A stretch of DNA of 64,000 bases, taken from the NCBI RefSeq assembly GCF_003337215.1, contig NZ_QPIG01000001.1, positions 186,001 through 250,000 of the forward strand. The letters are read 5' to 3'. The notes under the pieces were generated by a model. That model had not been told where the DNA came from, did no database searches, and was given only the letters and a program-made list of their open reading frames with translations. This stretch comes from Oceanihabitans sediminis. GTDB lineage: Bacteria; Bacteroidota; Bacteroidia; Flavobacteriales; Flavobacteriaceae. The position numbers were made by a program, and so were the translations under genes. How positions within the stretch are numbered: the stretch's first letter is position 1; every line of letters starts with the position of its first letter. Below are positions 1 to 64,000 of this stretch, piece by piece.

Positions 1-81
1 AAGTCCTTGTTGTATTGAAGCAACTTTTTCTCCTTCAATAGTAACACTTGCATGGGCAACTCTTTGAATTACTGCTTTCAT
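1..81 (-). CDS. dtd: D-aminoacyl-tRNA deacylase, N-terminal 27 residues only (cut by window edge)
   Basis: The minus-strand reading frame begins MKAVIQRVAHASVT, which is the characteristic start of D-aminoacyl-tRNA deacylase. This family hydrolyses D-amino acids (and glycine mischarged on tRNA-Ala) off tRNA in the cytoplasm. Only 27 codons are present; the rest lies before base 1. It starts 23 bp after the rsgA stop on the same strand, so it is probably the last or a late gene of the rsgA operon. The identification rests on the N-terminal strand alone, without the catalytic SQFTL-type motif in view. Confidence 0.75.
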   Translation of the reverse strand, partial: MKAVIQRVAHASVTIEGEKVASIQQGL

Positions 82-104
82 TTAAGTAAGAACACTAAAG
101 TATT

Positions 105-1049
105 TTAATTATAATTATCGGTTCTGTAGTGCTCGTCTTCCCCTTCGATAATGCTTACATAGCTACGGTAACGTGAATAAGCTATTTCATCTTTATCAAC
201 AGCATCTTTAATAGCACATTTTGGCTCTTCAATATGCAAACAATTATTGAATTTACAATTCTGCTTTATTGCGAAGAACTCTGGAAAATAATCACTTATT
301 TCTTCCTTTTCCATATCTACAACACCAAAACCTTTTATACCTGGAGTATCAATAATTTTAGCGTCAAAACTTAAATCGAACATCTCTGCAAAAGTAGTTG
401 TATGTTGCCCTTGGCTGTGTTGTACAGAAATTTCTTTGGTTTTAAGGTCTAATCCTGGTTCTATAGCGTTTACTAAAGTGGACTTACCTACTCCCGAGTG
501 ACCAGCAAACATACTTACTTTTCCATGCATCATAGCTTTTACCTTATCTACATTTTTGCCGGTTTCGGCCGAAATACCAATACATTCGTAGCCAATAGAC
601 CTATAAACATGCGCTAAGTATCTAACCTCATCTAGAGTTTCTTTACTATAAGCATCTATCTTATTAAAAAGCAAAACTGTTTTTATTGAATATGCTTCGG
701 TGGTAACTAAAAAGCGATCAATAAAGGAAGTGAATGTAGGAGGATTATCTATTGTAACTAATAAAAATACCTGATCAATATTGGCAGCAATAACATGGGT
801 TTGCTTAGAAAGATTTACAGACTTTCTTACAATATAATTTTTTCTATCGTGAATGGAATGAATAACACCTGTTTCTTCATCGTTTTTTGTTTCTAATTCA
901 AACTCAACAACATCTCCAACTGCTATGGGGTTGGTACTTCTAATACCTTGCAATCTAAACTTTCCTTTTATTCTGCACAGGTAGGTTGCACCCAAATCTG
1001 TTTTTACAGTGTACCAACTTCCGGTAGATTTATAAACTAGTCCTATCAT
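105..1049 (-). CDS. rsgA: Ribosome small-subunit-dependent GTPase A (30S maturation)
   Basis: A 314-residue protein of normal length for RsgA, the circularly permuted GTPase that assists late 30S subunit maturation. An N-terminal OB-fold (about residues 1-70) is followed by the permuted G domain: the G4 motif FNKID comes before the P-loop GHSGVGKS (G1) and the DTPG of G3. The C-terminus has the zinc-binding CxxxxCxHxxxxxC pattern (CKFNNCLHIEEPKC). It lies 44 bp downstream of the DAHP synthase-chorismate mutase gene and 23 bp upstream of dtd, so the three are probably cotranscribed. No anomaly seen. Confidence 0.96.
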   Translation of the reverse strand: MIGLVYKSTGSWYTVKTDLGATYLCRIKGKFRLQGIRSTNPIAVGDVVEFELETKNDEETGVIHSIHDRKNYIVRKSVNLSKQTHVIAANIDQVFLLVTIDNPPTFTSFIDRFLVTTEAYSIKTVLLFNKIDAYSKETLDEVRYLAHVYRSIGYECIGISAETGKNVDKVKAMMHGKVSMFAGHSGVGKSTLVNAIEPGLDLKTKEISVQHSQGQHTTTFAEMFDLSFDAKIIDTPGIKGFGVVDMEKEEISDYFPEFFAIKQNCKFNNCLHIEEPKCAIKDAVDKDEIAYSRYRSYVSIIEGEDEHYRTDNYN

Positions 1050-1093
1050 TCTTACAAAGATGCTATTATTAAATTAAAAAGTAAATATACAAA

Positions 1094-2176
1094 CTAAGAC
1101 TTTAAAATTTTTCCTTGATGATTTATAGATTCTTGATGAATGGCTTTAAACATACTTAAAATAAACTCTTCACTTAATCCTTTTGACTTCCCTTCTACTA
1201 TCATTTTTTCAAGAATTTCTTTCCATCGTTTTCGCTGCAATACAGCAACATTTTTCTGTTTTTTAAGCACCCCAATATCATCTGCTACTTTCATTCTTTT
1301 TGCTAACAAATCAATAATTTGATTATCAACCAGGTCAATCTGTGATCTTAATTTATTCAATTCATTATTGTAGGCTGCTTCTGGATGCGATTCTTTTCTT
1401 ATTTGTAAATCCTTCATTATTTGCACTAAAGTAGCTGGTGTTACTTGTTGTGCTGCATCACTCCATGCATTGTCTGGATAGGTATGTGTTTCAATCATTA
1501 GTCCGTCAAAATTAAGATCTAATGCTGTTTGCGACACATCGAAAATCATATCTCGTCTTCCCGTGATATGCGAAGGGTCGTTTATTAAAGGTAGATCTGG
1601 AAACCTATTTTGAAACTCTATAGCCAATTGCCATTCTGGGATATTTCTATATTTAGATTTTTCGTAAGTAGAAAAACCTCTGTGAATTGCCCCTAGGTTT
1701 TTAACTCCGGCTTCGTACAACCTTTCAATTCCTCCTAACCACAAAGCCAAATCTGGGTTCACAGGATTTTTAACTAGTACTATTTTATCTGTACCACATA
1801 AAGCGTCTGCAATTTCTTGCATTATAAACGGACTTACGGTAGAACGCGCACCAATCCAAAGTAAATCTATATCATGCTCTAAAGCTAATTTTACATGGTA
1901 TGCATTTGCAACTTCTGTACAGGTTTTCATGCCTGTTTCTGCCTTCACTTTTTGCAACCATTTTAAACCTAAAGCCCCTACTCCTTCAAAATTTCCTGGT
2001 CTTGTTCTTGGCTTCCAAATTCCTGCTCTAAAATAATTCACATCGGTATCTTTTAACTGATGTGCAATTTTTAAAACTTGTTCTTCGGTTTCTGCACTAC
2101 ACGGCCCAGCAATAACTAGCGGATGATCTAGCTTCATATCATCTAACCATGTTCGTAACTCTTTTTTATTTTCCAT
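1094..2176 (-). CDS. Bifunctional 3-deoxy-7-phosphoheptulonate synthase / chorismate mutase
   Basis: A 360-residue two-domain protein of aromatic amino acid biosynthesis. Residues about 1-265 match the DAHP synthase family that resembles KDO8P synthase (AGPCSAE near the N-terminus, GIWKPRTRPGNFEG, IDPSHITGRR-like segment LINDPSHITGRRD). This domain condenses phosphoenolpyruvate with erythrose 4-phosphate. Residues about 270-360 are an AroQ-type chorismate mutase helix bundle (LRSQIDLVDNQIIDLLAKRM, then KKQKNVAVLQRKRW). The fusion couples the first pathway step with the branch toward prephenate and probably gives feedback regulation. It follows the aminotransferase gene by 93 bp on the same strand. 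Genes for prephenate dehydratase and dehydrogenase, often in this operon in Bacteroidota, are not here. Confidence 0.93.
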   Translation of the reverse strand: MENKKELRTWLDDMKLDHPLVIAGPCSAETEEQVLKIAHQLKDTDVNYFRAGIWKPRTRPGNFEGVGALGLKWLQKVKAETGMKTCTEVANAYHVKLALEHDIDLLWIGARSTVSPFIMQEIADALCGTDKIVLVKNPVNPDLALWLGGIERLYEAGVKNLGAIHRGFSTYEKSKYRNIPEWQLAIEFQNRFPDLPLINDPSHITGRRDMIFDVSQTALDLNFDGLMIETHTYPDNAWSDAAQQVTPATLVQIMKDLQIRKESHPEAAYNNELNKLRSQIDLVDNQIIDLLAKRMKVADDIGVLKKQKNVAVLQRKRWKEILEKMIVEGKSKGLSEEFILSMFKAIHQESINHQGKILKS

Positions 2177-2269
2177 AAATTTTAAAATTCCAAATATAAA
2201 ACTCTAAGTTTGAAATACTTTGTTTTGAATATTGAATTACAATTTGTGATTATCACATTCCTCTTTAAG

Positions 2270-3418
2270 TTATGATTTTATTCTTTCTAGAGCTCCCATT
2301 AAATCTTCGGTGGAAGCACATATAGAAAAACGAACATACCCTTCTCCAAGAGGACCAAAAACTGTTCCCGGAGCAACAAAAATGTTTTTTTCTTTTAATA
2401 GTTTTTCTATAAAATCTTCTGATTTAATCTGGTTTGGGAGTTTTGCCCAAACAAATAATCCAGAGCTATTTTTATCATAAGTACAATTTAAAGCATCTGC
2501 TATTTTCCAAAGAACTTCTCTTCTTTGCTTGTACTCGTTATTTAAGCTATTATACCATTTTTTAGAAGACTTTAAAGCTTCAATAGCTCCTTTTTGAATG
2601 CCATAAAACATACCAGAATCCATATTGCTTTTCACTTTTAAAATAGTATTAATATGTGAAGCTCTTCCTAAAACCATTCCAACTCGCCAACCAGACATAT
2701 TAAAAGTTTTACTTAAAGAGTTTAGCTCTAAACAAACATCTTTTGCATTTCTAACACTTAAAATACTTTTAGGTGCATCATTTAAAATAAAACTATACGG
2801 ATTATCATTTACTATTAAAATATCATGTTCTGTAGCAAAGTCTACAACTTCTTCAAAAAACTTTTCACTTACCTTTGCCCCTGTTGGCATATGCGGATAG
2901 TTCATCCACATGATTTTCACCTTACTTAGGTCTAATTTCTTTATTTCATTTAGATCTGGAAGCCATTTACGACTTTCATCTAAATTATAATATATTGGAT
3001 TTGCTCCAAGCAACTTCGTTACCGAAACATAGGTTGGATAGCCCGGATTCGGGATAAGTACTTCATCTCCGGCATTTAGAAAAGCCATAGAAATATGCAT
3101 AATTCCTTCCTTGCTTCCCATTAATGGTAAAACCTCTGATGCGGGATTTAATGTAACTAAAAAATTTTCTTTATAGAAAGCTGTAATCGCTTCGCGAAGC
3201 TCTAATAAACCTTGATAGCTTTGATACTTATGAGCGTTTTCATCTTGTAAGCTTTCGGTCATTGCTTTTATAACGCTTTCTGACGGAGGCAAATCCGGAC
3301 TTCCTATCCCTAAATTAATAACCGGCTTTCCTGCTGCTTTAAGCACATTTACTTCACGTAGCTTTTTAGAAAAGTAGTATTCTTCAACATGCTTCAACCT
3401 ATCTGCTACCTCCATCAT
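2270..3418 (-). CDS. PLP-dependent class I/II aminotransferase (aromatic pathway neighbour)
   Basis: A 382-residue fold-type I aminotransferase. It contains the PLP lysine in SLSKTFNMSGWRVG, the pocket motif NPGYPTY and a C-terminal Arg-containing YVRFSIC that would bind the substrate carboxylate. The sequence resembles the LL-diaminopimelate/aspartate aminotransferase-like group. Its place just upstream of DAHP synthase-chorismate mutase suggests it transaminates prephenate, phenylpyruvate or hydroxyphenylpyruvate, but substrate cannot be read from sequence. It begins MMEV, so the start could be the first or second Met. A -7 box TACCTTTG lies about 31 bp upstream, making this the probable first gene of the operon. 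Confidence 0.88.
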   Translation of the reverse strand: MMEVADRLKHVEEYYFSKKLREVNVLKAAGKPVINLGIGSPDLPPSESVIKAMTESLQDENAHKYQSYQGLLELREAITAFYKENFLVTLNPASEVLPLMGSKEGIMHISMAFLNAGDEVLIPNPGYPTYVSVTKLLGANPIYYNLDESRKWLPDLNEIKKLDLSKVKIMWMNYPHMPTGAKVSEKFFEEVVDFATEHDILIVNDNPYSFILNDAPKSILSVRNAKDVCLELNSLSKTFNMSGWRVGMVLGRASHINTILKVKSNMDSGMFYGIQKGAIEALKSSKKWYNSLNNEYKQRREVLWKIADALNCTYDKNSSGLFVWAKLPNQIKSEDFIEKLLKEKNIFVAPGTVFGPLGEGYVRFSICASTEDLMGALERIKS

Positions 3419-3449
3419 TAATTTGTGTTTTTAAAATCGTCATTATATA

Positions 3450-3457
3450 CAAAGGTA
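3450..3457 (-). promoter_or_regulatory. Bacteroidota -7 promoter element for the aminotransferase-DAHP synthase-rsgA operon
   Basis: On the minus strand this reads TACCTTTG, an exact match to the TAnnTTTG -7 consensus of Bacteroidota. The aminotransferase ATG lies about 31 bp downstream. No clear TTG -33 element is seen at 19-21 bp, so strength is uncertain. Confidence 0.5.
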
Positions 3458-3672
3458 AAACCTACAAATTTAGTCCTACATGGTTTTAAGATAATTTTAG
3501 TTCTAAAACATTAACTTTTAACAAGCATTGCTTTATTTACAATATTTTTAATCTTAGAATAACTTAAAGCCATTTACAGCTAAAGAACAGAATTAGAAAA
3601 CAACATCTATCCTTCATTTTTTAGCTATATACATGTAATATTTACTTATTTTTACGCAAAATACTTTTTAAT

Positions 3673-4566
3673 ATGTCTATTGAAGTAAAAAACATCTCTA
3701 AAATATACGGAAACCAAAAAGCGCTTAACCAAGTATCTTTTAAGGTAAACAAACCTGAAATTGTTGGTTTTCTAGGTCCGAATGGTGCAGGAAAATCTAC
3801 TATGATGAAGATTTTAACCACTTATTTAGATGCAAGCGAAGGAGATGCAACTGTTAATGGTTTTGATGTTAAAAAGGAAACTAAAAAAGTACAGCAAAGT
3901 GTTGGGTACTTACCAGAACACAATCCGTTGTATTTAGAACAATATGTAAGAGAGTATCTTGGATTTAACGCGCAAGTATACGGAGTTTCTAAAAGCCGAA
4001 TTGATGAAGTCATCCAACTTACAGGCTTAAGTCCGGAAGCTCATAAAAAAATCGGTCAACTATCTAAAGGATATAGGCAACGTGTAGGTTTAGCAAACGC
4101 TCTTTTACACAATCCGGATGTTTTGATATTAGACGAACCTACAACCGGTTTAGACCCAAATCAATTGGTGGATATTAGAAATTTGATTAGAAATATCGGA
4201 CAAGAAAAGACAGTTTTTCTTTCTACACATATTATGCAAGAAGTAGAAGCTATGTGTGATCGCGTTATAATTATAAATAAGGGAGAAATTGTAGCAAACA
4301 AAACCCTGAAGGATTTACGTGACGAAAAGGAACAAGTTGTTATTGTAGAATTTGACTACCGTGTGGAAGATGCTTTTTTACTAAAACTTCCGAAAGTAAA
4401 AAGCGTAAAAAACACCCATGATTTTATTTACGAAATCACCTTTGAAACTTCTGAAGATATGCGTTCTCACGTATTCGATTTTGCTCATGACAACCAATTA
4501 AAAATATTACAACTAAATCAGAAAAACGCTAGTTTAGAGAGTTTATTTAGGGAGTTGACGAGTTAA
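3673..4566 (+). CDS. gldA: Gliding motility ABC transporter ATP-binding subunit GldA
   Basis: A 297-residue ABC ATPase matching GldA, the nucleotide-binding subunit of the GldA-GldF-GldG transporter that is needed for gliding in Flavobacterium johnsoniae. Visible motifs are Walker A GPNGAGKST (residues about 35-43), Q-loop region YLPEHNPLY, signature LSKGYRQRV, Walker B VLILDEPTTGLDP and the switch His in STHIMQE. The C-terminal 80 residues are a family-specific tail. It is transcribed alone, divergently from the aromatic operon; gldF and gldG are not adjacent, as is also common in F. johnsoniae relatives. A generic ABC-2 exporter ATPase is the alternative. Confidence 0.85.
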   Translation: MSIEVKNISKIYGNQKALNQVSFKVNKPEIVGFLGPNGAGKSTMMKILTTYLDASEGDATVNGFDVKKETKKVQQSVGYLPEHNPLYLEQYVREYLGFNAQVYGVSKSRIDEVIQLTGLSPEAHKKIGQLSKGYRQRVGLANALLHNPDVLILDEPTTGLDPNQLVDIRNLIRNIGQEKTVFLSTHIMQEVEAMCDRVIIINKGEIVANKTLKDLRDEKEQVVIVEFDYRVEDAFLLKLPKVKSVKNTHDFIYEITFETSEDMRSHVFDFAHDNQLKILQLNQKNASLESLFRELTS

Positions 4567-4655
4567 CTTTTACAAAGCTTCATCAAAGTAAATATCTAAT
4601 TTCGAAAGAATATAAAAAGCGGTATTATTTTTTTAAAAGAATTAATTTTTTAATC

Positions 4656-5402
4656 CTACTGAAAAATCAGCCTTCCATTATAAAATTCTTCCACAGCGAT
4701 TGTAGCTGGTTGATTTAAGGAAATCACATGACCCGTACTTCTGATTTCCCCTGTAAGTGAAACTTGCGGATTTACAACCATATCATTAGAACCTCTATGG
4801 TAGAAGTTTATATTCTGGGCTATTAAATCTTCGCCTTGAAATCTACCCGAACCAGAGAAAAAATTAATATCTACATTTTGACTTTCTCCTGAAATATAAA
4901 AAGAGGAAATATTATTGGCTACCACACTTAATTCTTGAGAGTTAATCGCTAATCTAAAATCACCAATAGAATAACTTTCTGGTCTATTATAATCTTCGGA
5001 AACCAACTTCAGCTTAGGATAATGCAATACACCATCACTAGAAATAGTATGCTGTGTAGAACTTCTAATCACCTTTATGCCTGGAGCAGAAACATATATT
5101 TTGGTAACTCCGTACTCGCGTACAAGATTACAAGTATTTGTGTCTTTAAGTTGTAATTCATTATTTATAACTTTTACTTCTAAATCTTTTCTTATGTTTT
5201 TTCCCGTTTCAATAATAACACGAAAACCTATATCCTGTTTCAAGATTAACTCGATGTCCCTATCTACAAAAATATTTTCAAAAGAAGAAATAGCGACTTC
5301 GTCTTGAATAATCGTCCCAGTTTTTTTTAAACAACCATTTGCATCTTCACTATCGCATGCAAACATGAATAGCGCAATAAATATGTATATAAAGTTTTTC
5401 AT
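4656..5402 (-). CDS. DUF2807 (head GIN domain) beta-helix lipoprotein
   Basis: A secreted lipoprotein with a DUF2807-type repeat domain. From the chosen ATG the protein begins MKNFIYIFIALFMFAC, a short signal peptide with a lipobox-like Cys at residue 16 (CDSEDANGC). The body carries the family's early segment (EVAISSFENIFVDRDIELIL) and repeating short beta-strands expected of a beta-helix that ends with LTGEIRSTGHV. An in-frame ATG 30 bp upstream (5432) would add MNKYVFRINK and give an unusually long n-region, so the internal Met is preferred; the upstream one does have a GGAAGAG sequence before it. It follows the lipid A deacylase gene by 49 bp on the same strand. The function of the family is unknown. 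Confidence 0.8.
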   Translation of the reverse strand: MKNFIYIFIALFMFACDSEDANGCLKKTGTIIQDEVAISSFENIFVDRDIELILKQDIGFRVIIETGKNIRKDLEVKVINNELQLKDTNTCNLVREYGVTKIYVSAPGIKVIRSSTQHTISSDGVLHYPKLKLVSEDYNRPESYSIGDFRLAINSQELSVVANNISSFYISGESQNVDINFFSGSGRFQGEDLIAQNINFYHRGSNDMVVNPQVSLTGEIRSTGHVISLNQPATIAVEEFYNGRLIFQ

Positions 5403-5451
5403 TTTGTTTATTCTAAAAACGTATTTATTCATATTAAACTCTTCCTTTCTA

Positions 5452-6546
5452 TTACAATCTTATACCTACTCCTAGCTCTACAGCTTCCGCTTTTGCTCCG
5501 TGAGATTTCAAGGTTAAAGCTGCAAACCATTTCTCACCAAAATATCGTTTCAAACCTACTCTAATATAGGTTCTTCCTTCAAAATGATACGGATAATAAG
5601 CATAATACCCCAATTGCGTCACCAAAGACATTTTGTTTATAAACAACTCATGCCCTACAAAAACACCTACTCGTTTATAATCGGCTGTACCATCTTCCCC
5701 TTCTTCAGGAAAAGCTGCGGCTCTATATCTTATATATTCCTTTAAAAAATTGGAAAAAAATACATCAGTTCCTAATTGAACCGCACTTTTAAAACCTAGA
5801 CGCTTGTCGGCATAAGCAGAAAGAATATAAAAAGGAAACTGTCCGCTACCAATCAAATCGCTTTCGTTAATTCCGCTTCTAAAAACTAGATTATATTTTA
5901 TAGGTTGTGTAAACTTCTCTTTAGATTCTCTTGTAATATATTCCGGATCTTCTTCGTCTAAATTATATGTCACACCAAAATTAAAAGCAATGGTATTTAC
6001 ACTTGTATTTGGTGCTTTTACATTTGCATTTGAATAGTGTATGAGGGATAAGCCTGCCTGCAAACCAAACCTATCTAGCAATCGCTCTTTTTTATAATTA
6101 AGCATCGCATAGGTACTACTTAATATATGAGAACCGAATGCTACATTTTTATGATTAGCATCCTTGTTGTATGGATTTGTAGTATATGCCAATCCCTGAC
6201 CTATACGAAACATTAAATTTCGTTTTAGAAAGTAAAAATTATAATGCGCATATACGGAAACATTGTTTCCAAGCGTCTCATTTTTCAAATCTTGATAAGC
6301 AAAGGAAAGTCCGTAATCGGGATAATTAAAACCTTGTTGCCATGCTTCTTCACCAAAGGTTTTCTTGTTCCAACTTATAATCACACCTTCTGGATGTCCT
6401 TGAATTAAATGTAAAATATCAGTGTTATGCAAAGCAATGTTTCCTGCAAAGTAATTCACATCCATAGTGGACTTTGTTGCTTTGTTTTCTTGTGAATACG
6501 TACAAACACAAAACAAGCAAAATAAGTAGGTAAATAAACGCTTCAT
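5452..6546 (-). CDS. PagL-like acyloxyacyl hydrolase / lipid A 3-O-deacylase, outer membrane beta-barrel
   Basis: A 364-residue secreted protein with signal peptide MKRLFTYLFCLFCVCTYSQ. Alternating hydrophobic strands and aromatic girdle residues point to an outer membrane beta-barrel. The segment LSLIHYSNANV contains the adjacent His and Ser (HxSN) that form the PagL catalytic pair, and length fits the longer Bacteroidota members of the acyloxyacyl hydrolase family. PagL removes the 3-O acyl chain of lipid A, which lowers endotoxicity and changes envelope permeability. It ends near the DUF2807 lipoprotein start and probably heads a two-gene unit. The third catalytic acid residue cannot be assigned by eye. 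Confidence 0.78.
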   Translation of the reverse strand: MKRLFTYLFCLFCVCTYSQENKATKSTMDVNYFAGNIALHNTDILHLIQGHPEGVIISWNKKTFGEEAWQQGFNYPDYGLSFAYQDLKNETLGNNVSVYAHYNFYFLKRNLMFRIGQGLAYTTNPYNKDANHKNVAFGSHILSSTYAMLNYKKERLLDRFGLQAGLSLIHYSNANVKAPNTSVNTIAFNFGVTYNLDEEDPEYITRESKEKFTQPIKYNLVFRSGINESDLIGSGQFPFYILSAYADKRLGFKSAVQLGTDVFFSNFLKEYIRYRAAAFPEEGEDGTADYKRVGVFVGHELFINKMSLVTQLGYYAYYPYHFEGRTYIRVGLKRYFGEKWFAALTLKSHGAKAEAVELGVGIRL

Positions 6547-6666
6547 TAAATTTAGTTAGATTGTAAAAATAGCATAATATTTAAATAATACAGATGCATC
6601 TAGTTTAATCTCACCCTCTTTTACAGGAAAAAACCAAAAAACAATATAGAATCCATATAATTTTAC

Positions 6667-6674
6667 TAATTTTG
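6667..6674 (+). promoter_or_regulatory. -7 promoter element for the metK transcript
   Basis: TAATTTTG is an exact TAnnTTTG match. Transcription would start at about 6680, just before the first paired strand of the riboswitch at 6689, leaving a leader of about 175 nt ahead of metK. No TTG is seen at the ideal -33 spacing. Confidence 0.55.
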
Positions 6675-6684
6675 CAGTTCAATT

Positions 6685-6785
6685 ATTAAGAGGAAAAATT
6701 TGTCTGATTGCAACCTCTATGTTTTTCAATACAGAAAAACAGATTTCCAAGTTACTTGGAGATTAAAAAATGCTAAAGCAGTAAC
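6685..6785 (+). promoter_or_regulatory. SAM-II-family riboswitch, long-loop variant, upstream of metK
   Basis: P1 is AGAGG (6689-6693) paired with CCTCT (6714-6718). The loop between them carries TTTG...GATTGCAA, like the SAM-II loop with GAUUU and UUGCAA. After two inserted perfect hairpins (GTTTTTC/GAAAAAC at 6721-6740; TCCAAG/CTTGGA at 6746-6760) comes GATTAAAAAATGCTAAAGCA (6761-6780). This resembles the SAM-II 3' segment with GCUAAAG, which lines the ligand pocket. SAM-II RNAs are known from alphaproteobacteria and Bacteroidota and control SAM and methionine genes; a long-loop subclass has been described from comparative genomics. Placement ahead of SAM synthetase fits feedback control. 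The pseudoknot pairing was not fully resolved by eye. Confidence 0.72.
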
Positions 6786-6856
6786 TCATCTACTTCTCTA
6801 GCGGCGCGCAATCTTATTATTTTTCTGCAATATAACAGTTTAAAAAACAATTATTT

Positions 6857-8146
6857 ATGCCATATTTATTCACTTCCGAAAGTGTATCAGAAGGACACCC
6901 AGACAAGGTTGCAGACCAAATTAGTGACGCTTTAATCGATCACTTTTTAGCCTTCGACAAAGATTCTAAAGTAGCTTGCGAAACACTAGTTACAACAGGT
7001 CAAGTTGTACTAGCCGGTGAAGTAAAATCAAACACCTATTTAGATGTGCAACAAATTGCAAGAGACACCATAAACAAAATTGGCTACACTAAAAGCGCCT
7101 ATATGTTTGACGGGAATTCTTGTGGAGTTATTTCGGCTATTCACGAACAGTCACCAGACATTAATCGTGGTGTTGACAAAGTAAACAGAGAAGAACAAGG
7201 AGCTGGAGACCAAGGAATGATGTTTGGTTACGCTACCAACGAAACAGAAAACTACATGCCTTTAGCATTAGACCTTTCTCATAAAATCATGTTGGAACTA
7301 GCTGCTTTACGTAGAGAAAATAAAGAAATTACTTATTTACGTCCAGACTCTAAAAGTCAAGTAACTATTGAATATAGTGATGATCACGTACCACAACGAA
7401 TTGAAGCTATTGTAGTTTCAACACAGCATGACGAGTTTGTTTTACCAAGATCTAAGTCTGCCGCTGATGTGGATGCTGCTGAAAAAGAAATGGTAGCTAA
7501 AATTAACAAGGACATAAAAGAGATTTTAATTCCGCGTTTAATAGCAAAACTACCAGAGCATATTCAAGTATTATTCAACGATGATATTAAATACCACATC
7601 AATCCAACAGGAAAGTTTGTTATTGGTGGACCTCATGGAGATACTGGTTTAACAGGTCGTAAAATTATTGTAGACACTTACGGTGGAAAAGGCGCACACG
7701 GTGGTGGAGCTTTTTCTGGGAAAGACCCAAGTAAGGTAGACAGAAGTGCTGCTTACGCAACAAGACATATTGCTAAAAACCTTGTTGCCGCAGGAGTTTG
7801 CGAACAAGTTTTAGTACAAGTAAGCTATGCAATTGGTGTTGCAGAACCTATGGGAGTTTTTATAGACACCTACGGAACTTGCCCATTTAATATGACCGAT
7901 GGCGAAATTGCTGAAAAAGTTTCTAAAATTTTCAATATGAAACCAGCTGCTATAGAAGATCGTTTAAAACTTCGTAATCCTATTTATAGCGAAACTGCTG
8001 CATACGGACATATGGGAAGAAAGAATGAAGTAGTTAAAAAAACATTCTCACAAGTAAACGGAGAAGACTTAACAGTAGATGTTGAGTTATTTACATGGGA
8101 AAAGTTAGATTATGTAGATAAAATCAAAGCAGAATTCGGTTTATAA
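6857..8146 (+). CDS. metK: S-adenosylmethionine synthetase
   Basis: A 429-residue methionine adenosyltransferase, the longer form seen in Bacteroidota. Signature stretches are [13 protein letters not shown], the [15 protein letters not shown] motif, and the phosphate-binding loop [20 protein letters not shown] and D residues of the active site are in place. It makes SAM from methionine and ATP in the cytoplasm. It is transcribed alone, from a -7 box at 6667 through a SAM-II-like riboswitch, and ends at a strong hairpin terminator. No anomaly seen. Confidence 0.98.
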
Positions 8147-8172
8147 ATTTCATTTTTCATAAAATTCATATA

Positions 8173-8203
8173 AACCTCTAGCAAATTGTTAGAGGTTTTT
8201 TAT
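8173..8203 (+). terminator. Rho-independent terminator after metK
   Basis: AACCTCTA and TAGAGGTT form an 8-bp stem with a 9-nt loop, followed by a run of T. It lies 27 bp after the metK stop. Confidence 0.85.
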
Positions 8204-8329
8204 TTGTCATATAAAAATTAGCACAAAACAAAAACAGCTAATCATTTAACTAACAAACACATACCGCAACACCCGTTTTACACAAAACTAATGATGAAAA
8301 AAAATCTAAAAAAAGACCACAAATTATAG

Positions 8330-8359
8330 TTGTAAAATTCGAAAACTTAAATATCTTTG
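8330..8359 (+). promoter_or_regulatory. Promoter of tRNA-Tyr
   Basis: TTG at 8330-8332, 19 bp spacing, then TATCTTTG at 8352-8359: a full match to the Bacteroidota -33/-7 consensus. The tRNA starts 12 bp after the -7 box, so the primary transcript has a short 5' leader. Confidence 0.75.
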
Positions 8360-8370
8360 ACAAAAAATTG

Positions 8371-8456
8371 GGGGAGATACTCAAGCGGCCAACGAGGACA
8401 GACTGTAACTCTGTTGTTTTTTAACTTCGCAGGTTCGAATCCTGCTCTCCCCACCA
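8371..8456 (+). tRNA. tRNA-Tyr (anticodon GTA), CCA encoded
   Basis: Acceptor stem GGGGAGA pairs with TCTCCCC (8446-8452). The anticodon loop reads ACTGTAACT with anticodon GTA, there is a long variable arm typical of class II tRNA-Tyr, and the T arm GCAGG-TTCGAAT-CCTGC is perfect. Discriminator A at 8453 is followed by genomically encoded CCA. It has its own promoter and terminator. Confidence 0.95.
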
Positions 8457-8460
8457 AAAC

Positions 8461-8490
8461 AAGCCTTCTTTACTTAAGAAGGCTTTTTTG
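8461..8490 (+). terminator. Rho-independent terminator after tRNA-Tyr
   Basis: AAGCCTTCTT and AAGAAGGCTT form a 10-bp stem around a 5-nt loop, followed by six T. It begins 4 bp after the tRNA CCA. Confidence 0.9.
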
Positions 8491-8540
8491 TTTCTAGAAT
8501 AATCATAAGTTGGTGCAATTTTTGTATTTTTCAATACACT

Positions 8541-9320
8541 ATGAAACATATCTTTCTTTTCTTTTTTTTATACACCATATCTGTTTGCTCGCAAAATACT
8601 GTGAAAGCTACTTTTATTAAAGACACTACTTTAACTGTCCAATCTTTAGTCGAAATAAATAATTTTGGAACCCAGTATCATATACAGCACAACACTCTCT
8701 ATAAAACAGAAAACACAAAATCTAGCAATTACAGTAATGTGCAGTTAGGAGAAATCACCTCTGCAAATGCATTCAATCCTTTAAAATTAAACCTATTTTA
8801 CAGCGACTTCAATACGGTAATTGTTTTAGATAACAGACTTTCAGAAATATTCAAAATAGATTTCAATACCACAAAACCATATAAAAGTGTTTCACATATT
8901 TCAACTGGAAACGACAATACCATCTGGATTTTCAATCAAGATACACAACAACTTGAGCTCTATGATTACAAAACAAATACTGTAAGAGCAAAAACACTGC
9001 CTATACAATCCAGATTACTAGACATTAAAAGTAATTTCAATTACTGTTGGCTACTTACCGAAAACTATTTATACAAGTACAGCTACTTTGGTAGCACCGT
9101 AAGCAAAATAGAAAACAAAGGATTTACAGCCTTAGAAGAAGACAACGGAAACTTAATTCTTCAAAAGGAAAACAGTCTTTTTTACCACAAAAAAAACACC
9201 AACGATTTTCAAAAATTAGAAATACCAAATTTGTTGATAAGTCAGTTTTTACTAACCAACGAAACCTTGTATATTTACCATTCGAAAATCCTCAGTAAAT
9301 TTCAACTAAAAACAGAATAA
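8541..9320 (+). CDS. Secreted protein of unknown function, possible beta-propeller
   Basis: A 259-residue protein with signal peptide MKHIFLFFFLYTISVCSQ. I do not recognise a named family. The mature part has repeated short beta-strand units with patterns such as NTIWIFNQDTQQLELYDY and YCWLLTENYLYKYSYFG, which suggest blades of a small beta-propeller exported to the periplasm or surface. Its stop is 2 bp before the deoxynucleoside kinase ATG, so the two are almost certainly cotranscribed. That pairing of an exported protein with a cytoplasmic kinase is not self-explanatory. Confidence 0.8.
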   Translation: MKHIFLFFFLYTISVCSQNTVKATFIKDTTLTVQSLVEINNFGTQYHIQHNTLYKTENTKSSNYSNVQLGEITSANAFNPLKLNLFYSDFNTVIVLDNRLSEIFKIDFNTTKPYKSVSHISTGNDNTIWIFNQDTQQLELYDYKTNTVRAKTLPIQSRLLDIKSNFNYCWLLTENYLYKYSYFGSTVSKIENKGFTALEEDNGNLILQKENSLFYHKKNTNDFQKLEIPNLLISQFLLTNETLYIYHSKILSKFQLKTE

Positions 9321-9322
9321 AT

Positions 9323-9937
9323 ATGCACGTTGCCGTAGCAGGAAATATAGGCGCTGGTAAAACTACGCTTACAAAATTACTAGCAAAACATTACAAATGG
9401 GAAGCCCAACTAGAAGACGTGGTAGACAACCCGTATTTAGATGATTTTTACAACCAAATGGAACGTTGGAGTTTTAACCTACAAGTGTATTTCCTAAACA
9501 GTAGATTTAGACAGGTTTCCGAAATTCGCGAAAGCGGTAAAGACATTATCCAGGACAGAACCATTTATGAAGATGCGCATATTTTCGCTCCCAACCTTCA
9601 CGCAATGGGCCTTATGACCAATCGCGATTTTAAAAACTACTCCTCTCTTTTCGAACTTATGGAAAGCTTCGTTCAAGGTCCAGATTTATTAATCTACCTA
9701 CGCAGCTCGATACCTAATTTGGTTTCGCAAATACACAAACGTGGTCGCGACTACGAAAACTCTATCAGTATTGATTATTTAAGCCGACTAAACGAACGCT
9801 ACGAAGCATGGATTACTGGTTACAACAAAGGAAAACTACTAATTATAGATGTAGATAATTTAGACTTTGTTGCAAATCCAGAAGACCTAGGGTTCATCTT
9901 AAATAAAATTGACGCAGAAATAAACGGATTATTTTAA
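9323..9937 (+). CDS. Deoxynucleoside kinase
   Basis: A 204-residue P-loop kinase of the deoxyadenosine/deoxyguanosine/thymidine kinase 2 family, which phosphorylates deoxynucleosides for salvage. Motifs are the P-loop AGNIGAGKTT (residues 6-15), the general-base and Arg motif QDRTIYEDAHIFA, and the lid Arg-rich segment HKRGRDYE. The start is fixed by the P-loop being close to the N-terminus and by the 2-bp gap after the preceding gene. A second domain of the same family is fused to FolK at 42694-43821. Which nucleosides each copy uses cannot be told from sequence. Confidence 0.93.
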   Translation: MHVAVAGNIGAGKTTLTKLLAKHYKWEAQLEDVVDNPYLDDFYNQMERWSFNLQVYFLNSRFRQVSEIRESGKDIIQDRTIYEDAHIFAPNLHAMGLMTNRDFKNYSSLFELMESFVQGPDLLIYLRSSIPNLVSQIHKRGRDYENSISIDYLSRLNERYEAWITGYNKGKLLIIDVDNLDFVANPEDLGFILNKIDAEINGLF

Positions 9938-9956
9938 TCCCATAAATATAATTTGG

Positions 9957-10041
9957 GCGTTACCACAAGGGTCGCGCTATCCGCTATATCTTTTTTGTGC
10001 TAAACCGACACAAAAAAGGATGCCGCTACTATCGCTAACGC
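9957..10041. repeat. Long imperfect inverted-repeat intergenic element (flavobacterial type)
   Basis: The element opens GCGTTACC and closes GCTAACGC. Inside are TTTTTTGTG (9991-9999) and CACAAAAAA (10009-10017), so nearly the whole 85 bp can fold into one long hairpin. It is clearly GC-richer than its surroundings. I recall very similar GCGTTAC-CAAGGGTCG-CTAACGC sequences scattered between genes in many Flavobacteriaceae genomes; this is memory, not a search. Only one copy is seen in this window. Function unknown. Confidence 0.65.
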
Positions 10042-10045
10042 AAAA

Positions 10046-10085
10046 AAAAAGCTCTTTCGTCATTTAAACGAAATGAGCTTTTTTT
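10046..10085. terminator. Bidirectional terminator between dNK and the DUF6150 gene
   Basis: AAGCTC-TTTCGT pairs with ACGAAA-TGAGCTT, flanked by A-run on the left and T-run on the right, so it can end transcription from both converging genes. Confidence 0.8.
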
Positions 10086-10107
10086 ATTCCTTTAAATAAA
10101 CATATAA

Positions 10108-10440
10108 CTAATACAACAAGTGTTGTTTACTTTTGTTCACCCAACCAGCTTGAGTTGAATAATCCACATAATAAACTTTTAAATCTGCCTGACTTTCATA
10201 GTCTACAAAGTAAATTTTCTTATCTGCCCGGTCCGCATACTCCACAAAAAACCATTTACCATTATTTTTTCCTGCCTGACTAGAGTACTTTACTTTATAT
10301 ACCTTTAAATCTGCCCGACTAGCATAATCAACCACATAAACTTTAACATCTGCTTGGTTTGCATATTGTACAGAGTAGACTTTTTGAGCCATAGTTTTTA
10401 AAGAACTAAGCAACAAAACAATAATAAATAATTTTTTCAT
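10108..10440 (-). CDS. Secreted DUF6150-type beta-repeat protein
   Basis: A 110-residue protein with signal peptide MKKLFIIVLLLSSLKTMAQ. The mature part consists of about six or seven tandem units of roughly 11-13 residues with the pattern KVYxVDYxSxADLKV (for example VYVVDYASRADLKVYKV). Each has an aromatic-rich strand followed by a tight turn with conserved Ala-Asp. This matches DUF6150, a family of small exported Bacteroidota proteins with no established function. It is convergent with the deoxynucleoside kinase and separated from the App1-like gene by 50 bp on the same strand. Confidence 0.8.
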   Translation of the reverse strand: MKKLFIIVLLLSSLKTMAQKVYSVQYANQADVKVYVVDYASRADLKVYKVKYSSQAGKNNGKWFFVEYADRADKKIYFVDYESQADLKVYYVDYSTQAGWVNKSKQHLLY

Positions 10441-10490
10441 TTTTTGTGGTTTTAGAAAAAGTAGAACTTAAAAGTACCTATTTAATCTTA

Positions 10491-11495
10491 TTATGCAATA
10501 AAGCCATTTTCTCTTGCATGCTGTATAGCTTGTTCACTAGTTTCAATCATTAAAGCTGGTGTGGTTTTATTTTTTTCAAGCAAGCATTTTACTCTAAGTA
10601 GTTTCTTTTCATGCTTAACATTTCGTAAATAAATAGCTTTTATCCTTCCAGGAAATTGTTGTGCTACTTCTAAATAAATATCTGCATCCTGCTCTGCACT
10701 ATCTCCAATTAAAATAAAAGGTAATTCAGGGTATGTATTTAGTAAATCAATAATTTCCTTTTGCTTTTGAGGCTTTTCAGCTTCCGTTTTTCGCTTCAAA
10801 ATATCTTTAAAACTTCTTAATAAAATTGGTCCTTTCGGGAAATCATTCTGCCTTAAAAACAATTCTAAGTATCGGTATAAATTCCACGGACTATTACTTA
10901 CATAGAAAATCGGATTTACATTTTCTCCAGACTTCCCTCGATGCAATAAATGATAAAATGCTGCTGCACCCTCTAATGGCAGACGCATTTTTGCAGATTT
11001 AAAAAGTGTATTATAAAGCAATCGCCATTTAAGAGTTGAAACCACCCCGGTATGCAAAATGGTATCATCAATATCGCTAACAACTCCAAAATTTGCTGTA
11101 GAACTTGGTATTAAAATTTCAGCAGGAAAACGATTTCTGTTTTGTATGCTTCGTTTTATTCTATCGTCCTTATAAGAAACTTCGCAAGCAAGCCAACCTT
11201 CTTCATTTGCCATCGCTTTCAATCCTTTCAAGTCTGCTTTCACTTTAAAATAACCATGATTATCACTTTTGGTACGTAAAACCGTTCCATCTGGTAATTG
11301 TATAGAAATTCCAGCGTTTTTCACCTCATCACTTTCCATTCGCTTCCAACTATTGACTAGCAAACTAAAGAAACCCTGCTTTTCTAAATCAATTGATTCG
11401 TCCTCTAGAGCCCTTCCTCGTAAATAGAAATGCGTATCGGTTCCGTAACTTTGAAATGCAATAATTTGAACAGGATCTCTTCTAAATAAAGACAT
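10491..11495 (-). CDS. App1-like phosphatidate phosphatase (DUF2183 family)
   Basis: A 334-residue protein with the App1 catalytic domain. The central motif DIDDTILHTG (residues about 138-147) is the DxDxT signature of HAD-type phosphatases. VSNSPWNLY and GPILLR follow, as does the late acidic motif LIGDSAEQD. In yeast, App1 dephosphorylates phosphatidic acid; the bacterial members are assumed to act on phospholipid head groups but their substrate is not established. No signal peptide is present, so it should be cytoplasmic or peripheral. Upstream is the terminator of hppA, so it probably has its own promoter. Confidence 0.87.
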   Translation of the reverse strand: MSLFRRDPVQIIAFQSYGTDTHFYLRGRALEDESIDLEKQGFFSLLVNSWKRMESDEVKNAGISIQLPDGTVLRTKSDNHGYFKVKADLKGLKAMANEEGWLACEVSYKDDRIKRSIQNRNRFPAEILIPSSTANFGVVSDIDDTILHTGVVSTLKWRLLYNTLFKSAKMRLPLEGAAAFYHLLHRGKSGENVNPIFYVSNSPWNLYRYLELFLRQNDFPKGPILLRSFKDILKRKTEAEKPQKQKEIIDLLNTYPELPFILIGDSAEQDADIYLEVAQQFPGRIKAIYLRNVKHEKKLLRVKCLLEKNKTTPALMIETSEQAIQHARENGFIA

Positions 11496-11523
11496 AAATC
11501 ATGAATGTTTTAAAAAAGTAAAA

Positions 11524-11553
11524 TAACAAAAAACCACGCATAAAGCGTGGTTT
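11524..11553 (-). terminator. Terminator after hppA
   Basis: AAACCACGC (11531-11539) and GCGTGGTTT (11545-11553) form a 9-bp stem; on the minus strand it is followed by a T-rich tract. It lies 24 bp past the hppA stop. Confidence 0.85.
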
Positions 11554-11576
11554 CAATCTATAAATATATTAGCTTA

Positions 11577-14003
11577 TTATTCTTTTTCTAAAACGCTAAC
11601 TGTAACATTATCTCCAAGCTCTTTCACTTTTCTTTTTACTTCTTCAAAAGAACCTTTAAAAGTTTCTTCTTTTACATTTTCAATTCCGTTCGTTATGGTA
11701 GTAGTTTTTACAGTTGCTTTGGCTGAGCCATCTGTATATTTTTCAATAGCCGCTTTTTTAATGACTTGCGTATTTCCATCTTGAACAACTTTTTCAATAC
11801 TCACTTCATTTTCAACAGTCATAGCATCATTAGCATGTCCGCCAAGTATTGGAGCAACTACCAAACCAATTAAACAAGTAAGTTTGATTAAAATATTCAT
11901 AGAAGGTCCTGAAGTATCCTTAAAAGGATCTCCAACAGTATCCCCTGTAACAGCAGCCTTATGCGCTTCACTTCCTTTGTAAGTCATTTTACCATCTATC
12001 TCCACTCCTGCTTCAAAAGACTTCTTAGCATTGTCCCAAGCGCCTCCTGCGTTGTTTTGAAAGATTGCCCAAAGAACACCACTCACGGTAACTCCAGCCA
12101 TATATCCTCCTAACATTTCAGCAATTGCTAAATTATCCATTCCGAACAACATCGGAACAAAGGCAATTACCAAAGGAAAACCAATAGTCAATAAACCTGG
12201 TAGCATCATTTCTCTTAGTGAAGCTTCGGTAGAAATTGCCACACATTTATCGTATTCAGGCTTTCCGGTTCCTTCCATAATTCCAGGAATATCTCTAAAC
12301 TGACGACGCACCTCTTGCACCATTTCCATAGCTGCTTTTCCTACAGCATTCATTGCTAAAGCAGAAAATACCACAGGCACCATTCCACCAACAAAAAGCA
12401 TAGCTAAAACAGGTGCTTTAAAAATGTTAATTCCGTCAATTCCTGTAAAAGTTACATAAGCAGCAAAAAGCGCCAAAGAAGTTAATGCTGCAGAAGCAAT
12501 TGCAAAACCTTTTCCGGTGGCAGCAGTAGTATTTCCAACAGAGTCTAAAATATCTGTTCTCTCTCTTACAATAGGATCTTGCTCACTCATTTCGGCAATA
12601 CCACCAGCATTATCGGCAATAGGCCCAAAGGCATCAATTGCTAACTGCATTGCTGTAGTTGCCATCATAGCAGAAGCCGCTAAAGCCACACCATAAAAAC
12701 CCGCTAAGGCATAAGATGCCCAAATTGCACCAGCAAATAATAACACAGAAGGAAAGGTAGAGATCATTCCCGTAGCTAAACCTGCAATAATATTAGTTCC
12801 AGCTCCAGTACTAGACTGTTGTACAATTTTTAATATCGGCTTTTTACCTAATCCTGTATAGTATTCGGTAATAGAAGAAATAACAGCACCAACAAATAAA
12901 CCAACTAAAGTAGCATAGAAAACTCGCATAGAAGAAATATCCTGCAAGCCTTCACCAAAGAAATTCATTTTCATTGTTTCTGGCAACATCCAAGTTACCA
13001 ATGCGAAACACGAAATTGCCACTAGAGCAATAGAAACCCAGTTCCCTAGGTTTAAAGCTCCCATTACCTGATTTTCTTTAGCATCGTTGCTTTTTATTTT
13101 TACTAACATGGTTCCGATTACAGAAATAATAATTCCAGCTCCGGCAATAGCCATTGGTAGTAAAATTGGACCAATTCCTCCAAATGCTTCACCAATATTA
13201 CCACCCATATCTTTAATCACATAGTTTCCTAAAACCATTGCAGCTAAAACAGTTGCCACATAAGAGCCAAATAAATCAGCTCCCATTCCCGCAACATCTC
13301 CAACATTATCCCCAACATTATCAGCAATAGTAGCTGGGTTTCTTGGGTCATCTTCCGGAATACCCGCTTCAACTTTACCAACTAAATCGGCTCCTACATC
13401 GGCAGCTTTGGTATAAATACCTCCACCAACTCTAGCGAATAAAGCTATAGACTCTGCTCCTAATGAAAATCCTGCTAAAGTTTCTAAAACAATAGTCATG
13501 TCCATAGTGTTTGTCCAAACACCACCCATGAAGAAATGAAAGAATATAATAAAGAAAGTAGTCAATCCTAATACTGCTAAACCAGCAACACCAAGTCCCA
13601 TTACCGTTCCGCCACCAAAAGAAATTTTTAATGCATTTGGTAAACTAGATTTTGCCGCTTGTGTAGTTCTAACATTTGTTTTGGTTGCTATTTTCATTCC
13701 GATGTTTCCTGCAAATGCTGAAAAAACAGCACCAAAAATAAAAGCAATAACAATTAACCAATGTGTAGTAGGCACAACGAAAGAAACTATTGCTAGCAAT
13801 ACACTTACTATTAAAACAAAAACTGCTAATAATCTGTATTCTGCTTTTAAGAAAGCTAATGCACCTTCATAGATATGGTCTGAAATTTCCTTCATTTTGC
13901 CATCTCCAGCATCCTGTTTCATAACCCATTTTTGTTTAATCGTCATATAGATTAAACCTAAAATTGCCAATACGATTGGCATGTAAATCATTATTGATTC
14001 CAT
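11577..14003 (-). CDS. hppA: Membrane pyrophosphatase, K+-dependent type (Na+ and/or H+ pump)
   Basis: An 808-residue polytopic ion-pumping pyrophosphatase with about 16 membrane helices. The catalytic loop [11 protein letters not shown] with downstream [19 protein letters not shown] binds Mg-pyrophosphate, and a second acidic loop has [13 protein letters not shown]. The segment [10 protein letters not shown] (about residue 490) has Ala where K+-independent enzymes have Lys, so K+ dependence is expected. Many Bacteroidota homologues pump Na+, but the ion is not certain here. The last ~75 residues (from about 731) are a charged extension beyond the final helix, not part of the usual core. The soluble pyrophosphatase gene lies upstream. 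Confidence 0.95.
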
Positions 14004-14165
14004 ATTGTTTTTGTAGTTTGGTTAGTTTTAATGAATGCTAATGTAATAAAATCAATCAGAAGTAAAAAATCTTTTAAATTTGATAATTTATTAACAATAT
14101 AAAAGGGATTTTATTAATTTTAAAGCTATATGTTTTAGAATACAAAAACCTCTAACACCTATAAA

Positions 14166-14173
14166 CAAAGGTA
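14166..14173 (-). promoter_or_regulatory. -7 promoter element for hppA
   Basis: The minus strand reads TACCTTTG, exact TAnnTTTG. It would give a 5' leader of about 155 nt. The terminator of ppa lies just upstream, so hppA seems to be transcribed independently. No clear -33 TTG. Confidence 0.45.
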
Positions 14174-14196
14174 ACAGCAACCGAAACCACATAAAA

Positions 14197-14229
14197 TAAA
14201 AAAGCCTTTCATTTGAAAATGAAAGGCTT
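14197..14229 (-). terminator. Terminator after ppa
   Basis: AAGCCTTTCATTT and AAATGAAAGGCTT form a long stem; the minus strand continues with six T. It separates ppa from hppA. Confidence 0.85.
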
Positions 14230-14250
14230 AACTATAAATATATCTACTAA

Positions 14251-14778
14251 TTAGATTGTGAAATCTCCGTTAGTTTTGTGCTCGCTATTTTCATAACGAT
14301 CTACACATTTATTTAAAATGTCATAAGCTTCAGCAGCGTTACCCCATCCACCGATATCTACTTTTTTCTTTTCTAAATCTTTATACACTTGGAAGAAATG
14401 TGTGATTTCTTTAATTCTGTGTGGATTTAAATCATCAATATCATTGTAGATATTCCAAATTGGGTCTGTTACTGGAACACAAATTATTTTTTCGTCTGGT
14501 CCTTTTTCATCTGCCATATGGAAAACACCAATTGGTTTTACTTCCATAACACACATTGGAAAAGTTGGCTCTGTTCCTAATACTAAAACATCTAGTGGAT
14601 CTCCATCTAATGCTAAAGTTTCAGGAATAAATCCGTAATCTCCTGGATACATCATAGAGGAGAATAACATTCTATCAAAACGAATTTTATTTAATTCGAA
14701 ATCGTATTCGTACTTGTTTCTACTTCCTTTTGGTATTTCGATTAATACATCAAAAGTTTCTTTTCCTTTTGGACTCAT
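14251..14778 (-). CDS. ppa: Soluble inorganic pyrophosphatase
   Basis: A 175-residue family I inorganic pyrophosphatase that hydrolyses pyrophosphate in the cytoplasm and pulls biosynthetic reactions forward. The signature DGDPLDVLVLG (metal-binding DxDPxD) and the early KGSRNKYEYD substrate-binding segment are intact; length is normal. It lies directly upstream of the membrane pyrophosphatase gene but has a full promoter and its own terminator, so the two competing fates of pyrophosphate (heat versus ion gradient) are neighbours yet separately transcribed. Confidence 0.96.
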   Translation of the reverse strand: MSPKGKETFDVLIEIPKGSRNKYEYDFELNKIRFDRMLFSSMMYPGDYGFIPETLALDGDPLDVLVLGTEPTFPMCVMEVKPIGVFHMADEKGPDEKIICVPVTDPIWNIYNDIDDLNPHRIKEITHFFQVYKDLEKKKVDIGGWGNAAEAYDILNKCVDRYENSEHKTNGDFTI

Positions 14779-14848
14779 ATTATATATATTATTAATATTT
14801 CCGCTTAAGCGAAAACAGTTTTATTAATTATCTAAAAATTTCGGTTTG

Positions 14849-14878
14849 CAAAAGTACGGAAACTATTAACTTTTACAA
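14849..14878 (-). promoter_or_regulatory. Promoter of ppa
   Basis: On the minus strand TTG (14876-14878 complement, within CTTTG), 19 bp, then TACTTTTG (14849-14856): a complete Bacteroidota promoter. Start of transcription near 14842, about 64 bp before the ATG. The leader contains the palindrome CGCTTAAGCG. Confidence 0.8.
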
Positions 14879-14926
14879 AGAAAACACTATCTTAGTTATC
14901 TATTAACGCCTAAATATCTTGCTTTT

Positions 14927-15328
14927 ATGTCCTTTTTTAGCAAAATCCTTATTGTATCCTCTCTGTTTTTAACTTTTTCAGGCTATTCTCAAAATCTAGA
15001 ATGTTGTTCTTCTAAAGAAGAAATTGAAGAAACGCTTTCTGGATATTGGAAAATAAAAGACGACTCCTCTAAAAGTCTCTACCATTTTTGGTTTGAAAAC
15101 GGAAGAGGAAATGTTGAAAATGTAGAAACAACCGAATCCTTAGGGAAATATTTATCCGTAAAAGGTTCTCATTCCTACTTATATATCAAGGAGGAAGATG
15201 CTTCTTTTGCATTAGAATATATCTTCAAATTTGGAAATTGGATTTCTACCATTAAAAAACTAGATAAACACAATCTTTCTTTAGAAACCAACGGAGAAAT
15301 TACAGATTACTATAAGATAACTTACTAG
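14927..15328 (+). CDS. Small secreted protein of unknown function
   Basis: A 133-residue protein with signal peptide MSFFSKILIVSSLFLTFSGYSQ. The mature part begins NLECCSSKEEIEETLSGYWKI and then has alternating strands (SLYHFWFENGRGNVENV, YLYIKEEDASFALEY, LSLETNGEITDYYKI). The 'GYWKI' opening with strands resembling a small lipocalin-like barrel is suggestive only; no family assigned. The two adjacent Cys near the mature N-terminus are not in a lipobox context. Its last 4 bp overlap the end of the convergent DUF5686 gene. Confidence 0.75.
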   Translation: MSFFSKILIVSSLFLTFSGYSQNLECCSSKEEIEETLSGYWKIKDDSSKSLYHFWFENGRGNVENVETTESLGKYLSVKGSHSYLYIKEEDASFALEYIFKFGNWISTIKKLDKHNLSLETNGEITDYYKITY

Positions 15329-17841
15329 AAGTTAAACCCAAAGCTTCCTGTTACACCAAACTTTCTAGCATCTGGATAATTAGCTTCATTTAAATAATTT
15401 CCTCTAAAGTTAAAGTCGATTCTAAAGACTTTAAAAATATTACCTACACCTACACTATACTCATAATACACCTTATTATTTGGTGAAATTAATGGTATAT
15501 TATAAGGGTTTGAAGTAGTGCTTAAAGCAATATTACTATCGGAAAGTTCTCCCCAAGCAGCTCTAAAACCAATAATCTCTCTCCAATTTAATTTACGTAA
15601 AAACGGAATTCTTGAAAAGAATCTTCCATTAAAATTATGTTCTAAATGCATAGACGCATAAGTATCTGTAACAAACTCATAATAGTCCAGCTGCGCGAAA
15701 CTATTATAAACAGAGAAGTAAGATTGGTTTCCAGGTATAACACTTAACAATCCTAAAGGTACATCTCCAAAGGTTTTACCGGCTTCTATGGTAGTATAAA
15801 GTCTTCCTAAACCTCCAACAGACCATGGTTGCATATAAGAGAATTGAAGTTTGGTATAATCAAAATCACTTTTAAACATTCCTTGACTTCCACGAGTTAC
15901 TTGCGCAAACAGTCTAGCAAAATCGTCGTTTGCTTCATGACGCTCAACCCCATATCCTGTCATTTTTCTTTTTGGAAAATAGGAAACAGAGAAAGCAGAT
16001 TCAAATTGTTTGATTTCTGATTCTATTCCTGTTGGCGTATTATAGTCTAAACTAAAAGTTGGTGAAGCAGACTCTAAGGTTCTATAGTTTCCACTTAGTT
16101 TAAAAACCACATTCTTAATAGGCTCCAACTCTACTGCAAGAGTAGTTATATTGATGTCTGTAAGCTTATCATTGGTTCCAGTTCCTATTAAAGAGGAAGA
16201 AGCTAAACTTCTACCCAAAACATCTGTAGAGGTTGTTAAACTAGCTCCTATCTGTTCGATATCTCTACGGTTTCCACCAGAAATAATAAATCGGTTTTTC
16301 TTATTAAGCAGTACTTTTCCTGAAATACCGTACTTAAATTTATTGTCTTTAAATCCGTATGCTGTAAACCCTTCTACTCGCCAAAGATCATTTTGTCCAA
16401 AGTAGGTTCTTCCTCCTACTCTTAGACGCATTCCTTCCACCTCATTAAACCCGAAAGTAGAAAATATTGGTCCGTAATCTAAATTCCATTCTGGAAACTC
16501 AATATATCCGGAAGCCAAAATACTTCCCATATTATATAATCGCTTAAACTTTTTAACGGTTTTAAGTGTATCTAACATTTTGTAAACACCTTTTTCGTCT
16601 TTACTTAATGCTTCCATTCGGTTTTCTTCCCAGAAACTATCTTCCCGATTGTAAATATCTTTGTCGTAGTTATAAACTTCTTCACTATAGAATTTCTCGT
16701 CTTTCGGATTATCGAAAACGTAATTATCATATAATGTAGTACGCTTACCGTAAACACCACGAGATTTTTCTTTTTTGTTAAAAGAGAAATCAGACATGAA
16801 GTAATCTCTTTTCAGTAATAATAAAGAATCGCTTAAAACATCAAACTCCTGCTCTATATAAATTTCTTTTACCCAGTTTATATTGGCACTTTTAGATGCC
16901 TGCATATTAATTTCCTTAATAGCATAAGTGGTATCTGCTACCCAAAAATCTCCTTTAAAGGTTAGTTCATTTTTACGTCTTGGGTAATAAATAATATTAT
17001 AACACCATTTATTGTCTCTATAAGTACTATCAGCTAAAACATAGTTATAGGTATGAATTCCTGTTTTAGAAATCGGACTCACAAAACTCTTATCGAAAAA
17101 CTTCAGATAATTATCATAAATATCAAACTCTGAATACAAATCGTTTACAAAATCAATAATAATTTGATTATCACTGAATCCGGAATTTTTATTCCCTAGT
17201 AAATCAACTTTTTCTTTTTTAAGCGTATTATCTCCGTAAACTTTAGAAACTGCCTCATTAATAAAAATTGGCAAATAGGTTTTTCCGGTAACTCGAGAAG
17301 TATCTACTTCATTAAAAACAAACTCCATTCCTTTGAAAAGTTTACTCTTTATAAGCGCACTATCAATAGTGTTTAAATCGAATTCTACTTTTTCGTATTT
17401 ATCGTATTCGTATTGATTGAATTGTCTTAACCCATTTTTACGTTTGTGTGCCCAAACCTTTTTAAGAATAGCTATTGCTGGGTTTTCAGATTCTTTTTTA
17501 GACTGCTTTCCTGTTACAATAAAAACTTCGTCTAAAGAACCTGTTTCTTCTTTAAGAATAAATTTAAGATTATAGTTAACTCGCTTTTCTAACGGAATAT
17601 CTAAAGTAGCAAAGCCTATAAAAGAAACAATAAGCGCATCCCAAGTATCTTTAGACTCTAAATAAAAAGTTCCGTTTTCGTCTGTTATTGTTCCTTCAGA
17701 AGAACCTTTAAAAATCACATTTGCGAATGCAACCGGCTCATCAAATTCGTCAAACACTTTACCACTAACCTTTGTTTGTGATAAAACGGACATAATTCCG
17801 AAGAAAAAAAATACTATACTTAGTTTATAATTCATACCCAT
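15325..17841 (-). CDS. DUF5686 outer membrane protein with N-terminal carboxypeptidase-regulatory-like domain
   Basis: From the chosen start the protein is 838 residues. A signal peptide (MNYKLSIVFFFFGIMSVLSQ) leads into a CarboxypepD_reg-like beta-sandwich (VSGKVFDEFDEPVAFANVIF...GTITDENGTF). A long DUF5686 region follows and ends in what look like outer membrane beta-strands (last residues GSFGFNF with terminal Phe). Such proteins are TonB-receptor-like in layout but lack a plug, and their role is unknown. An upstream in-frame ATG at 17868 lies inside the pdhB terminator hairpin, so one of the two Met codons right after the T-run (17841 or 17835) is the better start. It converges with the gene at 14927. 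Confidence 0.87.
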   Translation of the reverse strand: MGMNYKLSIVFFFFGIMSVLSQTKVSGKVFDEFDEPVAFANVIFKGSSEGTITDENGTFYLESKDTWDALIVSFIGFATLDIPLEKRVNYNLKFILKEETGSLDEVFIVTGKQSKKESENPAIAILKKVWAHKRKNGLRQFNQYEYDKYEKVEFDLNTIDSALIKSKLFKGMEFVFNEVDTSRVTGKTYLPIFINEAVSKVYGDNTLKKEKVDLLGNKNSGFSDNQIIIDFVNDLYSEFDIYDNYLKFFDKSFVSPISKTGIHTYNYVLADSTYRDNKWCYNIIYYPRRKNELTFKGDFWVADTTYAIKEINMQASKSANINWVKEIYIEQEFDVLSDSLLLLKRDYFMSDFSFNKKEKSRGVYGKRTTLYDNYVFDNPKDEKFYSEEVYNYDKDIYNREDSFWEENRMEALSKDEKGVYKMLDTLKTVKKFKRLYNMGSILASGYIEFPEWNLDYGPIFSTFGFNEVEGMRLRVGGRTYFGQNDLWRVEGFTAYGFKDNKFKYGISGKVLLNKKNRFIISGGNRRDIEQIGASLTTSTDVLGRSLASSSLIGTGTNDKLTDINITTLAVELEPIKNVVFKLSGNYRTLESASPTFSLDYNTPTGIESEIKQFESAFSVSYFPKRKMTGYGVERHEANDDFARLFAQVTRGSQGMFKSDFDYTKLQFSYMQPWSVGGLGRLYTTIEAGKTFGDVPLGLLSVIPGNQSYFSVYNSFAQLDYYEFVTDTYASMHLEHNFNGRFFSRIPFLRKLNWREIIGFRAAWGELSDSNIALSTTSNPYNIPLISPNNKVYYEYSVGVGNIFKVFRIDFNFRGNYLNEANYPDARKFGVTGSFGFNF

Positions 17842-17880
17842 AAAAAAAAAGACTTCATTAACAATCAAGCCAATGAAGTC
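17842..17880 (-). terminator. pdhB terminator whose T-run abuts the DUF5686 start codon
   Basis: GACTTCATT (17851-17859) and AATGAAGTC (17872-17880) form a 9-bp stem with 12-nt loop. On the minus strand nine T follow immediately and then ATGGGTATG begins the DUF5686 protein. Confidence 0.85.
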
Positions 17881-17908
17881 TAATAATAATAAAAATATTA
17901 GTTTTATT

Positions 17909-18886
17909 TTATTTATACATCACTTTTTTGACTGCGTTAATAACATCGGTACTATTTGGTAACCATTCTGCTAGTAAAACTGGCGAATAAGGTGCAGGTG
18001 TATCTGCAGTATTAATTTTAATAATTGGAGCATCTAAATAATCGAATGCTTGCGATTGTACTTGATATGTAATTTCTGTAGCAACATTTCCAAATGGCCA
18101 TGCTTCTTCTAAAATTACTAATCTGTTTGTTTTCTTAACAGAATTTAAAATGGTCTCGTGATCCATTGGTCTTACTGTACGTAAATCGATAATCTCACAA
18201 GAAATTCCTTCTTTTTCTAATTCTTCTGCTGCTTTGTAAGCTTCTTTAATAATCTTACCAAAAGAAACGATAGTTACATCTGTACCTTCTCTTTTTATAT
18301 CTGCAACACCTATTGGAATCACGTATTCTCCTTCAGGAACTTCTCCTTTGTCCCCGTACATTTGCTCACTTTCCATAAAGATAACTGGATCATCATCACG
18401 AATAGCAGCTTTCAATAAACCTTTAGCATCGTAAGGATTAGAAGGAACAATCACTTTTAAACCTGGTGTATTAGCATACCAGCTTTCAAAAGCTTGCGAG
18501 TGTGTTGCTGCTAATTGTCCTGCAGAACCTGTTGGCCCACGAAAAACAATAGGACATTTAAACTGCCCTCCAGACATTTGTCTAATCTTAGCTGCGTTGT
18601 TTATAATTTGATCAATCCCAACTAATGAGAAGTTAAATGTCATAAATTCCACAATAGGTCTGTTTCCTGTCATAGTAGATCCTACTGCTATACCTGCAAA
18701 ACCAAGCTCTGCAATTGGAGTATCTATTACACGTTTCGGACCAAATTCATCCAACATTCCTTTACTAGCCTTATATGCTCCGTTATATTCAGCAACTTCT
18801 TCTCCCATTAAATAAATGCTCTCATCTCTGCGCATTTCTTCACTCATTGCTTCACAAATAGCTTCTCTAAATTGTATTGTTTTCAT
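17909..18886 (-). CDS. pdhB: Pyruvate dehydrogenase E1 component, beta subunit
   Basis: A 325-residue transketolase-like beta subunit of the heterotetrameric E1 of pyruvate dehydrogenase. Recognisable parts are the N-terminal MGEEVAEYNGAYKAS, the RVIDTPIAELGFAG segment, FRGPTGSAGQLAATHSQ and the C-terminal PAPYSP. With the alpha subunit and thiamine diphosphate it decarboxylates pyruvate and loads lipoyl-E2. The alpha, E2 and E3 genes are not adjacent. A branched-chain 2-oxo acid E1 beta is a less likely alternative, given the close match to PdhB. It is divergent from etfB. Confidence 0.92.
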   Translation of the reverse strand: MKTIQFREAICEAMSEEMRRDESIYLMGEEVAEYNGAYKASKGMLDEFGPKRVIDTPIAELGFAGIAVGSTMTGNRPIVEFMTFNFSLVGIDQIINNAAKIRQMSGGQFKCPIVFRGPTGSAGQLAATHSQAFESWYANTPGLKVIVPSNPYDAKGLLKAAIRDDDPVIFMESEQMYGDKGEVPEGEYVIPIGVADIKREGTDVTIVSFGKIIKEAYKAAEELEKEGISCEIIDLRTVRPMDHETILNSVKKTNRLVILEEAWPFGNVATEITYQVQSQAFDYLDAPIIKINTADTPAPYSPVLLAEWLPNSTDVINAVKKVMYK

Positions 18887-18987
18887 TCCTAATTAATGTC
18901 TTCAAAACTGAAGAACTTTTTTAGTTAATAATAAAGACAACAAAAATAGCAATAAAAGGAAAACTTTCTCTATAAGATTTGTTTAAA

Positions 18988-19011
18988 ATTTACTATGCGC
19001 GCATAGTAAAT
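18988..19011. promoter_or_regulatory. Perfect 24-bp palindrome between pdhB and etfB: candidate operator
   Basis: Half-site ATTTACTATGCG is followed directly by its exact reverse complement CGCATAGTAAAT, with no spacer. No T-run follows, so it is not a terminator. It lies 125 bp before etfB and 102 bp before pdhB, in the divergent promoter region. Gapless palindromes of this size are typical of dimeric repressors of the TetR/MarR/GntR kinds; the factor is not identified. Confidence 0.65.
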
Positions 19012-19135
19012 AATCAAAATAAAATAATTAACTTCGTGGCTTGGAAAAAAGTCTAGAATTTTACCACATAAATTCAGGAGAGAATTTAGGAAATTATAGT
19101 CTTTATAAATTTAACCTTAATTTAATTATAAGAAT

Positions 19136-19882
19136 ATGAAAATTTTAGTGTGTATCAGTCACGTTCCTGACACGACATCAAAAATTAATTTCACTGAAGG
19201 AGATACAAAATTCGACACTAACGGTGTTCAGTTTGTAATTAACCCAAATGATGAATTTGGTTTAACTCGCGCTATGTGGTTTAAAGAAAAACAAGGTGCA
19301 AGTGTAGATGTAGTAAATGTTGGAGGACCAGAAACAGAACCTACTTTAAGAAAAGCTTTAGCTATTGGTGCAGATACGGCAATTAGAGTAAATACAGAAG
19401 CTACAGATGGTTTTGCAGTTGCAAAACAACTAGCAAAAGTAATTGAAGATGGTGGATACGATTTAGTTATTGCTGGTCGTGAGTCTATTGATTATAATGG
19501 AGGAATGGTTCCTGGAATGATTGCAGGTTTAACAAACGCAAACTTTGTGAATAACTGTATCAACTTAGAAATTGACGGGACTAACGTTACTGCCACTAGA
19601 GAAATTGATGGTGGAAAAGAAACAGTGTCTACAACTTTACCTTTAGTTATAGGTGGACAAAAAGGACTTGTTGAAGAAAGCGACTTACGTATTCCTAACA
19701 TGAGAGGTATTATGATGGCTCGTAAAAAACCATTACAAGTTGTTGAGCCTGTAGCTGCAAATGCAGAAACTGCTTCTGTAAAGTTTGAAAAACCAGCTCC
19801 AAAAGGTGCAGTAAAACTTGTTGCTCCAGATAATTTAGATGAGTTAGTAAACTTACTTCACAACGAAGCTAAAGTAATATAA
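19136..19882 (+). CDS. etfB: Electron transfer flavoprotein, beta subunit
   Basis: A 248-residue ETF beta subunit, which with EtfA carries electrons from acyl-CoA and related dehydrogenases to the membrane ETF-quinone oxidoreductase. It starts MKILVCISHVPDTTSKI. The AMP-binding region GRESIDYNGGMVPGMIAG and the family signature near VEESDLRIPNMRGIMMARKKP are present. It is 75 bp upstream of etfA in the same orientation. The 24-bp palindrome in front suggests control by a specific regulator, perhaps tied to fatty acid or branched-chain amino acid catabolism. Confidence 0.96.
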   Translation: MKILVCISHVPDTTSKINFTEGDTKFDTNGVQFVINPNDEFGLTRAMWFKEKQGASVDVVNVGGPETEPTLRKALAIGADTAIRVNTEATDGFAVAKQLAKVIEDGGYDLVIAGRESIDYNGGMVPGMIAGLTNANFVNNCINLEIDGTNVTATREIDGGKETVSTTLPLVIGGQKGLVEESDLRIPNMRGIMMARKKPLQVVEPVAANAETASVKFEKPAPKGAVKLVAPDNLDELVNLLHNEAKVI

Positions 19883-19957
19883 ATCGCAATTTCAAATCGC
19901 AGTCGCCAATAATATTTAATTGGAAGTAGCCTTTTTGAAATTTAAAATTTAAAAAAT

Positions 19958-20917
19958 ATGTCAGTTTTAGTATATACAGAATCAGAACAAGGAAAATTAA
20001 AGAAAACAGCTTTAGAAGTAGCTTCTTACGCAAAAGCTGTTGCCAACCAACTAGGTACAACAGTAACTGCAGTAGCTATTAACGCTAACGATACTAGTGA
20101 ACTTGGAAAGTATGGTGTAGATAAAGTTTTAAATGTAACAAATGCAGGTTTAGATGCTTTTAATGCAAAAGCTTATGCAGATGTATTAAAACAAGCAGCA
20201 GAAAAAGAAGGATCAAAAGTAGTTATTGTAAGCTCAAGTGCAGACAGCAAATATTTAGCACCATTATTATCTGTTGGATTAGAAGCAGGATTTGCTTCAA
20301 ACGTGGTAGAGGCACCTTCAAGCACTTCGCCATTTACAGTAAAACGTACAGCTTTCACAAACAAAGCTTTCAACATGACAACTATTAATACCGATGTAAA
20401 ATTAGTTGCCGTATCAAATAACTCTTTCGGATTAGTAGAAAGCGAAGGATCAGCTACAGCTGAAGACTTCTCTCCTAGTATTCCAGAAATTAATGTAAAA
20501 GTAGAATCTGTAGATAAAGCAACAGATAAAGTAAGTATTGCAGATGCAGAAATCGTTGTTTCAGCTGGTCGTGGAATGAAAGGTCCAGAAAACTGGGGAA
20601 TGATTGAAGAACTTGCAGAAGTTCTTGGCGCAGCAACAGCTTGTTCTAAACCAGTAAGTGATTTAGGATGGAGACCTCATAGCGAACACGTAGGGCAAAC
20701 AGGAAAGCCTGTAGCTTCTAACTTATACATTGCTATTGGTATTTCTGGAGCTATCCAACATTTAGCAGGAATCAATGCAAGTAAAGTAAAAGTAGTTATC
20801 AATACAGACCCAGAAGCTCCTTTCTTTAAGGCAGCTGATTACGGTGTTGTTGGTGATGCTTTTGAAGTAGTACCTGCTTTAATCGAAAAATTAAAAGCTT
20901 TTAAAGCACAACAATAA
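19958..20917 (+). CDS. etfA: Electron transfer flavoprotein, alpha subunit
   Basis: A 319-residue ETF alpha subunit. The FAD-binding C-terminal domain is clear: GRGMKGPENWGM, LGWRPHSEHVGQTGKPVASNLYIAIGISGAIQHLAG and NTDPEAPFFKAADYGVVGD. The N-terminal domain matches EtfB in fold and forms the heterodimer interface. It is the second gene of the etfBA operon and is followed by a hairpin terminator at 20949. Length and motifs are normal, with no sign of an electron-bifurcating variant visible by eye. Confidence 0.97.
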   Translation: MSVLVYTESEQGKLKKTALEVASYAKAVANQLGTTVTAVAINANDTSELGKYGVDKVLNVTNAGLDAFNAKAYADVLKQAAEKEGSKVVIVSSSADSKYLAPLLSVGLEAGFASNVVEAPSSTSPFTVKRTAFTNKAFNMTTINTDVKLVAVSNNSFGLVESEGSATAEDFSPSIPEINVKVESVDKATDKVSIADAEIVVSAGRGMKGPENWGMIEELAEVLGAATACSKPVSDLGWRPHSEHVGQTGKPVASNLYIAIGISGAIQHLAGINASKVKVVINTDPEAPFFKAADYGVVGDAFEVVPALIEKLKAFKAQQ

Positions 20918-20948
20918 TTAATTTTTTATAAATTGTATTGGTAAAAAG

Positions 20949-20990
20949 GACTGTTTAAATTTTGTTTTGTCCTAATTTAAGCAGTCTTTT
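20949..20990 (+). terminator. Terminator after etfA
   Basis: GACTG-TTTAAATT pairs with AATTTAA-GCAGTC (one bulge), then four T and a T-rich stretch. It lies 31 bp after the etfA stop. Confidence 0.7.
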
Positions 20991-21002
20991 GTGTTTTAAA
21001 TT

Positions 21003-21617
21003 ATGAGTTTAGTTAAATTAAATATTAAAGGAATATCGTATAGCCAAACCCAAAATGGCGCATACGCCTTGATTTTAAATGAAGAAGACGGAGACAGAAA
21101 ACTCCCTATCGTCATTGGTGCTTTTGAAGCACAGTCTATTGCGATTGCTTTAGAAAAAGAAATTCGCCCACCTAGACCACTTACCCACGACTTATTTAAA
21201 AATTTTGCAGACAGGTTTGATATTACAGTCAAACAAGTAATCATTCATAAATTAGTAGATGGAGTTTTTTATTCTAGTCTAATTTGTGAACGCGACAAAA
21301 TCGAGGAAATTATTGATGCTAGAACTAGCGATGCTATAGCATTAGCACTTCGCTTTCAAGCTCCTATCTTCACTTATAAAAACATTTTAGACAAAGCTGG
21401 AATTTACTTAAAAGTAAACCCTGAAAAAGAAGACAAAGAAATAGAAGACGATGTCTTACTTGACGCTTTGGTTACTGAAGAAATTGAAACAGAATCTCCT
21501 AGCGATAGTTTCGCTAACAAATCCATAGAGGAACTGAATATCATGCTTGAAGAAGCAGTTGCTAATGAAGACTACGAAAAAGCAGCACATATTCGAGACG
21601 AGATCTCTAAACGATAA
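21003..21617 (+). CDS. DUF151 bifunctional nuclease family protein with C-terminal UvrB/UvrC motif
   Basis: A 204-residue protein. Residues about 1-135 are the DUF151 domain (ILNEEDGDRKLPIVIGAFEAQSIAIALE, then ARTSDAIALALRFQAPIFT), related to the plant bifunctional DNase/RNase BBD. The last ~35 residues (IEELNIMLEEAVANEDYEKAAHIRDEI) are a UVR motif like those mediating UvrB-UvrC contact. It presumably acts on nucleic acid in stress or repair, but activity in bacteria is hardly characterised. The next gene, a nucleoside transporter, begins 9 bp downstream, suggesting a shared transcript that could link nucleic acid degradation and nucleoside uptake. Confidence 0.9.
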   Translation: MSLVKLNIKGISYSQTQNGAYALILNEEDGDRKLPIVIGAFEAQSIAIALEKEIRPPRPLTHDLFKNFADRFDITVKQVIIHKLVDGVFYSSLICERDKIEEIIDARTSDAIALALRFQAPIFTYKNILDKAGIYLKVNPEKEDKEIEDDVLLDALVTEEIETESPSDSFANKSIEELNIMLEEAVANEDYEKAAHIRDEISKR

Positions 21618-21626
21618 CCCATTACT

Positions 21627-23345
21627 ATGAAAAGAATATTACTAGCTATTACGGCTATTTTTTTTGGAATTTCTATAAGTACGGCTCAAGACCTTGAGAA
21701 AAAATGGATTGCAAACGACCAAAACAACATTTTTGAAACTTTAGAATTACGAGAAGGAGAGTTTAATGCCGATAATGCTTCAGGAGATTATTTACACCAA
21801 AATAAACTATTGGTTTTCTACTTCAATAAACCAACAGACTCTGTAAGTGATTATAAAATTAAAGAACACACGGATTCTACTTTAGTGTTTTCAGATAATA
21901 ATATAGTTTACCAGTTTACAGCTTCTCAAGAAACAGAAAAAGTTATTGCAGTAACAGACACAGCAGAAGCAAATAACACAAATGGAACTATCGTAGATAG
22001 TCAGGGATTTTCTTTTGAAAGTCTATGGAGAGGGATTTTAGGAATGATTTCTCTTATTATTTTATCTTTTCTTTTTAGTAAAAACCGCAGAGCAATTAAC
22101 TGGAAAACCGTTGGACTAGGGTTAGCTTTTCAACTTATTATTGCAATAGGAGTTTTAAAAGTAGATTTTATAAAAACTGGTTTCGAAATAATTGGAAAAG
22201 GTTTTATTTCTATTTTAGGATTCACCCAAGCAGGTAGTGAATTCCTCTTTGGTGGCATGTTAGATGTTACTTCCTTCGGGTTCATTTTTGCTTTTCAAGT
22301 ACTACCAACTATCATATTCTTTTCTGCTTTAACATCGGTGCTTTTCTACTTAGGAATCATCCAAAAAGTCGTAAAAGCTATGGGTATATTACTAACTAAA
22401 GTTTTAGGAATCTCAGGAGCTGAAAGCTTAAGTGTTGCGGGAAACATCTTTCTAGGGCAAACAGAAGCGCCTTTACTAATTAAGGCTTACCTAGAAAAAA
22501 TGAACAGATCCGAAATTCTACTAGTAATGATTGGTGGAATGGCTACAGTTGCAGGAGCTGTACTTGCAGCTTATATTGGTTTCTTAGGTGGTGATGATGA
22601 AGTGCTTCAACTATTTTACGCAAAACACTTATTAGCAGCATCGGTAATGGCTGCACCTGGAGCTATTGTTATTTCAAAAATATTATATCCACAAACAGAA
22701 GAAATCAATACAGATGTACGCGTTTCTTCAGATAAAATTGGTTCAAATTTCTTAGATGCTATAGCAAACGGAACAACAGAAGGTTTAAAACTTGCAGTAA
22801 ATGTAGGTGCAATGCTTCTTGTTTTTGTTGCTTTTATAGCAATGGTTAATGGGATTTTAGGTGGTGCTGCCAGTTTTGATGGCTTCACGATTGAAGCATT
22901 AAATATCGATTGGCATTTTACTTCTTTAAATGAAGTTATTGCGAATAATACACCTTATCAAAAATTCTCTTTAGAGTTTATTCTTGGTTACGTATTTGCT
23001 CCACTAATGTGGCTAATTGGAGTTGCAAAAGAAGATATGGCTTTAATGGGACAACTTTTAGGTATCAAGCTAGCTGCAAGTGAGTTTATAGGTTATATCC
23101 AGTTAGCAGATTTAAAAAATGCTGCAAGCGCAACACATTTAACTTATAACAAATCTATCATCATGGCAACTTATATGTTATGCGGATTTGCAAACTTTGC
23201 TTCTATTGGTATTCAAATAGGGGGAATTGGTTCTCTTGCTCCTGGACAACGTAAAACCTTATCGGAATTTGGTATAAAAGCATTAATTGGTGGTACAATA
23301 GCATCGCTAATGTCTGCTACCATCGCAGGTATGATAATAGGATAA
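21627..23345 (+). CDS. Concentrative nucleoside transporter (NupC/CNT) with extra N-terminal exported domain
   Basis: A 572-residue protein. Residues about 150-572 form a CNT nucleoside transporter core with several helices and the motifs GQTEAPLLIKAYLEKM and FANFASIGIQIGG, which bind nucleoside and Na+ or H+. Unlike the ~400-residue E. coli NupC, it begins with a signal peptide (MKRILLAITAIFFGISISTAQ). A ~110-residue domain with strands such as WIANDQNNIFETLELREG follows and would sit in the periplasm before the first helix. It lies 9 bp after the DUF151 gene and upstream of thyA, in a nucleotide-related neighbourhood. The role of the extra domain is unknown. Confidence 0.9.
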   Translation: MKRILLAITAIFFGISISTAQDLEKKWIANDQNNIFETLELREGEFNADNASGDYLHQNKLLVFYFNKPTDSVSDYKIKEHTDSTLVFSDNNIVYQFTASQETEKVIAVTDTAEANNTNGTIVDSQGFSFESLWRGILGMISLIILSFLFSKNRRAINWKTVGLGLAFQLIIAIGVLKVDFIKTGFEIIGKGFISILGFTQAGSEFLFGGMLDVTSFGFIFAFQVLPTIIFFSALTSVLFYLGIIQKVVKAMGILLTKVLGISGAESLSVAGNIFLGQTEAPLLIKAYLEKMNRSEILLVMIGGMATVAGAVLAAYIGFLGGDDEVLQLFYAKHLLAASVMAAPGAIVISKILYPQTEEINTDVRVSSDKIGSNFLDAIANGTTEGLKLAVNVGAMLLVFVAFIAMVNGILGGAASFDGFTIEALNIDWHFTSLNEVIANNTPYQKFSLEFILGYVFAPLMWLIGVAKEDMALMGQLLGIKLAASEFIGYIQLADLKNAASATHLTYNKSIIMATYMLCGFANFASIGIQIGGIGSLAPGQRKTLSEFGIKALIGGTIASLMSATIAGMIIG

Positions 23346-23348
23346 CAA

Positions 23349-23364
23349 ATTCCTATATAGGAAT
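23349..23364. repeat. 16-bp perfect palindrome just after the transporter stop
   Basis: ATTCCTATATAGGAAT, 3 bp past the stop codon and 20 bp before the terminator hairpin. It could be an RNA end structure or protein site; nothing more can be read. Confidence 0.4.
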
Positions 23365-23383
23365 CTTATTTATATATTAAATT

Positions 23384-23412
23384 AAAGCATCTTATTGATG
23401 CTTTTTTTTTAT
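23384..23412 (+). terminator. Terminator after the nucleoside transporter
   Basis: AAGCATC (23385-23391) and GATGCTT (23397-23403) form a 7-bp stem with a 5-nt loop, followed by eight T. Confidence 0.85.
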
Positions 23413-23495
23413 TTTAGCTTGTATATGAAACTGATAATATTTCAGCTTCTAATTGTATAATTTAAAGGTATTTCCATTTACACGGAAAGAGAAAC

Positions 23496-24320
23496 ATGAA
23501 ACAGTATTTAGATTTAGTAAAGCACGTTTTAGAAAACGGAAACGAAAAAGGAGATAGAACAGGAACAGGAACAAAAAGTGTTTTTGGTTACCAAATGCGT
23601 TTTGACTTAAGTGAAGGTTTCCCTATGGTTACCACAAAAAAACTACATTTAAAATCTATTATTCATGAACTACTTTGGTTTATAAAAGGAGATACAAATA
23701 TTAAATATCTAACCGAAAACGGCGTTCGTATTTGGAATGATTGGGCAGATGAAAATGGCGACTTAGGACCTGTTTATGGTCACCAATGGAGAAACTGGAA
23801 CAGCGATGAAATAGACCAAATCAAAGAAGTGATTCACGCCTTAAAAACAAACCCTAACAGTAGGAGAATGTTAGTTTCTGCTTGGAATCCTTCGGTTTTA
23901 CCAGACACATCTAAATCTTTTAGCGAAAACGTAGCAAACGGAAAAGCTGCACTTCCTCCTTGCCATGCTTTCTTTCAATTTTATGTAGCAAACGGGAAAT
24001 TATCTTGTCAATTATACCAACGTAGTGCCGACATATTTTTAGGTGTTCCGTTTAATATTGCGTCTTATGCTTTATTCACGATGATGATGGCACAGGTTTG
24101 TGGCTATGAAGCAGGAGATTTTATCCACACCTTCGGGGATGCACATATTTATAGCAATCACTATAAACAATTAGAACTGCAGCTAACAAGAGAGCCTAGA
24201 CCGCTACCGAAGATGAAAATTAATCCGGAAGTGAAAGATATTTTCGACTTTACTTTTGATGATTTTACCTTAGAAGACTACAATCCTCACCCACATATTA
24301 AAGGTACCGTTGCTGTATAA
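23496..24320 (+). CDS. thyA: Thymidylate synthase
   Basis: A 274-residue ThyA that methylates dUMP to dTMP using methylene-tetrahydrofolate, releasing dihydrofolate. The catalytic Cys is in [12 protein letters not shown]; the folate and dUMP contacts [17 protein letters not shown] and the C-terminal [11 protein letters not shown] are intact. Next to it is the gene for dihydrofolate reductase, which regenerates tetrahydrofolate, so this is a classic thymidylate-cycle cluster. A 69-codon gene lies between them. Confidence 0.98.
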
Positions 24321-24335
24321 AACAGACCAAAACAC

Positions 24336-24545
24336 ATGAAAAGCATATATTTTTTAGCTCTTTTTCTATTTACTTTAGTTTCATTCTCACAGGAAGCAAC
24401 AACATCTGTAAAACCTATAGATGATGTAAATGAAGAGGAGACGGAAGCTGTTTCATTTGCAATAATAGAAAAAAAACTAGCCCAAATTCCCCCTCAACAA
24501 CCTTTACTTATAACTTTTAAAAGAATTATATTTACGTATAAATAG
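24336..24545 (+). CDS. Small secreted peptide between thyA and the DHFR gene, unknown
   Basis: A 69-codon gene beginning with a credible signal peptide, MKSIYFLALFLFTLVSFSQ, then an acidic linker (DDVNEEETEAVSFAIIEKK) and a short hydrophobic tail. The stretch EAVSFAIIE recalls the start of small TonB-like C-terminal domains in flavobacteria, but the YPGC segment that should follow is missing in all frames. It may therefore be a truncated relic or simply a short lineage-specific peptide. It is 15 bp after thyA and 5 bp before the next ATG, so it is inside the thyA transcript. Confidence 0.5.
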   Translation: MKSIYFLALFLFTLVSFSQEATTSVKPIDDVNEEETEAVSFAIIEKKLAQIPPQQPLLITFKRIIFTYK

Positions 24546-24550
24546 TAATC

Positions 24551-25459
24551 ATGTTCGGACTAAAAAAGAAAAAACCTCAAATAGATAAAGAGCAATTAGA
24601 GCTTATACAAAATGCACAGCGTAGAATAAAACAAAAAAAACGCCTGTACACGCATGTCATTATATTTTTGGTCTTTAGCTTACTACTCTACACTTTTAAT
24701 GTAGGACTTGGCTTTGCAAATGAATTTACTCTAGCAACTTTCCCATGGTCTGTGGTTATTATAGTATTTTGGTTTATTTTACTGTTTTGGCACACTATAA
24801 ACGTATTTATAATTAATAGGTTTATGGGGAAAGAATGGCAACAAAAGCAACTAGAAAAGCTTGTTAATAAGCAAGAAGATCGCATTGAAAAAATGAAAAA
24901 AGAGCTTAAAAAGGAAGCTCCTCTTGTTGCTAAAACTGAAATCTACAACCAAGAACTAGCATCAAAAAATCAAACGCTTACAATTATTGCTGCTGCTGGA
25001 GAAAATGATGCTATTGGTAAAGGCAATAAACTTATTTGGCACTTACGTAATGATTTAATTCGCTTTAAGAAACTTACTTCTGGTCACCACATTATTATGG
25101 GTAGAAAAACTTTTGAAAGTTTTCCTAAACCTTTACCTAACAGAACACATATTGTGATTTCTAGACAAGAGAACTACCAAGCCCCAGCTGGTGTAATTAT
25201 TGTGAACTCCCTAGAAAAAGCTATCGTAGCAGCAAAAAGTGATTCGCAACCTTTTATTATTGGTGGTGGCGAAATCTATAAACAAGCGATGCCTCTTGCC
25301 GATAAATTAGAAATAACTCGCGTTCACGAAAGTTTTGATGCAGACACTTTCTTCCCTAAAATAGATACTTCAGTTTGGAAAGAAACCAGCAAAACATTTC
25401 ATGGTAAAGACGAGGAGCATGATTACCCATTCACTTTCTTAACTTACGAGAGAAAGTAA
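24551..25459 (+). CDS. 2TM-domain / dihydrofolate reductase fusion (membrane-anchored DHFR)
   Basis: A 302-residue fusion. Residues 1-100 are a 2TM domain: a basic amphipathic start, helix about 34-52 (HVIIFLVFSLLLYTF), helix about 65-82 (WSVVIIVFWFILLFW), then RFMGKEW. Residues about 95-140 are a charged, probably coiled linker. Residues about 141-302 are a complete DHFR: TIIAAAGENDAIGKG, LIWHLRNDLIRFKKL with the substrate-binding Asp, IIMGRKTFES, and FIIGGGEIYKQAM. The enzyme reduces dihydrofolate with NADPH. In related genomes I remember the two parts as separate neighbouring genes; here one frame reads through, with no stop or start between them. It would tether DHFR to the inner membrane, facing the cytoplasm. 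Confidence 0.9.
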   Translation: MFGLKKKKPQIDKEQLELIQNAQRRIKQKKRLYTHVIIFLVFSLLLYTFNVGLGFANEFTLATFPWSVVIIVFWFILLFWHTINVFIINRFMGKEWQQKQLEKLVNKQEDRIEKMKKELKKEAPLVAKTEIYNQELASKNQTLTIIAAAGENDAIGKGNKLIWHLRNDLIRFKKLTSGHHIIMGRKTFESFPKPLPNRTHIVISRQENYQAPAGVIIVNSLEKAIVAAKSDSQPFIIGGGEIYKQAMPLADKLEITRVHESFDADTFFPKIDTSVWKETSKTFHGKDEEHDYPFTFLTYERK

Positions 25460-25461
25460 TT

Positions 25462-25959
25462 ATGCTTAAAATGCATAAGGCTAAATACGGCATATTTATT
25501 ATCCTATTTATGGTGTTTACTACTATAAATGCGCAAAGCCTTTATAAAACACCTTCGGGTAAAAAATACCATTTAAGCTCTTGCAGAATGGTGGAAAATG
25601 TCTCTAAAAAGCTTTCTAAAGAAGACATTTCAAAGTACAATCTCACTGCATGTAAAATATGTAAACCGCCACAAGTAGGTAATATTACAAGCAGAAATAG
25701 CTTTTATGCTTCAGATAAATCTGTAGGAAAGTCATCAACCACCCAATGCAAAGGAAAAACTAAAAAGGGCTCCAGATGTAAACATAAAACTAGCATTGCT
25801 AATGGCTATTGCTACCAACATACTAGTCAAAACAACACAAGTAATTCGTTTTATACTTCCCCAAAAATTTCTATTACAACATGCGGAGCAAGAACCAAAT
25901 CTGCTAGCTTGTGTAAACGAAAAACTAAAAACAATGCAAGGTGTTATCAACATTCATAA
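25462..25959 (+). CDS. Secreted Cys-rich protein with two DUF5763-like zinc-binding repeats
   Basis: A 165-residue protein starting MLKMHKAKYGIFIILFMVFTTINAQ, a signal peptide (start could also be Met4). Residues about 26-70 resemble an Ada-like metal-binding fold: YKTPSGKKYHLSSC followed by LTACKICKPP, giving a H/C set. Two similar modules follow, CKGKTKKGSRCKHKT...GYCYQH and CGARTKSASLCKRKT...ARCYQH, matching the small zinc-binding DUF5763 pattern CxxxTxxxxxCxxxTxxxxxCxxH. It is 2 bp after the DHFR fusion and so belongs to that transcript. An exported protein with metal-binding Cys/His modules is unusual; the function is unknown. Confidence 0.8.
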   Translation: MLKMHKAKYGIFIILFMVFTTINAQSLYKTPSGKKYHLSSCRMVENVSKKLSKEDISKYNLTACKICKPPQVGNITSRNSFYASDKSVGKSSTTQCKGKTKKGSRCKHKTSIANGYCYQHTSQNNTSNSFYTSPKISITTCGARTKSASLCKRKTKNNARCYQHS

Positions 25960-25991
25960 CAACCTGAAGCAATTTTAACTAAATTTGCGAC

Positions 25992-27548
25992 ATGATTAAA
26001 GACCTTCAATTACGAGTTTCGCTTAAAGAGGAAGAAATTCCAGACATCCTTTTAAAAAAAGCAGTAAAGAAACTAGATATATCAGCTAAAGATATTTCTG
26101 GAGTAAAAGTATTACGTAAATCTATAGACGCCCGTAAACCCAAAATCATCTTTAATTATAAAGTCGCTGTTTATATAAAGGAACCAGTTCCACAAACTTC
26201 AGAATACATTTTTGATTATAAAGATGTTTCTTCAGCAAAACCTATTCATATTATTGGTTTTGGTCCTGCAGGAATGTATGCTGCACTTCGCTGTATTGAA
26301 CTTGGTTTTAAACCAATCGTTTTAGAACGTGGTAAAAACGTACAAGACAGACGTAGAGACTTAAAAGCCATCAACCGAGATCATTTTGTTAACGAGGATT
26401 CTAATTATTGCTTTGGCGAAGGTGGAGCAGGAACCTATAGCGACGGTAAATTATATACTCGAAGTTTAAAACGCGGGGATGTAAGACGTATTTTTGAAAA
26501 CCTAGTATATCACGGTGCTACAGATCAAATTCTAGTAGATGCACATCCGCATATTGGAACCAATAAGTTACCAAAAGTAGTTGCTAATGTTAGAGAAACT
26601 ATTTTAAAATATGGTGGCGAAATTCATTTTAACACACGAGTTACAGATTTTGTAATTAAGAACAACGCCATACAAGCATTACAACTTCAAAACGGAGATG
26701 AGCTTACTGCAAACCGTGTTATTCTGGCAACTGGGCATTCGGCAAGAGATATTTATTATTTATTACACAAGAAAGAAATTGCCTTACAAGCAAAATCTTT
26801 TGCAATGGGAGTTCGCATAGAGCATCCACAACATATTATAGATTCTATACAATATCATTGTGAAGGGAAACGTAGCGATTTACTTCCTGCTGCAGCTTAC
26901 AGTTTAGTGCAACAAGTAAATGACAGAGGGGTTTACTCATTCTGTATGTGTCCAGGTGGATTTATCGTTCCTGCAGCAACTGCAAACGGAGAAGTAGTGG
27001 TAAATGGTATGTCGCCATCAAAACGTAATAACGAATTTGCCAATTCTGGAATTGTAGTTGAAATCAATGCAGATAAGGATTTAGCTAAATATGAAAAATT
27101 CGGCGTTCTTAAAGGTTTAGAGTTTCAAAAAGACTTCGAAAAACTAGCTTTTACTGCAGGAGGAAGAACGCAAACAGCACCGGGACAACGCTTAACCGAT
27201 TTTGTTGAAGGGAATATGTCTACAGACTTAAACCCTACCTCCTATCAGCCAGGATTAAATTCCGCACCGCTTCATTCTTTATTTCCTAAATTAATAGGAA
27301 GTAGATTACGTCAAGGTTTTAAAGCTTTTGGTGATAAAATGAAAGGATTTTATACTTCCGAAGCAAATATTATTGGTGTAGAGTCTAGAACCTCATCACC
27401 TGTAAATATTCCAAGAAAAGAAAACTTAGAATACCCAGAAATAAACGGTCTTTTTCCATGTGGAGAAGGAGGAGGTTATGCTGGTGGTATTGTTAGCGCA
27501 GCAATGGATGGAGAACGTTGTGCCGAAGCTGCAACCGTAGGCTTATAA
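25992..27548 (+). CDS. FAD-dependent oxidoreductase of the long uncharacterised flavoprotein family
   Basis: A 518-residue NAD(P)/FAD-dependent protein. An N-terminal ~80-residue alpha/beta domain (LRVSLKEEEIPDILLKKAVKKL) precedes a Rossmann FAD site HIIGFGPAGMYAALRCIELG with a glutamate-containing next strand (VLERGK). Further motifs are GEGGAGTYSDGKLYTR, ILATGHSARDIYYLL and a C-terminal FAD-closing motif FPCGEGGGYAGGIVSAAMDG. The family is widespread in bacteria and annotated only as a FAD-dependent dehydrogenase; substrate is not known. A -7-like box TAAATTTG sits only 5 bp before the ATG. The gene follows the zinc-repeat gene by 32 bp. Confidence 0.9.
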   Translation: MIKDLQLRVSLKEEEIPDILLKKAVKKLDISAKDISGVKVLRKSIDARKPKIIFNYKVAVYIKEPVPQTSEYIFDYKDVSSAKPIHIIGFGPAGMYAALRCIELGFKPIVLERGKNVQDRRRDLKAINRDHFVNEDSNYCFGEGGAGTYSDGKLYTRSLKRGDVRRIFENLVYHGATDQILVDAHPHIGTNKLPKVVANVRETILKYGGEIHFNTRVTDFVIKNNAIQALQLQNGDELTANRVILATGHSARDIYYLLHKKEIALQAKSFAMGVRIEHPQHIIDSIQYHCEGKRSDLLPAAAYSLVQQVNDRGVYSFCMCPGGFIVPAATANGEVVVNGMSPSKRNNEFANSGIVVEINADKDLAKYEKFGVLKGLEFQKDFEKLAFTAGGRTQTAPGQRLTDFVEGNMSTDLNPTSYQPGLNSAPLHSLFPKLIGSRLRQGFKAFGDKMKGFYTSEANIIGVESRTSSPVNIPRKENLEYPEINGLFPCGEGGGYAGGIVSAAMDGERCAEAATVGL

Positions 27549-27637
27549 AACACGACTAAAATCACATCTATTTTAATACCCTATATCAAATAACATGAAC
27601 CAAAATAGGAAGTAGCATAGCATCTAAAAAAAAATCC

Positions 27638-27645
27638 TATTTTTG
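27638..27645 (+). promoter_or_regulatory. -7 promoter element for fabD-lspA
   Basis: TATTTTTG matches TAnnTTTG exactly and continues with GCAC. It lies 20 bp before the fabD ATG. No TTG at the ideal upstream distance. Confidence 0.55.
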
Positions 27646-27665
27646 CACTTTAAAACAGAAAACAC

Positions 27666-28559
27666 ATGAACGCATATATTTTCCCTGGTCAAGGGGCACA
27701 ATTCACAGGAATGGGTTTAGACTTATACGAAAACTCAAGTGAAGCACAAGAATTATTTGAAAAAGCTAATAAGATATTAGATTTCAATATTACAGACATT
27801 ATGTTTGAAGGTACTGCTGAAGCTTTAAAAGAAACAAAAGTAACGCAACCTGCTATCTTTTTACATTCTGTAATTTTAGCGAAATCATTAGGAGATAGCT
27901 TTAAACCAGAAATGGTTGCAGGTCATTCTTTAGGGGAATTTTCTGCTCTTGTTGCAAGTGGCGCTTTAACTTTTGAAGATGGTTTACGACTAGTATCTAA
28001 ACGTGCTTTAGCAATGCAAAAAGCTTGTGAAATGCAACCAAGCACAATGGCTGCTGTTTTAGGCTTAGAGGACAAAGTAGTAGAAGATATTTGTGCACAA
28101 ACAAAAGGTATTGTTGTTGCTGCAAATTACAACTGCCCAGGACAATTAGTAATTTCTGGTGAAATAGAAGCTGTTAATCGTGCTTGTGAAGCTTTAAAAG
28201 AAGCAGGAGCACGTAGAGCTTTAGTACTTCCTGTTGGTGGAGCATTTCACTCGCCAATGATGGAGCCTGCTAGAGAAGAATTAGCCGCTGCAATTGAAAA
28301 CACAGTATTTAGCAAACCTAATTGCCCAATTTATCAGAACGTGACTGCAAGTGCTGTAATTGATGAAGCTGAAATTAAAAGAAACCTAATTTCACAGTTA
28401 ACTGCACCTGTACGTTGGACACAATCTGTACAACAAATGATTGCAGATGGCGCTAGTTTATTTACAGAAGTTGGACCAGGAAAAGTACTTCAAGGATTGG
28501 TAAAGAAAATAGATAGAGAAGCACAAGTTGCAGGTGCATCATTTGAAAAGCAAGCTTAA
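27666..28559 (+). CDS. fabD: Malonyl-CoA:ACP transacylase
   Basis: A 297-residue FabD that loads malonate onto acyl carrier protein for fatty acid synthesis in the cytoplasm. The N-terminal FPGQGAQFTGMG, the nucleophile motif GHSLGEFSAL and the catalytic His in GAFHSPMM are present. Its stop codon TAA shares one base with the ATG of lspA (TAATG), indicating translational coupling. Length is normal. Confidence 0.97.
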   Translation: MNAYIFPGQGAQFTGMGLDLYENSSEAQELFEKANKILDFNITDIMFEGTAEALKETKVTQPAIFLHSVILAKSLGDSFKPEMVAGHSLGEFSALVASGALTFEDGLRLVSKRALAMQKACEMQPSTMAAVLGLEDKVVEDICAQTKGIVVAANYNCPGQLVISGEIEAVNRACEALKEAGARRALVLPVGGAFHSPMMEPAREELAAAIENTVFSKPNCPIYQNVTASAVIDEAEIKRNLISQLTAPVRWTQSVQQMIADGASLFTEVGPGKVLQGLVKKIDREAQVAGASFEKQA

Positions 28560-29053
28560 TGAAACGCACCCTATTTGTATTAATTTTAATAGTATTTAAT
28601 ATTGCTATAGATCAAATTTCTAAATTTTGGATACGTGCAAATGTTACAAAACACAGTAAATCTGAAATTATAGGAGATTACCTTACATTACATAATGTAG
28701 AAAATGCTGGTGCATTCTTAGGAATGGGAAGTGAATTGAACCCTACTATGCGAGCCATTTTTCTACTTATAATTCCTATTGCAGTAATGGTATATGTCTT
28801 ATACCTTATTTTTAAGGACAAGAACTTAGACACTTATTCTCTTATAGGTTTTTGTTGTATTGTTGGTGGAGGAATGGCTAATATTTACGACAGATTCATA
28901 TATGGTTCTGTAACAGATTTTCTACATATAGATCTTGGAGGTGTTTTTAGAACCGGAATTTTTAATGTTGCAGATATGTCTGTGATGCTAGGACTCGGAC
29001 TTTTAATTACTGGAAATATCCTTCTCAATAAGAAACAAAAAACCTCGAAATAA
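28559..29053 (+). CDS. lspA: Lipoprotein signal peptidase (signal peptidase II)
   Basis: A 164-residue, four-helix aspartic protease of the inner membrane that cleaves prolipoproteins before the lipidated Cys. The catalytic aspartates lie in GGMANIYDRF and FNVADMSVMLG; the N-terminal AIDQISKFWI is the usual first motif. It overlaps fabD by one base. Its substrates in this window include the lipoproteins at 4656 and 33119. The terminator hairpin begins within its last codons. Confidence 0.97.
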   Translation: MKRTLFVLILIVFNIAIDQISKFWIRANVTKHSKSEIIGDYLTLHNVENAGAFLGMGSELNPTMRAIFLLIIPIAVMVYVLYLIFKDKNLDTYSLIGFCCIVGGGMANIYDRFIYGSVTDFLHIDLGGVFRTGIFNVADMSVMLGLGLLITGNILLNKKQKTSK

Positions 29054-29069
29054 ATTTCGAGGTTTTTTT
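29037..29069 (+). terminator. Terminator after lspA
   Basis: AACCTCGAAAT (29041-29051) and ATTTCGAGGTT (29054-29064) form an 11-bp stem with a 2-nt nominal loop, then a T-run. The left arm overlaps the lspA stop codon region. Confidence 0.85.
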
Positions 29070-29070
29070 A

Positions 29071-29262
29071 TTATCTAGCTAAGCTACAAGCTTCGCAATC
29101 TTTTATTTCTCCGTAATAGGTTTCCCTATATCTATGAAGGGTTTTGTAAGGGATACTTAGAAATTGCTTTCTAATATAAGTTACTCTTGTAAGCAACTCC
29201 CCCATTTTTGGCGTGTATCTTTTCTCTTGTTTTGTTTCTCTTTTTACAGTTATCAGTTTCAT
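29071..29262 (-). CDS. Small basic protein of unknown function
   Basis: A 63-residue basic protein from MKLITVKRETKQEKRYTPKMG to a C-terminus KDCEACSLAR. I recall very similar short proteins (MKLITVRRET...KMGEL...TYIRKQFL...KTLHRYR...YYGEIKDC) in other Flavobacteriaceae, which supports a real gene; this is memory only. Two further Met codons lie upstream in frame (29277, 29286). The two Cys near the end could bind metal. The stop is only a few bp from the lspA terminator on the other strand. Confidence 0.6.
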   Translation of the reverse strand: MKLITVKRETKQEKRYTPKMGELLTRVTYIRKQFLSIPYKTLHRYRETYYGEIKDCEACSLAR

Positions 29263-29449
29263 AATTTCATTTATCATTAAATACAAAGTAACGAAAATTT
29301 ATGACCAATTCAAAAAATCAAAACCTAAATCATTGAAAATCAAATTTTTATTATCAATTCAATAATAACATCCACAAAGAATTAACAGATAGTCAATAGA
29401 TAAAACACATTGTTAACAATATGAAAACGCGAATTTTGACAGAAAAGTC

Positions 29450-30469
29450 TTATTCTCTAATATATTGTTCCCATTTCCAAGCAGAACGCATAGCATCTTC
29501 TAAGCTTAATTCTGCTTTCCAACCAAGTACTTTATTAGCTTTCTCGGTATCGGCATAAGCAGAAACAATATCCCCTGCTCTTCTACCTACAATTTTATAA
29601 TTTAATTTTTCACCAGAAACGCGTTCAAAAGCTTGAATTACTTCTAATACAGAACTTCCTTTTCCGGTTCCTAAATTAAATGTTTCGTAGTTTGTGATAT
29701 TATTGTTGTTCAGGATTCTTTTTAAAGCAACCACATGCGCTTTAGCTAAGTCTACTACATGAATATAATCTCTAATACAAGTTCCATCTGGAGTAGGATA
29801 ATCGTCTCCAAAAACAGAAAGCTGTTCACGCAAACCAATTGCTGTTTGCGTAATAAAAGGAACTAAGTTTTGAGGAACGCCTAATGGCAACTCTCCAATT
29901 TTAGCACTTTCATGAGCACCCACAGGATTAAAATAACGTAAGGAAATGGCTTTAAAACCCTCCTTCACCTTACATACGTCTTGAATAATTTCTTCTCCAA
30001 TTTGCTTCGTATTTCCATATGGAGATTCTGCTGCTTGTACTGGTGCATTTTCCGTTATTGGCATTTTTTCGGCTTGACCGTAAACTGTACATGAAGAACT
30101 AAAAATGATATTAGAATGTGGTAATTTATCTATTTCTTGCAAAAGATAAATTAAGCTATTCAAATTGTTTTCGTAATATTTTAAAGGATTTTCAACACTC
30201 TCTCCTACAGCTTTACTAGCTGCAAAATGAATGACTCCTGTAATACCTTCATGACGTTTAAATAAGTTTTGTACCTTAGTCTTATCTCTTAAATCTAATT
30301 CTTCAAAAATTGGTTTCTTTCCTGTTATAGAAGTAATTCTATCTAAATTTTCTATAGAAGAATTTGATAAATCATCTACAATAATCACTTCAAAACCTTC
30401 GTCTTGTAAAGCAACAACTGTATGAGATCCTATAAAGCCTAATCCGCCAGTAACTAGAATTTTATCCAT
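29450..30469 (-). CDS. galE: UDP-glucose 4-epimerase
   Basis: A 339-residue extended short-chain dehydrogenase. NAD-binding GGLGFIGSHT near the N-terminus, catalytic SSSCTVYG plus YGNTK (Tyr-x3-Lys), and the NPVGAHESA segment match GalE, which interconverts UDP-glucose and UDP-galactose. It overlaps the DegT-family aminotransferase gene by 8 bp and follows it in the same transcript, so it may serve surface polysaccharide synthesis. Substrate could include the N-acetylated sugars. Confidence 0.93.
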   Translation of the reverse strand: MDKILVTGGLGFIGSHTVVALQDEGFEVIIVDDLSNSSIENLDRITSITGKKPIFEELDLRDKTKVQNLFKRHEGITGVIHFAASKAVGESVENPLKYYENNLNSLIYLLQEIDKLPHSNIIFSSSCTVYGQAEKMPITENAPVQAAESPYGNTKQIGEEIIQDVCKVKEGFKAISLRYFNPVGAHESAKIGELPLGVPQNLVPFITQTAIGLREQLSVFGDDYPTPDGTCIRDYIHVVDLAKAHVVALKRILNNNNITNYETFNLGTGKGSSVLEVIQAFERVSGEKLNYKIVGRRAGDIVSAYADTEKANKVLGWKAELSLEDAMRSAWKWEQYIRE

Positions 30470-31595
30470 TAATAAATTCTTTAATTTTATTAGTTATAAA
30501 TGTTATTTGCTCATCATCTAATTCTGTATGCATAGGTAAGGAGATAACATCTTTAACTAATTGGTTTGTTACAGGGAAATCTGCTTCCTTATACCTTGCA
30601 TCCTGATATGCTTTTTGTTTGTGTAAAGGAATCGGGTAATACACTCCACATGGAATATCATGGCTATTTAAAAACTTCACAAGTCCGTCTCTATCTACAC
30701 CCTTTAATTTTAAAGTATACTGATGGAATACATGGTTATCTGCATCTCCAGAACGGAAAGGTGTTTCTATTTGAGGAACATCTTTAAGAGCAGCATCATA
30801 TTTATTAGCAGCCTCTATTCTACTTTTATTATAAGCATCTAAATGCGGAAGTTTCGCGTTTAAAACTGCAGCTTGAATAGAATCTAATCTAGAATTCACT
30901 CCTACTACATCATGGTGGTAGCGCTCGTACATTCCGTGATTTACAATACCTCTTATAGTATGAGCAAGAGTGTCATCATTTGTAAATATCGCACCTCCAT
31001 CACCATAACAACCTAAGTTTTTCGAAGGGAAGAAAGAAGTAGATCCCACATGACTAATCGTTCCTGCTTTAGCTTTCTTGCCATCACTATAGGTATAGGT
31101 AGCGCCAATTGCCTGTGCATTATCTTCGATTACATAAAGATTATGTTCTTTAGCAAGGTCCATAACCGCTTCCATATTTGCACACTGTCCAAATAAATGA
31201 ACAGGAACTATAGCCTTTGTTTTTGGAGTAATCGCATTCTTTATAGCTTCAATATTAATATTAAAGTCGTCAGGATTCACATCTACTAACACCGGAGTTA
31301 ATTGTAATAATGCGATAACCTCAACTGTAGCAGCAAAAGTAAAGTCTGCTGTTATAACCTCATCGCCTGGTTTTAAACCTAATCCCATCATTGCAATTTG
31401 CAGGGCATCCGTTCCGTTTGCACAAGGAATTACATGTTTTACTCCTAAATATTCTTCTAAATTCTTTTGAAATTCATGAACCATTGGTCCATTTATAAAA
31501 GAAGCATTATCAATTATTTCTTGAATCGAAGGATTCACAATCTCTTTTATAGCCGCATATTGACCCTTAAGGTCAACCATTTGTATTTTTTTCAC
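30462..31595 (-). CDS. DegT/DnrJ/EryC1/StrS-family sugar aminotransferase
   Basis: A 377-residue PLP-dependent sugar aminotransferase that acts on UDP- or dTDP-keto sugars. The PLP lysine is in TSFFPSKNLGCYGDGGA, ANGTDALQIAMMGLG binds cofactor phosphate, and VHLFGQ is the usual conserved strand. The sequence resembles WbpE/WlbC-type enzymes making 3-amino-glucuronate sugars, but the exact substrate is uncertain. It is the first gene of a two-gene unit with galE (8-bp overlap) and is divergent from waaA, placing it with lipopolysaccharide or exopolysaccharide synthesis. Confidence 0.9.
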   Translation of the reverse strand: MKKIQMVDLKGQYAAIKEIVNPSIQEIIDNASFINGPMVHEFQKNLEEYLGVKHVIPCANGTDALQIAMMGLGLKPGDEVITADFTFAATVEVIALLQLTPVLVDVNPDDFNINIEAIKNAITPKTKAIVPVHLFGQCANMEAVMDLAKEHNLYVIEDNAQAIGATYTYSDGKKAKAGTISHVGSTSFFPSKNLGCYGDGGAIFTNDDTLAHTIRGIVNHGMYERYHHDVVGVNSRLDSIQAAVLNAKLPHLDAYNKSRIEAANKYDAALKDVPQIETPFRSGDADNHVFHQYTLKLKGVDRDGLVKFLNSHDIPCGVYYPIPLHKQKAYQDARYKEADFPVTNQLVKDVISLPMHTELDDEQITFITNKIKEFING

Positions 31596-31766
31596 AGTGT
31601 AATTTTTAAAAACCTAAATAAGCAATTTAGGCATATTGTATAAGCTACGAAATTACGAAAAACCAAGACGTTATACAACGAAGACAACTTAATTAAAACA
31701 ATTTATTAAATACTAGTTATGCATATAATTTAAAAGAAATGTATTTTAGCAAGAAACATAAACACA

Positions 31767-33002
31767 TTGTCATTTTTATATAACACACTGATTTCTATAA
31801 CTTCCTTCGTTCTAAAAGGAATCGCACTATTTAATGAGAAAATTAAGAGCGGAGTTGTTGGTAGGAAACAAACACTTAACACCCTACAAAATAACATAAA
31901 CAAAACAGATTCTTGTATTTGGTTTCACTGCGCATCTTTAGGCGAATATGAACAAGGTTTACCAGTTTTTAAAGAAGTAAGAAAGCAATACCCAAAACAC
32001 AAAATAGTTTTAAGTTTCTTCTCTCCTTCTGGTTATGAAGTTAGAAAAAACACCGATGCTGCAGATATTGTTGTATATATTCCTTTAGACACAAAGGGAA
32101 ATGCTAAAAAGTTTTTAGACATAGTAAATCCCGAGCTTACAGTTTTTGTAAAATATGATATTTGGCCAAACTTTTTAAACGAACTAAAAAGCCGAAACAA
32201 AAAAGCTATTTTAATTGCTGCTTTATTTAGACCAAAGCAGAGCTATTTTAAATTTTACGGAAAGCAATTTAGAAATGCCTTATTTGCTTTTGATCATATT
32301 TTTGTTCAAAACGAATCATCCAAACAACTACTGAAACAAATTAACTACCACAACGTAACTGTTTCTGGTGACACACGATTTGATCGTGTTTTTAATCAGT
32401 TAGAACAGAATAACAACTTAGACTTTATTAAAGAGTTTAAACAAGATAGTATTTGTATTGTAGCGGGAAGTACTTGGCCGGATGACGAACAGGTTTTAGT
32501 TGACTTTATTAACCAAAATGCTTCAGAAAAAATTAAATTTATTATTGCGCCGCACAATATAAAAACAACGCAAATCAATAAACTCAAGGGGCAATTAAAG
32601 GTTTCTACAGTACAATTTTCAGAAAAAGAAGATCAAAACCTAAAAGAACATCAGGTATTTATTTTAGACACCATTGGATTACTTAGTAAAGTTTATCACT
32701 ATGCAGACATCGCCTATGTAGGAGGAGCAATGGGAAATACTGGTTTACACAACACTTTAGAACCTGCTGTATTTGGTATTCCTGTTATTATTGGAAAAAA
32801 CTACAAGAAATTCCCAGAAGCATATGATTTGATTGCAAATGGCGGAATGTTTTCTATAAAAAACAAAGAAGAACTGAACAAGACACTTAGTGAATTAGTT
32901 CAAAATGAAGAAAAAAGGAGAGAAATTGGACTTCGAAACTTAAATTTTATCAAAAAAAACACCGGTTCTGTGATCCAAATCATGGACTTTTTACGTAGAT
33001 AA
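31767..33002 (+). CDS. waaA: 3-deoxy-D-manno-octulosonic acid (Kdo) transferase
   Basis: A 411-residue GT-B glycosyltransferase attaching Kdo to lipid A at the inner membrane. It has an N-terminal anchor (SFLYNTLISITSFVLKGIAL), then WFHCASLGEYEQGLPV, the Kdo-transferase motif SGDTRFDRV, GSTWPDDEQVL and the C-terminal nucleotide-sugar region AYVGGAMGNTGLHNTLEPAVFG. No ATG is available at the expected position; the frame opens with TTG at 31767, giving MSFLYN, which fits relatives' N-termini. It is divergent from the sugar aminotransferase-galE unit. Confidence 0.94.
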   Translation: MSFLYNTLISITSFVLKGIALFNEKIKSGVVGRKQTLNTLQNNINKTDSCIWFHCASLGEYEQGLPVFKEVRKQYPKHKIVLSFFSPSGYEVRKNTDAADIVVYIPLDTKGNAKKFLDIVNPELTVFVKYDIWPNFLNELKSRNKKAILIAALFRPKQSYFKFYGKQFRNALFAFDHIFVQNESSKQLLKQINYHNVTVSGDTRFDRVFNQLEQNNNLDFIKEFKQDSICIVAGSTWPDDEQVLVDFINQNASEKIKFIIAPHNIKTTQINKLKGQLKVSTVQFSEKEDQNLKEHQVFILDTIGLLSKVYHYADIAYVGGAMGNTGLHNTLEPAVFGIPVIIGKNYKKFPEAYDLIANGGMFSIKNKEELNKTLSELVQNEEKRREIGLRNLNFIKKNTGSVIQIMDFLRR

Positions 33003-33055
33003 ACCGAAATATGTGCATTTTGAAATAAATTTGTTAAAAATGTTAACAAAACTAT

Positions 33056-33086
33056 TGCATTTTTAATGTAGAAGTTATTACATTCG
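33056..33086 (+). promoter_or_regulatory. Promoter of the Ala-rich lipoprotein
   Basis: TTG at 33056-33058, 20 bp, then TACATTCG at 33079-33086 (one mismatch to TAnnTTTG). The ATG lies 32 bp after the -7 box. Confidence 0.6.
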
Positions 33087-33118
33087 TACTATTAAAATTA
33101 ACACTAAAACTATTACAA

Positions 33119-33487
33119 ATGAAAAAATTATTATTAAGTGCTGCTTTATTATTAGCATTAAGTATTTCATTCACTTCTTGTAGAGAAGTAAAAGAAAAAT
33201 CTGAAGAAGCTGGAAACGCTGTTGAAAACGCAGTTGACGCTACTGGAGATGCATTAAACGATGCTGCTGATAACGCAGGAGATGCAATGGAAGAAGCTGG
33301 AGACGCTGTTGAAAATGCTGCTGATGACGCTGTTGACGCTGCAGGAGATGCTGTTGACGCTGCTGGTGAAGCAGTAGAAAAAGCTGGTGAAGCTGCAGGA
33401 GAAGCTGTTGAAGGTGCTGCAAACAAAGTTAAAGAAGGTGTAAATAAAACTGTTGACAAAGCTGCTGACGCTGTAAAAGTTGAGTAG
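33119..33487 (+). CDS. Alanine-rich repetitive lipoprotein, LEA-like helix
   Basis: A 122-residue lipoprotein. The signal MKKLLLSAALLLALSISFTSC ends in a lipobox Cys (residue 21). Everything after it is low-complexity Ala/Asp/Glu/Gly/Val with a short periodic pattern (GDAVENAADDAVDAAGDAV), predicting one long amphipathic helix like late-embryogenesis-abundant or apolipoprotein-type proteins. Pfam-style families of this kind are named only loosely; a role in envelope stress or as a spacer is a guess. It has a good promoter and terminator and stands alone, directly next to the integrated element. Confidence 0.85.
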   Translation: MKKLLLSAALLLALSISFTSCREVKEKSEEAGNAVENAVDATGDALNDAADNAGDAMEEAGDAVENAADDAVDAAGDAVDAAGEAVEKAGEAAGEAVEGAANKVKEGVNKTVDKAADAVKVE

Positions 33488-33506
33488 TACTTACTCTAAT
33501 TGTATT

Positions 33507-33539
33507 AAAAAGCCTTCATATTATATGAAGGCTTTTTTT
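33507..33539 (+). terminator. Terminator after the Ala-rich lipoprotein
   Basis: AAAAGCCTTCATA and TATGAAGGCTTTT form a 13-bp stem with loop TTA, then T-run. Confidence 0.9.
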
Positions 33540-33572
33540 GTGCGTTATTGTTTAGTAACTTAAATTATGAGA

Positions 33573-33606
33573 ATAAAAAAAGCCTCTATCTTTCGATAAA
33601 GGCTTT
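33573..33606 (-). terminator. Original tRNA-Leu terminator, now displaced by the integrated element
   Basis: On the minus strand AAAGCCTTTATC, tetraloop GAAA, GATAGAGGCTTT, then seven T: a very strong hairpin. It ends 2 bp from the left 21-bp repeat (33608). Before insertion it would have stood directly after the tRNA-Leu 3' end; today 5.5 kb separates them. Confidence 0.8.
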
Positions 33607-33607
33607 A

Positions 33608-33628
33608 GTACTGAAGACGGGACTTGAA
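33608..33628. repeat. attL: 21-bp copy of the tRNA-Leu 3' end
   Basis: Begins GTACTGAAGACGGG and ends ACTTGAA; identical to 39097-39117. It covers the acceptor 3' strand and part of the T arm of tRNA-Leu. Sequence identity ends at 33628 (next bases ACAT versus CCCG). Confidence 0.88.
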
Positions 33629-33837
33629 ACATACTATTTATTTCATTTTACTTAAATGCATATTATCTACAAAAACCAAACAAACAAACAACATTAGCCA
33701 TATATAAAGGATTAACAGAAATCTAAACTAATTGAACGTAATTTAAAACAAAACATATTTTACGTACAAATTACGTACAAATATAGATTTTAATGCTTAA
33801 ATTTGAGTATTCAATTACCTATTAAAACTATAAAATT
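33629..33837. other. Left-end non-coding region of the element (att arm and integrase promoter)
   Basis: About 209 bp of AT-rich sequence between attL and the integrase ATG. Besides the paired ACGTACAAA repeats at 33761-33781 I see no gene and no clear TAnnTTTG box. Confidence 0.5.
33761..33781. repeat. Left pair of ACGTACAAA direct repeats, candidate integrase arm sites
   Basis: ACGTACAAA at 33762-33770 and 33773-33781, 11 bp apart (one helical turn). The same pair in the same orientation occurs at the right end (39022-39041), 20 of 21 bases identical over the block. Confidence 0.7.
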
Positions 33838-35169
33838 ATGGCAGTAGTATATTTTGTGTATCGTTCGATTAAAGAAAAAGCAAATCTAAAGGTTAGACTT
33901 CAGTTAAATGATAAGAACAAACAATTTGAAGCAAGTACACAAATACATACTTCTAAAACTTATTGGAATATTGACCGTAAAAAGAAAAGAAATTTATCTG
34001 CATCGTTAAAGAACGAAAATATAGAGATTAACAAAAAGTTAGATAGTCTTCAAAGTTTCATATTAAAGAAGTATGAAAAAGAATTACCTCAACCAACAGA
34101 AAAGAATTGGTTAAAAAATACTGTTGCCAAATATTACACACCTACCGAAGAAAATAAAAAACAAAGTGAACTTATAACAGATGCCATTCAATATATTATA
34201 GATAATGCAGATACAAGAAAAAACTCAAAAGGCAGTTTAGGATTATCTAAAAGCAGAATTAATTCCTATATATCACTAAAGAATATTTTAATTGAATATC
34301 AAAAAAACGAACGTTTTCTAATCAAAGACGTTAATATAAAATTTGCTAAAGACTTTCTAAAGTACCTACTTCAGACTAAAGGTTATCAAATTAGTTATGC
34401 CACTAAAAAAATTGCAGATTTAAAAACTGTTTGCTTTGATGCAGAAACCAACGGAATTCCTGTTCACTTTCAACTCAAAAAAATTGATAGCACTAAACCA
34501 ACTAACAATAATATTATTTATTTAAACGAAGCAGAGTTAAAACAAATAGAGAAAACAGAACTACCTACTGAAGCATTAAACAATGCTAAAAAATGGTTAT
34601 TATTAGGGTGCAATATTGGACAAAGAGGAAGTGACTTACTTAACATAAATGAAAGTAATTTTGTCAATAGAAACGGTTTAGACGTAATCGAACTCAAACA
34701 AAAGAAAACTGACAAATTTGTAACTATACCAGTATTAGAAACAACAAAAGCAATTTTAGAAACTGGACTACCTTACAAAATATCAATTCAAAAATTTAAC
34801 AAACAGATTAAAGAGGTATGCAGAATAGCAAAAATAGATAACGTAATAAAAGGAAGTATTATTAAAGTTATAGAAAATGAAAAAGGCAAAAAAGAAAATA
34901 GAAAAATAGAGGGCAACTACAAAAAATGGAAACTTATTGGCTCACACGTTTGCAGACGTTCGTTTGCATCTAATCTATACGGAACACTACCTACACCTTT
35001 AATAATGAGTATAACTGCACACAGTACCGAGAAAATGCTTTTAAATTATATTGGAAAACAAGGTTTAGACTACGCCCAACAGATAGCAGACTTCTATACT
35101 CTACAAGCACAAAAGCAACAAAAAGAAAGCAATCTTACAGTTGTAAAGAGGGCATCTAATGAAAACTAA
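33838..35169 (+). CDS. Tyrosine recombinase / site-specific integrase of the element
   Basis: A 443-residue integrase of the Bacteroidota phage/ICE type. Residues about 1-100 are an arm-type DNA-binding domain (VYFVYRSIKEKANLKVRLQL, SKTYWNID), about 105-215 a SAM-like core-binding domain, and about 225-425 the catalytic domain. Catalytic residues visible are Arg263 (IGQRGSDLL), Lys near 293 (KTDKFVTIP), His370-x-x-Arg373 (SHVCRRSFA), His395 (TAHSTEKM) and Tyr404 (LLNYIG), so it looks active. It reads inward from attL and should catalyse integration into, and excision from, tRNA-Leu. A hairpin terminator lies 135 bp downstream. Confidence 0.95.
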   Translation: MAVVYFVYRSIKEKANLKVRLQLNDKNKQFEASTQIHTSKTYWNIDRKKKRNLSASLKNENIEINKKLDSLQSFILKKYEKELPQPTEKNWLKNTVAKYYTPTEENKKQSELITDAIQYIIDNADTRKNSKGSLGLSKSRINSYISLKNILIEYQKNERFLIKDVNIKFAKDFLKYLLQTKGYQISYATKKIADLKTVCFDAETNGIPVHFQLKKIDSTKPTNNNIIYLNEAELKQIEKTELPTEALNNAKKWLLLGCNIGQRGSDLLNINESNFVNRNGLDVIELKQKKTDKFVTIPVLETTKAILETGLPYKISIQKFNKQIKEVCRIAKIDNVIKGSIIKVIENEKGKKENRKIEGNYKKWKLIGSHVCRRSFASNLYGTLPTPLIMSITAHSTEKMLLNYIGKQGLDYAQQIADFYTLQAQKQQKESNLTVVKRASNEN

Positions 35170-35303
35170 TTAACATATTTAGTGTTGATAAAAACATAAC
35201 TTACTGATTATCAAGAAGTACGGAAATCTGATAATAACCTAATGACAACTATTTTTTCGTTTTAAACTATATTATAGTAAATTAGCATCAGTAAATAAAT
35301 AAC

Positions 35304-35336
35304 AAAAGAGCATTACATTGAAGTAACACTCTTTTA
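35304..35336 (+). terminator. Probable terminator after the integrase
   Basis: AAAGAG-CA-TTAC and GTAA-CA-CTCTTT pair with a symmetric CA/CA internal loop, followed by TTTATAT. The T-tract is weak. Confidence 0.5.
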
Positions 35337-35404
35337 TATCTGTTATCAACTTTTAAAACTTTTCGAAGGGTTTTTTACATAGTTGTAATACAAATGTAAT
35401 AATA

Positions 35405-35437
35405 AATATTAGAATAGATATAATTGAATCTAATATT
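35405..35437. promoter_or_regulatory. 9-bp inverted repeat ahead of the HTH gene, candidate operator
   Basis: AATATTAGA and TCTAATATT are exact reverse complements separated by 15 bp, ending 67 bp before the HTH gene. Spacing and position would suit a dimeric regulator or excisionase; unproven. Confidence 0.4.
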
Positions 35438-35504
35438 TCTACATTTTTAACAGATATAAAAATCTGTAACTTCTCTGTACTGCTCATAAAAAACCATTTT
35501 AATT

Positions 35505-35786
35505 ATGAGCAAACACATTCAATTCATTCAGGTAACCCCTGAACAACTTCAAAACGCAATTATTGAGGGCGTAAAATCTCAATTACAAGAACTCAAAGAA
35601 CACTTTCAACCAAAGCAACCAAACGAGTATTTAACACGCCAAGAGGTTGCCGAAATGCTCTCTGTTGACCTTTCCACTATCCATAATTGGAAGACAAAAG
35701 GAATACTCACTGCATACCAGATCGGTGGGCGTGTCTTCTATCTACGTTCAGACGTTGAAAATGCAATTATTAAACTTAAAAACTAA
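35505..35786 (+). CDS. Helix-turn-helix DNA-binding protein, excisionase-like
   Basis: A 93-residue protein with a coiled N-terminal part and a MerR/excisionase-type winged HTH (HTH_17) at residues about 42-93: EYLTRQEVAEMLSVDLSTIHNWKTKGILTAY..GGRVFYLRSDVENAI. Such proteins accompany integrases in Bacteroidota elements and direct excision or act as regulators. The next gene starts within 7 bp, implying cotranscription with the unknown protein at 35793. Confidence 0.9.
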   Translation: MSKHIQFIQVTPEQLQNAIIEGVKSQLQELKEHFQPKQPNEYLTRQEVAEMLSVDLSTIHNWKTKGILTAYQIGGRVFYLRSDVENAIIKLKN

Positions 35787-35792
35787 TTGTAT

Positions 35793-36182
35793 ATGAAAAC
35801 GAAAATTCCAACACCGATAGTACACGTTTACAAAGAGTTTAATATTGGAAAATACAAAACTGTAAGACATTTTGAACTTTTTGAATGTAGCAAATACCCT
35901 ATCTTATCAAAGCATATTAACATAAGTGCAAATAGAAATTATGCTTTATCAATGCCAACTTATTGGCTAAAGATAAAAGAGGAAAAAATATGGACAGATT
36001 ACATTACTGGACTATTTAAAACTAAAATTCCTAATGTATATAAAGGTGATGCAGACAGAAAAAAACACTTATTACTTTTTAAGTTTTCTGACAACGGAGA
36101 AACACTGAATGTATATTACTTTCAGAACTACTACACAAACGATTTAAGACACGTTTTAAAACACATCAATACAGAACATTAA
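35793..36182 (+). CDS. Element-encoded protein of unknown function
   Basis: A 129-residue protein (MKTKIPTPIVHVYKEFNIGKY...), no signal peptide, rich in Lys, Tyr and His. No family recognised. It lies 6 bp after the HTH gene and is followed by a terminator at 36192, so it forms a two-gene unit with it. A TTG codon 6 bp upstream is in frame, but the ATG is the natural start. The fixed position directly behind an excisionase-like gene suggests a role in element maintenance; this is inference. Confidence 0.75.
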   Translation: MKTKIPTPIVHVYKEFNIGKYKTVRHFELFECSKYPILSKHINISANRNYALSMPTYWLKIKEEKIWTDYITGLFKTKIPNVYKGDADRKKHLLLFKFSDNGETLNVYYFQNYYTNDLRHVLKHINTEH

Positions 36183-36191
36183 AAATTAAAT

Positions 36192-36216
36192 AGAGGGCGT
36201 AAAAACCCTCTTTTTA
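36192..36216 (+). terminator. Terminator after the HTH-unknown pair
   Basis: AGAGGG (36192-36197) and CCCTCT (36206-36211) with an 8-nt loop, then TTTTT. Confidence 0.8.
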
Positions 36217-36236
36217 ATCTCTCATTGTTGAGGTAT

Positions 36237-37190
36237 ATGGTAACTCATATTCTCAACCCAGACCCCCTATGCATATTTGTGATTGATTACCTTAAATTAA
36301 AAGTAACTAATAATGACCTAATAAAACACTTGTGGTCACACCCCCTCATATACTTTTACTCCGAAAAAGAAACACTACTTAATGACAAAGAAACAATACA
36401 CACACAAACAACAAAACAATATAAAGGCATTTATTTTTATATAGAAAATAAAATATTATACATAAAATTCAAACCTCATTATTACTTTAACAACAATCTA
36501 CATAACGCAAATGACTTCCACATAATTAACTGTATAAGAATACTAAAAGAGTTTATTAATACATTCCAAGTAAACCCGTATGACCTATACATAGTTAATA
36601 TTGAGTTTGGAATAAATGTTATAATACCTAAAAGTATAATTTGCATCAAAGACTTACTTGCTCAAATGATTTACCACAACCAAAACGAATTTTACCCTGA
36701 TAAATCACACGCATTCTCAAGAAGAAGTACAACCATAAGGCAAAACGGAAAAATCAACCTTTACAAAGTATTAAAGTGTTATGCAAAAGGCATACAATAC
36801 CCACAATACACTGATATAAATACATTGCGTTATGAAATAAAAAGTTGTCGCAAAAACTACATTAACAATCTCGGCATTTACAACCTCAACGACCTACTAA
36901 ACAAAGAAATATACAATAAATTAGCAGACGTATTAATTAAAGAGTTTGAGCAAATATTAATCATTGATGATAATGCCAAACCTATATTAAGTGACATAAA
37001 GTTAAAACATCACAAAAAAAGATTGTGCCAAATACACTGGAGAAAACTGACTAACAAGAGCAAAAATACTTTTAGAAAAAATATAACTGCGTATAACGAT
37101 GCATTAGACACGTGTGAAACACATCTAAAAAAGGAATTAACAAACTTAATAATAAAGAAATTAGACGAGTTAAAAAGTGTGCCGTTTTAA
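36237..37190 (+). CDS. Candidate replication-initiation protein of the element
   Basis: A 317-residue protein. It has no signal peptide and is very rich in Asn, Ile, Lys and Tyr with many ATA codons, unlike the host genes. The stretch YFNNNLHNANDFHIINCIRILKEF, followed by the motif NIEFGINVIIP, then FSRRSTTIRQNGKINLYKVLKCYAKG and LRYEIKSCRKNYINNLGIYNLNDL, follows the order I associate with gene II-like phage/plasmid replication proteins of Bacteroidota. An AT-rich repeat-bearing gap follows. Replication is an inference; no catalytic residue can be proven. An in-frame TTG at 36225 is a weaker start. Confidence 0.55.
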   Translation: MVTHILNPDPLCIFVIDYLKLKVTNNDLIKHLWSHPLIYFYSEKETLLNDKETIHTQTTKQYKGIYFYIENKILYIKFKPHYYFNNNLHNANDFHIINCIRILKEFINTFQVNPYDLYIVNIEFGINVIIPKSIICIKDLLAQMIYHNQNEFYPDKSHAFSRRSTTIRQNGKINLYKVLKCYAKGIQYPQYTDINTLRYEIKSCRKNYINNLGIYNLNDLLNKEIYNKLADVLIKEFEQILIIDDNAKPILSDIKLKHHKKRLCQIHWRKLTNKSKNTFRKNITAYNDALDTCETHLKKELTNLIIKKLDELKSVPF

Positions 37191-37191
37191 C

Positions 37192-37229
37192 ACTATATAA
37201 GGTTTAAATAAGCACACCTTATAGTTTTA
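37192..37229 (+). terminator. Hairpin after the Rep-like gene
   Basis: ACTATATAAGGT pairs with ACCTTATAGT (two bases bulged), followed by TTTTATG. It begins 1 bp past the stop codon. Confidence 0.6.
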
Positions 37230-37678
37230 TGTAAACTGATAAGGGAAACCTAAATAACACCCCCTACACCCACTATTTGAAGTTTACAAAGACATCTACA
37301 TATAAACGCACACTATAATAGAAATTGTCAAAAAGTTTGGTATAAATTATAATAGTTAAAAAACTAAACTTTTCAAGAATACATTGACGGTATATAAGTT
37401 TTATCTATAACAAACACATAACTAATAGCAATTACAATTTTCCATATATTAGTTAACTGATTTTATACTGATTATTAATAATTGATTTGTATTGATTTAA
37501 TTAATTAATCTTTTATTAATTTTATAAGAAACCTAAACACCTAAAGCAAAGTTTATATTAGTAAGAAAAAGTAAGATTACACTCGAAAATACTCGCCAAA
37601 ACCAAGTAAAAATAGTGAGTATTAGTGAGTAATAAGTTTTGAATAATCAAACTTTTTTCAAATTAACAAATATACATT
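37230..37678. other. AT-rich repeat region, candidate replication origin of the element
   Basis: About 450 bp without a gene. AAAAGTTTGGT (37331-37341) faces ACTAAACTTTT (37363-37373), an 11-bp inverted repeat with one mismatch. A near-pure A/T stretch runs about 37430-37540. Then ATTACACTCGAAAATACTC (37576-37594) faces GAGTATTAGTGAGTAAT (37617-37633), an imperfect inverted array of ACTC/GAGT units. AT-rich DNA next to iteron-like repeats, behind a Rep-like gene, is the layout of a replication origin, but function is not shown. Confidence 0.4.
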
Positions 37679-37831
37679 ATGTGTTTATTCAAGAAAAAAG
37701 ACAAGAGGCATAATAACTATTATGATAATACTGCAAATATGTATAAAGGGCATTTTTCAGTAGCATTATTTTATATAGTTATATTTATAATAGTTTATGC
37801 CATACACACTCTTTACAACTACTTATTTTAA
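37679..37831 (+). CDS. 50-residue single-span membrane protein of the element
   Basis: An ATG at 37679 opens 50 codons to a TAA at 37829-37831. The basic N-terminus (MCLFKKKDKRHNNYY) is followed by one hydrophobic helix (about residues 26-42, FSVALFYIVIFIIVYAI) and a short tail. The stop codon shares its last base with the ATG of the next gene (TAATG), the same coupling seen at fabD-lspA, which supports translation. By the positive-inside rule the N-terminus is cytoplasmic. No family recognised; size and single span recall small phage membrane proteins, but nothing more. Confidence 0.6.
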   Translation: MCLFKKKDKRHNNYYDNTANMYKGHFSVALFYIVIFIIVYAIHTLYNYLF

Positions 37832-38121
37832 TGAATATAGAACTACTTCACAATATATGCAAAGATGCAACACGCAAAGCATTTAACGAGTTTAAAAGAC
37901 AAGTTGAGGTTGAACTATTCCCTTTCAATAATTCATTAAAAGAGAACCTACAAAAACAGATGCTTGAACAAATTAGAATGCAAGTAACTAAAGAGTATAT
38001 GAGTAAAAACAATTTGTCAATACAACAATTAAAAGTATTAGATGAAGTTATAAATCAATATAGCAACATTGCATTAAAGACTTCAGACAACTATTCTAAA
38101 AAAATAAACCCCTCTATTTAA
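37831..38121 (+). CDS. Element-encoded small helical protein, unknown
   Basis: A 96-residue, predicted all-helical protein (MNIELLHNICKDATRKAFNEFKRQVEVELF...). Heptad-like hydrophobic spacing suggests oligomerisation. It starts on the last base of the stop codon of the 50-residue membrane protein, so the two are probably made together and may act together. No family recognised. A hairpin at 38108-38137 overlaps its end. Confidence 0.65.
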   Translation: MNIELLHNICKDATRKAFNEFKRQVEVELFPFNNSLKENLQKQMLEQIRMQVTKEYMSKNNLSIQQLKVLDEVINQYSNIALKTSDNYSKKINPSI

Positions 38122-38137
38122 GAAGGGATTTTTATTA
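38108..38137. terminator. Hairpin between converging element genes
   Basis: CCCCTCT and AGAAGGG pair with one mismatch, flanked by A-run on the left and TTTTTA on the right, so it may act in both directions. Confidence 0.55.
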
Positions 38138-38159
38138 TAATTATCTATTACAATTAATA

Positions 38160-38702
38160 CTACCAGTCATCGTCAGTATCTAAAGCAACACCACTAACAT
38201 AATTATAAAATGATAGTGATAAATCATTCATTGTTTTTTCCAAACTTGGTACTGCATCTGTGTAAGACCTCTTAACACTACCATCTTTTTTCCTATAAAA
38301 AGCATCATAAGAGTACAATGTTTTTTGCCCTCCATCAAGATAAAATTGACCAATTATATAGTCAAACCTATACCTACCATCTTTAAAAGATATTTCTAAA
38401 GTATAATCCATATTCATATAATGAGTATAACCTACTGATTTATGCCACCAAGCACTACTTTTATAACCGTTAAGCCTAATCTTCTGACCCTTGAATTTTG
38501 CTTTTAATACTTCTTCAGGATTTTTATAAGACTCCTTAACCCAGTCTAATGCTTTTTGATAAATTTCTGAAGCAGACATTCCCTCTACCTCAACAACTAT
38601 TGGCTCTACCCCATCTGGCGTTAATTTTAATTGAGGTATTTCTTGTCCGAATGTGATAGTTGTAAAAACTACTGAAAGTGCGAGTAAAATAATTTTTTTC
38701 AT
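38160..38702 (-). CDS. Exported DUF4468-like protein carried by the element
   Basis: A 180-residue protein with signal peptide MKKIILLALSVVFTTITFGQ. The mature part has VVEVEGMSASEIYQKALDWVKESYKNPEEV, YTLEISFKDGRYRFDYIIGQF and a C-terminal helix, resembling the TBP-like DUF4468 domain common in Bacteroidota exported proteins. It is the only gene of the element on the minus strand and the only one with a signal peptide, so it is probably cargo rather than part of mobility. It ends at the shared hairpin with the 96-residue gene. Function unknown. Confidence 0.75.
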   Translation of the reverse strand: MKKIILLALSVVFTTITFGQEIPQLKLTPDGVEPIVVEVEGMSASEIYQKALDWVKESYKNPEEVLKAKFKGQKIRLNGYKSSAWWHKSVGYTHYMNMDYTLEISFKDGRYRFDYIIGQFYLDGGQKTLYSYDAFYRKKDGSVKRSYTDAVPSLEKTMNDLSLSFYNYVSGVALDTDDDW

Positions 38703-38766
38703 TTTTTTGGTTTAAAATATTGATATTAACTAATTTACAAACATATTAAATTTAACACTAAATATA

Positions 38767-39006
38767 ATGACCTTATATGAATTTAATAAATTAGATATGA
38801 ACGCCCGAATGGAAGTAACGAACCAAAAAGGCGTTTTTTTAGATAACTACATTACAGATAAAGAAAGGATAAACCTTTACGCAATAGATATGTTTTTCGT
38901 TGAGGTTGTATATACTCCTAAAAAGAATTTTATACTTGAAGTTAGAAGTTTTAAAACTGGACAAAGTTTAGACAAGTATTCAAAAGATTTTAGTGATGGT
39001 TTTTAA
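38767..39006 (+). CDS. Small element-encoded cytoplasmic protein, unknown
   Basis: A 79-residue protein, MTLYEFNKLDMNARMEVTNQKGVFLDNY...FVEVVYTPKKNFILEVRSFKTG. It appears to be a compact alpha/beta fold: one helix, then three or four strands. I recall similar short proteins (start MTLYEFNxLD) scattered in Flavobacteriaceae genomes, without a function. It is the last gene before the right end and is divergent from the DUF4468 gene. Confidence 0.65.
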   Translation: MTLYEFNKLDMNARMEVTNQKGVFLDNYITDKERINLYAIDMFFVEVVYTPKKNFILEVRSFKTGQSLDKYSKDFSDGF

Positions 39007-39020
39007 CTTAAAAATCAAAC

Positions 39021-39041
39021 TACGTACAAATGACGTACAAA
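39021..39041. repeat. Right pair of ACGTACAAA direct repeats, candidate integrase arm sites
   Basis: ACGTACAAA at 39022-39030 and 39033-39041, 11 bp apart; matches the left block at 33761-33781 in 20 of 21 positions and in the same orientation. It lies 56 bp inside attR. Confidence 0.7.
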
Positions 39042-39055
39042 AAAAAGGACATAAA

Positions 39056-39091
39056 ACGAAAAAGCCTTGAAAATCAAACGATTAACAAGGC
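39056..39091 (-). terminator. Replacement terminator for tRNA-Leu supplied by the element
   Basis: On the minus strand GCCTTG, TT, AATC, GTTT loop, GATT, TT, CAAGGC, then TTTTTCG. The 6-bp outer and 4-bp inner stems share a symmetric internal loop. It lies 7 bp past the tRNA-Leu 3' end and inside the element. Confidence 0.75.
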
Positions 39092-39096
39092 AATTT

Positions 39097-39117
39097 GTAC
39101 TGAAGACGGGACTTGAA
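39097..39117. repeat. attR: 21-bp repeat inside the tRNA-Leu 3' end
   Basis: Identical to 33608-33628. It includes the discriminator, the acceptor 3' strand and part of the T arm of the functional tRNA-Leu gene. Integration therefore leaves the tRNA intact. Confidence 0.88.
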
Positions 39118-39181
39118 CCCGTACGTCCTAATGGACATTGGATTTTAAGTCCAACGTGTCTACCAATTCCACCACTTCAGC
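39098..39181 (-). tRNA. tRNA-Leu (anticodon TAA), integration target
   Basis: On the minus strand acceptor GCTGAAG pairs with CTTCAGT (first pair G-U), the anticodon loop CTTAAAA gives anticodon TAA, a long variable arm (TGTCC..GGACG) marks class II, and the T arm is ACGGG-TTCAAGT-CCCGT. Discriminator A at 39098; CCA is not encoded. It follows tRNA-Gly by 26 bp on the same transcript. Confidence 0.95.
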
Positions 39182-39207
39182 ATTGGTATGTTTTAAGAAA
39201 GTCTCAG

Positions 39208-39279
39208 AGCGAAAGACGGGATTTGAACCCGCGACCCTCACCTTGGCAAGGTGATGCTCTACCCCTGAGCTACTTTCGC
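39208..39279 (-). tRNA. tRNA-Gly (anticodon GCC)
   Basis: On the minus strand acceptor GCGAAAG pairs with CTTTCGC, the anticodon arm CACCT-TGCCA-AGGTG gives GCC, T arm GCGGG-TTCAAAT-CCCGT, discriminator T as expected for tRNA-Gly. CCA is not encoded. It is the first tRNA of a Gly-Leu pair. Confidence 0.95.
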
Positions 39280-39318
39280 AGTCTTTGTTATGAACGAGCA
39301 ATATTGCTATTGCGGTTG

Positions 39319-39347
39319 CAAATTTAAAAGAAATATGTGAATTGCAA
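39319..39347 (-). promoter_or_regulatory. Promoter of the tRNA-Gly/tRNA-Leu transcript
   Basis: On the minus strand TTG (39345-39347 complement), 18 bp, then TAAATTTG (39319-39326), an exact -7 box. The tRNA begins 39 bp downstream. Confidence 0.7.
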
Positions 39348-39377
39348 AGCCTTTTTTAAAAAAATTTCAAATTATTT

Positions 39378-41990
39378 TTAATTTCCCTTTTTCTTCACCA
39401 ACATTCTCTTGATTTCATTAAGCTTCATCAAGGCTTCTACCGGCGTAAGTGTATCAATATCAGTGTGTAATATTTCTTCTTTTATTTCTTGCAACAAAGG
39501 ATCGTCTAAATTGAAAAAACTTAGCTGCATTTCATCTTTTATAGATTTTACCTTATCAGTTAGTTCTTCACTAGAGTGTGAACGCTCTAATTTCTTTAAA
39601 ATCTTGTTTGCTCGATGCAAAACTTGTTGTGGCATTCCTGCCATTTTAGCCACATGAATTCCAAAACTATGCTCACTACCACCCTCTACAAGCTTACGCA
39701 AGAACAATACATTATCTTTTAACTCTTTTACTGAAACATTATAGTTTTTAATTCTTTTAAATGTTTCTGTCATTTCATTAAGCTCATGATAATGCGTTGC
39801 AAAAAGAGTTTTAGGTTTTGCTGGATGCTCATGTAAGTATTCACTAATAGCCCAAGCTATAGATATTCCGTCATAGGTACTTGTTCCCCTTCCAATCTCA
39901 TCTAGTAAAACTAAACTTCTATCACTTATATTATTTAGAATGGAAGCAGTTTCATTCATTTCTACCATAAATGTAGATTCTCCCATCGAAATATTATCAC
40001 TCGCCCCTACTCTAGTGAATATTTTATCTACTAAACCTATTCTAGCAGCTTTTGCAGGTACAAAACTCCCCATCTGAGCCAACAGCACTATTAAAGCGGT
40101 TTGACGTAAAATAGCAGACTTACCAGACATGTTTGGTCCAGTAATCATAATAATTTGCTGACCATCTCTATCTAAGAAAACATCATTAGTAATATATGGT
40201 TCACCAATTGGTAATTGCTTTTCTATTACGGGGTGTCTACCATCTTTAACCTCTAAATCATGGGTATCATCAATTACAGGATATACATATTTATTATCTT
40301 TTGCCAATTGCGCAAATCCGGCCAAACAATCTAACTGACCTACTAAATATGCGTTTTGCTGCACAGGTTTAATATATTGGTTCATCCAAACTACTAAATC
40401 TGCAAACAGTTTTTGTTCTATAGTTAAAATACGTTCCTCTGCACCAAGAATCTTGCTTTCGTATTCTTTTAATTCTTCTGTTATATATCTTTCGGCATTA
40501 ACTAAGGTCTGCTTTCTAATCCATTCCGCAGGCACTTTATCCTTATGCGTATTTCTTACTTCAATATAATAACCAAATACATTATTAGATGCTATTTTAA
40601 GAGAAGTTATTCCTGTGCGTTCACTTTCACGCTCTAACATTTTATCTAGATAATCTTTACCCGATGTGGAAAGCGCTCGAAGTTCATCTAACTCCTCTGA
40701 AAAACCAGTTGCAATGGTATTTCCTTTTAAAACATTAACAGGAGCATCTTCATTAAGCATTCCTTTAATTTTCTTTCGAAGCACATCACAACTTTGTAAT
40801 TTATCCCCGATAATCTTTAGGGATTCATTATCGCAATTAGACGATAATGCTTTTATAGGAATAATTGCCTCTAAAGAATTTTTCAACTGAATTACCTCTC
40901 TTGGGTTCACCTTTCCAGTAGCAACCTTAGATATTAATCGCTCTATATCCCCAATATGCTTGATGTGATTCTGTGTCTTTTGAAGCGTAGTTTTGTTTTT
41001 CGTAAAAAAATCAACCACCTCATGACGTTGCTTTATTTTTTCAGCATTCTTTAAAGGTAATGCCAACCAACGTTTTAATAAACGCCCGCCCATTGCAGAA
41101 ATAGTCTTATCTATAACCTGCAACAGCGTAACAGCATTATTATTGGTAGAATGATATAGTTCTAGGTTTCTAATAGTAAACCTATCCATCCACACATAGT
41201 CATCTTCTGCAATTCTAGCAATAGAAGTGATATGCTGTAGTTTATTATGTTGTGTTTCTCCTAAATAATGTAAAATAGATCCTGAAGCAATAATACCTTC
41301 GTGAAGATCTGCAATACCGAAACCTTTAAGTGTTTTTGTATTGAAGTGTTTCGTTAGTGTTTCGTTTGCATAATCTGTTTGATATACCCAATCTTCTAAA
41401 TAAAAGGTATGGTAATCGGTGCTAAACGTATCATTAAAAAGGGTTCTTTTTTGTTTGGACACTAAAACTTCACTCGGACTAAAATTCTGAAGAAGCTTAT
41501 CAATATATTCTGCGTTTCCTTGAGAAGTTAAAAATTCTCCCGTAGAAACATCTAAAAAGGAAATTCCTATTTTGTTTTTCTCAAAATATACCGAGCACAA
41601 AAAGTTATTTGATTTAGAAACTAAAACCTCATCATTAAGTGCAACTCCCGGAGTTACAAGTTCGGTAACCCCACGTTTTACAATGGTTTTTGTTTGCTTA
41701 GGGTCTTCTAATTGATCGCAAATAGCTACACGCTCACCTGCTTTTACAAGTTTTGGCAAATAAGTATTTAAAGAGTGATGCGGAAAACCGGCTAGTTCAA
41801 TTTCATTATCGCTTCCTGCTCCTCGCTTGGTTAAAATGATGCCCAGTATTCCTGCGGTCTTGATAGCGTCCTCTCCAAAAGTTTCATAAAAATCTCCAAC
41901 ACGAAACAACAATAAAGCGTCTGGATACTTTGCTTTTATAGCATTGTATTGCTTCATTAAAGGTGTTTCTTTTTTTGCTTTTTTTGCCAA
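39378..41990 (-). CDS. mutS: DNA mismatch repair protein MutS
   Basis: An 870-residue MutS. The mismatch-reading Phe-x-Glu lies in [16 protein letters not shown]; the ATPase has Walker [11 protein letters not shown], Walker [17 protein letters not shown] and the helix-turn-helix dimer motif near the C-terminus. It binds mismatches and recruits MutL. Relatives typically begin with a short Lys-rich leader before ETPLMKQYN; the matching start here is TTG at 41990 ([16 protein letters not shown]). An ATG at 42080 would add 30 non-conserved residues, so TTG is preferred. Confidence 0.96.
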
Positions 41991-42157
41991 GTGTAAATAT
42001 GTTATTTTTGTACTATTATATATCAATTTCGTAAGATTGCTAATGTACTTATAATTTGATTTTTTTTGAAGGGAAACCAACAGAAGTTATATACATTTGT
42101 TCACAATTTTACAGATGAGATTGCTGTATTGCAAACCACTAGAAAGGAAAATTTGAA

Positions 42158-42691
42158 ATGAGAAAACTAAAAAATAGCGAATTAGACAGATTAAGTGTTG
42201 ACGAATTTAAAAACACAGATAAAACACCTATTATCATCGTATTAGATAATATTAGAAGTCTAAATAATATTGGTTCTGTTTTTAGAACTAGTGATGCTTT
42301 TTTAGTTGAAAAAATTTACCTCTGCGGAATTACCGCTACTCCACCACATAAAGACATTCACAAAACTGCTCTAGGCAGCACCGATACCGTTGCTTGGGAA
42401 TATGCAGAAAACACCTTGGATGTTATTGAAAAACTTCAAAAAAACAATGTAAAAGTATGTTCTGTGGAACAAGCGGAAAACGCAACCATGCTTGATGAGT
42501 TTTCTCCGGAATCAAATACTACCTACGCTTTAGTTTTTGGTAACGAAGTGAAAGGTGTTGCACAAGATGTAGTTAACAAAAGTGATGCAGTGATTGAGAT
42601 CCCTCAATTTGGAACCAAGCACTCTTTAAATATTTCTGTTAGTTGCGGAGTTGTAGTTTGGGATGTGTTTAACAAACTACAAAAAGTATAA
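42158..42691 (+). CDS. TrmH/SpoU-family RNA 2'-O-methyltransferase
   Basis: A 177-residue SPOUT methyltransferase. Motif 1 IIVLDNIRSLNNIGSVFRTSDAF, motif 2 LVFGNEVKGV and motif 3 IPQFGTKHSLNISVSCGVVVWD form the knotted SAM site. It presumably methylates a ribose in tRNA or rRNA; the exact target is unclear. It lacks the N-terminal substrate-binding domain of RlmB. It is divergent from mutS and ends 2 bp from the convergent folK-dNK gene. Confidence 0.93.
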   Translation: MRKLKNSELDRLSVDEFKNTDKTPIIIVLDNIRSLNNIGSVFRTSDAFLVEKIYLCGITATPPHKDIHKTALGSTDTVAWEYAENTLDVIEKLQKNNVKVCSVEQAENATMLDEFSPESNTTYALVFGNEVKGVAQDVVNKSDAVIEIPQFGTKHSLNISVSCGVVVWDVFNKLQKV

Positions 42692-42693
42692 AC

Positions 42694-43821
42694 TTATTCG
42701 CAGATTTTTTCAAGTAACCAAAGATAATCTTCTCTGTTTTTTACAAAGTCTTTCTCAGAGATATCAATGATTTTCACATTTAATTCGGTTTGCTCTTTAA
42801 GGAAATCTAAGTAACCTGTGTTGATTTTTTCAAGGTAATCGTTTTCAATATCCTTCTCGTATTTTCTTCCTCTCTTCTTGATATTTTCCTGAAGGCGCTC
42901 TGTATTTTGATATAAATACACATACAAATCTGGCTTTGCTATATCTTTATATACCTGATAAAAGAGTTTTCTGTAGAGTTTAAATTCGTCTTCTGGCAAA
43001 GTGATTTTTGAAAAAATTAAAGATTTAAAAACATCATAGTCGCTAACTATAAAATCTTTAAACAAGTCTAGTTGCGATAAATCATCACTAATTTGCTGGT
43101 ATCTATCTGCAAGAAAAGACATTTCTAAAGTAAAAGCATAGCGCTTTGGTTCTTTATAAAACTTTGGCAAAAAAGGATTGTCTGCAAAGCGTTCTAAAAT
43201 AAGTTTTGCATTAAAATCACGAGCTATTTTATTACTTAAACTAGTTTTTCCTGCACCAATATTCCCTTCAATTGCAATAAAGTTATACTTAGAAAAATCA
43301 TATTGTTTGATTGGGTTCTTCAGCCAAATATTAATAGACTCTAAAACACTAGAATCCTCACATTCTTCTAATAAAACAGCCACTTCTTTCTTTAGTTTTG
43401 GATGTATAAAATTAGAAGCTATATCTGCTAAAGGCTGCAAAACAAATCTACGTTTATGCATTTCTGGATGCGGAACAATCAAAGAAGTAGTTTCAATGAT
43501 TTCGTCTTCAATAAAAATAACATCTAAATCTATAATTCTAGATTGATACCCTTTTTCTTTTGAACGAATTCTACCTAATTTCTTTTCAATTTCAAGTAGC
43601 TTTTTTAAGAGCTTAGCTGGTTTTAGTTCAGATTCTATTAGTAAACATGCATTTAAAAACTCTTCACCTTCAAAACCAAAAGCTGGAGTTTTATAAACTT
43701 TAGAAATACTTTTAATAACACCTATCTCATTATAAATGGCATTAATAGCGTTTTGCAAATTATTAAATTTGTCGCCTTGATTGCTTCCTATAGAGATGTA
43801 TGCCTTCTGTGATTGATTCAT
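42694..43821 (-). CDS. folK: FolK / deoxynucleoside kinase fusion
   Basis: A 375-residue two-domain protein. Residues about 1-155 are 6-hydroxymethyl-7,8-dihydropterin pyrophosphokinase (ISIGSNQGDKFNNL, YKTPAFGFEGEEFLNACL, SRIIDLDVIFI, HPEMHKRRFVLQPLAD), a step of folate synthesis. Residues about 178-375 are a deoxynucleoside kinase with P-loop EGNIGAGKTSL, the FADNPFLPKFY segment and the lid KKRGRKYE. The fusion joins pterin activation with deoxynucleoside salvage; both feed DNA precursor supply. I recall it as common in Bacteroidota. The free-standing kinase at 9323 is a paralogue. Confidence 0.93.
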   Translation of the reverse strand: MNQSQKAYISIGSNQGDKFNNLQNAINAIYNEIGVIKSISKVYKTPAFGFEGEEFLNACLLIESELKPAKLLKKLLEIEKKLGRIRSKEKGYQSRIIDLDVIFIEDEIIETTSLIVPHPEMHKRRFVLQPLADIASNFIHPKLKKEVAVLLEECEDSSVLESINIWLKNPIKQYDFSKYNFIAIEGNIGAGKTSLSNKIARDFNAKLILERFADNPFLPKFYKEPKRYAFTLEMSFLADRYQQISDDLSQLDLFKDFIVSDYDVFKSLIFSKITLPEDEFKLYRKLFYQVYKDIAKPDLYVYLYQNTERLQENIKKRGRKYEKDIENDYLEKINTGYLDFLKEQTELNVKIIDISEKDFVKNREDYLWLLEKICE

Positions 43822-44135
43822 AATTTAGTGAACTACACTTCACTTTTTCTATTCTGTAAATAACTAAAACGGCCCTGAAATTAGCCAAAATCTGCTGCTG
43901 CAAAATAACTAAAACAATTTCTAAAGCATTCTATTTATCTTGGCTATTTATTCACAATTTAAAATTCGCTTGGTTTTCTAAATTCTATTTTACACAAAAA
44001 AACCTGTACTATTCTTAAAACGAATAATATATAACTTTATATTAAATGCTAAACTTATGCTAATGTGTATCTTTGTATAATCTAAACATCCATATTAATA
44101 CGTAAATACTTACACAAACTAATTTGTATTTTTCT
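43822..44135. other. Divergent intergenic region between folK-dNK and the AsmA-like gene
   Basis: 314 bp without a gene. It holds a 13-bp direct repeat AAATAACTAAAAC at 43858-43870 and 43903-43915 (45 bp apart) and a -7 box at 44068. Nothing else could be assigned. Confidence 0.45.
44068..44075 (+). promoter_or_regulatory. -7 promoter element for the AsmA-like gene
   Basis: TATCTTTG, exact TAnnTTTG, about 60 bp before the ATG. No TTG at the ideal -33 position. Confidence 0.5.
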
Positions 44136-46853
44136 ATGAAAAAAGCTTTAAAAATTATTGGTATCACACTACTTATTTTAGTGGCTGTTTTGCTGGCTAT
44201 TCCATTTATGTTTCAATCACAAATCAAAGACATGGTTAAACGTTTTATAAACGAAAACGTAAATGCTAATGTGGAATTTAGCGATGTCAACCTAAGTTTA
44301 TTAAGTAGCTTTCCGCAGGCTCATGTTAGTGTAGACGATCTAGTGATTACCAATTTTGAACCTTTTAAAGATGAAACTTTTGCTACTGCAAAGTCAATAA
44401 CTTTCGAAATGTCTGTTAAAGAGTTGTTCAAAAAAGTAGATGAAGGCCCAATTGTAATAAACACGATCAATCTAAACGAAGCTTTACTTACTTTAAAAAC
44501 TAACAAGTTTGGAGATGTAAATTATGATATTGTAAAAGAAAAAGAAGGTCAAAACGAAAACACCTCTACAGAGGAGGCGTCTTTCACCATTGATGTAAAA
44601 GACTATGCAATTAATAATAGTGCGTTTACCTATTTGGATGAAGAGTCTAATATCACTTTTTATATTACAGAATTAAATCATTCTGGAAATGGAACTTTTT
44701 CTGGTGATATTTCACAATTAGACACAAAATCGGAAGCTAAAGTAAGCTTAAGCTTAGAGGACACCGAATACCTTAGTAACAACATAATAAAACTTGATGC
44801 TTTAATTGATTTAGATTTAGAAAATAGCAAGTACAGCTTTAAAGAAAACAAAGGTTATATTAATCAGTTACCATTAGAATTTCAAGGTTATATCAAGATG
44901 CTTGATGATGGGCAAGAGATGGATATTTCTTTTGAAAATCCTGGCTCAGACTTTAAAGATTTCCTAGCTGTAATACCTAAGGAATATTCTAAAAACATTG
45001 AAAACGTAGCAACAACAGGAAACTTTAAAGTAAAAGGAAATATTAAAGGGGTAAATAACGATACTACTATTCCGCATTTAGATATTAATATAAGTTCTAA
45101 TAATGCGTCCTTTAAGTACCCTGACTTACCAAAACGTGTTGAAAATATCGCAATAAACGCATCGGTTAAAAACGATGATGGAAATATTGACAATACATAT
45201 TTAAACATCAAGACTCTTAACTTCAAAATAGATCAAGATGTTTTTAAATCCTCAGCAACCATAAAAAACATCACCAAAAACATGCTAGTTAATGCAGATA
45301 TAGATGGTGTTTTAAACTTAGCAAATATTACTAAAGCATACCCTGTAAGCATAGATAAAGAATTAAGTGGAATATTAAAAGCAAAATTAAATACAGCTTT
45401 TGATATGCAGGCTATAGAGACTAATGCATACAAACGAATAAAAAACAACGGAAGCGTTAGTATTACTGATTTTATATTTTCAAGTGAAGATATTGTAAAC
45501 CCAATTCATATTAGTAAGGCAGATGTAACTTTTCATCCTGGTATAGTTTCTTTAGATAGCTTTGATGCTAGAACAGGAAAAAGCGACTTAAACGCTACAG
45601 GTAACATCAACAATTTACTAGGGTTTTTATTAAGTGACGGGAAATTAAAAGGAAATTTCAATGTAAAATCAAACACTTTTGCTATTAGTGATTTTATGGT
45701 TGCAGACACAGAAGTTGCTGCTAAAAACAAAACCACAAGTGAAGAAGAATCGTTAAAAATTCCTGCTTTTTTAGATTGCACAATTCAAGTAGATGCTAAA
45801 ACAGTATTATATGATAATCTTACGCTTAAAAATGTAAAAGGAGTATTACGAATTAAAGATGAGCAAGCAGATTTAGACAATATGACTTCTAATATATTTG
45901 ATGGTGACATTGCTATTTCTGGTTTGGTAAACACCAAAAACAAAACGCCTCTTTTCAATATGAATCTAGGTATTAAAAACTTTGATATCTCTCAATCTTT
46001 TACAGGTTTAGAATTACTTGAAAGTTTAGCACCAATTTCTAAAATCCTACAAGGAAAGTTAAATACAACTATAAATTTATCGGGAGATTTAGACGAAGAG
46101 TTTTCACCAAAACTATCCTCTATCTCTGGAAATGCTCTTGCCGAATTATTAACTACCGAAATAAGCTCTGCATCTGCTCCTCTACTAAGCAAACTAGACA
46201 ATGCTTTAAATTTCATTGATTTCAGTAAACTGGATTTAAAAGATTTAAAAACGAAATTAGACTTTAAAGACGGAAAAGTAAATGTAGAACCATTTGACAT
46301 AAAATATAAAGACATAAAAATAACTGTGGATGGCTCTCATGGTTTTGACAAAAGCATGGCTTACAATGCCGTTCTAGAAGTTCCTGCCAAATACTTAGGA
46401 AGCGAAATCAATAGGCTAATTGGAAAAATAAACGATCCTGCTGTGGAGAATATAACCATTCCAGTTACAGCTATTATTGGTGGAACATTTATGACTCCAA
46501 GCGTTAAAACAGATTTAAAAACCGGAATCACGAATCTTACGAAACAATTAATTGAGATTGAAAAACAAAAACTTTTAAATCAAGGTTCCGAACAACTAGG
46601 AAATATTATTGGTGATGTTTTAGGCGGAACGAAACCAAAAACTGACAGTACCAAAACACAAGAAAACAATCCAATTAAAGATGTTTTAGGAGGTATTATG
46701 GGCGGAAATAACAACAACACAAATAACACCCCAAAAGACTCAACTAAAACAACACCAACCAAACCAACTATTGAAGAAGGTGTAAAAGATGTTTTAGGCG
46801 GAATTTTTGGAGGAAAAAAGAAGAAAGAAACAGTAAAAGACACAGTTAAGTAA
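44136..46853 (+). CDS. AsmA-like envelope protein
   Basis: A 905-residue protein anchored by one N-terminal helix (MKKALKIIGITLLILVAVLLAIPFMFQSQIK), then a long beta-rich periplasmic body. The early segment FINENVNANVEFSDVNLSLLSSFPQAHVSVDDL is the AsmA N-terminal signature, and the AsmA-like C-terminal region lies around residues 600-800. The last ~110 residues are low-complexity with repeated DVLGGI(M/F)GG units and Thr/Asn-rich spacers. AsmA-type proteins are bridge-like lipid transfer proteins helping phospholipid traffic to the outer membrane in other bacteria. The frame extends 12 bp upstream to a TTG, but the ATG is the natural start. Confidence 0.9.
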   Translation: MKKALKIIGITLLILVAVLLAIPFMFQSQIKDMVKRFINENVNANVEFSDVNLSLLSSFPQAHVSVDDLVITNFEPFKDETFATAKSITFEMSVKELFKKVDEGPIVINTINLNEALLTLKTNKFGDVNYDIVKEKEGQNENTSTEEASFTIDVKDYAINNSAFTYLDEESNITFYITELNHSGNGTFSGDISQLDTKSEAKVSLSLEDTEYLSNNIIKLDALIDLDLENSKYSFKENKGYINQLPLEFQGYIKMLDDGQEMDISFENPGSDFKDFLAVIPKEYSKNIENVATTGNFKVKGNIKGVNNDTTIPHLDINISSNNASFKYPDLPKRVENIAINASVKNDDGNIDNTYLNIKTLNFKIDQDVFKSSATIKNITKNMLVNADIDGVLNLANITKAYPVSIDKELSGILKAKLNTAFDMQAIETNAYKRIKNNGSVSITDFIFSSEDIVNPIHISKADVTFHPGIVSLDSFDARTGKSDLNATGNINNLLGFLLSDGKLKGNFNVKSNTFAISDFMVADTEVAAKNKTTSEEESLKIPAFLDCTIQVDAKTVLYDNLTLKNVKGVLRIKDEQADLDNMTSNIFDGDIAISGLVNTKNKTPLFNMNLGIKNFDISQSFTGLELLESLAPISKILQGKLNTTINLSGDLDEEFSPKLSSISGNALAELLTTEISSASAPLLSKLDNALNFIDFSKLDLKDLKTKLDFKDGKVNVEPFDIKYKDIKITVDGSHGFDKSMAYNAVLEVPAKYLGSEINRLIGKINDPAVENITIPVTAIIGGTFMTPSVKTDLKTGITNLTKQLIEIEKQKLLNQGSEQLGNIIGDVLGGTKPKTDSTKTQENNPIKDVLGGIMGGNNNNTNNTPKDSTKTTPTKPTIEEGVKDVLGGIFGGKKKKETVKDTVK

Positions 46854-46893
46854 AAAACTTACTGAAATATTATAAAAATTAGAATAATTGAAT

Positions 46894-46901
46894 TACTTTT
46901 G
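46894..46901 (+). promoter_or_regulatory. -7 promoter element for rpsU
   Basis: TACTTTTG, exact TAnnTTTG, 22 bp before the rpsU ATG. No clear -33 TTG at ideal spacing. Confidence 0.6.
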
Positions 46902-46923
46902 CATCCACAATTAAAGAATCATT

Positions 46924-47118
46924 ATGTTAAGAATAGAAATTAAAGAAGGCGAAAATATAGAACGTGCTTTAAAACGTTACAAACGTAAACACAGAAATGT
47001 GAAAGTAATGCAGAATTTAAGAGAGAATCAGTTTTTTACAAAACCATCGGTTAAACGTAGAAGACAATTATCTAAGGCTGCTTATATTCAAGGCTTAAGA
47101 GACGCTGAAGATATTTAG
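46924..47118 (+). CDS. rpsU: 30S ribosomal protein S21
   Basis: A 64-residue basic protein with the S21 pattern ENIERALKRYKRKHRN and VKRRRQLSKAAYIQGLRD. S21 joins the 30S subunit near the anti-Shine-Dalgarno end of 16S rRNA. In Bacteroidota, where the anti-Shine-Dalgarno is occluded on the ribosome, S21 has been implicated in that arrangement. It is transcribed alone from a -7 box at 46894 and ends at a strong terminator. Confidence 0.96.
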   Translation: MLRIEIKEGENIERALKRYKRKHRNVKVMQNLRENQFFTKPSVKRRRQLSKAAYIQGLRDAEDI

Positions 47119-47143
47119 TAGTTCATTCTTAATTTACATATAC

Positions 47144-47178
47144 AAAAACACGCTTTTTAATTTAAGCGTGTTTTTTTG
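47144..47178 (+). terminator. Terminator after rpsU
   Basis: AAACACGCTT (47146-47155) and AAGCGTGTTT (47164-47173) form a 10-bp stem, followed by more T. Confidence 0.9.
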
Positions 47179-47205
47179 TTGCCTTTTATTTTCATATTAA
47201 AGCAA

Positions 47206-47240
47206 AAAAAATCACCAACGGAAATGTTGGTGATTTTTCT
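47206..47240. terminator. Terminator after the DUF2797 gene, possibly bidirectional
   Basis: AAATCACCAAC and GTTGGTGATTT form an 11-bp stem with A-run before and T-run after. It lies 21 bp past the DUF2797 stop on the minus strand. Confidence 0.85.
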
Positions 47241-47260
47241 TTAGATTTATATTTGATTGA

Positions 47261-48055
47261 TTAACTTATTTCGATCTGTACTATCAACCCTTCATTGGAT
47301 CTTATATTAAAAACGCGTTGGTCTTCAAAAATAAGGTACTGGCCTTTTATACCAACTAGTTTTCCTGTGTAAGAACCTTCCTTTTTAATGTTCAAACTTT
47401 TTGGTTTTTCAGGGTATTGCAAAACTGGAAAATCAATATTCGTTTCGGTATTCGATTCAATATAATAATCTTTTGCTTCTTCTGGAATATGAGTTTTTAG
47501 TCTTTCGCGCCAAGCAACTAAATCTTCATCTGCAATGTCATTTTTCAACATAGTTCGCCAATTCGTTTTATCGGCAACAAACTCTTTTAAAGCAACTTCG
47601 GTAATTCCTGCCAAGTAACGATTAGGAACCTCAACAATTTCGATGGCTTCATGAGCTCCCTGATCAATCCAACGCGTTGGTACTTGCGATTTTCTTGTCA
47701 CCCCAACCTTCACATTACTAGAGTTAGCCAAATACACAATATGCGGCTGTAGCTGCACTTTCTTTTCGTATTCTAAATCTCTATCCTCTTTATCTAAATG
47801 GGCGGTACTTAACTCTGGACGCATAATCCAATCTGCTGCTTGCGGAATATCAAAAAAGCAACTCTTACAGAATCCTTGCCGGTAGATTTCCTTATTCAAA
47901 CCACAGTTTAAACATTGGTAGCCAACAAACTTCATCTGAAGCGTTTTACCTAATAATTGATTCATATTTAAGAAATCGGAATCAAACACCAAATAATATT
48001 GAATTGGCTGTGAGAATTCGGTTTCCATTTTTGTCAAAACACCTTGGTATAACAT
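47261..48055 (-). CDS. DUF2797 zinc-binding protein
   Basis: A 264-residue member of DUF2797. Near the N-terminal third is a four-Cys zinc site, CLNCGLNKEIYRQGFCKSC, and after it the conserved HIVYLANSSNVKVGVTRKSQVPTRWIDQGA segment, which has a GIY-YIG nuclease-like look (VYLA...VKVGVT). Archaeal and bacterial members are uncharacterised. It is divergent from the GH3 gene with only 43 bp between them. Confidence 0.9.
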   Translation of the reverse strand: MLYQGVLTKMETEFSQPIQYYLVFDSDFLNMNQLLGKTLQMKFVGYQCLNCGLNKEIYRQGFCKSCFFDIPQAADWIMRPELSTAHLDKEDRDLEYEKKVQLQPHIVYLANSSNVKVGVTRKSQVPTRWIDQGAHEAIEIVEVPNRYLAGITEVALKEFVADKTNWRTMLKNDIADEDLVAWRERLKTHIPEEAKDYYIESNTETNIDFPVLQYPEKPKSLNIKKEGSYTGKLVGIKGQYLIFEDQRVFNIRSNEGLIVQIEIS

Positions 48056-48098
48056 AAAAAAAAAGTCTTATTTTTAAACTTTTAAAGATAATATAAAT

Positions 48099-49622
48099 AT
48101 GCCAATTCCTATAGTCAATTCTATTGCTTCCTGGTTTTTAAAAAAACGATTTCATCAAATTGAATTGTTTTTAAAATACCCAAACGAAGTACAAAACGAA
48201 CTATTATTCTCGCTAATTAACACAGCGGAAAACACTGAAATTGGTAAGATGTATGATTTTAAGTCTATTAAAACCTATAAGGAATTTGCAGAACGAGTTC
48301 CTGTTTCTACCTACGAAGAGATTCAAAGTAATATAGAGCGTTCACGACAAGGTGAAAATAATATTTATTGGCCAACGCCTATAAAATGGTTTGCCAAATC
48401 TAGCGGAACAACCAATGCAAAAAGTAAGTTTATTCCGGTAAGTTCAGACTCATTAGAAGATTGCCATTATGCAGCTAGTAAAGATTTATTGTGCATGTAT
48501 TTAAACAATAATGAAGATGCTCAACTATTTACAGGTAAGAGTTTACGACTTGGAGGAAGCAAAGAGCTGTATACCGAAAACGGGACTGTTTTTGGTGATT
48601 TAAGCGCTATTCTAATTGACAATATGCCTTTTTGGGCAGAATTCAGTAGCACACCAAGTAATAAGGTTTCCTTAATGAGCGATTGGGAGCACAAAATGCA
48701 AGCAATTGTAGATGAAACTATCAACGAAAATGTTACGAGTCTTGCAGGTGTACCTTCTTGGATGTTGGTATTACTTAATAACGTATTAGAAACCACCAAA
48801 AAAACAAATATTCACGAAGTTTGGCCAAATCTTGAAGTCTATTTTCATGGGGGAGTAAGCTTCAAACCTTACCAAGAACAATACAAAGCTATTTTACCAA
48901 ATAGTAATTTCAAGTACTACGAAATTTATAATGCTTCGGAAGGATTTTTTGCTATTCAAGATCAAAACAATTCTAGCGAACTTCTACTGATGCTAGATTA
49001 TGGTATTTTCTATGAATTCATTCCGATGGATACCTATGGAAGCAAAGACGAAAAAGTAATTCCGTTAAGCGAAGTAGAAATAGGAAAAAACTACGCAGTA
49101 ATTATCACTACAAATGCCGGACTATGGAGATACAAGATTGGTGATACTGTTAGATTTACATCTATTAGTCCGTATAGAGTAAAGGTTTCTGGTAGAACAA
49201 AACATCATATAAATGTTTTTGGAGAAGAATTAATTATTGAAAATGCTGAAGAAGCACTTAAAGTAGTATGTAAAGAAACTGAAGCTGAGATAGTAGATTT
49301 CACCGCTGCCCCTGTTTTTATGCAAGGAAAAGAAAAAGGTGCACATGAATGGCTGATTGAGTTTAAAAAACCTCCAAATGATATAAACCGTTTTAACGAA
49401 TTATTTGATAATACATTAAAATCATTGAATTCGGATTATGAAGCCAAACGTCAAAATAATATTACCCTAAACGAACCTAAAATTCATATTGCAAGAGAAA
49501 AACTGTTTTATGATTGGTTAAAACAAAACAACAAATTAGGAGGGCAGCATAAAATTCCTAGACTTTCAAACTCTAGAGATTACCTGGAGGAGTTACTGAA
49601 ACTTAATACACAGTTAGTTTAA
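48099..49622 (+). CDS. GH3-family acyl-adenylating enzyme
   Basis: A 507-residue protein of the GH3 family, best known from plant enzymes that conjugate amino acids to auxin or jasmonate through an acyl-adenylate. The phosphate-binding segment KSSGTTNAKSKFIPVS, the YNASEGFFAIQ motif, and GLWRYKIGDTVRF with VSGRTKHHINVFGEEL follow the ANL adenylase order. In Bacteroidota the substrate is unknown. It shares a very short divergent promoter region with the DUF2797 gene and ends at a strong terminator. No obvious tailoring partner is nearby. Confidence 0.92.
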   Translation: MPIPIVNSIASWFLKKRFHQIELFLKYPNEVQNELLFSLINTAENTEIGKMYDFKSIKTYKEFAERVPVSTYEEIQSNIERSRQGENNIYWPTPIKWFAKSSGTTNAKSKFIPVSSDSLEDCHYAASKDLLCMYLNNNEDAQLFTGKSLRLGGSKELYTENGTVFGDLSAILIDNMPFWAEFSSTPSNKVSLMSDWEHKMQAIVDETINENVTSLAGVPSWMLVLLNNVLETTKKTNIHEVWPNLEVYFHGGVSFKPYQEQYKAILPNSNFKYYEIYNASEGFFAIQDQNNSSELLLMLDYGIFYEFIPMDTYGSKDEKVIPLSEVEIGKNYAVIITTNAGLWRYKIGDTVRFTSISPYRVKVSGRTKHHINVFGEELIIENAEEALKVVCKETEAEIVDFTAAPVFMQGKEKGAHEWLIEFKKPPNDINRFNELFDNTLKSLNSDYEAKRQNNITLNEPKIHIAREKLFYDWLKQNNKLGGQHKIPRLSNSRDYLEELLKLNTQLV

Positions 49623-49650
49623 AATAAAAAAGCTTCCTAAAACAGCATAA

Positions 49651-49685
49651 AAAAACCCAAGCAAGTTGCTTGGGTTTCTTTTTTA
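49651..49685. terminator. Terminator between GH3 and clpX (convergent)
   Basis: AAACCCAAGCAA and TTGCTTGGGTTT form a 12-bp palindromic stem, A-run on the left and T-rich on the right, serving both converging genes. Confidence 0.85.
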
Positions 49686-49700
49686 TACTACTAGCTTTTC

Positions 49701-50933
49701 TTACGAAACAGCTTTCAACTTTTTAATTGTAGTTTTAGTAAGCTTTTCTTCAGCGTAAGCTTTTGTTACGTTTAATTTAGCCTCTTTAGTTCCTGGTAAC
49801 TCAAACATAGCATCTGTTAAAATCTCTTCGCAAAGAGAACGTAATCCTCTTGCTCCTAGTTTATATTCAACAGCTTTTTCTACAATAAAATCTAAAGCAC
49901 CATCTGTAATAGTAAATGCAATATCATCCATTTCAAACAATTTCTTATATTGTTTAACGATAGCATTTTTAGGTTCTGTTAAGATAGCTTTTAGTGTTTT
50001 TGCATCTAAAGGATCCATGTAAGTTAATACAGGAAGTCTACCAATAATTTCAGGTATTAAACCAAAGTCTTTTAAATCTTTTGGAATAATATACTGTAAT
50101 AAATGGTTGTGGTCTACAACATCATCGCTCATAGAAGCGCTGTAACCTACAGCCTGCATATTTAGTCTTTTTGAGATTACACGCTCAATTCCGTCAAACG
50201 CTCCACCTGCAATAAATAGAATGTTTTCTGTATTTACTTCAATAAACTTTTGGTCTGGATGCTTACGCCCACCTTTTGGCGGAACATTCACAACTGTTCC
50301 TTCTAATAACTTTAAAAGAGCTTGCTGTACTCCTTCCCCTGAAACATCACGAGTTATAGATGGGTTGTCACTCTTACGAGCAATCTTATCTATTTCATCT
50401 ATAAAAACGATTCCTTTTTCAGCTTTCTCTAAGTTATAATCTGCAGCTTGAAGTAGTCTTGTTAAAATACTTTCTACATCTTCTCCAACATAACCAGCTT
50501 CAGTTAGAACTGTTGCATCTACAATTGCTAATGGTACATTAAGCATTTTTGCTATTGTCTTTGCCATTAAGGTTTTACCGGTTCCTGTTTGACCAACCAT
50601 AATGATATTTGATTTTTGAATTTCAATATCATCATCTGTAGGTGGTTGCAATAATCTTTTATAGTGATTATATACAGCAACAGACATTACCTTTTTAGTA
50701 GAATCTTGACCTATAATATATTCGTCTAAAAAGGTTTTAATTTTTTGCGGCTTGCGTAAAACTAGCTCTGCAGATAAATCACTATTATCTGTTTGCTTAG
50801 ATTCTTCTACAACAATACCATGCGCCTGCTCTATACACCTATCACAGATATGTGCATCAAGCCCAGCAATTAATAAATTAGTTTCTGGCTTTTTTCTACC
50901 ACAAAACGAGCATTCTAAATCTTTTTCTGCCAT
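49701..50933 (-). CDS. clpX: ATP-dependent Clp protease ATP-binding subunit ClpX
   Basis: A 410-residue AAA+ unfoldase. It has the N-terminal zinc domain [12 protein letters not shown]...CDRC, Walker A GQTGTGKT, Walker [11 protein letters not shown], a pore loop with GYVGED, and sensor 2 near GARGLR. ClpX unfolds tagged proteins and feeds them into ClpP. It follows clpP by 31 bp, within the tig-clpP-clpX order usual in bacteria. No anomaly. Confidence 0.98.
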
Positions 50934-50964
50934 TATAATTTAATTCCTATTTTTCATTTCTATT

Positions 50965-51639
50965 TTAGCTTCTCACTAAAATCTCATCAATCATTCCGTA
51001 CTCTTTAGCTTTATCAGCTTTCATCCAGTAGTCACGATCACTATCTTTGTATACTTTGTCGTAATCTTGACCAGAATGCTTACTTATAATATTATAAAGT
51101 TCTTCTTTTAAGATTAAAATCTCACGAGCTGTAATTTCGATATCACTTGCTTGTCCTTGTGCTCCACCTAAAGGTTGGTGAATCATCACACGAGAATGCG
51201 TTAATCCGCTACGTTTTCCTTTTGCTCCTGCACATAATAAAACGGCACCCATAGATGCTGCCATACCTGTACAAATAGTTGCAACGTCTGGTTTGATAAA
51301 CTGCATCGTATCATAAATACCTAATCCAGCATAAACGCTACCTCCTGGAGAGTTGATATATATTTGAATATCTTTATTAGCATCTGTACTTTCTAAGAAT
51401 AGTAACTGTGCTTGAATAATATTTGCAACCTGATCGTTAATTCCAGTTCCTAAGAATATAATTCTATCCATCATTAAACGAGAGAAAACATCAAAAATAG
51501 CGATGTTCATTTGGCGCTCTTCAATGATATTTGGCGTCAAGTTTGTTGGGTACATACTACTAATAATCTTGTTGTAGTAAGTGCTGCTAATTCCTTGATC
51601 TTTTATTGCGAATTTTTCAAATTCTTTTGCGTAATCCAT
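50965..51639 (-). CDS. clpP: ATP-dependent Clp protease proteolytic subunit ClpP
   Basis: A 224-residue serine protease that forms the tetradecameric barrel. Nucleophile Ser in [11 protein letters not shown], His in [17 protein letters not shown], and the Asp downstream are all present. An N-terminal extension of about 30 residues precedes the [11 protein letters not shown] segment and includes a probable propeptide. It is preceded by a hairpin terminator at 51665-51700, so it may be expressed partly independently of tig. Confidence 0.98.
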
Positions 51640-51664
51640 ATGTTGACTTATGTGTTTTGTTATT

Positions 51665-51700
51665 TAAAAAGGCGTTAGAACTCATAAAGTTTTAACGCCT
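51665..51700 (-). terminator. Terminator between tig and clpP
   Basis: AGGCGTTA-AACT and AGTT-TAACGCCT form a 12-bp stem with one bulge pair; the minus strand continues TTTTT. Read-through would still give a tig-clpP-clpX transcript. Confidence 0.8.
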
Positions 51701-51798
51701 AAATATAAGGATTTATTCTTTAACCTTTCAATCTTCAGATTTAAAAAATCTTTCTGACGTATTACGGATTTTCTCTTAAAACAAGAGACACCTTTTGG

Positions 51799-53130
51799 TT
51801 ATTTGTTATCTCCGTAAACTTCTTTTACGAAGTCTTCGTAAGTTAATTCTTTCGTTTCGATATTAGCTTTTTCTTTATAGATATCTAATAATCTTTGGCT
51901 AATGATTTGCTCAGAAATTCTTCTAGCTTCGTCTTGATTAGAAAGTACACGTGCAGCAATATCTTCTAATTCTTTATCTGAAGGATTCATTTGACCAAAT
52001 TGAGCCATTTGCATTTTGATCATGTTTTTAGCTTGACCTTTAATATCCTCTAGAGTAACTTGAATATTGTTATCTGTAATTAACTTTCCTTCGATTAACT
52101 GGTAACGTAAGCTTTTTTCAGACTTTTCGTACTCTTCTTTAGCTTGCTCTTCTGTTAATTGTTGCTCACCTGCAGTTTGCATCCATTTTTGTAAGAAAGC
52201 TGCTGGTAAATCAAATTTAGTATTGTCTACTAAATACTCTGTAATATCATTTAAAAGTTTTTGATCACCTTGTTGCACGAATTGCTTTTCAGCATCTTCT
52301 TTGATCTTGTCTTTTAATTCTGAAACAGAAGTTACGCTTCCGTCTGCAAATAACTTGTTAAATAACTCTTGGTCTAAATCTGCTAACTCACGTTTGTTGA
52401 TTTCAGTTACTTCAAAAGTTACTTCGATATCTAAACCGTGTGCTTCATCATGTTGAATTTTTAATGCATGCATTAATTCATGATCGTCGTTATATAAACC
52501 TTTTGTTTTTAATGTAATTACATCTCCAACTTTAGCTCCAACAAATTTCTTTGCGTTTGCAGCTCCTTTAAATTTATCTAAAGTTAAAGTTACTGTATTT
52601 TCAATTTCTTTTTCTTCGTTTTTAAAAGTTCCAGTGATTTCACTGTCTTTTTCAATTGTAGATTGAGAAATTAATTTACCATATTGTTTTTGGATGTTTT
52701 CAACTTGATCGTCGATCATTTTGTCTCCAGCAACAATTTTATAATGTGTAATTGGTTTTTTACTTTTTAATTCTACTTCAAATTCTGGTGCTAAACCTAA
52801 TTCAAATTCAAAAGAAAAATCACCAGCATCCCAATCTATTTCGTCTTGCGTTTTTGGTAATGGTTGTCCTAAAACATCTAACTTTTCTTCCGTTAAATAT
52901 TTATTTAATCCTTCTTGTAAAAGTTTGTTTACTTCATCAACTAAAACGGCTTTACCATATTGTTTCTTAACCATTCCCATTGGTACGTGACCTTTTCTAA
53001 ATCCAGGAATGTTAGCTGTTTTTCTGTAATCGCTTAAGATTTTTTCAATTTTATCGCTATAATCTTCTTTAGCGATGTCTACTTTTACTACAGCATTTAA
53101 TGCATCAATGTTTTCTCTTGTAATATTCAT
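51799..53130 (-). CDS. tig: Trigger factor (ribosome-bound chaperone)
   Basis: A 443-residue trigger factor. The N-terminal ribosome-binding domain contains the signature NIPGFRKGHVPMGMVKK (usual GFRxGxxP). A divergent PPIase-like middle domain (about residues 150-240) and a helical C-terminal chaperone arm follow. It is the first gene of the tig-clpP-clpX block, with a complete promoter and a ~125-nt leader. The PPIase domain lacks the strong FKBP core motifs, as is common in Bacteroidota trigger factors. Confidence 0.95.
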   Translation of the reverse strand: MNITRENIDALNAVVKVDIAKEDYSDKIEKILSDYRKTANIPGFRKGHVPMGMVKKQYGKAVLVDEVNKLLQEGLNKYLTEEKLDVLGQPLPKTQDEIDWDAGDFSFEFELGLAPEFEVELKSKKPITHYKIVAGDKMIDDQVENIQKQYGKLISQSTIEKDSEITGTFKNEEKEIENTVTLTLDKFKGAANAKKFVGAKVGDVITLKTKGLYNDDHELMHALKIQHDEAHGLDIEVTFEVTEINKRELADLDQELFNKLFADGSVTSVSELKDKIKEDAEKQFVQQGDQKLLNDITEYLVDNTKFDLPAAFLQKWMQTAGEQQLTEEQAKEEYEKSEKSLRYQLIEGKLITDNNIQVTLEDIKGQAKNMIKMQMAQFGQMNPSDKELEDIAARVLSNQDEARRISEQIISQRLLDIYKEKANIETKELTYEDFVKEVYGDNK

Positions 53131-53261
53131 TATAAATGATATAAAGTCCTTTATTGGACGTTAACACTAGTTATTTAATTTCCCGATTTTATAGGGAAAG
53201 ACCTCTTAAAACAGAATGCTTAAAGCGTGCTTTAACACATTTTTCCATTCAAAAAGGAGTG

Positions 53262-53291
53262 CAAAAGTACTATTTTTTTAGACTACTACAA
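53262..53291 (-). promoter_or_regulatory. Promoter of tig
   Basis: On the minus strand TTG (53289-53291 complement, within CTTTG), 19 bp, then TACTTTTG (53262-53269): a complete consensus promoter, nearly identical to the one before ppa. The leader contains small hairpins TTAAAGC/GCTTTAA and TTTCCC/GGGAAA. Confidence 0.8.
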
Positions 53292-53319
53292 AGTTTTTAA
53301 CGTATTGTAAACTAGCTAA

Positions 53320-53371
53320 TTTCAAGTAAAGTTATTTATTAAACAAAATAATCAAACAACTTTACTTGAAA
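53320..53371. repeat. 14-bp perfect inverted repeat between the holin-like gene and tig
   Basis: TTTCAAGTAAAGTT (53320-53333) and AACTTTACTTGAAA (53358-53371), 24 bp apart. No T-run follows on either strand in the proper place, so it is a poor terminator. It lies just upstream of the tig promoter. Confidence 0.55.
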
Positions 53372-53403
53372 GCCAATTAAAAACCTATAGCTTTTAGGAT
53401 GAA

Positions 53404-53748
53404 TTAGTTATCCTTAACTAAGAAGGATTGTAATAAGGATTGAAGGATAGACAATAAGACAGAAAACAACATGGCTGTCCAAAAAGAACTCACCGAAAAA
53501 CCGTCTACAAATTTATCTGCTAGAAGTACCAATCCGGCATTTATAACAAACATAAATAGTCCTAAGGTAATGATGGTAATTGGCAAGGTTAAAATCACCA
53601 ATATTGGTTTTACAATAAGATTTAAAATAGAAAGTACTAAGGCTACAATAATTGCAGTTACGTAACTATCTACACCTACGCCATTTAAAATATTTGCTAG
53701 CACAAAAACGGCAATAGCATTTAGCAAAAGTCTTATTATTAAATACAT
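53404..53748 (-). CDS. Phage holin family 4 (superfamily IV) membrane protein
   Basis: A 114-residue protein with four hydrophobic helices, matching the family often labelled phage holin family 4-2 or DUF of the four-TM type (LNAIAVFVLANILNGVGVDSY, LNLIVKPILVILTLPITIITLGLF). Despite the label it is a chromosomal, widely conserved small membrane protein in Bacteroidota and cyanobacteria with no proven holin role. It follows the alpha/beta hydrolase gene by 24 bp on the same strand. Confidence 0.9.
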   Translation of the reverse strand: MYLIIRLLLNAIAVFVLANILNGVGVDSYVTAIIVALVLSILNLIVKPILVILTLPITIITLGLFMFVINAGLVLLADKFVDGFSVSSFWTAMLFSVLLSILQSLLQSFLVKDN

Positions 53749-53772
53749 ATTTTATTTTTTTAAATTGATTAT

Positions 53773-54552
53773 CTAGAAAGATACGAAATCTATTACAGAT
53801 TGGTAAAAATCTTCTGGATTTTCGGCATGCAACCAATGTCCCGAATTGGAAATAGTAATAATTTTTGCTTCCGGAAAGTGTCTGCTAATAATAGCTTGAT
53901 CTTGTTCACCAATATATTCGCTTTTATCACCACGAAGAAACAAAGTGTCTTTATCAAATTTAGCATGTATAGGAAGTGCCTCACCTACTTCGCCAATGTT
54001 TTCGATTAAAGCCTGTAAGTTTAAACGTAAGTCCAACCTTCCTTTTTCAACCCAGTATAAATTCTTCAATAAAAATTGACGAACCCCTAAATGAGTAATA
54101 TATTGAGAAAGCATTTTATCTGCTTGTCCTCTAGATTTTATTTTATCGAAATCTAAACTATTCAGACCTTCTAAAATCACATCGTGATGAATTGGATATA
54201 ATCTAGGAGAAATATCTGCAACTATTAGATTAGAAACCAATTCAGGATATTCTGAAGCAAATAGCATTGCTGTTTTCCCTCCCATGGAGTGACCTAACAA
54301 AACAATATCTTCTAGTTGATGCTCTTCACAATATCTTTTTAAATCTGAAACTAAAACTTCATAATTAAATGTAGCATCGTGAAAACTTCTACCATGATTA
54401 CGTTGATCTACTAAATGCACTTGAAAACCTGCTTCGCTAAATTGCGTTCCTAGCGTTTTCCAGTTGTCTCCCATTCCTAAGAAACCATGAAGGATTACAA
54501 ATGGTTTTCCTTCTCCTATTACTTTTGCGTATAATATTTCTTTTTCTTCCAC
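53773..54552 (-). CDS. Alpha/beta hydrolase (YbfF-like esterase)
   Basis: A 259-residue alpha/beta hydrolase. The oxyanion strand LHGFLGMGDNW, nucleophile elbow LLGHSMGGKTA (Ser), and C-terminal His in SNSGHWLHAENPE with Asp earlier make a full triad. The pattern DQRNHGRS resembles YbfF/ABHD11-type esterases. The natural substrate is unknown. It starts 25 bp after the pdxJ stop, so pdxJ, this gene and the holin-like gene probably form one unit. Confidence 0.92.
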   Translation of the reverse strand: MEEKEILYAKVIGEGKPFVILHGFLGMGDNWKTLGTQFSEAGFQVHLVDQRNHGRSFHDATFNYEVLVSDLKRYCEEHQLEDIVLLGHSMGGKTAMLFASEYPELVSNLIVADISPRLYPIHHDVILEGLNSLDFDKIKSRGQADKMLSQYITHLGVRQFLLKNLYWVEKGRLDLRLNLQALIENIGEVGEALPIHAKFDKDTLFLRGDKSEYIGEQDQAIISRHFPEAKIITISNSGHWLHAENPEDFYQSVIDFVSF

Positions 54553-54577
54553 CTATGCTTGATTTTAATTAATAAAA

Positions 54578-55291
54578 TTACTTCAATCTTTGTAAATACA
54601 TTTGAATAACATTTTCTACTCCAAGATAAAGACTTTCTGAAACTAGTGCATGACCAATAGAAACTTCTAATAAACCCGGAATATTTTCTTTGAAATAATG
54701 AATATTATCTAAAGATAAATCGTGACCAGCATTTACACCTAAGCCTAATTTGTTACTTAATTCCGCACATGCAACATACGGTTGAATGGCTTCTTTGTTT
54801 CCTAAGCCATATTGATGCGCAAATGCTTCGGTATATAATTCAATTCTATCTGTTCCTGTTTCTTTAGCGCCTTCCATTTGCTTTAAATCTGGATCTACAA
54901 AAATAGAAGTTCTAATTCCGTTTCGTTTAAATTCTTGAATAACCTCTACCAAGAAATCTTTATTCTTAATAGTATCCCAACCTGCATTACTTGTTAGTGC
55001 GTCTACACTATCTGGCACCAAAGTTACTTGTGTTGGTTTTATTTCTAGAACCATATCTACAAACTTCGGAATAGGATTTCCTTCAATATTATATTCTGTA
55101 TAAACTTCCGGTTTTAAATCGTAAGCATCTTGATAACGTATATGTCTTTCGTCTGGTCTAGGATGAATAGTTACTCCTTCTGCTCCAAAACGCTGCACAT
55201 CTTTTGCAAACTGTACTACATTAGGCAAATCTCCACCTCGAGAGTTTCTTAAAGTAGCTATCTTATTAATATTTACGCTTAATTTCGTCAT
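54578..55291 (-). CDS. pdxJ: Pyridoxine 5'-phosphate synthase
   Basis: A 237-residue TIM-barrel enzyme forming pyridoxine phosphate from deoxyxylulose phosphate and 3-amino-2-oxopropyl phosphate. The N-terminal LSVNINKIATLRNSRGG, the HPRPDERHIRYQD motif, and GHDLSLDNI are typical. It is the probable first gene of a three-gene minus-strand unit and is divergent from the CBS-domain gene. PLP made here serves enzymes such as the aminotransferases in this window. Confidence 0.97.
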   Translation of the reverse strand: MTKLSVNINKIATLRNSRGGDLPNVVQFAKDVQRFGAEGVTIHPRPDERHIRYQDAYDLKPEVYTEYNIEGNPIPKFVDMVLEIKPTQVTLVPDSVDALTSNAGWDTIKNKDFLVEVIQEFKRNGIRTSIFVDPDLKQMEGAKETGTDRIELYTEAFAHQYGLGNKEAIQPYVACAELSNKLGLGVNAGHDLSLDNIHYFKENIPGLLEVSIGHALVSESLYLGVENVIQMYLQRLK

Positions 55292-55314
55292 TGTAAGAAA
55301 TTTTATTAGTTCTG

Positions 55315-55322
55315 CAAAAATA
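55315..55322 (-). promoter_or_regulatory. -7 promoter element for pdxJ
   Basis: The minus strand reads TATTTTTG, exact TAnnTTTG, 23 bp before the pdxJ ATG. No clear TTG at -33. Confidence 0.5.
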
Positions 55323-55384
55323 CAAAGTAGAACAGCCTTATTGTACTATTTTTTTGATTAATTTGCAAAAACAAATTAGAAGAA

Positions 55385-56044
55385 ATGAATCTTTCAGATT
55401 ACATAATTAACGACATAAAACCCCTCTCAATTAACGAGGATGTTACCGACTTAAAGTTGCTGTTTAACCAGCTGACCAACTCGCATATACCCATTAAAAA
55501 CGAAGAGAATGTGTACTTAGGTTGTATTTCTGAAACAGATGCTCATTGTTTTGAAACGAACAAGTCTATTAAAGATATTTTATATGCTGCGGAAGGCTTT
55601 TTTGTAAGACAAGAAACCAATTGGTTAGATATATTAGAAGCTTTTGCACAGAATTCCACCAATATCATGCCTGTTTTAGATGCAAAAAACACCTATTTAG
55701 GCTATTACGAATTAAATGATATTATTCGATTATTTAACGAAACACCTTTTTTTGCTGAAGCGGGTGGCATCTTAATTGTTGAAAAAAGTTTGAACGATTA
55801 TTCGTTTAGCGAGGTTAGTCAAATTGTAGAATCTAATAATGGGAAACTTCTAGGTGTTTTTATTTCAAAAATTGAAAACGATATAGCGCAACTAACCTTG
55901 AAAGTTGGAAACACTGGACTTAACGATATCATGCAGACATTTAGACGTTATGGGTACAATGTTGTTTCAGGACACGAAGAAGACTCTTATATGGAAAGCT
56001 TAAAAGAGCGATCTGATTATTTAAATAAATATTTAAACATATAA
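55385..56044 (+). CDS. CBS-domain protein upstream of nadK
   Basis: A 219-residue protein with two CBS repeats (about residues 8-60 and 72-125: NQLTNSHIPIKNEENVYLG and AQNSTNIMPVLDAKNTYLG) that would bind an adenosyl ligand. An ACT-like C-terminal part follows (YSFSEVSQIVESNNGKLLGVFISK). The layout is like AcuB-type proteins. It ends 1 bp before the nadK start, so the two are cotranscribed, and the pairing suggests sensing of an adenine nucleotide to adjust NAD(P) metabolism; this is inference. Confidence 0.9.
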   Translation: MNLSDYIINDIKPLSINEDVTDLKLLFNQLTNSHIPIKNEENVYLGCISETDAHCFETNKSIKDILYAAEGFFVRQETNWLDILEAFAQNSTNIMPVLDAKNTYLGYYELNDIIRLFNETPFFAEAGGILIVEKSLNDYSFSEVSQIVESNNGKLLGVFISKIENDIAQLTLKVGNTGLNDIMQTFRRYGYNVVSGHEEDSYMESLKERSDYLNKYLNI

Positions 56045-56045
56045 T

Positions 56046-56921
56046 ATGAAGATTGCTATTTACAGCCAATATTATACTAAGAAAACCTCGGAAGCTTTCG
56101 CTATTTTATTAGATGTTCTTTTAAGAGAGAAGATTTCGGTTTGTATTGAAAAAGAATTTCTAAAACAGTTAGACGAAAAAGTTAGAAACAACACAGAAAT
56201 TCAATCTTTTACAGAATTAGACAAGAGTTTTAACTTACTAATTAGTATTGGTGGAGACGGTACCATCTTACGAACCATAACGTATGTTAAAGATTTAAAC
56301 ATCCCTATTGTTGGAATTAACACAGGTCGTTTAGGTTTTTTAGCAACCATTCAAACAGATGAAATTGAAGAAGCTTTTATCAGCATTTTAAATAAACAAT
56401 ATAAAATCTCTGAACGTAGTTTACTTAGTGTAGAAACCAGTCCGGAAAACAAAGATATTTTAGAAGCTAATTATGCGTTAAACGAAATTGCTGTAAGCAG
56501 AAAAAACACGACTTCGATGATTACCGTGGATACCTTATTAGACAACGAATATTTAACTTCTTATTGGAGTGACGGATTAATTGTTTCAACACCTACAGGT
56601 TCTACAGGGTACTCTTTAAGTTGTGGCGGACCAGTAATTACACCATCAACAAACAGTTTTGTATTAACACCTATTGCACCTCACAACCTAAGTGCAAGAC
56701 CTTTGGTTATACCAGATTCTACAGAAATTGAATTAAAAGTAAACGGTAGAGAAAATCAGCATTTAGTATCACTTGACTCTAGAATTGCAACCTTAGACAA
56801 CAATACGGTGATCAAAATTAAAAAGGCTCCGTTTACTATAAAAATGCTAGAATTACTAGACGAAAGCTTTTTAGATACGCTGAGAAAAAAATTACTTTGG
56901 GGAGAAGACAAACGCAATTAA
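56046..56921 (+). CDS. nadK: NAD kinase
   Basis: A 291-residue ATP-NAD kinase that makes NADP. The GGDGT motif (ISIGGDGTILRT), the NTGRLGFLA strand, NEIAVSR, and the STPTGSTGYSLSCGGPVI substrate loop are present. It directly follows the CBS-domain gene. The NADPH pool it supports serves, for example, the DHFR fusion. Confidence 0.97.
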   Translation: MKIAIYSQYYTKKTSEAFAILLDVLLREKISVCIEKEFLKQLDEKVRNNTEIQSFTELDKSFNLLISIGGDGTILRTITYVKDLNIPIVGINTGRLGFLATIQTDEIEEAFISILNKQYKISERSLLSVETSPENKDILEANYALNEIAVSRKNTTSMITVDTLLDNEYLTSYWSDGLIVSTPTGSTGYSLSCGGPVITPSTNSFVLTPIAPHNLSARPLVIPDSTEIELKVNGRENQHLVSLDSRIATLDNNTVIKIKKAPFTIKMLELLDESFLDTLRKKLLWGEDKRN

Positions 56922-56972
56922 AACAATAAATTAGCAGATAATTAGTTTAATCACATATCAATTTGTTTCAAA

Positions 56973-57004
56973 TTGTTAAAGGCTAATCTTATTTATTATA
57001 TTTG
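56973..57004 (+). promoter_or_regulatory. Promoter of the PorG-like/uppS/bamA unit
   Basis: TTG at 56973-56975, 21 bp, then TATATTTG at 56997-57004, exact -7 box. The ATG lies 17 bp downstream. Confidence 0.7.
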
Positions 57005-57021
57005 CAAACTTTTAATTATTT

Positions 57022-57714
57022 ATGAGGTATTTTTTTATTATAGTATTGAGTCTTATCACCATACAGCTCTCGCATGCACAAACCTATGAGGTTGGTGTTT
57101 TTGCAGGAGGAAGTAATTTTATTGGTGATGTAGGTTCAACAAAACATATATCTCCTAATAAACCTGCAATAGGCGGGATTTTTAAATGGAATAGAAGTGC
57201 TAGACACTCTTTCCGTTTTTCTCTTATATACACAGAATTAGAAGGAATAGACAGTAATTCTGACGACCCAAGAAGAAAAGAAAGAGACTATAAATTCAAT
57301 AATCATATAATAGAAGCCTCTTTAGGATTAGAATTTACCTTTTTCGATTTCAACTTACACAATCGTAAAACAAACGCTACACCTTACTTATATACTGGAA
57401 TTACCGTTGCAAAACACGATAATTTCCATTTTGGACAAAATGGCCAATTTGTAAACGACAATACTTCTAGTTTAGCTTACGGAATTCCTATGGTTTTAGG
57501 CTACAAACACCAAATAGCTAGCAGCCTTATTCTTGCAGGAGAAATAGGAGCTAGATATACTTTTACAGATGAAATTGATGGAAGTGTTCCTGATGCTGAA
57601 GAACTTTTTGACAGGTTTGCTTTTGGTAACACAAACAATAACGACTGGTATGTATTTACTGGAATTACATTAACTTATACTTTTGGTAAAACACCATGTT
57701 ACTGCATTTTTTAA
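57022..57714 (+). CDS. DUF6089 outer membrane protein, PorG-like
   Basis: A 230-residue outer membrane barrel with signal peptide MRYFFIIVLSLITIQLSHAQ. YEVGVFAGGSNFIGDVG opens a series of about eight amphipathic strands, ending in ITLTYTFGKTPCYCIF. It matches DUF6089, to which PorG belongs; PorG is required for type IX secretion in Porphyromonas gingivalis and there, as I recall, also lies before uppS and an Omp85 gene. The stop is immediately followed by the uppS ATG. Whether this copy acts in type IX secretion or gliding is not shown. Confidence 0.85.
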   Translation: MRYFFIIVLSLITIQLSHAQTYEVGVFAGGSNFIGDVGSTKHISPNKPAIGGIFKWNRSARHSFRFSLIYTELEGIDSNSDDPRRKERDYKFNNHIIEASLGLEFTFFDFNLHNRKTNATPYLYTGITVAKHDNFHFGQNGQFVNDNTSSLAYGIPMVLGYKHQIASSLILAGEIGARYTFTDEIDGSVPDAEELFDRFAFGNTNNNDWYVFTGITLTYTFGKTPCYCIF

Positions 57715-58455
57715 ATGGATTTAAAAGAACAAATAGACACTAACAGACTTCCTAAACACCTAGCCATCATCATGGATGGAAACGGTAGATGGGCAAAACA
57801 AAAAGGAATGATTCGCGCTTTTGGTCATGAAAATGGCACAAAATCGGTTCGCGAAATAGTAGAAGCTTCAGCCGAATTAGGTATTGAAAATCTTACTCTT
57901 TACGCCTTTTCTACAGAAAACTGGAACAGACCAAAACTAGAAGTTAAAACTCTTATGAGACTTTTAGTTTCTTCCTTAAAAAAGGAAATTGAAACCCTTC
58001 AAAAAAACAACATAAGACTTTCTGCAATAGGAAACCTAGAGGCACTTCCTAAAAAAGTGCATAAAGAATTACTGGAAGTTATTGACAAAACAAAAACTAA
58101 CAATAGATTAACGCTTTCTTTAGCTTTAAGCTACGGATCAAGGGAAGAATTAATAAATACAGTAAAAAAAGTAGCAATTAAAGTTAAAAATAATATAATT
58201 TCGCCAGATAATATTGATGAATCATTTATAAATGAGCATCTTTACACGCACAATTTACCAGACGTAGATTTGCTTATTAGAACTAGTGGCGAACAACGTA
58301 TTAGCAACTTTTTGCTGTGGCAAATAGCCTATGCAGAACTTTATTTTACGGAAACCTTATGGCCAGATTTTAAAAAGCAAAATCTGTACGAGGCAATTAT
58401 AGAATATCAAAAAAGAGAAAGAAGATTTGGGAAAACAAGTGAACAACTTAGCTAA
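57715..58455 (+). CDS. uppS: Isoprenyl (undecaprenyl) diphosphate synthase
   Basis: A 246-residue cis-prenyltransferase making the C55 lipid carrier for peptidoglycan and polysaccharide synthesis. The pyrophosphate motif IMDGNGRWAKQKG, YAFSTENWNRP and the C-terminal LLIRTSGEQRISNFLLWQIAYAE with WPDF are intact. It starts right at the stop of the PorG-like gene and ends 4 bp before the bamA start. Confidence 0.97.
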   Translation: MDLKEQIDTNRLPKHLAIIMDGNGRWAKQKGMIRAFGHENGTKSVREIVEASAELGIENLTLYAFSTENWNRPKLEVKTLMRLLVSSLKKEIETLQKNNIRLSAIGNLEALPKKVHKELLEVIDKTKTNNRLTLSLALSYGSREELINTVKKVAIKVKNNIISPDNIDESFINEHLYTHNLPDVDLLIRTSGEQRISNFLLWQIAYAELYFTETLWPDFKKQNLYEAIIEYQKRERRFGKTSEQLS

Positions 58456-58459
58456 GTTT

Positions 58460-61066
58460 ATGCCTTTGAAAGCATTTACTACACGTTTTATAGCATTATT
58501 ATTTACAGTATTTAGTTTAAGCACTTTTGCTCAAGAAACTACATTTGAAAAAGGAAAAAAGTACACCTTAGCAGAAATAACTGTTAACGGAAACACTAAT
58601 TTTAGCGAACAAACAATCATTACTTATTCTGGACTTAAGAAGGGTAGTGAAATACAAATTCCTGGTGAGGAAATTAGTAACGCTATTAAAAAACTTTGGA
58701 ACTCTAATCTTTTTAATGACATTGACATCTACCTTTTAAAAGTAGAAGACAATAATGCTTACCTAGAAATTAGATTAGCCGATTTACCAGAACTTAACGA
58801 AGTAAAAATTACAGGTGTTAAGAAAGGTAAAAGAGAGTCTATCATTAAAGAAAACAAACTTACTAAAGGAGTTAAAGTGACTGAAAACTTAGTTACTACA
58901 ACAAAAAACTACTTAGTAAACAAGTACAAAAAAGATGGTTTCTATAATGCTAAAGTCAATATCAATAACGTAGAGGTTATAGACTCTTTACAAAAATCTA
59001 GAGTTAATATGGTATTAGCTATAGACAAAGGAAAAAAAGTAAAAGTGCAAGACATTGTATTTACAGGAGATTCTGTTTTAACAGAGAAAAAGCTTCGTAA
59101 AGCAATGAAAAACACAAAAAAGAAAAGCTTTTTTAACTTACTAAAACGTTCTAAATATATTAAAGACGATTTTAAAGAAGACCTAACTAGCGTTGTAGAC
59201 AAATACAAAGAAAACGGTTATAGAGATGCTAGAATCATTTCAGATAGCTTAGTAAACAACAAAGACAATACAGTAACATTGTATGTTGATCTAGAAGAAG
59301 GAGAACAATATACTTTTGGTGATATTTCTTTTATTGGAAATACTGTATATACAGACGATCAATTAGGTAGAATTCTTCGAATTAAAAAAGGAGAAACTTA
59401 TAACGGAGTTCTTTTACAAGAAAGAATTGCTGACAACACAAAACCAGACGCTAACGACCTAACAAACCTATATCAAAATAACGGATACCTTTTCTCTACT
59501 ATCAACCCTGTTGAAGTAAATGCAGAAGGAAATGTTATTGATATGGAAATTAGAATTTCTGAAGGAAAACCTACATACTTCAATAGCGTTACCGTTCGTG
59601 GAAATGACGTTACTAACGATAAAGTAATTTACAGAGAGTTACGTACGCGTCCAGGTCAACTATATAGTAAAGCAAATGTTGTTCGTACTATTAGAGAGCT
59701 TAGTCAATTAGGTTTCTTTGATGCTGAACAAATTTCAACAGACTTTAAAAACCCTAATCCAAACGAAGGAACTATAGATTTACAATACGGTGTTGTTGAA
59801 ACAGGATCTAGCCAAATCGAACTACAAGGTGGTTACGGTGGAGGTGGTTTCATAGGTACCTTAGGTTTATCTTTCAATAACTTCTCTATTAAAAACATTT
59901 TAAACAAAGAAGCTTATAAACCTGTACCAAGAGGTGACGGACAAAAACTAGCGCTTCGTTTACAAGCAAGCAGATTTTACCAAACCTATAGTTTCTCATT
60001 TACAGAACCATGGCTAGGTGGTAAAAAACCAGTACAGTTCTCTACTTCTATTTCGCATTCAAAGCAGTTCTTATACAACCCAAGAACAGGAAATGCAGAT
60101 AAAGACAAACGTTTTAATATTACAGGTATTTCTGTAGGTTTAGCAAAACGTCTTTCGGTACCAGATGATTACTTTACATTATCACAAGCGGTAAGTTACC
60201 AACATTATGATTTATTAAACTATAATACTGGTTTATTTACCTTCGGAAATGGATACTCAAACAACTTAGCATATACTATTGGTTTAAGTAGAAACAATAC
60301 ATATAACGATCCTGTTTTCCCTACAGGAGGATCTAACTTTAGTATTACAGCAAAGCTTTCTGTACCATATTCTTTATTTAATAATGTAGATTATTCAGCT
60401 TTAGCAGCAGAAAGAGATGAAAAAGTAGATGTAAGAGATAACCCAAACAATAATGATTTCGTAAGAAACAATGCAGCAGCAAGAGTTTCAGAAATTGATC
60501 AAGAACGTTTTAAATGGTTAGAATTCTATAAAATTAAATTTAAAGCAGATTGGTATACACGTATCGTTGATAAATTAGTTCTACGTCCAAGTATTGAATT
60601 TGGTTTCTTAGGAGCTTATAACAATGATAGAGGAGTTATTCCTTTCGAACGTTTCTTCCTTGGAGGAGATGGTTTAGGAAGTTATAGTTTAGATGGTAGA
60701 GAATCTATTGCTTTACGTGGATATGAAAACCAATCATTACAACCAATAGATGAAAATGGTAATGTTACAAATGATGGTGGATCTATCTACAACAAATACT
60801 CCTTAGAGTTACGTTACCCTATTACACTAAAACCTACTGCAAAAATTTATGTATTAGGATTCTTAGAAGGAGGTATATCACATAACAGCTTTAGAGACTA
60901 CAGTCCGTTTAATATTAAAAGGTCTGCTGGTTTAGGTTTACGTTTATTTATGCCTGCTTTCGGATTACTTGGTATCGACTTTGGTCACGGTTTCGACACA
61001 GTTCCAGGTCAAGGAAATCAAGTAAGTGGATGGCAAACACACTTTATAATCGGACAACAATTTTAA
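58460..61066 (+). CDS. bamA: Outer membrane protein assembly factor BamA
   Basis: An 868-residue Omp85 protein with signal peptide MPLKAFTTRFIALLFTVFSLSTFAQ, five POTRA domains (about residues 35-430, first one YTLAEITVNGNTNFSEQTI) and a 16-strand barrel ending in QTHFIIGQQF with terminal Phe. The barrel loop segment FFLGGDGLGSYSLDGRESIALRGYENQ contains the VRGY-like lid motif in the form LRGY. It inserts barrel proteins into the outer membrane. An upstream TTG (58427) within uppS is in frame, but the ATG gives a clean signal peptide. Confidence 0.96.
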   Translation: MPLKAFTTRFIALLFTVFSLSTFAQETTFEKGKKYTLAEITVNGNTNFSEQTIITYSGLKKGSEIQIPGEEISNAIKKLWNSNLFNDIDIYLLKVEDNNAYLEIRLADLPELNEVKITGVKKGKRESIIKENKLTKGVKVTENLVTTTKNYLVNKYKKDGFYNAKVNINNVEVIDSLQKSRVNMVLAIDKGKKVKVQDIVFTGDSVLTEKKLRKAMKNTKKKSFFNLLKRSKYIKDDFKEDLTSVVDKYKENGYRDARIISDSLVNNKDNTVTLYVDLEEGEQYTFGDISFIGNTVYTDDQLGRILRIKKGETYNGVLLQERIADNTKPDANDLTNLYQNNGYLFSTINPVEVNAEGNVIDMEIRISEGKPTYFNSVTVRGNDVTNDKVIYRELRTRPGQLYSKANVVRTIRELSQLGFFDAEQISTDFKNPNPNEGTIDLQYGVVETGSSQIELQGGYGGGGFIGTLGLSFNNFSIKNILNKEAYKPVPRGDGQKLALRLQASRFYQTYSFSFTEPWLGGKKPVQFSTSISHSKQFLYNPRTGNADKDKRFNITGISVGLAKRLSVPDDYFTLSQAVSYQHYDLLNYNTGLFTFGNGYSNNLAYTIGLSRNNTYNDPVFPTGGSNFSITAKLSVPYSLFNNVDYSALAAERDEKVDVRDNPNNNDFVRNNAAARVSEIDQERFKWLEFYKIKFKADWYTRIVDKLVLRPSIEFGFLGAYNNDRGVIPFERFFLGGDGLGSYSLDGRESIALRGYENQSLQPIDENGNVTNDGGSIYNKYSLELRYPITLKPTAKIYVLGFLEGGISHNSFRDYSPFNIKRSAGLGLRLFMPAFGLLGIDFGHGFDTVPGQGNQVSGWQTHFIIGQQF

Positions 61067-61151
61067 TTGAAATTAAAACTTGGCACGGTATTTTCTATTA
61101 ACAAATTGATTATTTAGAAAAGGAATTGAAATTTTTAAAATTAAATTTCGT

Positions 61152-61159
61152 TAATTTTG
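61152..61159 (+). promoter_or_regulatory. -7 promoter element ahead of ompH genes
   Basis: TAATTTTG, exact TAnnTTTG, with a TTG at 61126-61128 (23 bp spacing, a little long). A leader of about 90 nt would precede the first ompH. Confidence 0.45.
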
Positions 61160-61253
61160 AAAAGCTTAATTCTAAAAGTGACAGAATAGCAACAAATAAT
61201 CATCTGTCCTTTTATAAAATTTATAAGCCAATAAATTATAAAATATAAAACAG

Positions 61254-62276
61254 ATGAAATCAAAAGTTCTTATTTTACTGGCAATTGGATTTATGCTCAA
61301 CATAACAAATATTCAAGCACAACGTGGTGTAAGAATCGGTTATATTGACACAGAATATATTTTAGAAAACATCCCTGAATACCAAGAAGCAACTTCACAG
61401 TTAGATTCTAAAGTTCAGAAATGGAAATCGGAAATAGAATCTAGATTAAGTGTTATTGAGCAAAAAAGAAAAGACCTAAGCAACGAAAAAGTTCTTTTAA
61501 CAAATGAGCTTGTTGCAGAGAGAGAAGAAGATATTAAGTTTGAAGAGCTTGAAATTTTAGAATATCAGCAAAAAAGATTTGGTCCTAACGGCGATTTAAT
61601 GATCCAAAAAAGACAATTAATTCAGCCAATACAAGATCAAATATTTGCAGCAGTTCAAGACATTGCTTCAACTAAAAAATATGATTTTATATTCGATAAA
61701 TCTGCAGATGTAGTAATGCTTTACTCCGCTGATAGATTCGATATAAGTGAACAAGTTATTAGAGCAATTGTAAGAACTTCTAAAAGAGAGCAAGCAGCTT
61801 CTAAGAAAGAAAGAAGAGAAGCTCAAGCAGAAGATGTAGTACCAGAAGTAAATGATGCTATAGATGAAAGAAGAAAAGCTTTAGAAGAAAAGAAAGCAGC
61901 CCGTGCAGCGGAAGCAGAAAAACGCAGACAAGAACTTCTTGAAGCTCGTGAAGCTAAAAAAGAAGAAGCACAAAGAAGAAGAGATAGTATTATTGAAGCT
62001 AGAAAACAAATTAGAGAAGAAAGGCTAAAAGAAAGAAATACTACAAATGAAGAAAATGTAGATACCAAAGAAGACGAAAGTTCTAAAACTGTTAATGAAG
62101 CTGAAGAGCCTAAAACAGAAGAAAAAGTTATAGAAGACGCTGCAGAAAAGAAATTATCAGACAGAGAGAAGCGTAAACAAGAACTAGAAGAAAGAAGACA
62201 AAAAATTCTGGAAGATCGTAGAAAAGCAAAAGAAGAGCGAGAAAAACAGAAAAACGAAAAAGAAGACGAAAATTAA
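61254..62276 (+). CDS. OmpH/Skp-family periplasmic chaperone with long charged coiled-coil tail
   Basis: A 340-residue protein with signal peptide MKSKVLILLAIGFMLNITNIQAQ. Residues about 28-180 are an OmpH/Skp domain (RIGYIDTEYILENIPEYQEATSQL, two long helices, then YDFIFDKSADVVMLYS). The remaining ~160 residues are almost purely Lys, Arg, Glu, Ala and Asp repeats (EEKKAARAAEAEKRRQELLE), a long charged coiled coil unlike ordinary Skp (about 160 residues). It follows bamA and precedes a normal-length ompH, so it belongs to the outer membrane assembly block. Confidence 0.92.
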   Translation: MKSKVLILLAIGFMLNITNIQAQRGVRIGYIDTEYILENIPEYQEATSQLDSKVQKWKSEIESRLSVIEQKRKDLSNEKVLLTNELVAEREEDIKFEELEILEYQQKRFGPNGDLMIQKRQLIQPIQDQIFAAVQDIASTKKYDFIFDKSADVVMLYSADRFDISEQVIRAIVRTSKREQAASKKERREAQAEDVVPEVNDAIDERRKALEEKKAARAAEAEKRRQELLEAREAKKEEAQRRRDSIIEARKQIREERLKERNTTNEENVDTKEDESSKTVNEAEEPKTEEKVIEDAAEKKLSDREKRKQELEERRQKILEDRRKAKEEREKQKNEKEDEN

Positions 62277-62311
62277 AAACAAAAATTATAACACAAATTA
62301 AACTTTAAGAA

Positions 62312-62821
62312 ATGAAACAATTTAAAACCCTATTATTAGCAGCAGCTTTATTCATTGGTGGAACAAGCTTTATGCAAGCGCAAACTAAAGTTGCACATAT
62401 CAATACACAAGAACTTATTTCTCAAATGCCAGACATGAAAACAGCTCAAGCTGAAATGGACAAACTTGGTAAAACGTACGAAGCAGACATCAAAGCAATG
62501 GTAACAGAATACCAAAACAAAATGAAATTATATGAGTCTGAAGCTAACACGAAAACAGACGAGGAAAACCAAAAGCGTTTAATCGAGGTACAAACAATGC
62601 AACAAAACATTCAAGAATACCAAGGTCAAGCACAACAAGATATGCAAAAGAAAGAAATGGACTTATTAAAGCCTATTACTGAAAAAGCTAAAGCTGCTAT
62701 CTTAAAAGTAGCAAGAGCTCAAGGTTTTGCTTATGTATTAGATTCTACACAAGGTGGTGGAGTTATCATGGCAGATGGTAAAGACTTACTTGCAGATGTA
62801 AAAAAAGAATTAGGTTTCTAA
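62312..62821 (+). CDS. OmpH/Skp-family periplasmic chaperone
   Basis: A 169-residue protein of normal Skp length. Signal peptide MKQFKTLLLAAALFIGGTSFMQAQ, then VAHINTQELISQMPDMKTAQAEM, a long helical hairpin and a closing strand region GFAYVLDSTQGGGVIMADG. Skp trimers hold unfolded outer membrane proteins in their tentacles and deliver them to BamA. It lies 35 bp after the long paralogue, in the same transcript, and ends at a very strong terminator. Confidence 0.94.
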   Translation: MKQFKTLLLAAALFIGGTSFMQAQTKVAHINTQELISQMPDMKTAQAEMDKLGKTYEADIKAMVTEYQNKMKLYESEANTKTDEENQKRLIEVQTMQQNIQEYQGQAQQDMQKKEMDLLKPITEKAKAAILKVARAQGFAYVLDSTQGGGVIMADGKDLLADVKKELGF

Positions 62822-62842
62822 TAAACATCGAAATAAAATTTC

Positions 62843-62879
62843 AAAAGAGCCGTCTTCTACAAGACGGCTCTTTTATTTT
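62843..62879 (+). terminator. Terminator after the ompH pair
   Basis: AAAAGAGCCGTCTT and AAGACGGCTCTTTT form a 14-bp stem with a 4-nt loop, then T-rich DNA. Confidence 0.92.
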
Positions 62880-62966
62880 ATAAACTAACGATAACAAGCG
62901 GAAAGAGTAAAAACTAATTTATTTTTTCAATGTATTTATTTACTTTTATATGCAATTTAAAAACTC

Positions 62967-63746
62967 ATGAGTAAACAAGCTATCGGTATGTTTGATTCTG
63001 GTGTTGGAGGAACTTCTATATGGAAGGAACTTAACGCCTTACTTCCTCATGAAAACACTATCTATTTAGCAGATAGCAAGAATGCTCCGTACGGAAATAA
63101 AAGCAATAAAGAAATACTTTCTTTAAGCGAAAAGAATGTAGAATTTCTAATTAAAAAAAAATGCAAACTTATAGTTGTTGCCTGCAATACAGCTACAACA
63201 AACGCCATTCACAAACTGCGTGAAAAATACAATATTCCTTTTATAGGCATAGAACCTGCTATTAAACCAGCTGCACTACAAACAAAAACCAAAGCAATAG
63301 GTATTCTAGCAACCAAAGGAACCCTTTCTAGCGATCTTTTTCATAAAAAGACCAATCTATTCACAAATGATATTAAAGTGATTGAACAGGTAGGAGAAGG
63401 AATTGTAGATTTAATAGAAAACGGAAAAGTTGCAAGCGATGAAATGAAAGAGCTCTTAAAGATCTATATGCACCCTATGCTAAAAGCAAATATAGATTAT
63501 CTTGTTTTAGGTTGTACTCATTACCCGTATTTGATACCTCAGCTATTAGAAATTCTTCCTAGCCATATTAAGATTATTGACTCTGGAGAAGCGGTTGCAA
63601 GACAAACAAAAGCCGTTTTAAGACAGCACAACCTTCTTAATAACGTAACAAACAAACCTACTCTTAAATTCTATTCTAACGGAAAGCCAGAAGTAATGCA
63701 ACAGCTTCTAACTAATGATTACCCTGTAGAATATTTAGATTTTTAG
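62967..63746 (+). CDS. murI: Glutamate racemase
   Basis: A 259-residue racemase providing D-glutamate for peptidoglycan. The FDSGVGGTSIW opening, first catalytic Cys in VVACNTATTNA and second in LGCTHYPYLIP are intact. It follows the ompH terminator with its own short upstream region (TTTACTTTTATATG, one mismatch to the -7 box) and so is probably expressed separately. Confidence 0.97.
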   Translation: MSKQAIGMFDSGVGGTSIWKELNALLPHENTIYLADSKNAPYGNKSNKEILSLSEKNVEFLIKKKCKLIVVACNTATTNAIHKLREKYNIPFIGIEPAIKPAALQTKTKAIGILATKGTLSSDLFHKKTNLFTNDIKVIEQVGEGIVDLIENGKVASDEMKELLKIYMHPMLKANIDYLVLGCTHYPYLIPQLLEILPSHIKIIDSGEAVARQTKAVLRQHNLLNNVTNKPTLKFYSNGKPEVMQQLLTNDYPVEYLDF

Positions 63747-63779
63747 AACTCTTTAAAAACAAGAAATATCTAAAAATGA

Positions 63780-63821
63780 CAAAGGAAACAGATTGACGCT
63801 TTTTATCAAGTGTTTCCTTTG
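63780..63821. repeat. 11-bp perfect inverted repeat downstream of murI
   Basis: CAAAGGAAACA (63780-63790) and TGTTTCCTTTG (63811-63821) with a 20-nt loop. No T-run follows, so it is at best a weak terminator. The rest of 63747-63966 shows no gene. Confidence 0.45.
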
Positions 63822-63966
63822 CAAGTCGTATTCCTATATTGGCATTATCCAACAAGTTCAATGAGTATTCTCTCAGCCACTAATGTAAGTCTAGGCACCT
63901 CAATACAACATATTAAAGATAAGAAAAATTATCACTTATTAAGCTGTATTTTAAAACTTTAACATA

Positions 63967-64000
63967 TCAGTCTTCCTTAAACCAACTAGAATATTTTACG
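63967..64000 (-). CDS. C-terminal end of a probable gamma carbonic anhydrase (cut by window edge)
   Basis: On the minus strand the last codons read VKYSSWFKED followed by TGA. Gamma carbonic anhydrase family proteins (YrdA/PaaY type, left-handed beta-helix) of Flavobacteriaceae end with a very similar NYVMYSSWFKE, and I recall the gene beside murI in that group. Only ten residues are visible, so this is a tentative call. Confidence 0.4.
   Translation of the reverse strand, partial: VKYSSWFKED

Follow-up and report, generated by a model that had tools for sequence, protein, structure and literature searches.

A 5.5-kb integrative element with a predicted Rep_trans-fold initiator at tRNA-Leu(UAA) of Oceanihabitans sediminis, and its relatives as possible phage satellites of the Bacteroidota

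The window analyzed here is a 64,000-nt stretch of the Oceanihabitans sediminis genome (GCF_003337215.1, contig NZ_QPIG01000001.1, positions 186,001–250,000 of the forward strand), which contains an element of 5,510 bp at 33608–39117, with exact 21-bp direct repeats at both edges (24 bp with one mismatch). The left copy (attL, 33608–33628) reproduces the 3' end of tRNA-Leu(UAA), while the right copy (attR, 39097–39117) lies within the 3' end of the intact tRNA-Leu(TAA) gene that is the integration target (39097–39181, reverse strand), as described in an earlier note on this DNA. On the one strand searched, the 21-mer is found at only these two sites in the window, and four stretches of ~16 kb with an empty site contain a single copy each. 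Tandem copies of ACGTACAAA inside the element ends, at 33762 and 33773 on the left (33762–33781) and at 39022 and 39033 on the right (39022–39041), resemble integrase arm sites, a role that is inferred. This 9-mer has a single additional occurrence in the 64 kb, at 6498, and several relatives have analogous repeats near both of their ends.

The left part of the element encodes a tyrosine integrase of 443 aa (33838–35169, forward strand), which matches PF13102 and PHROG_216, with a PF00589 score under the cut-off of that family. The catalytic boxes could all be read from the sequence: GQRGSD (R263), KKTDKF, HVCR (H370/R373), AHST (H395), and NYIG (Y404). This is followed by an excisionase/HTH_17 protein of 93 aa (35505–35786, forward strand; PF12728 and the excisionase family PHROG_66), and a gene of this type is found no more than 900 bp upstream of rep in 37 of 40 related loci. 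The earlier note's identification of both genes was thus borne out. The gap between int and xis, where many relatives carry a further gene (gene X), is occupied by a long imperfect hairpin of unknown role (35308–35485; z −5.98 against 200 shuffles). The hairpin was considered as a replication origin, and was discarded because its position is not conserved, given that the strongest hairpin falls in an int–xis gap lacking gene X in none of the 19 other delimited elements. Shared 13-mers were also abandoned as a guide to the origin, the sole motif present in 10 elements being located before int.

Most of the remaining genes are small. A beta-rich protein of unknown role, p131 (35793–36182, forward strand, probably starting at ATG 35793), is present in 20 of the 40 related loci, and no function could be assigned from its predicted fold (pLDDT 87), the best structural match (Z 6.6) being within the range of chance. 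An ORF of 50 aa from the ORF list (37679–37831, forward strand), with one membrane segment recognized by eye, lacks homologues among the 19 delimited relatives that were clustered, and the adjacent p96 (37831–38121, forward strand) is common only to this element and locus L059 among the 19 elements clustered. The exported protein anticipated by the earlier note (38160–38702, reverse strand; signal peptide by eye) belongs to the DUF4468 family, a recurrent cargo with a distant homologue in the Flavobacterium phage laban6-1, and clustering of the relatives also identified p79 (38767–39006, forward strand) as a small recurrent protein. The family scans of the eight proteins recognized no packaging or particle genes, in agreement with the absence of capsid and portal genes reported previously, and the element is likely to have its own copying enzyme, without recognizable machinery for movement from cell to cell.

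This likely copying enzyme is Rep, a protein of 303 aa (36279–37190, forward strand), which probably starts at GTG 36279, since the aligned relatives begin with M(I/V/L)D at this point. The designation "Rep-like" in the earlier note is upheld by the predicted fold, but not by any sequence family. Sequence searches of Pfam, NCBIfam, PHROGs, the PDB, and plasmids returned nothing convincing (the best for the window protein was PHROG_3533, E 0.02). Among the 16 family members scanned, no match to the curated Rep_trans model of Pfam or NCBIfam is listed; at most three match PHROGs that are unnamed or of HNH endonucleases (E as low as 7e-6), one matches a "replication protein" PHROG (E 0.046), and two match Pfam DUF2116 (E 0.001). 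One faecal contig of the phage collection, MT835707, encodes a distant homologue. The predicted model (pLDDT 91), by contrast with these searches, is closest in the PDB to RepDE 4cwe (Z 11.7 over 230 aa), 4cwc (Z 11.2), and RepSTK1 4cij (Z 10.8), the next entry scoring only Z 5.8. Five residues, D3, E109, Y168, K170, and E186, are invariant in all 35 aligned relatives and correspond, by strand order and without superposition, to D9, D116, Y179, K181, and E196 of RepSTK1, that is, to the positions of the metal ligands, Tyr, and Lys of RepSTK1 and RepDE. Rep therefore has, in the predicted model, the crescent beta-sheet catalytic fold of the Rep_trans initiators, with a catalytic Tyr, a Lys at +2, and three carboxylate metal-ligand positions, and it differs in having Glu at E109, rather than the Asp of RepSTK1, and Lys, not Arg, two residues ahead of the Tyr. 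The fold and residues support a nicking-type rolling-circle initiator, not demonstrated in the cell, which would act like a Rep_trans initiator yet fall outside PF02486. Replication after excision, as suggested previously, gains support from these same features, and has not been seen in a cell.

The tRNA-Leu(UAA) site could be read in six of the seven genomes of the genus that were compared. Related elements occupy it in two of these six, the window genome and a congener, and it is empty in the other four, which means that the site is empty or holds 5.5 kb or 7.7 kb across a single genus. This accords with the integrative element proposed in the earlier note, which would have been refuted by the same 5.5 kb at this locus in all relatives; this was looked for and not found. 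The search of related Flavobacteriaceae proposed in that note recovered both empty sites and the same gene order, int–[X]–xis–[p131]–rep–cargo–tRNA, which recurs in the Flavobacteriaceae and Weeksellaceae at approximately ten tRNA/tmRNA targets, with a repeat anchored in the tRNA or tmRNA in 20 of the 40 named related loci. Membership in so large a family had not been foreseen, and the window genome itself also holds a second element of this type, of 4.4 kb. The comparison thus shows that the element is inserted at the tRNA-Leu(UAA) 3' end, that members of the genus differ in whether this site is occupied, and that the cargo is exchanged around an int-xis-rep backbone that recurs. The cargo scans cover the 25 commonest of the 41 Pfam, 130 PADLOC, and 67 PHROG families, with rarer matches unseen.

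Some of the relatives, three of which are delimited, bear single genes of tailed phages, encoding a tape measure, a TerS-like protein, a decoration protein, or a minor tail protein, and a match to a protease C-terminus was also found. Tape-measure matches are present in G245 (1244 aa), L072 (998), L080 (653), L081 (640), and L082 (624), in the IMG/VR contigs L158 and L159, and, as the start of a gene, in L077, and these genes match known Cellulophaga and Flavobacterium phages. Among the 20 loci with an anchored repeat, L072, from Christiangramia, is the only one with a tape-measure match, and the best PHROG there is a "virion structural protein". In the IMG/VR contig L157, the tape measure lies upstream of int, and perhaps belongs to a neighbouring element. 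The TerS-like protein, which is also present in L085, where no tape measure was found, is homologous to gp01 of the phages FCL-2 and phiSM, in which it is located one or two small genes ahead of the terminase large subunit. For L080-like elements, the Cellulophaga phage phiSM represents a possible type of helper. The TerL, portal, MCP, sheath, and tube queries from FCL-2 and phiSM, each of which detected its counterpart in the other phage, were without a match in the nine elements or stretches of elements searched. These queries are suited to L077–L082, but have little power for G245, L072, L158, and L159, whose resemblance is to phages of other types. The scans did not cover all proteins of the tape-measure-bearing elements, and L077, L081, and L082 are not delimited. 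The tape-measure bearers are not all close to the window element, whose nearest clade in the tree, of six rows, includes none of them. G245, delimited by a 21-bp tRNA-Arg repeat, has p131 (45%) and p79 (36%) in common with the window element, but its Rep is only remotely similar (26% over 202 aa), and is placed by the tree on a long branch that lies outside the clade of the window. Within the limits of these queries and scans, the possibility that these elements are decayed prophages is disfavoured by the delimited G245, L072, and L080. All three have a long open tape-measure frame, and besides this frame and int, gene X, and rep, their ORF lists contain nothing of more than 310 aa, except one virion or phage-type protein in two of them.

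Given that some relatives carry single phage-particle parts, the window element may be a hitch-hiker on phages. It is interpreted here, with somewhat better than even confidence, as a minimal integrative element that depends on a helper and is most likely a phage satellite, one of the options raised in the earlier note and supported by the isolated phage genes of the relatives, such as those for the tape measure and the TerS-like protein. Infection by a tailed helper phage would lead Int and Xis to cut out the element as a circle, which Rep would nick to produce concatemers by rolling circle; the helper terminase would then pack these concatemers into helper particles, and Int would re-integrate the element in the next cell. 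Some larger members have one or another of the helper parts (TerS-like, tape measure, decoration, or minor tail) in a version of their own, and the 5.5-kb member would depend on the helper for all of these. Phage transfer of the window copy is inferred, and neither its excision nor its replication has been seen. Against this reading stand the lack of recognizable packaging or particle genes in this copy, the single tape-measure match among the anchored loci, the absence of tape-measure bearers from the window's nearest clade, and the distant Rep of G245. In addition, the DNA of the element matches none of the 50,697 phage and 72,556 plasmid records searched, and the host assembly has no match to the portal and PhageMin_Tail families, and hence shows no resident helper prophage of this type. 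Scanning IMG/VR for patterns of Rep and of the window's Int also gave no result; L157, which was recovered through Xis, has a distant Rep, which indicates that such scans overlook divergent Reps.

The main rival to the satellite reading is a conjugative, IME-like role of Rep, as a MOBT-like relaxase and initiator that would nick an oriT on the excised circle, to be transferred by a co-resident conjugative element of the CTnDOT/ICE type, which we consider unlikely, while by no means negligible. One of the ten gene X proteins scanned, that of L075, is RteC, a protein with a role in CTnDOT. The window element resembles the streptococcal MOBT/Rep_trans IMEs in combining a tyrosine integrase at a gene 3' end with an RCR-type protein. 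According to the part of the source available, proteins of the Rep_trans type act as both relaxase and initiator in Tn916 and ICEBs1, relaxases related to RCR initiators are found in 118 of 144 streptococcal IMEs, 35 of the 118 lacking a coupling protein, and tRNA-Leu is also the target of NBU1 (PMC5704250). As Rep_trans-type proteins also serve as MOBT relaxases, the lack of a relaxase and coupling ATPase reported in the earlier note stands only for canonical families, none of which was matched by the eight element proteins, and the absence of any relaxase cannot be claimed outright. This lack nevertheless counts against conjugative transfer, and separates the element from NBU1, which has a MobP relaxase. 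In addition, PF03432 is not matched in the 97%-complete host assembly, conjugation families are absent from the 25 commonest cargo families listed, and the named matches of the larger relatives include phage-particle genes.

These genes come from tailed phages, which also weighs against reading the element as the remnant or satellite of a filamentous (ssDNA) phage, in which Rep would be an initiator of the gene II type, and the small membrane protein would resemble a coat protein. The inovirus G2P is the top viral structural match of Rep (E 1.8e-8), and a 50-aa ORF with a membrane segment is indeed present, but this ORF is not shared with the relatives clustered, and, unlike an inovirus or inovirus satellite, the element has no coat family or Zot/pI-type ATPase match among its eight proteins, which leaves this explanation with the least credence of all. 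The element might also be an immobile domesticated island that merely keeps the int-xis-rep backbone, considering that no activity data exist and Rep is a single copy in the host. This appears very improbable, however, as the backbone ORFs are intact, both 21-bp repeats are exact, and the congeners have either an empty site or a different element at the same position.

The satellite reading finds its closest parallel in the PICMI of the Vibrionaceae, which, in the portion of the report available (PMC10803314), are also elements of ~6 kb with an integrase, an excision factor, a replication gene, a few unknown genes, and short direct repeats, and no capsid-remodelling gene. In the same source, rolling-circle replication and packaging in concatemeric form are ascribed to the 6.1-kb satellite PICMI115. 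The PICMI are, however, inserted at fis and have AlpA and a primase, whereas the window element lies at a tRNA 3' end, has an initiator of the predicted Rep_trans fold, and has no known helper; the int/alpA/primase core is not met by its int, HTH_17 excisionase, and RCR-type Rep, with no primase family match. Minimal satellites such as PICMI may lack packaging or particle genes derived from the helper. The PLE of Vibrio cholerae, in the accessible part of their description (PMC12987554), include PLE11, which makes chimeric tails using its own tape measure. Several relatives of the window element likewise carry a tape-measure protein of their own, but the PLE are ~18 kb, and the window element has no recognizable tail gene. 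Charybdis elements were rejected as being of the same kind, as they are assigned to archaea and, in the available part of the source, reported without a recognizable replication gene (PMC12324425). The int-xis-rep left part is also reminiscent of the PICI/SaPI. Replication in these elements is of the primase type, unlike that predicted here, and some members have their own TerS, as perhaps do L077, L080, L082, and L085, whereas none was recognized in the window element.

For the relatives as a whole, the evidence tips only barely towards an apparently undescribed satellite family of the Bacteroidota, with an int-[X]-xis-[p131]-rep backbone, a Rep_trans-like initiator outside the curated families searched that would make the packaging substrate by rolling circle, and exchangeable tape-measure and TerS-like modules from different types of tailed phage. 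The window element and the second, 4.4-kb element would represent its minimal form, which retains only the functions of integration, excision, and replication along with a few small genes. The described satellite families are placed in the Firmicutes, Gammaproteobacteria, vibrios, and some marine bacteria, as far as the available part of the source extends (PMC10803314). If confirmed, such a family, found in the Bacteroidota and equipped with a rolling-circle initiator, would extend the known satellites by both a phylum and a type of replication, and the existence of a single site that is empty or holds 5.5 or 7.7 kb, together with tape measures matching known phages, makes the question of the helper testable in culturable hosts and phages.

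The element (33608–39117) is 5,510 bp long, with a G+C content of 28.0%, against 33.0% in the remainder of the window, and is bounded by 21-bp repeats that match exactly, the left copy (attL) lying at 33608–33628, while the right copy (attR, 39097–39117) forms the 3' end of an intact tRNA-Leu(TAA) gene on the minus strand (39097–39181). Just within each end, ACGTACAAA is repeated in tandem at a spacing of 11 bp, at 33762 and 33773 on the left and at 39022 and 39033 on the right, with a single further occurrence of this 9-mer in the 64 kb. Several relatives have repeats at the equivalent positions, but of different words, and these tandem repeats are inferred, by analogy, to be arm sites of the integrase. 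A long hairpin (35308–35485) occupies the slot between int (33838–35169, plus strand) and xis (35505–35786, plus strand), where many relatives carry a gene, X, of varying kind, which is absent here; RteC was identified in one of ten X genes scanned.

The tRNA-Leu/tRNA-Gly/mutS side of the site was searched in seven genomes of the genus, including that of the window, and was matched at full length in six, with only short matches in the seventh (84% complete). In four of the five other readable genomes, kdtA is followed by a small alanine-rich gene, approximately 0.4–0.6 kb of repeat-rich DNA without the element, and then the tRNA with a single 21-mer. The fifth genome (G352, locus L130) has two copies of the 21-mer, 7.65 kb apart, enclosing a related element, and presence and absence at this locus within the genus is clear. 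The L130 element resembles that of the window at 67% in Int, 49% in Xis, 48% in p131, 57% in the DUF4468 protein, and 29% over 236 aa in Rep, and as rep is the most divergent part, this suggests that the gene has been exchanged. The 40 bp to the left of attL in L130 are those found on the left of the tRNA where the site is empty. The window's own left flank is less clean: its match is to a terminator-like repeat at a greater distance from the tRNA (74% over 126 bp in L128), and the joined window flanks show no close alignment to the empty sites there.

For the Rep protein (36279–37190 from its probable GTG start, plus strand, 303 aa), no convincing match came from Pfam, NCBIfam, PHROGs, or the PDB sequences. 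A structure model built from a 35-sequence alignment (pLDDT 90.9) matched the Rep_trans initiators 4cwe (Z 11.7, 230 aa, 4.3 A), 4cwc (11.2), and 4cij (10.8), the next entry reaching 5.8; Foldseek concurs on 4cij (E 1.7e-4), and the best viral structural match is an inovirus G2P. In RepSTK1, according to the accessible part of the source, the metal ligands are D9, D116, and E196, and the catalytic Tyr has a Lys two residues on (PMC4797284). The residues D3, E109, Y168, K170, and E186 of the window Rep are invariant in 35 of 35 aligned sequences and lie, by order, on the strands corresponding to those of RepSTK1. Rep is read as an active nicking initiator, which has not been shown in the cell.

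Of 349 genomes sampled from the family, 28 contained Rep (E <= 1e-3), and its profile (E <= 1e-5) had matches in 28 of 395 genomes from the class and in 13 of 395 from the phylum. Among 40 loci with record titles, an integrase lies up to 6.5 kb upstream in 34, Xis up to 900 bp upstream of rep in 37, and p131 is present in 20. A direct repeat anchored at the 3' end of a tRNA or tmRNA was recognized in 20 of the 40, in elements of 5.0–13.3 kb, and the integration targets among relatives include tRNA-Leu (three anticodons), Arg, Asn, Asp, Ala, Met, Cys, and tmRNA. The cargo of 19 delimited elements (89 proteins of at least 70 aa, backbone excluded) includes DUF4468 (four), HTH regulators, Fic, HipA, Gp49-like proteins, RteC, and a Dnd/Pbe-like system.

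This last lies in L061 (11233–18023), within an 11.6-kb tRNA-Leu(TAG) repeat, where a DndD/PbeC-like ATPase and its neighbours are perhaps a phosphorothioate-type defence system. Two int-xis-rep modules stand in tandem before a single tmRNA gene in L073 (1496–5414 and 7119–11308). The window's own genome has a second element (G000:C11, ~417248–421605; L167, 2749–7105), 4.36 kb long, at tRNA-Leu(CAA), with a 14-bp repeat, arm-type repeats at both ends, the order int-59aa-X-xis-p131-like-244 aa, and no match to the RCR Rep. The motif TGTTCAAAAGTTCA, with at most one mismatch, precedes int closely in L057, L058, L062–L065, L067, L068, L070, L071, and L073, and recurs ~55 nt before rep in L063 and L066–L069; it is perhaps a shared operator, and is absent, within one mismatch, from the window element. 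In L039, xis/rep (8472–9820) has no neighbouring integrase, and lies beside a minus-strand run (2189–8089) of small membrane proteins with ORFs that, judged by eye, resemble amidases and M15 peptidases; this run is perhaps a tailless phage. A faecal phage contig (L097, MT835707.1) encodes a distant Rep homologue (5776–6984) by profile match.

Some relatives carry genes of phage particles. Downstream of rep in L077, L080, L082, and L085, a ~212-aa protein shares 31–43% identity (115–227 columns) with the gp01 proteins of Flavobacterium phage FCL-2 and Cellulophaga phage phiSM, whose genes lie one or two small genes ahead of that for the terminase large subunit; given this homology and position, and a weak PHROG terminase-small match in L077 (E 2.5e-4), the protein is probably a TerS. 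Full tape-measure proteins are encoded in L080 (a 10.5-kb element delimited by a 14-bp repeat at a truncated tRNA 3' end, its tape measure sharing 55% identity with the phiSM one across 646 columns), L081, and L082, and the L077 contig ends within such a gene. A minor tail protein is also encoded in L081 (42.5% to FCL-2) and a decoration protein in L082 (37%), and each of L077, L081, and L082 has a protein whose match to the head maturation protease is confined to the C-terminal part of the latter. The 13.3-kb element L072 (17-bp tRNA-Leu(TAG) repeat) encodes one protein of 736 aa, homologous to a virion structural protein (42% to the L159 version), and another, of 998 aa, which has both virion-structural and tape-measure matches. 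In the genome G245, a 14.3-kb element (21-bp tRNA-Arg repeat), which shares p131 (45%) and p79 (36%) with the window element, encodes a 1244-aa protein matching the tape measure PHROG_20660 (E 4e-12), with matches to annotated Porphyromonas phage tape measures across 30% of the protein, and a 636-aa protein matching hypothetical proteins of Bacteroidota phages. The IMG/VR contigs L158 and L159, recovered through their Xis, carry related int and xis together with tape-measure genes, with a TerS match (E 2e-5) in L158 and a primase-helicase in L159; one small gene of L158 has a 55% identical counterpart in the cargo of L058, which is closely related to the window element. The TerL, portal, capsid, sheath, and tube of FCL-2/phiSM were unmatched in nine elements or stretches, including that of the window, where more distant versions would escape, while each query matched its counterpart in the other phage.

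It follows from the anatomy of the element that Int and Xis would excise it and that Rep would copy it by rolling circle; movement would be via a tailed helper phage, as part of the family indicates. For the window copy, taken by itself, movement by phage is an inference. The window Rep falls, in the Rep tree, within a supported 30-row clade (97/93) containing five tape-measure bearers, with G245 and L157 lying outside it; its nearest six-row clade (100/100) has none. Among known satellites, as far as the available text of the sources extends, PICMI115 shows that a 6-kb integration, excision, and replication element can suffice, moved as rolling-circle concatemers (PMC10803314); in PLE11 the chimeric tails are made with the satellite's own tape measure, and putative tmp genes are mentioned for cf-PICIs (PMC12987554).

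Movement by conjugation, as an integrative and mobilizable element with Rep in a transfer role, is not excluded, and such a role is possible, by analogy, because MOBT relaxases are related to Rep_trans proteins, as stated in the part of the source available (PMC5704250). None of PF03432 (relaxase), PF04860 (portal), and PF10145 (tape measure) is matched in the host assembly, so that neither kind of helper is visibly resident; for movement by a tailed phage, an infecting phage would fit as the helper.

No description matching these elements was found in the titles and abstract starts of the open-licence literature on Bacteroidota or Flavobacteriaceae satellites and integrative elements, or on tape-measure satellites. 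The window element represents no new category, and belongs to a known one, the helper-dependent integrative elements.
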